Shown piece after piece: positions 1-64,000 of a stretch of DNA of 64,000 bases. Numbering within the stretch: the stretch's first letter is position 1; every line of letters starts with the position of its first letter. Source of the DNA: Geminicoccus roseus DSM 18922. GTDB lineage: Bacteria > Pseudomonadota > Alphaproteobacteria > Geminicoccales > Geminicoccaceae. The notes under the pieces were generated by a model. The model was not told where the DNA came from, did no database searches, and worked only from the letters and a program-made list of their open reading frames with translations. Both the position numbers and the translations under genes were made by a program. The stretch is taken from positions 1,095,117-1,159,116 of the forward strand of contig NZ_KE386572.1 of assembly GCF_000427665.1 (NCBI RefSeq), written 5' to 3'.

Positions 1-1163
1 GCCTGCATCAGCCGGGCGCGCGTCGCGATCAGCCTCGCCCCGTCCTCCAGGCTCAGCACCCCGGCCAGCACCACCGCCGCATACTCGCCGACGCTGTGGC
101 CGAGGAGAGCGGCAGGCTCGATCCCGTAGGCCTGCAGCTGCCGGCCCAGCCCCACCGCCAGGGCGAACAAGGCCGGCTGGGCGTAGCCGGTCTGCCCAAG
201 GGCCGCGCCGTCGGCGAACAGGTCCTCCAGCCTGCGGTCCAGCCCCATCACCGCATCGCAACGCTCCAGCACCTGGCGCAGCACCGGCGCCCCCGGCAAA
301 AGGCCCAGCGCCATCCCGGCATAGGCGGAACCCTGCCCGGTCACCAGGAAGCCCAGCTTCGGCCGGCCGCTGCTCCTGGTGGGCACCGCCGCCTGCAGGG
401 CCTGAGCCGCGCCTGCGGCATCACTGGCGGTGATGGCCAGCCGCCAGGGCAGCCGGGCCTGGCGCAGCGCGGCGCTGTGCGCCAGGGCCGGCCAGTCGGA
501 TCCCTCCCGCAGCCGCTCGAGATAGCCCTGGCGCAGGGTCTCCAGCTGGCTCTCGCTGCGCGCCGCCAGCGGCAGCACCGCCACCGGCCGGGACGGCGCG
601 GCGGAGGCAACCGCCGGGGCCGGGGCCTTGGTCACCAGCACATGGGCGTTGGTGCCGCTGAAGCCGAAGCTGCTCACCCCCACCGCGTGCAGGTCCTGGC
701 GCTCAAGGCGGGTCGGCACCCGCAGGTCGGCGCCGTCCAGCTCGATGTGCGGGTTCAGCCGGGTGAAGTGCAGCGACGGCGGCACCGCGTCCTGCTCCAC
801 CATCAAGACCGCCTTGATCAGCCCGGCCACCCCGGCCGCCGCCTCGGCATGGCCGATATTGCCCTTGACCGAGCCGACCCAGAGCGGCCGATCCCGCCGG
901 CCGTATACCGACGCCAGCGCCTGCATCTCGATCGGATCGCCCAACGACGTGCCGGTGCCGTGCGCCTCGATCGCGTCGACCTGATCCGCCGACAACCCGG
1001 CATCGGCCAGGGCTGCCCGCAGCACCGCCTCCTGCGCCGGGCCGGACGGCGCGGTCAGCCCGGCCGAGCGGCCGTCCTGGTTCACTGCACTGCCCGCGAT
1101 CAGCGCCCGCGCCCGCACCCCCTCGCCCGCACGACGCAGCACCACCACACCACAGCCCTCGGC
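1..1163. repeat. Copy 2 of the near-identical KS-linker-AT segment (gene H)
   Basis: Partner of 28720-29882. The left end is the window edge, so the true length of the repeat is unknown. Beyond 1163 the KS coding sequence of H departs from that of C. Confidence 0.75.
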
Positions 1164-1971
1164 GCGGACATAGCCGTCGGCGCCGGCCGAGAACGGCTTG
1201 CAGCGGCCATCGGCGGCCAGCATGTGCGCCTTGGAGAAGTTGATGGTGAGTTCCGGGGACAGGGTCAGGTTGACCCCGGCCGCCAGGGCTACCTCGCACT
1301 CGCCGGCGTGCAGGGACTGGATCGCCAGGTGCAAGGCAACCAGCGAGGACGAGCAGGCGGTGTCGACCACCAGGGTCGGGCCGTGGGTGCCCAGGCTGTA
1401 GGCGAGGCGGCCGGCCGCGGCGCTCGGCGCGTTGCCGATGCTGGCATAGGCGTCGATCCACTCGGCCCCCCGGCCCGCCCCCAGGAGGGTGCCGTAGTCG
1501 TTGGTGCTCAGGCCCACGAAGATGCCGACCTTCTGGTCGAACAGGCGGTCCGGGGCGATGCCGGCATCCTCCAGGGCCAGCCAGGCGGTTTCCAGGAGCA
1601 GGCGGTGCTGGGGGTCGAGGGCCTCGGCCTCGCGGCGGGTGATCCCGAAATGGGCGGCGTCGAACCGGTCGGCATCCTTCAGGAAGCCACCCCAGCGTGA
1701 CGACATCTTGCCCGGCCGGTCCGGGTCCGGGTCGTACCAGGCATCGACGTCCCAGCGCTCCGGCGGGACCTCGGTGACGGCGTCCTGGCCCTCGGCGAGC
1801 TGGCGCCAGTAGGCGGCTGGGTCGTCGGCGCCGGGGAAGCGGCAGGCCAGGCCAGCCACCGCGATGGGGGTGCGGGCGCTGCTTTCGGCGGCGACGAGCT
1901 TGGCCTGCAGGTCGCGGATCATCGCCAGCGCCCGGCGCGCCGCCGCCACCCCGGCCGAGTTCAGGTCGCGT

Positions 1972-1985
<14 letters not shown>
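1..1985 (-). CDS. Modular PKS protein H, KS-AT..., 3' part cut by the window edge
   Basis: Last megasynthase gene visible in the operon; about 660 residues are present and it continues past the left edge. An N-terminal docking helix (about 1-40) leads into a KS (about 45-460) with active-site motif TACSSS (Cys near 210) and both catalytic-His regions (EAHGTGT, NIGHAEA). A short linker then leads into an AT with the active-site motif GHSVGEYA (Ser near 630). The substrate-signature motif lies beyond the edge. The start is uncertain: GTG at 1985 overlaps gene G by 14 bases, and GTG at 1949 is the alternative. The 3' part of the KS plus the AT is nearly identical in DNA to the matching part of gene C, so a malonyl-type AT is likely. 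Further domains and any terminal thioesterase lie outside the window. Confidence 0.9.
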
Positions 1986-11234
<9,249 letters not shown>

Positions 11235-11238
<4 letters not shown>

Positions 11239-14200
11239 GCGTCGTCCTCGGCCAGCATGCGCTCGAAGCGGGCGAGTTCCGCATCGAGGTCGCCCTCGTC
11301 CATGTCCCCGGGATCCTGGCCGGCGACGGAAACCTCAGGGGGCGCCGCCGCCTGGTCCTGGACGGCCAGGCCCAGATGGCCAGCCAGATGGGCGACCAGG
11401 GCCTCCACGCTGGGAAAGTCGAACAGCACGGTCGCGGACAGGCGGGCGCCGGCGAGCTGGCTCAGGCGATTGCGCAGCTCCAGGGCGCCCAGGCTGTCCA
11501 GCCCCTGATCGCTCAGCGCCCGGCGCAGGTCGACCGGCTGGCCGGGCGGCAGCAGCCGGGCGCAGGTCTCCGCCACCTGGCGGCGCAGGCTGTCCAGGTC
11601 CGTGATGTCCGGCCGGGGTGGTGTTGCGGCTGGTGTGGCGGGTTCGGCCGGCCCGGCGGATGGCGGGAGGACCAGCTCGGCCAGGACGGGCGGAGCGGAC
11701 GCCGCCTGGAAGGCGGACCAGTCGATCGGCAGCACGACCAGGCGGTCCATGCCCGGCTGCAGGGAACGGTCGAGCGCCCTGAACGCGGTGGCCTGGTCGA
11801 TGCTGCCGACGCCGATCGCGGCCAGGCGCTCGTCGGCGCCGCTTGCCACGGCAGCACCCTTGCCGGCCCAGGCGGCCCAGTCGATCGTTCGGCCACGGCT
11901 GGCCATGAAGGCGTCGAGCGCGGCGGCGGCGGCGGTATGGCTGGCCTGGCCCGGCGAGCCCAGCACGCCGCCCGCCGAGGAAAAGGCCAGGAACAGGTCG
12001 AGGTCCGGCCAGTGCGCGGCGATGGCGCGCGCCCCGGCGAGCTTGGCGGCCAGCGGGGCCTCGATGTCGGCGCTCGTCAGGCCGGCGATGGCGCGGTCGG
12101 CCAGGACGCCGGCGGCATGGATCACGCCTTGGAGCGGCGGCAGGCCATGCGCGGCGATGTACCGGTCGACGCCTGCCAGGCTGGCCGGGTCGGCGACGTC
12201 GCCGACCAGGGCGTGCGGATCGCTGGCCGGGGTGCGGCCGAGGGTGAGGACGGCGCCGGCCCCTTGCCTGCGCAGCCATGCCGCCACGTCCGGGCCGATG
12301 CCGCCACGGCCGCCGGTGACGAGGTAGCTGGCGTCCGCGCGGATCGCGGCCGGCCAGTCGGGGAGTAGGACCAGCTTGCCCAGGTGCTCGGCGCGCCGAA
12401 GGGTCGCCAGGGCCGCTTCCGCATCGGCAAGCGCCATGGTGGTGACGGTCGGCAGGAGGGACGGGTCGGCGGCGACGGCGGCCACCAGTTCGCGCAGGAG
12501 GCGGCCGAAGGTTCGGGCGTCCACCCGGTCCAGCTCGACCAGGTCGTAGACGATGTCCGGGCGGATCGCGCCCGGGTCCAGCAGGTCAACGCGGCCGAGC
12601 TCGACAAAGCGTCCGCCCGGGCGGAGCAGGTCGAGGCTGGCCTGGCGCTGCTCGCCGGTGACGGCACCAATCACGAGGTCCACGGGTGCGGCGGCGGCAA
12701 AGGCGGTGTCGCGGGAGGAATAGACCTCCTGGATGCCCTGGGCATGCAGCCAGGCGCGGCGCTCCTCGCTGCCGGCGGTGGCGATGACCGTGGCGCCGGC
12801 AGCGAGCGCCAGACGCAGGGCGACCTGGCCGACGCCGCCGGTGGCGCTGTGGACCAGCACGCGCTGGCCGGGGCGAAGACCGCGGGTGGCGTGCCAGGCG
12901 GTGACGCCGGCAACCGGCAGGGCCGCGGCGGCGGAAAGCGGCAGGCCCGGCGGCAGCGGCACCACCAGGTCCGGGTTGGTCACCAGATAATGGGCGAAGG
13001 CCCCGCCGCCGACCGCGATCACCTTCTGGCCAGGCTCCAGCCCGGTCACTTCGGTACCGACCGCGGCGACCTCGCCGGCGCACTCGCCGCCCAGCTGGGC
13101 GGCCGGGACCAGGCCGCCCGCGATCAGGACGTCCTTGAAGTTCACCCCGGCGGCCAGGACCCGCACCACCACCTCGTTTGGGCCCGGGACCGGCTCGGGC
13201 AGCGGCTCGCGGGTCAGGTCCTGGCGCAGGCGCCAGGTGGCGGGGCCGGGCGGGGGCAGGCGCTCCAGCCGGGCGAAAGAGCGCTGGCCGGCGCGCCAGG
13301 CGGTGTGGTCCTCCGGCTCGGCCAGGGCGATCTCGGCGGCCAGGGCGGCGGGATCGAGCTCCGCCAGGTCCACCGAGCGGGGCCGCAGCTCCGGATGCTC
13401 CAGGGCCAGGGTGCGGACGAACCCGTTCAGGGCCGCGGCATCGGCGCTGCAGCGATCATCGGGCCGGACCCGGGCGGCCGAGCGGGTGGCAACCAGCAGG
13501 CGGGGCGGATCGGCACGCTCGGCCAGGCGGCGGGCGAGGCCGGCCAGCTCGACGAGCGCCGTGGCGGCCGGCGTCGCCGCCAGGCCAGCCAGGAAGACCA
13601 CGCCGGCCACCGGACCCTCGGGCAGGACGGGCGCCCATTCCAGGCCGAGCGTCCGGGCGATCGCCGCATCCCCGCCGGTGGCGAGCCAGCGTGCGGCGGG
13701 CGGGCGGGTCGCGACCAGGACCGCCTGGGTTCCGGCATGGAAGGCGGTGGTCGGCGCTGCCAGCCCGGCTTCGCGGAACAGGTCGTGCCAGCGCTCGGCC
13801 GGCAGGAGCGGGTGGTCCTGGCGAAGGTCGTCGGCGAATGCCCACCAGCCTTCAGTCGCGCCGAACACGAGGTCCAGCCGGGCCAGGGCCGCGGTGCCCT
13901 CGACCAGGAGGAGCCGGCCGCCCGGAGCCAGCAGGCTGGCGGCATGGGCGACCGCCCGGCGCAGGTCCGGAACGACGTGCAGGACGTTGGCGGCGACCAC
14001 CAAATCGAAGCTGCGGGGCGCCAGCCCCTGTTCCGCAGGATCCCGGCCGATGTCGAGCAGGCCGGTGCGAAAGCCCGGATGGTCGCCGAAGCGGGCCTGG
14101 GCGGCGTGGAGGAACGGGCTGCCCACGTCGGTGAACAGGTATGCCACGTCGGACTGAAGGGCCGGCAGCAGAACCGCGGTGGTGGCGCCGGTGCCGGCGC

Positions 14201-16733
14201 CGATCTCCAGGACCCGGCGGGGGGCAGCAGCCCTGGCGACGGCGGCGACCTTGGCGTTGACCGTCTGCGCCAGCACCGAGCCGGCATAGGAGCCGACCGG
14301 CCCAGCCTCGCCGAACAGCACGTCCAGCATGTCGCGGCGCCCGGCCAGGATCTCAGGGAGGGCCTGGCCGGCGCGGGCGACCAGGTCGATCTCGGCGGCG
14401 TGCCGGGGGTGGCGGGCGGCCAGGTCGCGGGCGGCATCGGCAGGCGCGGTCGCCCGGTCGGGGTGGCCGGCATGGCGAGCCAGCAGGGCGGCATAGCGGT
14501 GGTGGCGGGGGGCGACCTCGGCCGCGTGGTGCACCTGGTCCGCGAAGCCGGCGGCGATCCGCTCCAGCGCCGCATGGACCGGCGCCACCTCGTCCGGCAA
14601 CTCGGGGCGCCAGGCCAGGCGGTAGAACGGGTCCACCGGGGCGGCGGTCCTGCGGCAGACCACGTTGCGGGCGTGGCCGACCGTTTGGCCATCCCGGTCG
14701 GTCCACCAGATCGAGGCGGAGACGCTGTCCTCGCCGGGCGGGTCCAGCTGGGCGGTCACGGCGGTGGCGGTGCGGATCGCTGCAGTGAGATCCAGGCGGC
14801 CGAACGCGCTGGGCAGCCAGTCGCCCTCGCCGGCAAACGCGGCGCCGATCGCCTGCAGCCCGGCATCGACGATGGCGACCAGGCTGCAGCCCGGGCGGAG
14901 GCGGGCATGGGCGGCGCGCTGGCCGATCCGGACCTCCGCCAGGCTCTGGAAGGCCTGGCCGAAGCGCAGCCCGCCGGCGGCCAGCCGCTCCATCCAGGCT
15001 GTGGCATCCAGCTGCTCGGTGGCGGCCACGACCGGCGGGAGCGGCAGGTCTCCGGCGGCCGGCGGCAAAGCCGCCTCGGCGACCGGCTGCCAGCGGTCAC
15101 CGGCCTGGACGAACCAGCGGGCGCGGCGCTCCGGCTCCAGCACCAGGCGGAACGGGACCACGCCCTCGCGCGGGATCTCGACCGGGGCGGCGATGGCCAG
15201 GCCCTCGGCGGCGGTGATGCCCTGCTCGGCCAGGGTCGCGGCATAGGCGGCGCCCGGCAGGAGGATGCGGCCCTGGACCTGGTGGTCGGCCAGCCAGGGA
15301 CAGGCTGCCAGGGACAGGTCGGCGTCGTGCAGGCTGGCGCCGAAGCCACTGGCGAGCGGGTCGGCCAGGAGGCGGTCCGGGCGCCTGGGCGGCAGGTACC
15401 AGTAGCGCGAGCCATGCCGCGGCGCTGGCCGGGGGCGCGGGCCGGCCGGCGCCGGCGCCGCCTCCAGGACGACATGGGCGTTGCTGCCGCCGATCCCGAA
15501 CGAGCTCACCCCGGCGCGGCGCGGGCCCTGCCAGGGCTCGGCGGCCTGGATCAGGCGGAAGGGCGTGCGCTCGATGCCCAGGCGCGGGTTCGGCCGGGCG
15601 GCATGGAGGGTCGGGGCCAGGCGGCCCTCCTCCAGCATCAGCACGGCCTTGATCAGGCCGGCGATGCCGGCGGCGGTCTCGGTATGGCCGATGTTGGACT
15701 TGACCGTGCCCAGCGCCACCGAGCCGGCCGGGCGCCCGGCGAAGATGGCGGCCAGGGCCGCGACCTCGATCGGGTCGCCGAGCGGCGTGCCGGTGCCGTG
15801 GCCCTCGATGCAGCCGACCTGGTCGGGGGTGACGCCGGCCACCGCCATCGCCTCGGCGATCACCGCAGCCTGGCGCTCCTGGCTGGGGGCGGAGAAGCCG
15901 ATCTTGCGGGCGCCGTCATTGTTGATGGCGCTGCCCAGGATCACCGCGCGGATCCGGTCGCCCTCGGCCAGGGCGTCGTCCAGGCGCTTGAGCACCGCCA
16001 CGCCGCAACCGCTGCCGAACAGGGTGCCGTCGGCCTCGGCGCCATAGGAGCGGCAGCGGCCGGTGGGCGACAGCATGCCCTCGGACTGGTGCAGGTAGCC
16101 GATCCGGTGCGGCACGCGCACGCTGACCCCGCCGGCCAGCGCCGCATCGCACTCGCCCGACAAAAGGCTCTGGCAGGCCAGATGGACGGCCACCAGCGAG
16201 GTCGAGCAGGCGGTCTGCACGCTGAGCGTCGGGCCGCGCAGGTCCAGGCGGTAGGCCAGCTGGGCCGCCGCATAGTCCTTGTCGTTGCCGGTGATCGCCA
16301 GGAGCTGGGCGGCGGAGCTGGGGCCGGAGAGAACGTGCGGCGCCAGGCGGGTCAGCAGATAGGTGCTGATGGCGGCCCCGGCGAAGGCGCCGATGGTGAG
16401 GTCGCTGTGCCGCGGATCGATCCCGGCATCGTCCAGCGCGTCGGCGGCCGCCTGCAGGAGGACGCGCTGCTGGGGGTCCATCAGCACCGCCTCGTGCGGC
16501 GGGATCGCGAAGCGGGCGGCGTCGAACCGGTCGATCCCCGCCAGCACCGAGGCCGCCGGGACGTAGCCCGGGTCGCGCAGCAGGTCGTCGGGCACACCCT
16601 CGGCGGCCAGCTCGTCGGGGTGCAGGGTGGAAACGGCATCGCGGCCGGCGAACAGGAGGTCGCGGAAGGCTTCCAGGTCGGGGGCGCCCGGATAGCGGGC
16701 GGCCAGGCCGACGATGGCGATCGAGCCGCTCAT
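11235..16733 (-). CDS. Modular PKS protein F, KS-DH-cMT-ER-KR-ACP, no AT
   Basis: 1832 residues. The KS begins at residue 4 with no coiled-coil docking helix, as expected for a protein that follows an NRPS. KS motif TACSTS (Cys near 175), DH with HQVQG (near 484) and DAGLQ (near 624), C-methyltransferase (LEIGAGTG near 844), ER (VHSATGGVG near 1301), KR (GGRGGIG near 1476), ACP (GLDSLG near 1744). The KR catalytic region reads ASHTAAAAA: the Tyr position is His and the Asn position is Ala. DH and ER downstream in the reductive sequence would have no substrate if this KR were dead. No AT is present between KS and DH. Its KS should accept the thiazole-bearing intermediate from E. ATGA overlap with E at the start; acidic C-terminal tail suited to docking with the coiled coil of G. 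Confidence 0.95.
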
Positions 16734-19700
16734 CGCTGGCGCCGGTCGGCGAGCTGGCGGCGCGCCTCCAGGCGGCGCTGGGCGCGCGCGGTGCCGCTGT
16801 CGGCAGCGGTGCTGGCCGGAGCCTCGGCCAGATGGCGGGCGATGTCGGCCACGGTCGGCAGGCGGAACAGGTCGACCACGGCCGGGGCCCGCTCGCCGTG
16901 CTGCTCGGCGAGGCGGCGCTGCAGGCGGACCAGGTGCAGGGAGGTGGCGCCCAGGTCGAACAGGTTGGCGTGGTCGCCCACCGCCTCCGTGCCCAGGATC
17001 TCCGCGACCAGGGTGCGGATCGCGGCGGTCTCGGCGGCGCTGCCGGAAGGCGCCTGCTCGGCCGGAGGCTGCAGCGCCTGGCGGTCGACCTTGCCGTTGG
17101 CGGTGAGCGGCAGGCGCTCGACCAGGGTGATCCGGCGCGGGACCATGTAGTCGGGCAGGCGCTCGGCCAGGTGGCGGTGCAGGCGCTGGGCCAGGCTTTC
17201 GGGGCGGGCAGCGGCGCCGGGGACGCCGCCCGCCAGCGCGTGGACCAGGGCATGGTCGTCGGTCAGCGCCAGCGCGTCGCGGAACCCATCGACCTCCAGG
17301 CCGCCCACCGGGAGAAGGCCCAGGGCCGTTTCGTCCAGGTCGGTCATCAGGAGCTGGCCCTGGTAGCCGGCTTCCAGCAGGCAGAAGTCGCGGGCAGCCC
17401 CGCCATAGGTCGGGCGCAGCACGGCCAGGTCGGCCACCAGGAGCAGCACGAACGCGGCCTGCTCCACCGCCTTCGCGGTGGGCGGATGGGCCACGGCGAC
17501 CGGCGGGAGATGGGAGCCAAGGCGCACCAGCGCGTGCTCGACCGGGTCGTGGTAGTAGACGCCGCCTTCCACGCCCTCGACCCTGCCGGGCCGCACCAGG
17601 AGATGGGCCTGGACGGCGTAGAGCGAGCCGGCGGACGGGTAGCGGTGGCGGACCAGGCCGCCCTCCTCGCCGGCCAGGCGGCCCAGCATCTCGTCGAAGG
17701 CGGTCCGGGCGACCGCGGTCTCGGCGAAGTCGCGGACCGAGCGGCGGCGGGCGAAGTCGGACGCGGCGCTGCGCTGGCCGAGCGGCAGGCGCTCCTGGCT
17801 GTCCAGGCGGCGGCGGCCGGGGCGCTCCAGGACCTGGATGGCCTTGTCCTGGCCACCGGGCTCCTCCGCCGCCACCACGAAGGCATGCAGGGTCTTCTGG
17901 CGGGGCTGGCCGGGGACGGGCAAGGCGGCGGCGACCGCCTGGCGCACCGCCGGGTGCTGCACCAGGTGCGCCTCGATCTCGCCAAGCTCGATCCGGTGGC
18001 CGCCCACCTTCACCTGGAAGTCCTCGCGGCCCAAAAACTCGATCAGGTTGTTTGGCCGGAACCGGCCGAGGTCGCCGGTGCGGTAGCGGCGCTCGCCGGT
18101 GAGGGGGTCAGTGCGGAAGCGCTCTTCGCTGCGCGCCGGGTCGCCCCAGTAGCCGCGCGCCAGCCCGATCCCGCCGATCTCGATCTCGCCCACCACCCAG
18201 TCCGGGCACGGCCGGCCATGGGCATCCACCACGTGCATGGTCTGGTTGGACAAGGGCTGGCCGTAGGGCACCGAGGCCCAGGCGGGGTCCGGCGCGCCGA
18301 TGGGGTGGAAGATCGACCAGATCGCCGCCTCGGTAGCACCCCCCAGCGACACCAGCTCGGCGTCCGGCGCCAGGGCGCGCAGCTTCGGCACCAGCTCCAG
18401 CGGGATCCAGTCGCCGGAGAGCAGGAACAGGCGCAGGGGGTGGTCGGGATCCAGGCCGTGCTCGGCCAGCATCGCCGCCAAAGCCGGCACGGTGTTCCAG
18501 ATGGTCACGCGGTGGCGGCGGACCAGCTCCGCCCAGGCGGCCGGATCGCGGCGCTGCTCCTCGCCCGGCAGCACCAGCGCACCGCCGGCCGCGGGCACGC
18601 CGAACAGGTCGTAGACCGACAGGTCGAAGTTCAGCGCCGAGAGGCCCAGCACCCGGTCGGCGGGACCCACCCGCCAGCGCCGGTTCAGGTCCAGCACCGT
18701 GTTCAGCGCCGCGCCATGCTCGACCATCACGCCCTTGGGCTTGCCGGTGGAGCCCGAGGTGAAGATCACGTAGGCGAGGCTGGCGGGATCCACCGCCGGC
18801 AGGGCGGCAGGCTCGCCCTGCCCGTCCAGCAGGGCCGGCCAGTCCGGCACGATCGCGGAGGTATCGGCGATCAGCTCGGCGCGGCGGGCCGGCGGCAGCG
18901 CCGGGTCTAGCGGCAGGTAGGCGGCCCCGGCGCGCAGCACCGCCAGCGCGGCCAGGGCCTGCTGGCGGGACTTCGGCAGGTCGACCGCCACCACCTTCTC
19001 CGGCCCGGCGCCCAGGGCCAGCAGCCGGCCGGCGGCCAGGGCGGACAGCCGCACCAGCTCGGCAAAGCTGGTCTGGCCGCTCGCGTCGATCAGCGCCGGG
19101 CGGTCGGGCATCTGCTCGGCCTGGCGCAGCAGGCCGGCGAACAGGGGCTCGGGGGTGAACGCGACCTGCGGCGCCGGACGCGGCGGGAGATCCACCGAGG
19201 CGCCTACCGCGCCCGACCAGCCATCGCCGGAAGCCAGGCTGTCCAGCAGGCGGCGGTAGGCGGCGAACATCAAGTCCACCACGCCCGGCGGAAACAGGTC
19301 CTCCACCACGTCCCAGGAGGCGACGAGGTCGCCCTGTTCCTCCAGGACGTGATGGTCGATGGCAACCTGCGGGGTCTGGGTGATGGCGTGGACGGTGCGG
19401 CCGAGCCAGGCGAGCGGCGGCTCGCCGGCCAGGACGTCGTGGCCGAGCGTGCTGGTGAACACCGCCGTGGCGGGCAGCACGTCCGGGCGGTGGCGGCGCA
19501 GCTCGCGCATCACCCGCACACCGCTCATCCCGGCATGGTCCAGGTCCTGGGCCAGCCGCTTCTGCAGGGCGGTGGCGCGCCCGGCGAAGGTCGCCGGCGT
19601 GGCGTCGGATTCCAGAAGGATGGTGGAGGTGAAGTCGCCGACCACCCCGGCCATGGCGGGCGGGGCGGCGAAGGTGGTGAGCACCACCAGGAAGCGGGGC

Positions 19701-20634
19701 GTGCGGCTCCAGGCGGCCAGGATGTCGGCATAGGCCGTGGCCAGCAGGGCTGAGGGCGTCAGGCCGCGCGCGCGGGCGGCTTCCTTCAAGCCGGACCAGG
19801 CCGGGGCCGCCAGGCGATGGCTGTGCCGGGTGAAGCGCGGCGGGGCGGCGAGCGGCTGGCGCGGCAGGTCCGGGCCACCCGGCAGGTCCGTAAGGCGCGC
19901 GTTCCAATAGGCTTCAGCGGCCGAGGGGGTGCTGCGGGCCAGGGCCCGGCAGTGCTGGGCGAAGCTGGCGGAAGGGGCCGGCAGCACGGCGCCGGGATCG
20001 CGGCAGAGCAGGCCCCATTCGCGGAACAGCTGCACCATGCTGACCGCATCGGCGACCAGCAGGTCCAGGCCGACATGCAGGCGGACGCGATCATCCAGGA
20101 GGGTCGCGCGGATGTCGAACAAGGGCCAGGCGGCCGGATCGAACACATGGTGGGAGCGCTCGGCGCGCAGGGCGGCCAGGCGCGCCTCGGCATCCGGGTC
20201 GCCGCGCAGGTCCAGGGTGGCGATCCGGTAGGGCGGGACCTCGGGCAGGACCTGCTGCAGGTCGCCCCGCACCACCGCGCGCAGCATCGGATGGCGCCGG
20301 ACCAGCCGGTTCCAGGCGTCCTCCAGGCGCTCCAGGTCGTAGGAGGGCGCCTCGAATTCGCGATAGGCGTGGCAGCCGACCCGGCCCAGCTCCATCTCGG
20401 CGGCCCGGCCGACCAGGTAGGCCTGCTGGATGTCGGTGAGCGGGAACGGTGCGCCAGGCTCGGCTTCGGCATCGTCGCCCTTCAGCCAGGCCAGGATCTC
20501 GTGCTTGCGGGCGCGCAGCGCGTCGCGGTCCCGGTCGGCCAGCACGCCCTTGGGGGCTCGCATGGTGAGCGCGTCGCCGTCGACCGCCAGGTGCACGCCG
20601 CGGCGTTCCAGGTCGCGGACCAGATCGGCGACGC

Positions 20635-20638
<4 letters not shown>
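16730..20638 (-). CDS. NRPS protein E, Cy-A(Cys)-Ox-PCP, thiazole-forming module
   Basis: 1302 residues. TubC-type docking domain (1-53), then a heterocyclization domain (from about 66) with its diagnostic DxxxxDxxS (DLLVADAVS near 193) and the late QTPQV / WDVVEDLFP region. The adenylation domain (TSGSTGKPKG near 630) gives binding-pocket residues D-L-Y-N-L-S-L-I-W-K as I read them, the known cysteine code. A McbC/nitroreductase-like FMN oxidase (about 940-1150) is inserted between the A-domain core and its last motif LTANGKVDR (near 1181), as in EpoB of epothilone synthesis. A PCP with LGATSL (near 1232) ends the module. Predicted reaction: load Cys, condense, cyclodehydrate to thiazoline, oxidise to thiazole. 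Short basic C-terminus; ATGA overlaps with D and F. Confidence 0.95.
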
Positions 20639-24485
<3,847 letters not shown>

Positions 24486-24489
<4 letters not shown>

Positions 24490-27400
24490 CCCACCGTCTC
24501 GCCCAGGTCCCGGCCGGCGGCGGCCAGTTCCTGCTCGAGAAGGGCAGCCAGCTCGTCGGTGTCGAGATCCTCGAACCCGTCACCAGGCCCGGCTGCCGCG
24601 GGCGGCGCCACGATCCCGGCGAGCGGGCCGCCTGCCAGGAAAACGGCCAGGTCCCGGCAGGTCGGGTGGTCGAACACCAGCGTCGCCGGAAGCTTGGCGG
24701 CAGCCAGGGTCGCCAGGGCGTTGCGCAGTTCCACGGTCATCAGTGAGTCGAGGCCCAGGTCGCGCAGCGGCGCCTCCGCCGGCACCGCGTCCGGCCCAGG
24801 AAGGCCCAGGATGCTGGCGGACGCGGTGCGGACCCGCTGCACCAGCGCGTCGAAGCGGGCATCCGCGGGCAGGTCGCGAAGGTCGGCGGGCACACCTGCC
24901 GGCTTCGGTGCGGCGGGGGTAGCGGCGGCTTCCGGGCGAGCTGTACGGCTGGGGGCGACCGCGTCGAAGAACGGCGGCAGGGCGTCGCCGAACCGGGCGC
25001 AGAACACCGGCCAGTCGACGTCCATGATGCCGAGCGTCGCGGCCGGCTGGCCCATGGCGCGGCGCAGCGCCCGGGATGCGGCGGCAGGCGGCATCGGGCG
25101 CAGGCCGCGGCGGGCGACCTCCTCGCCGACTTTGGCCGCGGCGCCGACCTCGCCCCAGGCGCCCCACGCGACGCTCAGGCCCGGCAGGCCCTCGGCGCGG
25201 CGCCGCTCCGCCAGCGAATCCAGGAACGCGTTGGCGGCGGCGTGGTTGGCCTGCGCGGCCGATCCCAGAAGTGCGGCGGAAGAGGAGAACAGGACGAAAT
25301 GGTCGAGCGGCAGATGGCGGCTCAGGCGGTCGAGCAGGTCGGCGCCGGTGACCTTGGGGGCGAGCACCCTTGCCAGCCGCTCGCCGTGCTGGCCGGCCAG
25401 CACCGCATCGTCCAGGGTGCCGGCCACGTGGAAGATGCCGCGCACCGGCGGGTCGCAGATGGCTGCCCGCTGCATCAGCGCCCCGATGTCGTCCGGGCTG
25501 GAGGCATCGCAGCGGACCACCGTGACGGCGCAGCCCTCGATCTCGACCGTGCGCGGGGTGGGGCCGGCCAGGACCAGATGGCGGGCGCCGGCAGCCGCGA
25601 GGTCGGCCGCGACCTGCCGGCCGACGCCGCCCAGGCCGCCCACGACCAGGTAGGTGGCATCCGGCCGCATCGCCGCCGGCTCGGCGGGCATCGGCTGCGG
25701 GAGCAGGCGCAGGGCGTGGAGCTGGCCGCGGCGCACCGCCAGCCGGGTTTCGGCGCTGCCGTGCTCGACGACCTGCCGGGCCTGGGCGGGATCGTCGGTG
25801 TCCAGAACGGTGACGCGCAGCTCCGGATGTTCCAGGGCCAGGGTGTTGGCCACCCCCAGCAGGGCCGCCTGGGCCGGGATGGTCCGCTCGTCCGGCAGGA
25901 CGCTGCGGGCGCGCTCGGTGACCAGCCAGAGCCTGGGCGGCGCCGGCATGGCGACGGCGGCGCGGGCGAGATCCAGGACCGCCTCGACCATCGCCTGGAC
26001 CTCGCCGGCCTCGCGGATGCCGATGGCGCGGGTGTCGAGGATGTCGGTGGCGCCCTCCAGCGCGTCCGGCCCGTGGATGGCGCGGCCGTTCTGGCGGCGG
26101 GCCAGATAGACGACCAGGCCCGAGGCGGCGGCGGTGGCCTCGGTGCCGGTGTCGAAGGCCTCGGTCTCGAAGCCGGCCTGGGCCAGCAGGTCCCGCCAGG
26201 AGGGCTCCGGCAGGAGGGCGTAGTTCGGGCGCAGCCCCCGGTCGGCGAAGCGCCACATGCCTTCGGTCAGCCCGAAGGTCAGGTCGCCCCAGAGCATCGG
26301 GCGGGCGTTCTCGACCAGGAGCAGGGCGCCACCCGGACGGAGTAGCTCGCGGACCCGGGCAAGCGTGGCGGCGAGATCGGCGGTGGCGTGCAGGACGTTG
26401 GCGGCGACCACGATGTCGAAGCCGGCGGGCTCGACGCCCTGGTCCGCCAGCGGGCGCTCCAGGTCAAGGACGCGGCCGTCCAGGCCGAAGCGGCGGGTCC
26501 CGGCGGAGACGAAGGCCGGCGAGACATCGGTGAACAGATAGTGGTCGCCCGGGCGCAGCCGGCCCAGCAGGGCCTGGGTGGTGCCGCCGGTGCCGCCCCC
26601 CACCTCGATGACCCGGGCCGGGCCGAAGCCTGCCAGGAGCTCGGCGAAGGCCTCGGCGGCCACGGCGTTGGCCGCACCGGTGAACGGCGAGTCCTTGTAG
26701 AGGGCGGTGGAGGCAGACAGGTCGCCGCCCGGGAACAGCAGGTCCAGCGGATCCTGGCGCCCCTCGATCACCGCGCGCAGATGCGGGCCGCAGCGCATCA
26801 GGAGGTCCGCCTCGGGCAGGTCCGGTGCTGCGGGCAGGTCCTCGGCGGGAGCGCCGGCGCTCTTCAGGAGGTGGGCGTAGAGGTCCTGGTAGGCAGGGGC
26901 CGGCTGGGCGGTGGGCAGATCGGCCACCGCGACGTAATGGCGGGCCAGCCGGTCCAGGGCCTGGGCGGCCGGGGCATGGCGGTCGAGTTCGGCGCGGCGG
27001 TCCTGCGCGACCTGCCCGATCCGGCGGGGCTGCCAGACGGCGCGGTAGAACCAGGAGGCTTCCGGGCTGAGGGTCGTCGCGGTGCGGGTGGCGGGTGCGC
27101 GCAGGATCGCCTCGTTGGCGGCGCGCAGCAGGTCCGGGCGGGCGGCAGGCTCGTGATGGGCCGCCAGGATCAGGTAGCGCATCAGGCCGCGGCGGAGGGC
27201 CTGCATGATGTTGTGGTTGGAGAGCAGGTGGCGGCGGGTCAGCTCGGAAAAGCCGTAGCGGGCGACCAGCCGGTCGACCTCCTCGGCGAAGCCCGGGTCG
27301 TCCAGGAAGTTGGCGACCTCGGTGCTGGTGTCGACGCAGGCGGTGATCCGCAGGCGCTGATGGGCGAACAGCTCCGCCCAATCTGCAGGCGTGGGCGTAT

Positions 27401-30400
27401 AGGAGGCGGTGTCGAGGGCGGCGATCCGGTCGCCGTCGGCGACAAAATCGGCCATCACCATGGCACCGCCCGGGTTCAGGTGGCTGCCGATATTGGCGAA
27501 CAGGGCGGCCTTGTCGGCGATCAGGCCGGCGACCTCGAAGCCGAAGATCAGGTCGAACCGGCCGGGGAACGGGTCCTTCGCGCTGTCGCCGTGATGGATG
27601 TGGACGCGGGACGAGAGGCCCCGAGCGGCGGCGCGGGCCTGGCCCACGGCGACCTGGCGGGCGGAGATGGTGAAGCCATGCAGATCCAGATGCGGGGCGC
27701 GCTCGGCGAGCGTGATCAGATCGGCGCCGTGGCCGCAGCCGAAATCCATGACCCGGCGGATGGCACCTAGGTCGAGGCTGTCGAACGCCAGCTCCTTGAT
27801 GGCACGCTGCGAGCGGGTCAGCAGCGCGTGCTGCGGGCCGGCGGCCGAACCCTCGAACAGGACGCGGATCCAGGAAAAACCCGGCTCCGGCGCGTCCAGA
27901 AGGCCGAAGGTCAGGTGGCCGTCGACATGGCCGTCTGGCTGTTCCTCGTAGGTGCGGGCGATCTCGGCCAGCTGGTCGTAGAAGCCCCAGACCTTCTCCT
28001 CGCCGACCGCCTCGGCCGGGCGGGGCGGCGGGGCGGACGAGCTGCCGCGCACCAGGGTCGGGTCGTCCAGCCAGTAGCTCTGCCGCTCGAAGGGATAGGC
28101 GGGGGTGTGGGTGAGCGGCAGGTGGAAGGGCTGGTCGAGGGTGGGCCAGTCCGGGTCGCAGCCCTGGCGGTGCAGCTCGGCCAGGCTCGCCAGCAGCACC
28201 GACCACGGCTCCCTGCCGCGCGCCAGGGTCGGCAGCGCCGGCAGGATCCCCCGGGCAAAGCCAGCCAGCACCGGCTGCGGCCCAAGCTCGACCAACAGGT
28301 CGCAGCCCAGGTCCTTCAGCGCAGCCAGCCCCTGCTCGAACCGCACCGGCGAGCGCGCATGCGCCCGCCAGTAGGCGCCGTCCCAGCGCGGCGGCACGCT
28401 GCCGCCCAGGTTGCCGACCACCGGCACCTGCGGCGCCCCGTGCGGCAGGCCGGCGGCCGCTTGCGCCAGCTCGTCCAGCATCGGCTCCAAAAGGCGCGAG
28501 TGGAAGGCGTGGCTCACCGGCAGCACGTGCACCGCGAGGCCCGCCCGCTCCGCCTGCGGGTCGGCCGCCAGACGCTCCACCGCCCCTGAGGGCCCGGCCA
28601 CGGTGATCGCCGCCGGGGCGTTGTAGGCGGCGATCTCCAGCTCCGGATGGTTGCGCAGCAGGGCCTGCGCCGCCGCGCGCGGCCCCAGCAGCGCCGCCAT
28701 CCCGCCGCCTGGCGGCAGGGCCTGCATCAGCCGGGCGCGCTTGGCGATCAGCTTCGCCCCGTCCTCCAGGCTCAGCACCCCGGCCAGCACCACCGCGGCA
28801 TACTCGCCGACGCTGTGGCCGAGGAGAGCGGCGGGCTCGATCCCGTAGGCCTGCAGCTGCCGGCCCAGCCCTACCGCCAGGGCGAACAAGGCCGGCTGGG
28901 CGTAGCCGGTCTGCCCAAGGGCCGCGCCGTCGGCGAACAGGTCCTCCAGCCTGCGGTCCAGCCCCATCACCGCATCGCAGCGCTCCAGCACCTGGCGCAG
29001 CACCGGCGCCCCTGGCAAAAGGCCCAGCGCCATCCCGGCATAGGCGGAGCCCTGCCCGGTCACCAGGAAGCCCAGCTTCGGCCGGCCATTCGGCCTGGCT
29101 GGCTGCGCCGCCTGCAGGGCCTGGGCGGCGCCGGCGCCATCACTGGCCGTGACCGCCAGGCGCCAGGGCAGCCTGGCCTGGCGCAGCGCAGCGCTGTGCG
29201 CCAGGGCCGGCCAGTCGGCGCCGTCGTGCAGCCGCGCAAGATAGCCCTGGCGCAGGGTCTCCAGCTGGCTCTCGCTGCGCGCCGCCAGCGGCAGCACCGC
29301 CACCGGCCGGGCCGGGACGTCCGGCGCGGCCGCCGGGGCTGGAGCCTTGGTCACCAGCACATGGGCGTTGGTGCCGCTGAAGCCGAAGCTGCTCACCCCC
29401 ACCGCCTGTAAGGGCTGGCGCTCGAGCCGGGTCGGCACCCGCAGGTCCGCGCCGTCCAGCTCGATGTGCGGGTTGAGCCGGGTGAAGTGCAGCGACGGCG
29501 GCACGGCACCCTGCTCCACCATCAACACCGCCTTGATCAGCCCGGCCACCCCGGCCGCCGCCTCGGCATGGCCGATATTGCCCTTGACCGAGCCGACCCA
29601 TAAGGGCCGCTGCCGCCGGCCGTACACCGACGCCAGCGCCTGCATCTCGATCGGATCGCCCAACGACGTGCCGGTGCCGTGCGCCTCGATCGCGTCGACC
29701 TGCTCCGCCGACAGCCCGGCATCGGCCAAGGCTGCCCGCAGCACCGCCTCCTGCGCCGGGCCCGACGGCGCGGTCAGCCCGGCCGAGCGGCCGTCCTGGT
29801 TCACCGCACTGCCCGCGATCAGCGCCCGCGCCCGGACACCTTCCCCCGCACGCCGCAGCACCACCACACCGCAGCCCTCGGCATGGCCGAAGCCATCGGC
29901 CGAGGCGTCGAACGGCCGGCAGCGCGAGGAGGGCGAGGTGGCGCCCAGCTTGCTGCTGGCGACCAGGCCCTGGGGCGAGAGCAGGAGGTGGACGCCCGCG
30001 GCGATCGCCATGTCGCACTCGCCGGCGCGCAGGGACTGCATCGCCAGGTGGACGGCGACCAGCGAGGACGAGCAGGCGGTGTCGACCGAGATGGCCGGCC
30101 CGGTGAAGTCGAAGGTGAAGGCGACCCGGCCGGCAGCGATGCTGGTATGGGTGCCGCTGGCCGACCAGCCGCCGATCAGGGAGGGATCGGGGGAGCCGCG
30201 GCCGGTCAGGCCGTAATTGTTGTTGTAGAGGCCGACGAACACGCCGACCCGGCCGCCATGGGTGGGATGGCCGAGTTCGCCCGCGTCCTCCAGGGCCTGC
30301 CAGACCGTTTCCAGCAGGATCCGCTGCTGCGGGTCCATGGCCTCGGCCTCGCGCGGGCTGATCCCGAACTGCGCGGCGTCGAACCGGTCGATGGCGCCGA

Positions 30401-30620
30401 TCAGGCCGGCCTCGCGCTGGCGGGTCTTGCCGGGTGCCGCCGGGTCGGGATCGTACCAGAGATCATGGTCCCAGCGCTCGGGCGGGATCGGGCCCACCGC
30501 ATCGGTGGCGGTGGACAGGAGGTTCCAGAACCGCTCGGGCCCCTCGGCCTGCCCGGGCAGGCGGCAGCCCAGCCCGACGACGGCGATGGGCGCCGGGCGC
30601 GTGGTCGCGGCAGCGTCCAT
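24486..30620 (-). CDS. Modular PKS protein C, KS-AT-OMT-cMT-KR-ACP
   Basis: 2044 residues from ATG 30620, which has a strong Shine-Dalgarno (30630-30637); an upstream TTG at 30659 is a poorer start. The KS starts almost at the N-terminus with no coiled coil (Cys near 182). AT: GHSVGEYA (Ser near 603) and HAFH (near 704), the malonyl-CoA signature. After YPFERQSYW comes an O-methyltransferase domain (DFGCGHG near 957), of the kind seen in myxobacterial O-methylating modules, then a C-methyltransferase (VIEVGGGTGG near 1338). The KR keeps GGLGGVG (near 1665) but has His for the catalytic Tyr (NHAAANA, near 1793). ACP GLDSLM near 1958. If the KR is inactive, the OMT could methylate an enol to give a beta-methoxyacrylate-like unit; if active, a methyl ether. 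Acidic helical tail for docking to D. Confidence 0.95.
28720..29882. repeat. Copy 1 of a near-identical KS-linker-AT segment (gene C)
   Basis: Matches 1-1163 with a constant offset of 28719 bases at the three points I checked (near 1, 631 and 1101). The DNA differs at only a few positions per 240 bases in the AT part, with the linker around 29083-29130 more divergent. Other KS regions of the operon are far less alike. Similarity stops abruptly near 29882 inside the KS, so this is a recent duplication or gene conversion. Confidence 0.75.
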
Positions 30621-30661
30621 CTTGTTCGTCCCCTCCCAGGATCTCGCGCGGCCGATCAATG
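30621..30661 (-). promoter_or_regulatory. Ribosome-binding region of gene C, the only non-overlapping junction in the operon
   Basis: Carries GGGAGGGG (30630-30637) nine bases before ATG 30620. At every other junction among the megasynthase genes the start codon overlaps the upstream stop. Here C has independent translation initiation. Confidence 0.6.
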
Positions 30662-33600
30662 TCAGTATACCGGCGAGGAGCGTCGGTGTGGATTCTCCAC
30701 TCGTTCCGTAGATCGAAACCTTGCTTCCGGCAATGTCACAGTCCCGGTTTCACCACGCGGCAGTATCGCCACGTGCGACGGCGCGACCTGCAAGCAATCA
30801 TGCAGCGCCGCCAGGGCGAGCGAGGCCGGATGGACCGGCAGATGGCCATCCCGCCAAGCCGCCCCCGCCTCGGCCATCCCCACGCCCTGCCAGGCGCCCC
30901 AGTCGATGGCGATGCCGGGCAGCCCCGCCTCCTGCCTCTCCCTGGCGATCGGCGGCAGCATGGCGTTGGCCGCGGCATAGGCGCCCGCACCGGCCAGGCC
31001 GATGATCGCGGTGAGCGAGCCGAACAGCACGAAATGGTCGAGCGCCACGCCCCGGGTGGCCTGGTCGAGCAGGCGGGCGCCATCGACCTTGGCGGCGAAG
31101 GCCGGCGCCATCGCGGCCACGTCCTGGGTGGCCAGCAGGCCGTCGGCGGTGACGCCGGCCAGATGGAACACCCCGCGCAGCGGCAGGGGTCCGTCGGCCA
31201 GCTCCCTGACCAGCCGCTCCACGGCGGCCGCGTCGGCGAGGTCGCAGGCGCGGACACCAAGGCGTGGGTCGGCCAGGCAGGAATCGGACAGGATTGGGTC
31301 GTCCGGCAGGATGCCGCGCCGGCTCGCCAGCACCACCCGCCCGGCGCCCCGGTCCAGGAGGTCGCGCGCCAGGAGCCGGCCGATCCCGCCGGTGCCGCCG
31401 GTGACCAGGTAGGCGCCATCCGCCCGGATCGGCCGGGACGGCCGGGGCGCGGCCGGCTGGAAGCGGCGGACGCGGCGGCCGTCCCGGTGCCGCAGCACCA
31501 GGGGCTCCAGCGGCTCCTGGCCGAGCTCGGCAAGGATGGCGGCGGCCGGGTCGGCCAGGTCCGGCGCCAGGACGATCCGCTGCAGGCGCAGGTCCGGATA
31601 TTCCACCCGCGCGGTGGCGATCAGCCCGTCCAGCAGCGGGGCGAGCGGATCGTCCTCGCGGCAGGCCCAGGCCAGGCGCGCCGGTCGGCCCAGGCTGGCG
31701 CGCAGCAGCTGCGCGAAGCGCTCCAGGAGGATACGCCGGGCCTGCGGCCCATCCCGCGCCGGCTCGTCCAGGAGGCGCAGATCCACCAGTTCGTCGCCCG
31801 GGGAAAGCGCCTGGCGCAGGCGGGTGGCAAGCGGCCCCTCCCCCAGCACCTGCCAGCCGTCCGCCCAGGCCGGGTCGTCCTCGGCCGGGACCCAGGCCGG
31901 CGCCATCACGGCCAGGGCTCCCGCACTGGCTTCGGCCGGCGCTGCCTTTGCTGCGGGCGCCGGCCTGGGGCTGGCCAGGGCTGTGGCGGCGGCGCGCAGG
32001 TTGGGGTGGCTGTAGACGAAGGTGCGGGGGACCGGGCGGCCCAGGGCGCGGCCGATCGCCTGGGCGAACTCCACCGCCATCAGGGAGTCGATCCCCAGGC
32101 TCAGCAGGGGCGTGTCGGGGTCCAGGCTGTCCGGCCGGGCCGCGCCCACGATCGGTGCCAGGATCGCCTGGAGGCCGGCAAGGTCCAGGCTGGCGGGGGC
32201 GGGTTCAGGGCGAGGCTCGCCGTCCTGGCCGTAGACGTCCCAGTCGATGTCCAGCACGGCGCGCTGCGGCCAGGGTGTCGCCAGCAGTTCCGGCAGGGCC
32301 GCCACCAGGGCGTCCGGGTCGAGGCGGCCGATGCCGTGGCGCTGCCAGACCTGGTGGGCGCGCTCGCCCATCCGGTCGCCGATCCCGGCCGCGACCGGGC
32401 CGAGATTGAGGCTGAGGCCGGCCAGGCCCAGGGCCCGGCGCCGGTGCGCCAGGCTGTCCAGCACCGCGTTGGCGGCGGCATAGGCGCCCTGGCTGGCCGA
32501 GGGCAGCAGGCTGACGACCGAGGACAGGAGCACGAAATGGTCCAGGCGGCGGGGCCGGGCGCGGCGGTCCAGGGTCAGGCGGTGGAGGATCTCCGCGCCG
32601 GTGACCTTGGCGTCGAGAATGGCGGCGATCCTTTCGGGACCAAGCGCCTCCAGCGGCCCCTCGTCGGCGAGGGCGGCCGCGTGGAAGATGCCGCGCAAAA
32701 GCGGTCCGTCCCGCTCGGTCCGGTCGAGCAGCGAGCGCATCGCCGCCTCGTCGGCGATGTCCTGCACGACCATGGTGCCACGCGGGACCGGCTCGGCCTG
32801 GACCCGGTCCAGCATCAGGATCCGGGCGGCGCCCTGGTCCGACAGCCAGCGGGAGATCCGGTGGCCGAGCGCCCCGGCCGCCCCGGTGACCAGGTAGGCG
32901 CCGTCCGGGTCGATGCGGACGCGGGGCGGCTCGCGCAGCAGCACGACGGTCCGGCCGATGCCTTCTCCCACCGCGGCCAGCGCCGGGGCGAGGCCTGTCC
33001 GGTCCACCGCTCGGACCGGCAGAGGCGGCAGCCGGTCGAGGCCGTCCAGGGCGGCGGCGCGCTGCGCGGCCGGGAGCGCGTCCAGGTCGAACCCGGCCTC
33101 CCCCTGCCCGGTGAGGTCGACGACATGGCCGGCGTCGAGCGTCGAAGCCAGCTCGGGCCCGAACGCCCCGATAGCCAGGGCGGCGGGTCCCAGCGCCGGC
33201 CAGGCGGCGGGCGTGCGGCTGTCGGCGATGGCGGTGATGCCCAGGGCGGCGAGAAAAGCCTGCTTGGCCGGACTGGCGGTGGCGAGCACCTCGCGGCAGG
33301 CGGCCCGGGCCAGTTCGACCGCGGCCAAACCGGTGGCGCCGGCCGCCTGGTGCACCAGGACCGGCCCCTCCGCCGCCTCCCGCCCGAGCGCCGCCCGTGC
33401 GGTGGCATAGGCCAGCGGCATGGTCGCGGCGGCGACCGGATCGGCCAGGGGTGCCTGGCGGACCAGACCGGCCGGGACCACGACCAGGTCGGCCAGGGCC
33501 GGCTGGGCCAGGGCCACCACCAGGTCGCCTGGGCGAAAGTCGGCCACGCCTGCGCCCAGGCCGCGCACGATGCCGGCAAGGTCCGCCCCCAGCGGCAGGT

Positions 33601-36369
33601 CGGCCGGGCGCAGGCCCAGCGCCACCAGCCGGTCGCGGAAGTTCAGGCCGGCGGCGACCACCTCGATGGCGACATGTCCCGCCGGGATCGGGCCGGCCGG
33701 CGGCAGCGCCTCCCATGCGATCTCCGGGGGGCTGCCGCCCTGGCGCAGCACGGCGCGGGCGGGCGGGCCGGCCGGGGCGGCCAGGGCGCGGCGGAGGCTG
33801 CGCGCCAGGCGCTGGCCGTTGCGCCAGGCGGTTTCCCGGGGTTCGGCTGCCGCGCATTCCAGGGCCAGGACGTCCGCCTGGGCTGAGAGGGGCCGGCCGG
33901 GGTCCAGGTCGACCAGCCGACAGCGGCGCCCTGGCTGCTCGCCAACCAGGGCCTGCGTCATCCCCCAGATTGCGGCACCCCCGGGCGAGGCCGGCCATTC
34001 GACGCCATGGCCGGTCGCGACCGCGCCGCGCGTGGCGAGTACGAGGCGGCAGGGCGTTGTCCCAAGCGCACGGACGAGGCTGGCCAGCCAGGTGGCGGCC
34101 GCCAGTGGCTCCGCTTGCTCGGCCACCACCAGCAGGAGGGGATCGGCCAGGCTGCGCAGGCGTTCCACCGCCTGGTCGATCGTCGATGCCGTGGCCCAGG
34201 GCAGGCCGGAGCCGCCCAGTACCAGGCTGGGCGCAACGCCGGTGGCGGGGGCCGGGATCCGGTCCCAGACGAGGTCGTGGCCGAAGCGCTGCAGGAAGCT
34301 CGGGCGGCGGGCGAAGCGCGCCTGGCCGACCTCGGCCAGTGGCGTGCCGTCCGCGGCCAGCACGCCGAAATCGGCGGTGACGGGACCGCCCGGGATCTGC
34401 TCGCGCAGGCGCAGCCATACCCTGCTCGCAGGCGCGGCCGGATCGGCGCAGGCCAGGGAGGCGCAGCTGCCGAGCATGGGCGGGCGCTGGCCGGCATCCG
34501 CGACCAGGGCGTAGAGCAGCTGGGCTCCCGCCTCGACCACCCCGGGATCGGCCAGGGTCAGGCCCGGCGCCAGCGTGCCGAGGGCGAGATCGTCCTGCAG
34601 CTGGATGGAGACGAGGCAGCGCGCCTGGGCGCCATAGGCGAAGCCGGCGGCCTCGATGACCGCATAGAGGTCATCGGCCGGGACCGGCGTCGCCAGGCGA
34701 TCCGGCAGCCGGGGGGGCTGGAGCGCTGCCGGCGGGGCTGGCCGGGCGGACAGGTGGGTGGTCCAGGCGGCGGCGCCGAGTGCCCGGCTTTCCAGATGGG
34801 TGGCGCCGTCGGCCGGGCGCAGGCGGATCTCGCGGGGCTGGTCGACCTGCAGCGCCTGCTCGAAGCGGATGGCCGCGAACTGCCGGGCCGGCTGGAGCAG
34901 GTGCAGCAGCACGCCCAGATGGGCGAGCCCGCCGGTGCCGGCCAGGAGCGGGTCGCTTGGGGCAAGCGTGCGGGTGGCGGGGGCGCTGCCGGGCAGCGGG
35001 AAGCGCTGGCGCCGGAATACCGGCGGCGGCAGCTTCGGCCGGGCCGTGCCCATGGCCGGCGGGGCGCGCTCCAGGACCAGATGGGCGTTGCTGCCGCTGA
35101 AGCCGAATGAGCTGACTCCGACCCGGGTGATGCCCGGCCGGGGCTCGGTCGGCACCACCAGATCCAGGCTGCCCGGGCGGATCTCCGGGTTGAGGCGGCG
35201 AAAGTGCAGGTTGGGCGGCGCGGTGTCGTTCCGGAGCGCCAGCACCGCCTTGATCAGCCCGGCGATGCCGGCGGCCGCCTCGGCATGACCGATCGTGCTC
35301 TTCACCGTGCCGACCAGGAGTGGGCGGGTGCGGCCGGCGAACACGGTCGCCAGGGCCTGGGCCTCGATCACGTCGCCCAGCGGCGTGCCGCTGCCATGCG
35401 CCTCGACGAAGTCGATGGCGTCCGGGGCGAGGTCGGCATCGGCCAGGGCCGCCTGGATCACCGCGACCTGGGCGGGGCCGTTCGGCGCGGTCAGCCCGGC
35501 GCTGCGGCCGTCCTGGTTGACGGCCGAGCCGCGGATCACCGCGTGGATCCGGTCCTGCTGCGCCTCGGCGTCGGCCAGGCGGCGCAGCACCACCACGCCC
35601 ACGCCCTCGGCGCGGCCATAGCCGTTCGCGGCGGCGTCGAAGCTCTTGCAGCGGCCGTCCGGGGCCAGCATCCCGGCTTCGGCAAAGCTCTGGCTGAGCT
35701 CGCCGGACAGCATCAGGCTGACCCCGCCCACCAGCGCCAGGTCGCACTCGCTGGCCCGCAGCGCCCGCACCGCCAGATGGGCGGCCGTGAGCGAGGACGA
35801 GCAGGCGGTGTCCAGGGTGAGGCAGGGTCCCTTCAGGTCCAGGGCATAGGCGATCCGCCCGGCGGCCACGGCCGGGCTGGTGCCGCTGCCGTAGAAGCGG
35901 TCGACGCCGGAGGAGAGGCTGCGCCTGGCGAAGTCGTTGGTGGCGAGGCCGACAAACACGCCGGTGCGGCTGCCGGACAGGCTGCGCGGCTCGATCGCGG
36001 CATCGGCCAGGGCCTGCCAGACCGTCTCCAGCAGGAGGCGGTGCTGCGGGTCCATCGCCTGGGCCTCGCGCGGGGTGATCTCGAAGCAGGCGGCGTCGAA
36101 ACTTTCCACATCATCTAGGAAGCCACCCAGAGGCGGCCCCCCGTCGGCGGCACGGCCGGGCGGAAGCGGCCCCACCGCATCCCGGCCCTCGACCAGCAGG
36201 CGCCAGAACGCGGCCGGGTCATCGGCGCCGCCCGGGAACCGGCAGGCCATCCCGGTCACCGCCACCGGGGGGCGGATCTCCTGCTGCAGCGTGGCGAGCC
36301 GGCCTTTCAGGCTGCGGATCTCCAGCAGGGCGCGCTTGAGCAGTTCGCGCGTGTCGGCGGCGGCCTCGC

Positions 36370-36373
<4 letters not shown>
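30662..36373 (-). CDS. Modular PKS protein B, KS-(DH-like)-ER-KR-ACP-KR, no AT
   Basis: 1903 residues, starting at GTG 36373 inside a GTGA overlap with A. Coiled-coil docking helix (1-32), KS 35-435 (TACSSS, Cys near 190), no AT. A DH-like fold (about 470-700) lacks the HxxxGxxxxP motif and is probably non-catalytic. ER is divergent (VHQAAGATG near 1011). KR 1 has GAAGALG (near 1165) and Tyr near 1297, followed by ACP GIDSLM (near 1428). Unusually, a second complete KR, including its structural half, follows the ACP (GGTGGIG near 1663, Tyr near 1797) and ends the protein. There is no acidic docking tail. The same frame stays open upstream inside gene A, but the KS starts only after 36373, so the longer reading is spurious. 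Confidence 0.93.
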
Positions 36374-46517
<10,144 letters not shown>

Positions 46518-46521
<4 letters not shown>

Positions 46522-47255
46522 CCGGCCTGGAACGCGTCGACGAGCAGGTCCTCGCCGATCGCGCGCGCGACCGCCGGCCGCTGCTCGGTCAGGTAGAAAT
46601 GACCGCCCGGGAAGATCCGCCGGCTGGCGCCGCCCGAGGCCAGCGCCGACCAGCCGTTGCTGGCCTCGGGCGCCGACTGGGGATCCTCCGAGCCGCCATA
46701 GAAGGCCAGCCGGCAGGGCAGCGGCGGCTCCTCGGCCAAACGGTGGGTCTCGAACACGGCAAAATCCGCCTTCAGCGTCGGCAGGAACAGCGCCAGCAGT
46801 TCGGGCTCCTCCAGGATCACCTGGGGAATGCCGCCGTAGCGCGCCTGGATCTCGGCGATGAACGCCTGGTCGGGCAGGCCGTGCAGCGGACGGTTCTCCA
46901 CCAGGCGATCGGGCGCACGCCGACCGGACACGATCAGCAGGTCCGGCAGGCGGCGGCCGCGCCGGCGCAACTCCCGGGCGAGCTCGAACGCGACCAGGGC
47001 CCCCATGCTGTGGCCGAACAGGGCGTAGCGCGGCGGCGGCGTCGGGCCGATCGCATCGGCCAGCGCCGCCACCAGGGGCTCCATCCGGTCATGGGGCGGC
47101 TCGCGGAAACGGGATTCCCTGCCCGGCAACAGGAACGCCTGCAGCTGGATCCGCTCGGGCAGCAACGTCGCGAACGGGACGAACATCGAAGCGCCGCCGC
47201 CGGCATGCGGCAGGCAAAAGAGCTGATAGTCCGCAGCCGGACGACGGACCGGCAC
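46518..47255 (-). CDS. Type II thioesterase (alpha/beta hydrolase)
   Basis: 245 residues from GTG 47255, which has GGAG six bases upstream; the frame is open further up but the extra 38 residues are basic and unlike the family. Nucleophile elbow GHSMGA, a late Asp in YGGSEDP and a His in GGHFYL make the catalytic triad of external (type II) thioesterases, which remove stalled or mis-primed acyl groups from carrier proteins. It is the first gene of the PKS operon, coupled to A by ATGA, so it is made together with the synthases. It is not fused to a module and is unlikely to be the main product-release enzyme. Confidence 0.9.
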
Positions 47256-47449
47256 TGAGCTCCAAGACCCGTTCAACGCTTCGTTTCCCGCCCCAGAGGC
47301 AACGGCTTTTCTTTCGCGCCGCCGTATATCTTTATCCTTAGCAGAACATGACCTAAAGGCTAGGCGCAACGCTTCCCGCGCGACGCTTTGGTCCTTTCCG
47401 GAACCGGGGCGGCTCGATCGGCTTCGCCAGCAGGGGATGATCCTTCGCC
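47256..47449. promoter_or_regulatory. Divergent intergenic region, likely promoter of the PKS operon and of the UbiB-like gene
   Basis: The only sizeable gap between the PKS operon (leftwards) and the kinase gene (rightwards). It holds an AT-rich island at about 47318-47345 (TATATCTTTATCC on the plus strand) in otherwise very GC-rich DNA. This is the natural place for outward promoters, but I see no convincing -35/-10 pair or operator on either strand. Confidence 0.35.
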
Positions 47450-49306
47450 ATGCCGCACCAGGCCGTTGCCCTCCGCCTTGTCTCGGCCGATCCGCCCTCC
47501 CTGGAGGACCAGGAAAGCGACTTCCGGCGGTTCAGCATCAACGAGGATTATGTCCCCACGCCGCTCCGCCCCCTCAAGGACCGGCGCAAGGTCGAGATCC
47601 AGCCGAGATCGAGCAAGGACAGTCTGCGCGGCCTGCGGGTCCTGGTGACGATCATCGGCTACTTCCTGCGGGCACGGCTCAACCGTTGGTTCAGGAAGGA
47701 CTTCGAGGAGGCCAACGCCAAGGCGCTGCGGGCGATCTTCGAACATTTCGGCGGCCTGTGGGTGAAGCTCGGCCAGCTCCTGTCGCTGCGCACCGACATG
47801 TTCTCGGCGGCGATGTGCCGTGAACTGTCCCGCCTGCAGTTCGAGGCGGTCGGGTTTCCGGTGAAGGACGCGGTGGCTTCCATCGAGGCCGAGCTCGGCG
47901 GCCCCTTGATGCGGTTCTTCAGCCGGTTCGACATGGAGCCGTTCGCCGCGGCCTCGATCGCCCAGGTGCACCGCGCCGTGCTGCGGGAGACCCATGAGGT
48001 CGTGATCGTGAAGGTCCGGCGACCGGGGATCAAGCAGGCGTTCGAGGGCGACCTGAAGGCGCTGCAGCGGATGGTGCGCATCATCGGCTGGCTGCGCCTG
48101 GGCCCGCACATGCGCTGGGGCGATGCGGTGTGGGAACTCGAGCAGATGATGCGCGAGGAGCTCGACTATCGCTACGAGGCCGCCAACCTCGACCGGATGC
48201 GCAAGAGCCTGAAGGCGCACGGCGTCCACGTGCCGCGTCCCTACTTCCACCTCTCGACCGACGCCGTGATCGTGATGGAGTACGTGCCGGGCGTCCTGAT
48301 GTCGGAATATATCGAGGTCGCCAGCCACGATCCCGAGCGGGCCGAGGCCTGGTGCGCGGCCAACGGGATCCGGCCGAAGAAGGTGGCGCAGCGGCTGTTC
48401 ATCTCGGCGCTGCGCCAGCTGCTCGAGGACAACCTGTTCCACGCCGACCTGCACCCCGGCAACATCATGCTGCTGCGGAACAACCGGGTGGCCCTGATCG
48501 ACATGGGCACGATCGGCACGATGGAGCGCGAGTTCCTCGAGCTTTACCTGATGAGCCTGCGGTCCCTGGCGCAGAAGGACTTCTCCCGCGCCGCGGACTA
48601 CCTGCTGCGGCTCTGCCCGGACCTGCCGACCCTCAAGCTGACCTCGCTGCGCCGCGACCTGATCCGCTCCTACCGCAACTGGGAGGCGCGCACCCACCTG
48701 CGCAACGTCCCCTACCACGAGAAGGCGCTGAGCAGCGCCGGCTCGGATTCCGGCAAGATCCTCTACAAGTACAAGGTGCAGCCGACCTGGACCTTCATGC
48801 GGGTCAGCCGCACCTGGGCGACGCTGGACGCCTCCATGCAGTTCCTGATCCCCAACGCGAACTACATGAAGCTGTTCGACCGCTACTTCCAGAATGCCCG
48901 CTACCGCGCCCTGCGCGGCCAGGGACTGCGCCGGTCCCTGGAGAAGAGCGTCAGCCGGATGGTCGAGGCCGTGCACGAATACGACCTCCTGCTGCGCCCC
49001 CTCCTGCGCAACGAGACGCTGTCGCTGACCGGCTCGGTCAGCAAGCTCGCCAGCATGGGGGCGGTGATCCTGCGCGGCCTGGTCTATGCGTTCGGGTTCG
49101 GCCTGATCTTCGCGATGTTTGCCCACTTCAAGAACCAGCACGACATCTCGCTGGACGGGCTGAGCCGGGAATCCAACGAGATCCTCGATTTCATGGAAGG
49201 CATCACCTACGGGGAGTCGATCGTCTATGTCTGCGCCATCATCTGGATCCTCATCATCTGCAGGAAGCTGCTGAAACTGGCCGAGCAGCCGGACTATCGT
49301 TCTTGA
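47450..49306 (+). CDS. ABC1/UbiB/AarF-family atypical kinase
   Basis: 618 residues. Family hallmarks: KLGQ (KxGQ) near 107, the Ala-rich loop ASIAQVH, HADLHPGN (catalytic-loop motif) near 340 and LIDMG, the DFG equivalent. Two hydrophobic segments close to the C-terminus would anchor it in the inner membrane, as in UbiB. Family members act in ubiquinone synthesis or as small-molecule kinases/ATPases. The N-terminal extension of about 70 residues and the position beside a PKS operon make a pathway-specific role possible. The downstream acyltransferase gene overlaps its stop codon, so the two are probably co-translated. It could also be a housekeeping UbiB paralogue. Confidence 0.85.
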   Translation: MPHQAVALRLVSADPPSLEDQESDFRRFSINEDYVPTPLRPLKDRRKVEIQPRSSKDSLRGLRVLVTIIGYFLRARLNRWFRKDFEEANAKALRAIFEHFGGLWVKLGQLLSLRTDMFSAAMCRELSRLQFEAVGFPVKDAVASIEAELGGPLMRFFSRFDMEPFAAASIAQVHRAVLRETHEVVIVKVRRPGIKQAFEGDLKALQRMVRIIGWLRLGPHMRWGDAVWELEQMMREELDYRYEAANLDRMRKSLKAHGVHVPRPYFHLSTDAVIVMEYVPGVLMSEYIEVASHDPERAEAWCAANGIRPKKVAQRLFISALRQLLEDNLFHADLHPGNIMLLRNNRVALIDMGTIGTMEREFLELYLMSLRSLAQKDFSRAADYLLRLCPDLPTLKLTSLRRDLIRSYRNWEARTHLRNVPYHEKALSSAGSDSGKILYKYKVQPTWTFMRVSRTWATLDASMQFLIPNANYMKLFDRYFQNARYRALRGQGLRRSLEKSVSRMVEAVHEYDLLLRPLLRNETLSLTGSVSKLASMGAVILRGLVYAFGFGLIFAMFAHFKNQHDISLDGLSRESNEILDFMEGITYGESIVYVCAIIWILIICRKLLKLAEQPDYRS

Positions 49307-50433
49307 GCCGCCGGCTCGGGCCCGAGGAGACCAAGTACTGGCTGCTCGGGCAGGCGCAGCCGTTCAACATCGTGCTGGCCGCGGGCATCGCGGGTTGGCG
49401 GCCGCCCGTGGCGCTGGCGCTGCCCGGGATCGAACTGGCCAGAGGGCTGCCGCGCTGGACGGCGGCCTCGCCGGAGGGGCGGATCGAGACGGCCACGGGG
49501 CCCTGGCCAGCCGTGGCGCAGGACCTGCTGCGCGCGCCCCTGCCGGCAGCGGGCGGAGGGGCCTGGCGCCTTGCCCTGGTGGATGACGGCATGGAAACCG
49601 TGCTGCTGCTGGCCCTGCCCCACGCCTTGGTTGATGCCCGGGGCGGCCTGGTCCTCCTGGAGCGGATCCTGGCCGGCGCGGCGATCCCGGCGCAGCCGCC
49701 GTCCTTCGAGGAACTGCTGGACGAGGCGGCCTATCCCGACCCGGCGCATCAGGACGAGGTGCTGGGCTGGTGGAGCCGGCGGGTCACCGAGCGGGTCCGG
49801 GCGCTCGACCTGGCGGCGATCGCCCGGCTGCTGCCGGCCACCGCACCGGCGCGCCTGACGCTTGCCACGCTGGACGGGCCGGCCTTCGGGCGCCTGCAGG
49901 AGCGCTGCCGGAACGAGGAAACCACCCTGCATGGCGCCGTCGTCGCCGCGCTGGTGCCGGAGGCCGGGGCCGGCCGGCTGGGCCATGCGGTCGACATGCG
50001 CCGGTTCCTGCCGGAGCCCCTGGCCGGCGAGACGTGGTTCGCCCTGTCCAGCCTCGTGACCCCTACCCCGGATGCCGCCGGTTACTGGGAGCGTGCGCGC
50101 CAGGCGCGCGCCCTGGTCTCGGCCGGCTTGGCCGCCGGGGAAGCCGGTGCTGCGCTGGCCGAGCTTCCGCGCACCCTTGCCGCCGAAACCCGGCGGTCGA
50201 TGGCGCGGCCGCCTTTGACCGTCAGCAACGGCGGCCGGGCCACGTTGCCGTCGGGTCCGCACGGACAAGCCACCTGGTACATGGCGCTGGCAGGCGCCAA
50301 TGCCGGGGGGCCGGTGCTTTCGGTGAGCGGGGCCGGGGAGCGGCTGATGCTGGCGAGCGTGGTGCCGGACGACCAGGCGGACCTGCCGGTCCAGGCGATC
50401 GCCCGGCGGCTGCACGAGGCCGCCTCAGCCTAG
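49303..50433 (+). CDS. Condensation-domain-superfamily acyltransferase (PapA/WES-like)
   Basis: 376 residues from TTG 49303, overlapping the kinase stop in the form TTGA; no better start lies nearby. The first half carries HALVD, matching the HxxxD catalytic motif of CoA-dependent acyltransferases and NRPS condensation enzymes, preceded by LLLALP. Length suits a truncated or divergent stand-alone enzyme; C-domain-fold enzymes usually have about 420-450 residues. Beside a PKS lacking a visible terminal thioesterase it could esterify or release the finished chain, as PapA5 does for phthiocerol, but that is inference. Its end overlaps the convergent pump gene by nine bases. Confidence 0.65.
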   Translation: MSRRLGPEETKYWLLGQAQPFNIVLAAGIAGWRPPVALALPGIELARGLPRWTAASPEGRIETATGPWPAVAQDLLRAPLPAAGGGAWRLALVDDGMETVLLLALPHALVDARGGLVLLERILAGAAIPAQPPSFEELLDEAAYPDPAHQDEVLGWWSRRVTERVRALDLAAIARLLPATAPARLTLATLDGPAFGRLQERCRNEETTLHGAVVAALVPEAGAGRLGHAVDMRRFLPEPLAGETWFALSSLVTPTPDAAGYWERARQARALVSAGLAAGEAGAALAELPRTLAAETRRSMARPPLTVSNGGRATLPSGPHGQATWYMALAGANAGGPVLSVSGAGERLMLASVVPDDQADLPVQAIARRLHEAASA

Positions 50434-53400
50434 CCCCATCTTCTCCAGCCGCTCATGCGCCCCTTCGCTGATGTCGGCATGGGGACGGCGCACCTTGCGG
50501 GTCAGGAGGGTGTAGACCACCGGCACCACGAACAGCGACAGAAGGGTGCCGATCAGCAGGCCGCCGACCAGAACCAGGCCGATATTCATCCGGCTGGCGG
50601 CGCCGGCGCCTTGCGCGAACAGGAGCGGCACGCTGCCCAGCACCATCGCGAGCGTGGTCATCAGGATCGGCCGCAGGCGCAAGGCGGCCGATTCCATCAC
50701 CGCCTCGCGCAACTCGATGCCGCGGTCGCGCAGCTGGTTGGCGAACTCGGTGATCAGGATGCCGTGCTTGGCGATCAGGCCGACCAGGGTGATGAAGCCG
50801 ATGCCGCTGTAGACGTTGAGCGAGCCGCCGAACAGGGCCAGAGCCACGATGGCGCCGGCCACCGACAAAGGCACCACCAGCAGCACGATGCAGGGATCGC
50901 GGAAGCTCTCGAACTGGGCGGTCAGCGTCAGGAAGATGAACACGATCCCCAGCAGGAACACCGCCCCGTCCGCGGCATTGGCCTGCTTCAGCTGGCGGGA
51001 CGCGCCGTTGTAGTCGATCTGCATGCCCGGCTCGAGCTCCGCCCGGGCCAGCTGGGTCAGCCGGTCCAGGGCCGAGCCGGTGCTGAAGCCGGGGCCGGCA
51101 TCGGCGGAGATCTGCGCGGAGGCCAGCTGGTTGAAGCGCGGCAGGAAGCTGGCGCCGGCGCTGGTGGCGACGGTGACGAAGGTGTCGAGCGGCACCAGGC
51201 TGCCGTCGCTGGCGCGCACGCCGACCAGGCCGATGCTGTCCGGCCGCTCGGCATAGGCGCGGGCCAGCTCGAGCTGGATCTTGTAGAGCTGCCCGTTCCA
51301 GGAGAAGCGGTCGACGTCGTAGCCGCCGAACAGCATGCGCAGGGACCCGGCGATCGACTGGATGTCGGCGCCGCGATCGGCCGCCAGCGCCTCGTCGATG
51401 TCCAGGTCGATCTGCGGCAGGTCGAAGCGCAGGTCGACGCTGGCCGCGGCGATCGCCGGATCGTTCTCCGCCTTGGCCAGGATCCGGTCGGCGACCCTGG
51501 CCAGGGCCTGGTAGCCCATCGGCCCCTTGATCACGAGCTGGAGCGGCTGCGCCTGGGCGCCGCTCAGCGGGTCGGGCGGGATCAGCGTGGTCGCCAGGCC
51601 CGGGATCCTGGCGAGGTCGCCCCGGATCGAATCGCCGATCTCCTTGGCCGAGCGGGTCCGCTCCTCCCAGTCCTCCAGGAGCAGGAAGGCATAGCCCTGG
51701 TTGGTCGCGGGGATGCCCAGGATGATCAGCGAGCCGCTCTTTTCCGGCACGGTGTCGAACACCTTCTCCACCGCGGCGGCGTTCTGGACCAGATAGTCGG
51801 CGGTGGCGTTGGTGGGGGCATCGAGCTGGACCAGGAGATAGCCCTCGTCCTCGTTCGGCGCGAACTCGCCCTGCAGGCTCGCCGCGGCGAGCCCGCCCAC
51901 GAGCAGCACGGTGATCGCCACGACCCCGATCGCCAGGCGCGAGCCGAGCAGGCCCCCCAGCAGGCTGCGGTAGTGGTGGACCAGCCGGTCGAACAGCCGG
52001 TCGACGGTGCGCGAATAGAGATTGCCGTGGGTGGGGCGCAGCAGGCGCGAGCACATCATCGGCGAGAGCGTGCGCGAGATCACCCCCGAGATCAGCACGG
52101 CGAAGGCCAGGGTCAGCCCGAACTCCCGGAACAGCGCGCCCAGCATGCCCGGCGCCAGGCCGATCGGCACGTAGAGCGCCGCCAGGGTGATGGTGGTGGC
52201 GACGATGGCGAACCCGATCTCGGCGCTGCCGACAAAGGCCGCGTCCACCGCCGACAGGCCCTCGTCGATGTGGCGCTGCACGTTCTCCACGTCGACGATC
52301 GCGTCGTCGACGACCAGGCCGATGGCCAGGATGAAGGCCAGGAGGGTGAAGGTGTTGAAGCTGAACCCGGCGAAATAGATGAACACCACCGTGGTCAGCA
52401 GCGAGAGCGGGATCGTGACCAGGGTGATCAGCGAGGAGCGCAGCGAGCCCAGGAAGGCGAACACCACCAGGATCACCAGGCCGATGGCGATCAGCAGCGT
52501 GTCGCGGACCTCGTCGAGCGAGGCGCTGATCGAGAGGGTGGTGTCGAACGCCACCCCCACATTGACCCCGCTGGGCAGCACGGCCTGGATCTGCGGGATG
52601 GTGTCGCGAACCGCCTGGGCGAGCACCAGGGAGTTGGCGGTCGACTGGCGCATGATCCCCAGCGCCACGGCCGACTTGCCGTCGATCCGCACCCGGGTGG
52701 CGCTGTTCTCGCCGGCGATCTGGACGTCGCCCACGTCGCGCAGCTGCACGACATGGCTGCCGCTGCGGCGGACCACGACATCGGCGACGCTCTCCACCGG
52801 ATGGGTCTGACCGCCGATCTGAATGCTGGTGCGCCCGATCTCGCTGGTGATGTCGCCGGCCGGCACGTCGGCGTTGCGCTGCTGGATGGCGGCGGCGATG
52901 TCGCCGGCGGACACCTCCATGGCCTGGAGGTCGAGCGGGTCGACCGTCACCGCCATGACCGGGCGGCGGTCGCCGATCACCTGGATGCTGCCGACCCCCG
53001 GCACCGTGGAGAGCTGCGGCACCACCACCCGGGCGGCCAGGTCGCTGAGCTCGACGTCCGACATCCCTTCGCCGGACAGGGACAGATAGAGGACCGGGAC
53101 GTTGTCCAGGCTCAGGCGCGAGATGATCGGCCGCTGCGCATCGGCGGGCAGCTGCCCCTGGATCTGGCTGATGCTGGACTGGATCAGGTTCGACGCCCGC
53201 ACCGAATCGGTGCCGAACTGGAAGGTCACCTGGACCGAGCTCAGGCCGGCCTCGCTGCGCGAGATCACGGTGTCCACGTCGCCCACGGTGGCGACCGCCT
53301 GCTCGATCGGCACGGTGATGCGGCTGGCGATCTGGTCCGGCGCGCCGCCCGGCAGGGCCGTGACGATCTGGATCATCGGGATGTCGAAGCGCGGCAGGTC

Positions 53401-53505
53401 GCGGATCTCGATCCGGGTCAGCGCGAACAGGCCGAGGATCGCCGGGATCAGGCTCACGACGATGGTGAGGGCCGGCCGGCGGATCCAGACCGCCGAGAGG
53501 TTCAT
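50425..53505 (-). CDS. RND-family efflux pump, inner-membrane transporter (AcrB/MexB-like)
   Basis: 1026 residues, the usual length of the HAE1/HAE2 RND family. The N-terminal transmembrane segment starts at residue 9 and a large periplasmic loop follows. A TM block around 340-480 contains GLVVDDAIV, the pair of proton-relay Asp residues in TM4; a second loop and TM block sit in the C-terminal half (LIAKHGILI region). It exports hydrophobic compounds by proton antiport. ATG overlaps the stop of the fusion protein (ATGA), so the two form an operon. Next to a large PKS cluster it is a good candidate for product export or self-resistance. Confidence 0.93.
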   Translation of the reverse strand: MNLSAVWIRRPALTIVVSLIPAILGLFALTRIEIRDLPRFDIPMIQIVTALPGGAPDQIASRITVPIEQAVATVGDVDTVISRSEAGLSSVQVTFQFGTDSVRASNLIQSSISQIQGQLPADAQRPIISRLSLDNVPVLYLSLSGEGMSDVELSDLAARVVVPQLSTVPGVGSIQVIGDRRPVMAVTVDPLDLQAMEVSAGDIAAAIQQRNADVPAGDITSEIGRTSIQIGGQTHPVESVADVVVRRSGSHVVQLRDVGDVQIAGENSATRVRIDGKSAVALGIMRQSTANSLVLAQAVRDTIPQIQAVLPSGVNVGVAFDTTLSISASLDEVRDTLLIAIGLVILVVFAFLGSLRSSLITLVTIPLSLLTTVVFIYFAGFSFNTFTLLAFILAIGLVVDDAIVDVENVQRHIDEGLSAVDAAFVGSAEIGFAIVATTITLAALYVPIGLAPGMLGALFREFGLTLAFAVLISGVISRTLSPMMCSRLLRPTHGNLYSRTVDRLFDRLVHHYRSLLGGLLGSRLAIGVVAITVLLVGGLAAASLQGEFAPNEDEGYLLVQLDAPTNATADYLVQNAAAVEKVFDTVPEKSGSLIILGIPATNQGYAFLLLEDWEERTRSAKEIGDSIRGDLARIPGLATTLIPPDPLSGAQAQPLQLVIKGPMGYQALARVADRILAKAENDPAIAAASVDLRFDLPQIDLDIDEALAADRGADIQSIAGSLRMLFGGYDVDRFSWNGQLYKIQLELARAYAERPDSIGLVGVRASDGSLVPLDTFVTVATSAGASFLPRFNQLASAQISADAGPGFSTGSALDRLTQLARAELEPGMQIDYNGASRQLKQANAADGAVFLLGIVFIFLTLTAQFESFRDPCIVLLVVPLSVAGAIVALALFGGSLNVYSGIGFITLVGLIAKHGILITEFANQLRDRGIELREAVMESAALRLRPILMTTLAMVLGSVPLLFAQGAGAASRMNIGLVLVGGLLIGTLLSLFVVPVVYTLLTRKVRRPHADISEGAHERLEKMGLG

Positions 53506-54614
53506 GAACCGGCCGCCGGCTGCGGCTGCACGGCATCGCCGTCGCGCAGTCGGAACTGCCCGGAGGTCACCACCTGGTCACCTGCCTCCAGTCCATGGGT
53601 GATCTCCACCCCGGCTGCCGCCGTGGTGCCGGTCTGGACCTGGACGAGATGCGCCTTGCCGTCGGCCACCCGGTACACCGAGGCACCGGTGAGCTGCTGC
53701 ATCAGCGCCTCCTCCGGCACCACCAGGGTGCTGCGCCGGGCCCCGGTGGCGAGACGCAGGCTGCCGAACAGGCCGGGCCGGAGCTGCTTCTCCGGGTCCT
53801 TCAGGCTGGTGCGCACGGCGAAGGTGCGGGTCGAGGGGTCGATCACCGCGGAGATGAAGATCACGTCGCCGTCGAAGGTCTGGCCGGAGGCATTGCTCTG
53901 GAAGGTGACCGACGCCCCCTGTCTCACCTGCTCGAGCAGGCGCTCGGGCACCTGGATGTCGGCGGCCAGATCGTCGGGATCGACCAGGTCGACCATGGCC
54001 GTGCCGGGCGTCACGTACTGGCCGAGCGCCACCTGGTGGCGCTCCAGCCGCCCGGCGAACGGCGCCCGGATGGTCAGCAGATCGAGATTGAGCTGCTTGA
54101 GCTGCAGGTCGACTTCGGATTCGGCGAGATCGGCCTGGGTGGCGCCGAGCGACACCTGGGCCAGGAAGCCCTCGCTCTGCAGGGTGCTGTCGCGCTGCAC
54201 CTTGGCGCGGTTGAGATCGACCCGCTCCTGCGCCAGGGCGAGCTCGGCCTGCGCGGTGCGGTCGTCCAGGCGGTAAAGGGGCTGGCCGGCGGTCACCTCG
54301 GCGCCCTCCAGCACCAGGATGTCGGTGATGTGGCCGCTGGTGTAGGGCGAGATCGTGATGCGGCGCAGCGCCGTCACGCTGGCGGCGAAGGTCAGCTGGT
54401 CCTGGATCTCGGCATGGTCCACCGCCGCAAGCGTCACCGCCACCGGCGGCGGGGCCGCCGCCACCGCGGCGACCTTCCTGCCGAACGGATCGAACCGGTA
54501 GAAGGCGGCGCCGGCAATCCCGGCGCAGGCCACGAGAACGATGAGCCATGCCACCCGCGACAGCCGCCGCGGGCGCTCGCCAGCGGCCCTGTCCATCGGC
54601 ACATCGGCCATCAT
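53502..54614 (-). CDS. RND periplasmic membrane fusion protein (HlyD/AcrA family)
   Basis: 370 residues. One N-terminal transmembrane anchor (about 21-42), then the lipoyl half-motifs and alpha-hairpin typical of the family: SGHITDILVLEGAEV, a coiled coil of about 60 residues, and the second lipoyl half TIRAPFAGRLERHQV. A beta-barrel domain and C-terminal membrane-proximal domain follow. It bridges the RND pump to an outer-membrane channel; the TolC-type gene at 58415 could supply that. Adjacent ATG codons at 54614 and 54611 are both possible starts. Confidence 0.92.
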   Translation of the reverse strand: MMADVPMDRAAGERPRRLSRVAWLIVLVACAGIAGAAFYRFDPFGRKVAAVAAAPPPVAVTLAAVDHAEIQDQLTFAASVTALRRITISPYTSGHITDILVLEGAEVTAGQPLYRLDDRTAQAELALAQERVDLNRAKVQRDSTLQSEGFLAQVSLGATQADLAESEVDLQLKQLNLDLLTIRAPFAGRLERHQVALGQYVTPGTAMVDLVDPDDLAADIQVPERLLEQVRQGASVTFQSNASGQTFDGDVIFISAVIDPSTRTFAVRTSLKDPEKQLRPGLFGSLRLATGARRSTLVVPEEALMQQLTGASVYRVADGKAHLVQVQTGTTAAAGVEITHGLEAGDQVVTSGQFRLRDGDAVQPQPAAGS

Positions 54615-54698
54615 CTCTCGATCCGCACGTTCGAAAAACCAGAGCCGACGGGTCGGCCGGGCGCCGCCCCGGCCCCGGCATCAATCAGTCGCGGTCAA

Positions 54699-54995
54699 TC
54701 AGTCGTCGTCGTCATCGTCATCGTCGTCATCGTCGCCGAACAGCCCGCCCAGGCTGGGCTCCTGCCGGACCACGATGATCACGCGCTGGGTCGCCGCCTC
54801 GATGACGCCCTGCTCCTCGAGATCGGCCAGGGTGTCCTCGACCTTCTCCATGAGGCGGCCCTCGCCGCGGCGCAGCTTCCTCACGCGCCGGCGGCTGTGC
54901 TCGCCCATGTCGATCACGACCATCTCGCTGCTGGTCGGCTCCGGGGGCGAGATGTCCTTCGCCTCGACCTTCTCGACGACGTTGCTGTCTGCCAT
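54699..54995 (-). CDS. Small hypothetical protein with 11-Asp C-terminal tail
   Basis: 98 residues from ATG 54995 with a strong Shine-Dalgarno (AGGAGAAG). The frame is open further upstream but overlaps the next gene, and its composition there is not protein-like. The central basic stretch HSRRRVRKLRRGEG is followed by a predicted helix (GRLMEKVEDTLADLEEQG) and a beta-like VIIVV. The protein ends in GLFG plus eleven consecutive Asp. The core resembles the DUF6200 family as I recall it, unconfirmed. A nucleic-acid or protein-binding role with an acid-mimic tail is conceivable, not shown. Lies 46 bases downstream of its neighbour, likely one transcript. Confidence 0.7.
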   Translation of the reverse strand: MADSNVVEKVEAKDISPPEPTSSEMVVIDMGEHSRRRVRKLRRGEGRLMEKVEDTLADLEEQGVIEAATQRVIIVVRQEPSLGGLFGDDDDDDDDDDD

Positions 54996-55041
54996 CGAAT
55001 CTTCTCCTGGTGCTGACTTGCCGCGGCGCGAGCGGCGGGGC

Positions 55042-55446
55042 TCAGTCACGGCCGCGGATGATGTAGCGGGGCTTGGACTTGCGGATCGATCGGCGCACGT
55101 TGTCCGACAGGTCCTTGATCCAGCCGTCGCGCTTCTTGCTGTTGGAGCGCTCGTGGCGGCCGAGATAGTCGTTGAGCAGGCGCGCCTCGAACTTGATCGC
55201 CCGCCGCAGCACCCGTTCGATCGGCTTGAGCATCGCCGACTGCTTCTTGCGCCGCCGCTCGCCCTCGCTCTCGTAGCGCTCGCGACCCACCAGACGACCA
55301 TGCTGGTCGCGATGGAGCACGGTGACGCGAATGCCCTCGTCGTCGTCGTAGCGGGAATCCCGGTCGGCATCGTAGACCCGGCGCCGAGGGTGATCTCCTC
55401 CAAGCACCACTACGCGCCGAACATCCCTGTCGAGCTTGATCGCCAT
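55042..55446 (-). CDS. Small basic hypothetical protein
   Basis: 134 residues starting at ATG 55446 after a G-rich ribosome-binding region. Highly charged: an N-terminal beta-like part (RRVVVLGG), an acidic DDDEG turn, then a long Arg/Lys-rich helical part containing NDYLGRHERSNSKKRDGW. That last segment resembles a small conserved family I recall as DUF6312, unconfirmed. No signal peptide or membrane segment. It precedes the poly-Asp protein in the same orientation; the opposite charges of the two proteins invite the idea that they interact. Confidence 0.7.
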   Translation of the reverse strand: MAIKLDRDVRRVVVLGGDHPRRRVYDADRDSRYDDDEGIRVTVLHRDQHGRLVGRERYESEGERRRKKQSAMLKPIERVLRRAIKFEARLLNDYLGRHERSNSKKRDGWIKDLSDNVRRSIRKSKPRYIIRGRD

Positions 55447-55503
55447 GGTCTCGTGGCACCCCCTGCGATTAAGGCTTCAGCACACCTCAGGCTAAGACGT
55501 ATC
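55447..55503. promoter_or_regulatory. Short divergent intergenic region
   Basis: 57 bases between the start of the basic small protein (leftwards) and the PPTase (rightwards). It must hold control signals for one or both. The stretch around 55466-55502 is less GC-rich than its surroundings; no clear promoter hexamers are seen. Confidence 0.25.
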
Positions 55504-56277
55504 ATGGGCCACGGTTGCGTGAAACCTGTAATTTCCGCCAAGATCGTCGCGAATGTAGTGTTCTGCGATGTCGACTTGCTCGACAGGAACAGCGCCGACA
55601 GACTACCGATCTTCCTGGAAGCGGCCGAACAAAAGCGAAATGAACGCTTCTTGGTTGAAAAAGCGCGCCGCCTTCATGCCGCCGCTCATGTTCTCGCGCG
55701 TCTGGTGCTGGCCGACCATCTGCAACTGCCGCCAGAGCGCCTGCACTTCGCCCGCACGGCAACGGGCAAGCCGTTCCTGGCCGATCCGCCGGCGCCTGTA
55801 GCCGTCAGCCTCGCCCATAGCGGCAGCCTCGCCCTGTGCGCGTTCGCCCCGGTCGAGGCGCTGGGGATCGACGTGGAGCCGCTGGACCGGCGCGAGTTCA
55901 CCCCGTCGCTGCTCCACGACCTGCTGGCGCCGGTGGAGCGCGCGCGGCTGGTGGGGCTCGAGGGCACGGTTCTGCAGGAGGCGCTGGTGGCGCTTTGGAC
56001 CGGCAAGGAAGCGGTCGCCAAGGCCCATGGCGGCGGCCTGTCCCTGCCCCTGGAGCGCCTGATCGTGCCGCCGGGCGACGGCGCCGTCGACATGGGCGGA
56101 ATCGAAGGGGCGGCGCCGGCGGTCTGGCGGCTGCACCGCCTGCGTCCCGACCCGCGCTACCGGGCTGCCCTGGCCCTGGCGCTGGCGCCCGAGGCGTTGC
56201 TGGAGATCCGCTGCACCGACGCCACCAATCGGCTCAAGGAGCTTCCGGCTCGGCCACCAGCGGCAGGATCTGCCTGA
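55504..56277 (+). CDS. Sfp-type 4'-phosphopantetheinyl transferase
   Basis: 257 residues from ATG 55504; the frame is open much further upstream but that part overlaps the small genes and lacks family features. Contains the three family motifs in order: SLAHSG (substrate loop), GIDVEP (Mg-binding Asp/Glu) and WTGKEAVAKA (WxxKEAxxK). Enzymes of this type move phosphopantetheine from CoA onto the Ser of ACP and PCP domains. Ten carrier domains are visible in this window (nine ACPs, one PCP), and none works unmodified. This gene is therefore probably part of the pathway. Its 3' end overlaps the convergent phosphoesterase gene by 44 bases. Confidence 0.92.
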   Translation: MGHGCVKPVISAKIVANVVFCDVDLLDRNSADRLPIFLEAAEQKRNERFLVEKARRLHAAAHVLARLVLADHLQLPPERLHFARTATGKPFLADPPAPVAVSLAHSGSLALCAFAPVEALGIDVEPLDRREFTPSLLHDLLAPVERARLVGLEGTVLQEALVALWTGKEAVAKAHGGGLSLPLERLIVPPGDGAVDMGGIEGAAPAVWRLHRLRPDPRYRAALALALAPEALLEIRCTDATNRLKELPARPPAAGSA

Positions 56278-57070
56278 CATAGGCGGCCATCCCGCGCTCG
56301 GGCTGCCACTGCCTCGGATAGCCCAGCGAGACCTCTTCGAAGCGGATTCCGTCCAGCCAGCGCCGGCCGCGGACATGGAGATGGCCATAGACGCAGGCGA
56401 TTGCCCCGAAGCGCTCGGGCCAGTGCCGGGTCGCGGTGGTGCCGCACCAGGGCGCGAAGCGGGGCACGCGCGGGATGCGCACGAGATCCTCGCGCAGCGG
56501 CCAGTGGCTCACCAGGATGCTGGGCAGGCCCGGCTCCAGCGCCGCCAGCCGGGCCTCGGTCCGCGCCAGGCGGTCCCGGCACCAGGCGACGCGGTTGGGG
56601 TGCGGGTCCGGATGCAGCAGCACCTCGTCGACCGGGTGGATGTTGGTTTCGCCGGCCCAGGCGATCACCTCGGCGGGCGCCAGGCCGGGGGGAGCGAAGC
56701 TGTAATCGTAGAGCGTGAAGATCGGCACGATCCGCACCGGCCCCCCTTCCCCGTGCCAGATCGGCCACGGGTCCTCCGGGGTGAGCACGTCCTGGGCGCG
56801 GGCGAGGTCGACCAGGCCCTGGTAGCGCGCCTCGCCGCGCAGCTCGCCCTCGATCCCAGGCAGGGACCAGAGCTCGTGGTTGCCGGGCACCCAGATCACC
56901 TTGGCGAAGCGCCGGCGCAGGGCGGCCAGGCCGTCGCCGATGCGCTGGAAGCTCTCGGCGACGTCGCCGGCGACGATCAGCCAGTCCTCGGGATAGTCTC
57001 CGAGCTCAGCCAGGGCGTCGCGGTTGGTGGGGCTGCCCAGATGCAGGTCGCTGATCGCGAGCAGTCGCAT
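56234..57070 (-). CDS. Calcineurin-like metallophosphoesterase
   Basis: 278 residues from ATG 57070, which opens directly into the first metal motif (MRLLAISDLHLG); the frame allows a 20-residue longer start. Metal-binding motifs in order: DLHLG (DxH), GDVAE (GDxx), GNHE, a lone His in SHWPL and GHLHVRG (GHxH). These make a two-metal site for hydrolysing phosphomono- or diesters. No signal peptide, so probably cytoplasmic. Substrate unknown; no evident link to the PKS pathway. Confidence 0.88.
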   Translation of the reverse strand: MRLLAISDLHLGSPTNRDALAELGDYPEDWLIVAGDVAESFQRIGDGLAALRRRFAKVIWVPGNHELWSLPGIEGELRGEARYQGLVDLARAQDVLTPEDPWPIWHGEGGPVRIVPIFTLYDYSFAPPGLAPAEVIAWAGETNIHPVDEVLLHPDPHPNRVAWCRDRLARTEARLAALEPGLPSILVSHWPLREDLVRIPRVPRFAPWCGTTATRHWPERFGAIACVYGHLHVRGRRWLDGIRFEEVSLGYPRQWQPERGMAAYVRQILPLVAEPEAP

Positions 57071-57119
57071 GAGGATCCATCGGTTGCGGGAAGGGGCGGG
57101 TGCTGATTGACTGCCCGCC

Positions 57120-58334
57120 ATGCCGGTCACGCTATTCCATCCGCTCGCCGCCGAGAACCGGGCGGATCCCTATCCGACCTATGCGCGACTGCGCGAGACC
57201 GCGCCGGTGGCCTGGTCCTCGGCGCCGGTGCCGGGCTTCTGGGGCTTCTGGTTCGTCAGCCGCCATGCCGACGTGTCGGCCGGACTGAAGGACAACCGGT
57301 TCGGCCGGGAGATCGCCAGGCTCCTGCCGCCGGAAGCCCTGCCGCCGGTGCCGGCCCATGAGCGGCCGCTGATGGCGATGATCTCGCACTGGATGCTGTT
57401 CAAGGACCCGCCCGACCATGGCCGGCTGCGCCGGCTGGCGGCACCGGTGTTCGCGCCGCGCGCGGTGGCCGGCCAGCGCCCGGCCATCGAGCGGCTGGCG
57501 GCGCGGATGGTCGATCAGCTGCCGGCCGGGACCGTGGTCGACATGGTGGGCGAGTTCGCCTACCCGCTGGCGATCGACGTGGTCAGCGACCTGCTGGGCG
57601 TCCCGGAAGGCGACCGGCCGCTGATCCGCGACTGGGTGCGGGCGATCACCGCCGCCCTGGACGTGATCCGTACCGAGGAAAGCATCCGCATTGGCGCGGA
57701 ACGGGCGGTGGAGCTGTCCGCCTATTTCGCCGACCTGGTGGAGATGCACCGCCGCCAGCCGCGCGGCGACCTGCTCGACCTGCTGATCGAGGCCCGCGAC
57801 CAGGACGGACGGCTGAGCGAGGAGGAACTGCTCTCGGCCTGCATCCTGTTCCTGTTCGCCGGGCACGAGGCCTCGGCGCAGCTGGTGGCGAACGGGCTGC
57901 TGGCGCTGTCGGAGGCGCCCGAGGCCCATGCCCGACTGCGGGCCGGCCAGGTGGAGATGCCGCTCGCGGTGGCCGAGCTGCTGCGCTTCACCAGCCCGCA
58001 GCAGATCGCGTTCCGCTATGCGCTGGAGGATGCCGAACTGGGCGGCACCATGATCCGCAAGGGCCAGACCGTGGGGTTCGGCCTGGGCGCCGCCAACCGC
58101 GACCCCCGGGTCTTCCCCGATCCGGACCGGCTCGATTTCGGCCGGGAAGCCGCGCGCCAGCTCGCCTTCGGCGCCGGCATCCACAGCTGCATCGGCGCGC
58201 CGCTGGCCCGGATCGAGGCGGAAGCCACGTTCGCCCTGCTGGCGCGCCGCCTGCCGCGGCTGGACGTGGCGGCGCTGGAGCGGCAGGACGGGGTGATCGT
58301 CCGCGGGCTGGCACGGCTCGATCTGCGGCTCTGA
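57120..58334 (+). CDS. Cytochrome P450 (bacterial class I)
   Basis: 404 residues, the usual size for soluble bacterial P450s. Heme loop FGAGIHSCIG (Cys near 360), ExxR as ELLR near 284, and an I-helix LFAGHEASAQ near 240. In the I-helix the conserved acid is kept, but the proton-relay Thr position is Ala followed by Ser, as in the macrolide hydroxylase EryF. It needs separate ferredoxin and reductase, not seen here. A role in hydroxylating or epoxidising the polyketide is likely from its position and I-helix type (inference). It shares a divergent 49-base gap with the phosphoesterase. Confidence 0.92.
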   Translation: MPVTLFHPLAAENRADPYPTYARLRETAPVAWSSAPVPGFWGFWFVSRHADVSAGLKDNRFGREIARLLPPEALPPVPAHERPLMAMISHWMLFKDPPDHGRLRRLAAPVFAPRAVAGQRPAIERLAARMVDQLPAGTVVDMVGEFAYPLAIDVVSDLLGVPEGDRPLIRDWVRAITAALDVIRTEESIRIGAERAVELSAYFADLVEMHRRQPRGDLLDLLIEARDQDGRLSEEELLSACILFLFAGHEASAQLVANGLLALSEAPEAHARLRAGQVEMPLAVAELLRFTSPQQIAFRYALEDAELGGTMIRKGQTVGFGLGAANRDPRVFPDPDRLDFGREAARQLAFGAGIHSCIGAPLARIEAEATFALLARRLPRLDVAALERQDGVIVRGLARLDLRL

Positions 58335-58414
58335 TCGTCCCGTTTTCACTGGAACTGTGTCGCCCGGCTGGTCTCCACCTGGGAAATGACCGGCTTGGGA
58401 GCGGTGGAAGGATC

Positions 58415-59815
58415 ATGAACAAGCGACGGGCGACCCCGCCTTTGCTTCTCCTTGGCCTTTTCCTCCTGCCGTCGACTATGGCGACAGCCGACACGCTCAG
58501 GGACGCGCTGGTCGAGGCCTATCTACATAATCCGGACTTGGCGGCGGAGCGGGCGGCGCTGCGGGCGACCGACACCCGGGTCGCCCAGGCCCGGGCCGGC
58601 TACTACCCCAACCTCACCGCGACCCTCCAGGGGCAGGTGACGCGCGGCAAGCAGAGCAGCGCCTTCGACTTCCCTTCCGCGCCCGGCTTCGACTTTTCCG
58701 AGTACGAGCGGATCCTGGAAACCCAGGACGCCGATTCGACCTTCGCCACCCTGGCGCTCAAGCAGAACCTCTATGCCGGCGGCGCCACCCAGGCGCGGCT
58801 GGAAGGAGCGGAGCGGCGGGTCCGGGCCGGTCAGGCCAACCTCGTCTCGGTCGAGCAGAACGTGCTGGCGAGCGCAGCCAGAGCCTATGTCGCCGTCTGG
58901 CGGGACCGGAGGCTGACCACCGAATCGGCCGCCAACCACGACCGGCTCACTCGCCAGCTCAAGGCCACGCAGCGCCGGTTCGAGCTGGGGGCGGTGGCGG
59001 AGACCGATGTCGTCCAGGCCAAGGCCCGGCTGGCGCGGGCCGGCGCCGATCAGGACCAGGCGCGGGCCGACCTTGCGGAATCGGAAGCGACCTACGAGCA
59101 GGTGGTCGGGCCGCTTCCGCAGACCTTCTCCGACCCGGAGCCGCTCACCGACCTGCCGGGCGACCTGGAACAGGCCTATGCGCTGGCGCAGAGCAATCCG
59201 GACATCCGCCGCGCCAGCCTGAACGTCGACGCCGCCAGGTCGGATGTCGACGTCGCGTTCGCCGGCCTGCTGCCGAGCGTCGACCTGGTCGGCCAGCTCA
59301 ACTACGCGGACGACCCGAACCCGGCCTTCTACGACCAGCAGAGCGCGCAGGTCGGCGTGACCCTGACGGTGCCCTTGTTCCAGGGCGGCCTCGTCTCGGC
59401 GCAGGTCCGCGAATCCAACCAGACGGTCCGGCAGCTGCAGAGCCAGCAGGAGAGCGCCGCCTACCAGGTCCGCCGCGACGTGCGCACCTACTGGACCCTG
59501 ATCGAGGCGGCGAAGTCTGCGGTACAGGCATTCGACCTGGAGGCCCAGTCCAGCGCGCTGGCGCTGCGCGGGGTCGAGCGGGAGGCGAACCTGGGCCTGC
59601 GCACCGTCCAGGACGTGCTGGATGCCCAGCACGACCTGTTCCAGGCACGCTCCAACCTGGTGCGGGCGCGGGCGAGCGCCGTCAACGCCAGCTACCAGCT
59701 CAAGGCCGCGATCGGCCAGTTGACCGTGGCCAGCCTGACCCTGCCGGTGCAGCCCTACAACCCGGAGATCAACTACGAGATGGAGCGGGTGCGCCTGTTC
59801 GGCCTGGCCGATTGA
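58415..59815 (+). CDS. TolC-family outer-membrane channel protein
   Basis: 466 residues. Signal peptide with hydrophobic core LLLLGLFLLP and likely cleavage after MATA, then the tandem outer-membrane-efflux repeats: LRDALVEAYLHNPDL, a long helical hairpin, an internal second half starting near QAYALAQSNPDI, and outer-membrane beta segments. Ribosome-binding site GGAAGG sits just upstream of ATG 58415. It would complete a tripartite exporter with the RND pump and fusion protein 4 kb away, although a type I export or housekeeping role is also possible. It starts 80 bases after the P450, same strand, perhaps one transcript. Confidence 0.93.
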   Translation: MNKRRATPPLLLLGLFLLPSTMATADTLRDALVEAYLHNPDLAAERAALRATDTRVAQARAGYYPNLTATLQGQVTRGKQSSAFDFPSAPGFDFSEYERILETQDADSTFATLALKQNLYAGGATQARLEGAERRVRAGQANLVSVEQNVLASAARAYVAVWRDRRLTTESAANHDRLTRQLKATQRRFELGAVAETDVVQAKARLARAGADQDQARADLAESEATYEQVVGPLPQTFSDPEPLTDLPGDLEQAYALAQSNPDIRRASLNVDAARSDVDVAFAGLLPSVDLVGQLNYADDPNPAFYDQQSAQVGVTLTVPLFQGGLVSAQVRESNQTVRQLQSQQESAAYQVRRDVRTYWTLIEAAKSAVQAFDLEAQSSALALRGVEREANLGLRTVQDVLDAQHDLFQARSNLVRARASAVNASYQLKAAIGQLTVASLTLPVQPYNPEINYEMERVRLFGLAD

Positions 59816-59876
59816 GCCGGATGCTCCGGACCCGCCGAAGGTAAGAATCTGCTGTAGAAAATATTGTACAAACGAA

Positions 59877-59904
59877 CAGGCCGCCTCCTAACGGAAGCGG
59901 CCTG
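59877..59904. terminator. Hairpin terminator between TolC gene and the small minus-strand ORF
   Basis: Perfect 8-base stem CAGGCCGC / GCGGCCTG with a 12-base loop that has a further TCC/GGA pairing. Read on the minus strand it is followed by a T-rich run (TTCGTTTGT), so it is a convincing intrinsic terminator for the tiny ORF at 59953. On the plus strand it may stop TolC transcription but lacks a T-tract. Confidence 0.6.
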
Positions 59905-59952
59905 CCCGAGATACTGCGCCAGTACCCTGTTCCGGGAGTGGCTCAAGTGATG

Positions 59953-60018
59953 TCAGTTGCTCTTGAAGAACGTGACCGACATCGCCACAGCCGTAACGGA
60001 TACCCGAACGCTCGACAT
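59953..60018 (-). CDS. Putative 21-residue peptide gene with near-perfect Shine-Dalgarno
   Basis: ATG 60018 to TGA 59953 encodes MSSVRVSVTAVAMSVTFFKS plus a final Asn. The ATG is preceded at 7 bases by AAAGGAGGTGATCC (60020-60034), a full complement of the 16S rRNA 3' end, far stronger than any other site in the window. A TTGACA hexamer lies 60 bases upstream of the ATG and a terminator 48 bases downstream of the stop. So the whole looks like a self-contained transcription unit antisense to its neighbours. It could be a secreted or regulatory peptide, a leader peptide or a RiPP-like precursor; I recognise no family. Confidence 0.45.
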   Translation of the reverse strand: MSSVRVSVTAVAMSVTFFKSN

Positions 60019-60076
60019 CGGATCACCTCCTTTCCTTGTTGCCAACTGACCTCAGTCGATCATGACCCCATCGGCT

Positions 60077-60082
60077 TGTCAA
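60077..60082 (-). promoter_or_regulatory. Candidate -35 element for the 21-residue ORF
   Basis: Exact TTGACA on the minus strand, about 60 bases upstream of the small ORF's ATG. No good -10 hexamer lies 16-18 bases downstream (best is a weak TGATCG/TCGACT), so the promoter is only tentative. Confidence 0.3.
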
Positions 60083-60088
60083 CTTCCA

Positions 60089-60107
60089 GAAGCGTGTTTG
60101 GCGCTTC
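60089..60107. repeat. Short inverted repeat upstream of the Tm-1-like gene
   Basis: GAAGCG and CGCTTC separated by seven bases (TGTTTGG), next to the TTGACA hexamer and 55 bases before the Tm-1-like start. The size and position would suit an operator for either direction, but chance is also possible. Confidence 0.3.
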
Positions 60108-60161
60108 CGCCTGTCGCTGCTCACGGCTATCTGATCGATCGGCAACAGGGAGGCAAACCGG

Positions 60162-61352
60162 GTGAAGAAAGCCTTTGTCGCAGGCACCCTCGACACGAAG
60201 GGTCCGGAACTGCGCTACATGCGCGACCTGATCGAGGCGGCCGGCGTGGCGACGGTCCTGGTGGACGTCGGCACGGCAGCGCCCGACCCGGGCGCCGACG
60301 TCGCCGCGCGGAAGGTCGCGGCCTGCCATCCGGACGGGCCGGATGCGGTCTTCACCGGCGACCGCGGCCGCTCCGTGGCGGCGATGGCCGAGGCATTCGC
60401 GGCGTTTGTCCAGGCCAGGGCGGACCTTGGCGGCCTGATCGGTGCCGGCGGCTCCGGCAACACCACGATCGTGACCGCAGCGATGCGCGCCCTGCCGGTG
60501 GGAACGCCCAAGCTCATGGTGAGCACGCTGGGCTCGGGCGACGTGCGTCCTTATGTCCTCGGCTCGGACATCTGCATGATGAGCGCCGTGACCGACGTGC
60601 AGGGGATCAACTCGATCAGCCGGACCGTGCTGGGCAACGCCGCCCATGCCCTGGCGGGCATGATACAGCATCCCATCCCGGTGGTCGCCGACAAGCCGGC
60701 GCTGGCGCTCTCCATGTTCGGGGTGACCACGCCCTGCGTGCAGGCGGTAACCAAGGCGCTGGAGAACGAGTTCGACTGCCTGGTGTTCCACGCCACCGGG
60801 TCCGGCGGCCAGGCGATGGAGAAGCTGGTCGACAGCCGGCTGGTGCGGGGCGTGATCGACGTCACCACCACCGAGATCGCCGACGAGCTGGTCGGCGGGG
60901 TGCTCAGCGCCGGGCCGGAACGGCTGGACGCGATCATCCGGACCCGCACGCCATGGGTCGGCTCGGTGGGCGCTCTGGACATGGTCAATTTCGGCCCGCG
61001 CGCGAGCGTGCCCGAGAAGTTCGAGGGCCGGCTGCTCTATGTCCACAACCCGACCGTGACGCTGATGCGCACGACTCCGGAGGAGAATGCCCGGATCGGG
61101 GCGTGGATCGTCGCCAAGATCAACCGCATGGAGGGGCCGGTGCGCTTCCTCCTGCCCACCGGCGGCGTTTCCATGATCGACGTGCCGGACATGCCGTTCC
61201 ACGATCCGGCCGCGGACCTGGCCCTGTTCCAGGCGATCCGCGATGACTGGCAGGAGGCCCCGAACCGCCGCCTGATCGAGCTGCCGCACGCCCTGAACGA
61301 TCCGGCCTTCGCCCAGGCCCTGGTCGACGCCTTCCACGACATCGCAGGATAG
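60162..61352 (+). CDS. Tm-1-like / UPF0261 family protein
   Basis: 396 residues from GTG 60162, which has GGGAGG eight bases upstream. The start KKAFVAGTLDTKGPEL and the glycine-rich GLIGAGGSGNTT are typical of the UPF0261/Tm-1 ATP-binding family, as are FHATGSGGQAMEKLV and the closing FLLPTGGVSMID. The plant Tm-1 protein, which inhibits tobamovirus replication, is a fusion of this domain with a TIM barrel; here the two halves are separate neighbouring genes. The bacterial function is unknown to me. Cytoplasmic, no signal peptide. Confidence 0.88.
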   Translation: MKKAFVAGTLDTKGPELRYMRDLIEAAGVATVLVDVGTAAPDPGADVAARKVAACHPDGPDAVFTGDRGRSVAAMAEAFAAFVQARADLGGLIGAGGSGNTTIVTAAMRALPVGTPKLMVSTLGSGDVRPYVLGSDICMMSAVTDVQGINSISRTVLGNAAHALAGMIQHPIPVVADKPALALSMFGVTTPCVQAVTKALENEFDCLVFHATGSGGQAMEKLVDSRLVRGVIDVTTTEIADELVGGVLSAGPERLDAIIRTRTPWVGSVGALDMVNFGPRASVPEKFEGRLLYVHNPTVTLMRTTPEENARIGAWIVAKINRMEGPVRFLLPTGGVSMIDVPDMPFHDPAADLALFQAIRDDWQEAPNRRLIELPHALNDPAFAQALVDAFHDIAG

Positions 61353-61364
61353 AGAACAGACCCC

Positions 61365-62201
61365 ATGCCCCGTTTCGAACGTTCCGCGCTGCTCGAGCGC
61401 TTCGCCGACCTGATCGCCAGGAAGATCCCGATCGTGGGCGGCGGCGCCGGCACCGGCCTGTCCGCCAAGTGCGAGGAGGCCGGCGGCATCGACCTGATCG
61501 TGATCTACAATTCCGGCCGGTACCGCATGGCCGGCCGCGGCTCGCTCGCCGGGATGCTGTCCTACGGCAACGCCAACGACATCGTGGTCGAGATGGCGCG
61601 CGAGGTCCTGCCGGTGGTGAAGCACACCCCGGTCCTGGCCGGCGTGAACGGCACCGACCCGTTCATGATCCGCGACAAGTTCCTGCGCGACCTGAAGGAC
61701 CTGGGCTTTTCCGGCATCCAGAACTTTCCCACGGTCGGCCTGTTCGACGGGCGGATCCGGGTGAACCTGGAGGAGACCGGCATGGGCTATGGCCTGGAGG
61801 TCGACCTGGTGAAGGCCGCCCACGAGCAGGACATGCTCACCACCCCCTATGTCTTCAACGAGGACGAGGCGGTGGCGATGACCAAGGCCGGCGCCGACAT
61901 CATCGTCGTCCATTTCGGGCTGACCACCGGCGGCTCGATCGGCGCCGAGACCGCGGTGAAGCTGGAGGACACGCCCGGCCTGATCGACCAGTGGGCGGAG
62001 GCGGCGCGCCGGGTCCGCAAGGACGTGATCGTGCTCTGCCATGGCGGCCCGATCTCCGCGCCGGAGGACGCGCAATATGTCCTGTCGCGGACCCGGAACT
62101 GCAACGGCTTCTATGGCGCCTCGTCGATGGAGCGGCTCCCCACCGAGCTGGCGCTCACCGAGCAGACCCGCCGGTTCAAGGCGGTGAGCTTCGGCGGCTG
62201 A
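61365..62201 (+). CDS. Phosphoenolpyruvate-hydrolase-like TIM-barrel protein
   Basis: 278 residues, 12 bases after the Tm-1-like gene and surely co-transcribed. The sequence runs [88 protein letters not shown], matching the PEP-mutase/TIM-barrel signalling family often called phosphoenolpyruvate hydrolase family. It corresponds to the C-terminal half of eukaryotic Tm-1. Reaction not established. Confidence 0.87.
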
Positions 62202-62241
62202 CCGGCCGCTTGCCCGGCCGCGCCCGCCGGGCGTGCCTCAA

Positions 62242-62269
62242 GCCTGCCGGCCCGGGAGCGCCGGCAGGC
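62242..62269. terminator. Strong hairpin between convergent genes
   Basis: Perfect 10-base inverted repeat GCCTGCCGGC / GCCGGCAGGC with an 8-base loop in the 76-base gap between the PEP-hydrolase-like gene and the secretion operon. It can serve both strands. There is no T-tract, so the stop may be partly Rho-dependent or the hairpin may protect mRNA 3' ends. Confidence 0.6.
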
Positions 62270-62277
62270 ATGCCGCG

Positions 62278-62802
62278 TCAGCGCAGGCCCTCCGGCACCA
62301 GCATCAGCTCGGTCGCCCGGTCGCCGTTCACCATCAGCACCCGCTGGCGGTTGATCGCGCTCACGGTCCAGTTCTCGACCCGGTCGCCGCGGCGCACCCG
62401 CACGAAGGTGCCGCTGCTGCCGGCCAGGAGCGCGAAGATCCGGCCGTCCTCCTCGACCGTGCCGATCAGCCGGTAGCGGTCGGCGATGTTGTCTTCCGGC
62501 GGAGGCGGCGGCAGGTCGACCTCCTCCTCCAGCACCGGGGGCGGCTCCTCGAACGCCGCCAGCGGATGCCGGGTAGCGGCGAACAGCGGGCGGTCGACCA
62601 TCACCGAGAACGCCTCCATCGGCGGCAGCCGGAGGACCCTTGGCGCCGCCTCCTGGCCGGGTGCCGGCGCCACGGCCGTGCCGGGATCGCGCTGCACCGC
62701 GCCGACGGGCGCCTCTGCATCCTCCGATGTCCACCACAGCCAGGCCAGGACCGGCAGCGCCAGGAGGATCAGGCCGAGGGTGAGGGGGCTGATACCCTTC
62801 AT
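62278..62802 (-). CDS. Type II secretion GspC/GspN-like protein
   Basis: 174 residues from ATG 62802, overlapping the stop of the upstream gene (ATGA). One N-terminal membrane segment (about 5-23), a Pro-rich linker around PPPVLEEEVDLPPPPPEDN, and a C-terminal beta domain YRLIGTVEEDGRIFALLAGS ... VRRGDRVENWTV. That domain is the homology region found in GspC/GspN inner-membrane linkers of type II secretion systems. The RPLFAATRHP segment also fits. The longer open frame upstream is in the wrong frame of the neighbouring genes and is not real. Confidence 0.7.
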   Translation of the reverse strand: MKGISPLTLGLILLALPVLAWLWWTSEDAEAPVGAVQRDPGTAVAPAPGQEAAPRVLRLPPMEAFSVMVDRPLFAATRHPLAAFEEPPPVLEEEVDLPPPPPEDNIADRYRLIGTVEEDGRIFALLAGSSGTFVRVRRGDRVENWTVSAINRQRVLMVNGDRATELMLVPEGLR

Positions 62803-63368
62803 GACCGCGGTCCCGCCGCACGCATCCAGCCCACGATCTCCGCCGCGACCTGGATGTCGCCGCGCCAGCCGGCCGCAGCGTCGTCCGGGCTCTGCTCGGC
62901 GGTGATGTCCAGCCGATCGACCACCAGGACCGGGGAAGAGGTCTCCACCCGGTAGAGGAACTCGCGCAGCATCACCGAATCCCCGGTGAAGGTGACCCGG
63001 ATCGGCACCGCCACGAACCGGTCCTCCTCCCGGGTCGGCAGAAGCTCGGCCGAGCGCAGCTCGCCGCCGGACAGGAGCACGGCGTTGCCGGTCATCTCCT
63101 GGATGATGCCGCCGGCCAAGGACGGGCTCTGGGCCTCGATGGTGCCCTGGACGTCGGGCACGACCTGCATCTTCGCCACCCGCGTCCGGTTCGCCAGGTC
63201 GTTGTAGGACAGCTTCAGGCGCTCTTCGGACGCGGCCAGCTTGTCGTGCTGGCGGTCGATCAGCCAGAGCGGCACCGCCACCATCGCCACGGCCAGCACG
63301 ATCACGCCGGCCAGGACGCCCAGCGCCAGGGCGCGCGCCACGGCGGGCTTCGCCAGGAGCGCGTTCAT
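62799..63368 (-). CDS. Type II secretion GspM/PilO-like protein
   Basis: 189 residues from ATG 63368 (ATGA overlap with the upstream gene). One transmembrane segment (about 15-36), a short coiled coil (RQHDKLAASEERLKLSYNDL), then a ferredoxin-like periplasmic domain ending FLYRVETSSPVLVVDRLDI, characteristic of GspM/PilO proteins. These pair with GspL/PilN in the inner-membrane platform of type II secretion or type IV pili, which matches the neighbouring gene. Confidence 0.75.
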   Translation of the reverse strand: MNALLAKPAVARALALGVLAGVIVLAVAMVAVPLWLIDRQHDKLAASEERLKLSYNDLANRTRVAKMQVVPDVQGTIEAQSPSLAGGIIQEMTGNAVLLSGGELRSAELLPTREEDRFVAVPIRVTFTGDSVMLREFLYRVETSSPVLVVDRLDITAEQSPDDAAAGWRGDIQVAAEIVGWMRAAGPRS

Positions 63369-64000
63369 GGGGCGTCTCCTTCGGCCGGCGCGGCCGGATC
63401 CACCTCGACCACCGGCGCGCCCGACCCGGCCTCCTGGCCGTCGGGACCGAGCGGGCGGATCTCGGCATCGGGCGCCAGCAGGGCGGTCAGGGTGAAGCGG
63501 TCCACGGGCAGGCCGAACAGTTCCGGCGCCATGGACGGCCCGCGCGTGCTGGAATTGCCCAGCGCGGCGTTGCCGAAGCGCGCGTCGGCGCCGATCAGCG
63601 CCAGCACCCGCGGCGCCTCGCTGGCCTCGCCGGTGATGGTGATCCGGTTCCCCGCCAGCTCGAAGCGCGACAGCCAGGCATCGTCGGGCAGCTCGCGGGC
63701 GATGATCTCCAGCGCCACCAGCGAGGATGGCCGCTCGGCCTTGCGCGCGTTCAGGAAGTTGGCGTCGGCCAGCGCCTGCAGACGCTGCGACTGCGCCTGA
63801 TCGGCCTCGTTCTTGCGCTCGATCAGGCGGAGTTCCTGCTGATGGCGTTCCTCGACCAGGGAGGATCGCTGCCAGACATCGTAGAACAGCACGGCGGAAA
63901 GCACCGGCAGCACCACCGCCACGCTCGCCAGCGCGATCATCCACCAGCGCGAGCGCGGCGCGCCTTTGCCCTGCAGCAGGTCGATCCGGGGCAACTCGTC
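63365..64000 (-). CDS. GspL C-terminal / PilN-like protein, 5' part cut by the window edge
   Basis: About 211 residues are visible; the frame stays open to the right edge, so the true start is outside. Begins near PRIDLLQG, followed by one transmembrane segment (about 20-40), a coiled coil (SSLVEERHQQELRLIERKNEADQAQSQR) and a PilN-type periplasmic domain (SLVALEIIARELPDDAWLSRFELAGNRITITGEA). It is the first of three overlapping secretion genes visible here. A GspL actin-like domain may lie upstream. Confidence 0.75.
   Translation of the reverse strand, partial: DELPRIDLLQGKGAPRSRWWMIALASVAVVLPVLSAVLFYDVWQRSSLVEERHQQELRLIERKNEADQAQSQRLQALADANFLNARKAERPSSLVALEIIARELPDDAWLSRFELAGNRITITGEASEAPRVLALIGADARFGNAALGNSSTRGPSMAPELFGLPVDRFTLTALLAPDAEIRPLGPDGQEAGSGAPVVEVDPAAPAEGDAP

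Follow-up and report, generated by a model that had tools for sequence, protein, structure and literature searches.

A predicted small RNA unit of Geminicoccus roseus, by sequence a divergent homologue of CC2171, with a complement of the 16S rRNA tail and a probably translated mini-ORF

In the genome of Geminicoccus roseus DSM 18922, a short unit on the minus strand joins a ribosome-binding site complementary to the 3' tail of the 16S rRNA with an open reading frame of only 21 codons and a terminator hairpin. The first-pass annotation of the analyzed DNA stretch, which is 64,000 nucleotides long and is called the window hereafter, regarded this locus as a self-contained unit for a 21-residue peptide with an exceptional Shine-Dalgarno (SD) sequence. 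The question raised by such a locus is what selection keeps in it, the peptide, the RNA, or the loading of ribosomes onto the RNA. The sequence comparisons reported here make it reasonably probable that the unit is homologous to the small RNA CC2171 and that its translation, rather than its peptide, is under selection.

Anatomy of the unit and its match to the 16S rRNA tail

As read from the sequence, a self-contained minus-strand transcription unit extends from 60082 to 59867, its transcription being predicted. The flanking genes upstream and downstream are both located on the plus strand; an outer membrane efflux gene (PF02321) ends at 59815 and a UPF0261 gene (PF06792/PF23189) starts at 60162. 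The first-pass annotation had placed the unit in the gap between TolC and a Tm-1-like gene; the efflux protein and the UPF0261 protein do flank it, and the designation Tm-1-like was a name of that annotation's own making. The unit has a G+C content of 58% versus 74% in the window. A segment at G000:C5:1509973-1510080 is 71% identical to the 3' part of the efflux gene's coding sequence (window about 59811-59704) and represents a paralogue of this gene. Elsewhere in the window, the translation of a minus-strand ORF (54699-55403) ends in 11 aspartates, which could be a genuine acidic tail or arise from a repeat read in the wrong frame.

The unit begins with the -35 hexamer TTGACA (60077-60082), which is followed after a 17-bp spacer by the candidate -10 hexamer TCGACT (60054-60059), positioned from the spacing and matching the consensus poorly; both hexamers are kept in a copy of the unit from the same genus. 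Among the 155 related units described below, 64 show a match of at least five of six bases to TTGACA at -75 to -31 of the start codon, and 53 of these hexamers begin 63-74 nt before the start codon. The presumed 5' end of the RNA lies at a CAACAAG block (60035-60041, with CAAC at 60041-60038), where the CC2171 model begins as well, and its position matches that of an A/C-rich block at about -24 to -19 in the profile of the 155 units. Next come GAAAGGAGGTGATCC (60020-60034), an extended SD sequence that is a perfect complement of the 16S rRNA 3' tail, and the mini-ORF (59953-60018), which consists of an ATG at 60018, 20 further codons and a TGA and would encode the peptide MSSVRVSVTAVAMSVTFFKSN. 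The unit closes with a predicted intrinsic-terminator hairpin (GCAGGCCGCTTCC...GGAGGCGGCCTGT, 59876-59905), the equivalent of which covaries in relatives, and a T-rich stretch (TCGTTTGTA, 59867-59875). TTGACA, the 16S-complementary site and the 21-codon ORF were thus all found on the minus strand where the first-pass annotation had put them; its hairpin was recovered too, and the T-rich sequence reported behind it proved to be interrupted and weak (TCGTTTGTACAATATTTTC).

The four 16S genes of the genome read CTGGATCACCTCCTTTCTGG, therefore 15 nt of the unit are perfectly complementary to the genome's own 16S tail. A search for GGATCACCTCCTT in the own genome returned six matches, namely these four 16S genes, the window unit and one site elsewhere. 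All four 16S copies end in CTGGATCACCTCCTTTCTGG, and the unit site pairs with 15 consecutive tail bases at -26.8 kcal/mol. When the window stretches matching the complement in 9 or more of 15 positions were screened, the runner-up duplex had -20.1 kcal/mol and its match was interrupted. The longest stretch that any other segment of the window shares with the 15-mer is 9 nt, and AAGGAGG is absent from the rest of the window on both strands, which bears out the earlier statement that the window holds no comparable site. A chance origin of the unit was rejected, because the 15-mer is expected only 4.5e-5 times in the window (0.004 times in 5.7 Mb, dinucleotide model) and the unit recurs in 15 of 31 genomes of the family. 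In Caulobacter, Schrader 2014 (PMC4117421) reports an SD in the initiation site for 24.6% of the coding sequences; against this background, a perfect SD on a small RNA is more striking.

Relatives in Alphaproteobacteria and the CC2171 family

Of 385 genomes of the class, 49 contain the exact pattern GAAAGGAGGTGATCCNRTGTC, always as a single copy, and 336 lack it; the reversed pattern was found in none of the 385. When up to two mismatches were allowed, the pattern was detected in 32 of 133 genomes, and the reversed control gave one match. In one genome that also has a perfect copy, a second copy of the unit's 5' block with one mismatch is present (G035:C1:805112-805132). A lenient DNA search with the unit in 40 genomes, the own one and 39 relatives, recovered the same-genus copy (220 of 251 bases aligned at 83% identity) and, amid many chance matches, a series of short matches of the form CAAC...GAAAGGAGGTGATCC.RTGTC. 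Those of the series that were inspected are followed by a short ORF (in L013 it leaves the contig before the stop), and for them antisense of the 16S rRNA was excluded base by base. A scan of public genomes for the unit pattern gave at least 119 stretches. Among the 80 titles listed, all read as alphaproteobacterial except three termed 'Proteobacteria bacterium', and the listed taxa include Sphingomonas, Novosphingobium, Mesorhizobium, Bradyrhizobium, Methylobacterium, Bosea, Brevundimonas, Defluviimonas, Azospirillum and Inquilinus.

The 155 units used for counting were taken from 171 loci and contain the pattern (one position T or C), 75 nt upstream, 260 nt downstream and a distinct core, shorter or identical loci being dropped beforehand. 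SD and RTGTC were demanded by the pattern, hence their invariance in the 155 units is by construction; less biased are the class search that allowed two mismatches, the start-blind class search for 16S-tail complements and the search of the family with a covariance model. This own model, R1, was built from 22 window-type sequences, all with intact SD, and gave matches in 26 of the 31 family genomes at E<=0.1 and in 15 at E<1e-5, which are exactly the 15 genomes found by the pattern. The remaining matches have E values of 8e-4 or worse and many of them span the terminator only; in the three weak matches read that hold the SD (L250, L251, L260), it is perfect and stands before an ORF of 55-57 codons. 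No unit with decayed SD was found in the 31 family genomes with this model, the reach of which is limited by its training on intact SDs.

Regarding the genomic neighbourhood, one upstream ORF family is common to 30 Sphingomonadales-type loci and another one to 16 Rhodobacterales-type loci, and between groups neighbours are hardly in common (at most 12 of 605 homologous locus pairs). This is as expected for an old gene, which would have been inherited vertically with occasional relocation. The upstream ORF of L026 (Sphingomonas guangdongensis) resembles, by its N-terminus, what we take to be SMC. On the Inquilinus limosus contig L079, the plus-strand segment 7753-7804 matches Rfam whalefall-1 (RF01762) with 44 bits at a gathering score of 37.

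The relation to CC2171 emerged from the Rfam comparison. The model RF01867 aligns over its full length (1-159 of 159) with positions 59878-60041 on the minus strand at 34.6 bits, corresponding to E values of 6.6e-6 in a search of 341 bases and 6e-4 in 30.9 kb. This is below the gathering score of 75, and the window contains no Rfam match at the gathering threshold. Among the relatives, the gathering score is reached by 4 of 18 loci in one set and 2 of 10 in another, which are Bosea (L036), Methylobacterium (L067), Brevundimonas (L087), L109, L158 and L163. At relaxed thresholds the CC2171 model covers the unit end to end (1-159) in every locus tried of two sets, 10 of 10 and 8 of 8; of six more divergent loci it matches five at E<=1, two of these with weak E values of 0.11 and 0.4. 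Intermediate scores of 51-59 bits in L020, L142, L143 and L193 bridge the gap to the 34.6 bits of the window. Both RNAs have the 5' block of CAAC and GAAAGGAGGUGAUCC (model consensus cAAcaA..GAAAGGAGGUGAUCC..UGUC, in the window at 60041-60014), the NUG-UC start, and an intergenic, self-contained arrangement with the hairpin at the 3' end, as predicted for 59905-59876. The window unit differs from CC2171 in its score, and the stem that closes before the terminator hairpin, termed P1 below, is in the window a candidate that is shorter and shifted in register; Rfam describes CC2171 as an sRNA. Since the match is below the gathering score, yet of full length and linked by intermediates, the unit is, on the alignments, a divergent homologue of CC2171 and not a formal member of the family.

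CC2171 itself reportedly goes back to Landt et al. 2008. It is filed in Rfam as a Caulobacter sRNA with no function assigned (RF01867). In the literature on CC2171/RF01867, as far as the sources were available, no paper on its function was found, and the papers naming the RNA are the Rfam 15 article (PMC11701678), which tabulates it among the improved structures, and a Mesorhizobium huakuii survey (PMC5596092), which lists MH_s33 as CC2171 with a sequenced product of 215 nt. A term search in the available texts, supplements excluded, of a Bradyrhizobium small-ORF paper (PMC5082802) and an S. meliloti Ribo-seq paper (PMC10117765) revealed nothing identifiable; the available parts of the Caulobacter Hfq and ChvR papers (PMC11005374, PMC6237742) were also included in the term search. 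The CrfA/SisA sponge of Caulobacter (PMC12559287), considered as a CC2171-type RNA, is a different RNA according to the part of the source at hand.

Start, stop and peptide of the mini-ORF

One way to approach translation is to search for the 16S-tail complement without demanding a start codon. Sites of AAAGGAGGTGATCC were found in 25 of 133 genomes, and one of them (L232, G106) is 16S antisense and was left out. In this search, which excludes C at the third base after the site (the 16S continuation) and hence misses non-start sites with C, an NTG (ATG, GTG or TTG) stands at identical spacing behind all 24 non-rRNA perfect complements, which are related sequences and not independent events. 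The frame beginning at the NTG closes at 14-36 codons in 153 of the 155 units, likewise related and not independent, and at 56 and 59 codons in the other two. Closure in the same range was observed for 55 and 58 of 155 units in the +1 and +2 frames, and for a mean of 53 and a maximum of 73 units when the downstream sequence was shuffled (200 trials). The stop codon is TGA in 86, TAA in 45 and TAG in 24 units; among the Sphingomonadales-type units it is found at codon 19 in 31 of 33, with TAA and TGA being used about equally. We take start, frame and stop to be under selection on the grounds of these comparisons. Lack of conservation of the reading frame in relatives had been named by the first-pass annotation as an argument against the ORF, and the frame with its start and stop turned out to be conserved far beyond the genus.

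The conservation of the peptide is a different matter. One-base codon changes between nearest neighbours were counted in groups of at least three ORFs of one length with nearest pairs differing by at most 35%, five groups having no usable pairs. The Sphingomonadales type, with 29 distinct ORFs of 18 codons, yielded 7 synonymous versus 55 non-synonymous changes, and the synonymous fraction of 0.11 is lower than the null of 0.26 (null at or above the observed value in 299 of 300 and 399 of 400 trials). The Rhodobacterales-type ORFs are near the null (14:34, 0.29 vs 0.31), the 25-codon VSH type lies somewhat above it without significance (18:40, 0.31 vs 0.25, 43 of 400 nulls as high), and a 20-codon group is above the null without significance (3:4, 87 of 400 nulls as high). 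The comparison of synonymous with non-synonymous changes that had been suggested for the 21-residue peptide thus gave in none of the groups tested a synonymous fraction significantly above the null, and between the window and the same-genus copy 3 codons differ synonymously and 4 non-synonymously. The genus g6 of the window's family served as positive control: there a 57-codon ORF stands behind the leader, and its codon changes (L250, L251) are synonymous in 10 cases and non-synonymous in 3; the null fraction is 0.24, and none of 1000 null trials was as high as the observed value. This ORF is under purifying selection, hence the codon test is able to detect it. Moreover, the mini-ORF peptides differ between orders, Pfam gave no match for the mini-ORF peptide, and a GGRGCARYC block near the ORF end in 21 of the 155 units is read in frame 2 in 16 units, in frame 0 in 4 and in frame 1 in 1.

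That the locus functions through its 21-aa peptide, with the RNA serving merely as mRNA, as supposed by the first-pass annotation, is improbable on this evidence. A micro-protein gene would explain the kept start codon, frame and stop, and in its favour one may cite the g6 leader (GAAAGGAGGTGATCC, N, GTG) before a 55-57-codon signal-peptide-like ORF under purifying selection, the 56-59 codons of the Azospirillum-type units and the slight excess over the null in the VSH group. However, it leaves unexplained the divergence of the peptides between orders, and stems account for part of the nucleotide conservation in the mini-ORFs. The peptide as product is unsupported, because the codon changes are near the null, the conserved block is read in three frames and the unit matches a structured sRNA family. 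Of the initial description, the self-contained unit, the exceptional SD and a wide conservation hold, and the peptide as the product that matters does not. The GAAAGGAGGTGATCC leader before a 55-59-codon, signal-peptide-like ORF was seen in L250, L251 and L260 (g6) and in L094 and L145 (Azospirillum-type); a small secreted protein may have taken over the leader, or the reverse.

The family also differs in this respect from dual-function sRNAs such as SgrS/SgrT, Spot 42/SpfP, Pos19 of Rhodobacter and rnTrpL/peTrpL of Sinorhizobium (the latter two judged from partly available sources), to which it is similar in combining a small structured RNA with a short ORF. The peptides of dual-function sRNAs are functional or have been proposed to be so. 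In the family of the window unit, start and stop are kept while the peptide sequence appears unconstrained, the synonymous fraction not being significantly above the null in the groups with usable pairs.

Similarly low is the probability of a purely non-coding sRNA, the 15-nt segment of which would pair with the 16S rRNA or with anti-SD-like sRNAs as antisense or sponge and would not serve as a translation start. The filing of CC2171 as sRNA in Rfam points in this direction, the complement spans the whole tail and exceeds the usual need of initiation, and conservation is dominated by the RNA level. The main evidence against a translated mini-ORF is the result of Schrader 2014 (PMC4117421) that the intergenic ncRNAs of Caulobacter, a count including 27 earlier ones, are untranslated; in the part of that paper available, CC2171 is not named. 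On the other hand, a sponge has no need of the NTG found behind each of the 24 complements, and the in-frame stop within 14-36 codons, realized alternately as TGA, TAA or TAG, would be superfluous for it. The length of the helix does not decide the matter. Extended SD sites with an SD:anti-SD helix beyond the canonical one are real initiation sites in Staphylococcus aureus, therefore a long helix alone does not exclude initiation, although there two additional base pairs occur in many mRNAs and here 15 pairs in a row occur in a single-copy RNA (PMC13009471, available in part). Small RNAs built around SD:anti-SD pairing are also known from alpha-proteobacteria as CCUCCUCCC-loop sRNAs (RS0680a, SmelA075 type), which in the available part of the source (PMC3927594) are presumed to bind ribosome sites of mRNAs. 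Their polarity is opposite, since they carry the anti-SD, whereas the CC2171-type unit carries the SD and complements the whole 16S tail. Because the positions of start and stop are conserved although the peptide is not, we infer that ribosomes load on the RNA and translate the mini-ORF.

RNA folding and a possible role of ribosome occupancy

The RNA of the window has a predicted fold of -83.4 kcal/mol (z -6.46), and none of 200 shuffled sequences was as stable. Covariation was analyzed in three alignments, A1, A2 and A3, comprising 22 of 37, 21 of 24 and 20 of 34 sequences of their type, picked for diversity and length. In 22 window-type sequences, codons 2-4 pair with the segment immediately before the terminator to form the long-range helix P1, in which 4 of 6 pairs are changed on both sides and 85.6% of the cells pair. 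The terminator hairpin has 8 of 9 pairs changed on both sides in these sequences, and P1 and terminator together show 93.8% paired cells versus at most 56.8% with slid partners. Sphingomonadales-type units possess a second hairpin with the stop codon in its loop, for which all 6 tested pairs are changed on both sides and 84.9% pairing is observed versus at most 51.5% when slid. The terminator hairpin was found in 146 of 155 units and ends 98-232 nt (median 157) after the start codon. The 9 units without it were left out of the comparisons of P1 partners and of self-sequestration.

In other clades P1 is formed by CATTGTC with GACAATG or by CATGGT with ACCATG. On average, the own partner binds better than the partners of other groups in 26 of 30 comparisons. 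The margin is small in the window's type (-8.8 vs -6.9 to -8.1 kcal/mol), pairing is weak in Rhodobacterales-type units, the Sphingomonadales-type strand binds the Bradyrhizobium segment almost as well as its own, and P1 of the Bradyrhizobium type is unsupported, its own partner being weaker than four of five foreign ones. In the window, the candidate P1 consists only of TCGAG (60011-60015, from codon 2) with CTCGG (59906-59910, just 5' of the terminator), 5 pairs including one G-U in shifted register, and is unused in the minimum-energy fold.

A fold could also control translation directly, in that an internal copy of the 16S tail hides the SD in a riboswitch-like manner until a signal opens it. 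Near-perfect copies were indeed detected as GGATCACCTCC at about +95 from the start codon in L086 (-24.5 kcal/mol, z -5.5) and as ACCTCCTTTCG at about +71 in L030 (z -4.1), and five of six groups have mean z values between -1.1 and -1.7. However, the Sphingomonadales type has a mean z of only -0.5, the position of the best match varies between groups and internal tail copies are not general in the family. For the window unit itself the best pairing does not stand out from that of shuffled sequences (z -0.45, 28 of 100 as good), and in its minimum-energy fold 7 of 15 SD bases lie in a weak local hairpin, with the GGAGG core mostly open. Given this mixed evidence, self-sequestration was not adopted and appears very unlikely. 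A leader peptide with attenuator for a downstream gene is hardly credible: an attenuator is built in this way, from a short ORF with a terminator behind it, and the largest sets of homologous downstream-side ORFs comprise 13 Sphingomonadales-type and 13 Rhodobacterales-type loci, but in the window no same-direction gene follows, the efflux gene being on the opposite strand and converging, and across peptide groups the downstream side is shared by only 2 of 227 homologous same-strand locus pairs.

The reading we favour, as an inference, is that of a regulatory RNA gated by ribosome occupancy. What selection appears to maintain is the loading of ribosomes and the translation of a short segment of a structured RNA, and not the peptide. 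The anatomy of the family consists of the 16S-tail complement, a start at fixed spacing, a mini-ORF of about 14-36 codons and a terminator hairpin, with P1 in several clades, and where P1 is present its 5' strand comprises codons 2-4, or up to 2-6. The footprint of an initiating ribosome extends about 15 nt beyond the start codon. If it thereby covers the 5' strand of P1, ribosome binding and P1 would be mutually exclusive, and the RNA would therefore have loaded and free forms. P1 would open when the initiating ribosome lies on the codons after the start and close when it is absent, and the strongest possible SD could make loading sensitive to free 30S subunits. Occupancy might thus switch the RNA between two folds and thereby set its stability or expose internal segments that pair with other RNAs; alternatively, the output might be a simple titration of 30S subunits. 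Against this reading speak the score of the window copy below the Rfam gathering score and its short P1 outside the minimum-energy fold. The trans-acting step gated by occupancy, taken alone, is possible but rather doubtful.

A further step would be to regard CC2171 and its relatives as ribosome-sensing RNAs, by which the number of free ribosomes is read out as RNA fold or lifetime, or is buffered; such an RNA would present an optimal binding site to 30S subunits, together with a short reading frame of indifferent sequence. We consider this tentative and unlikely. 6S RNA is a small RNA that mimics an ideal template of RNA polymerase. The likeness of the CC2171-type unit to it would lie in the mimicry of an ideal substrate of a central machine, which is an analogy only, with no homology, and to compare ribosome sensing with the action of 6S RNA on RNA polymerase is speculative to the same degree. 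Sequestration of ribosomes by a CC2171-type RNA is hypothesized here from the complementarity with its -26.8 kcal/mol.

Collectively, an isolated oddity of one genome becomes a statement on a family, since CC2171 relatives in many alphaproteobacterial orders have a 16S-tail complement with a start codon. A mini-ORF that is kept open while its peptide is not kept is unusual. Small ORFs are mostly judged by the conservation of their peptides, and this one would be discarded by such a criterion; RNA families are assumed to be non-coding, and the translation of this one would go unprobed. The family opens to a direct test in model strains the question whether bacteria use RNA to sense or buffer free ribosomes.
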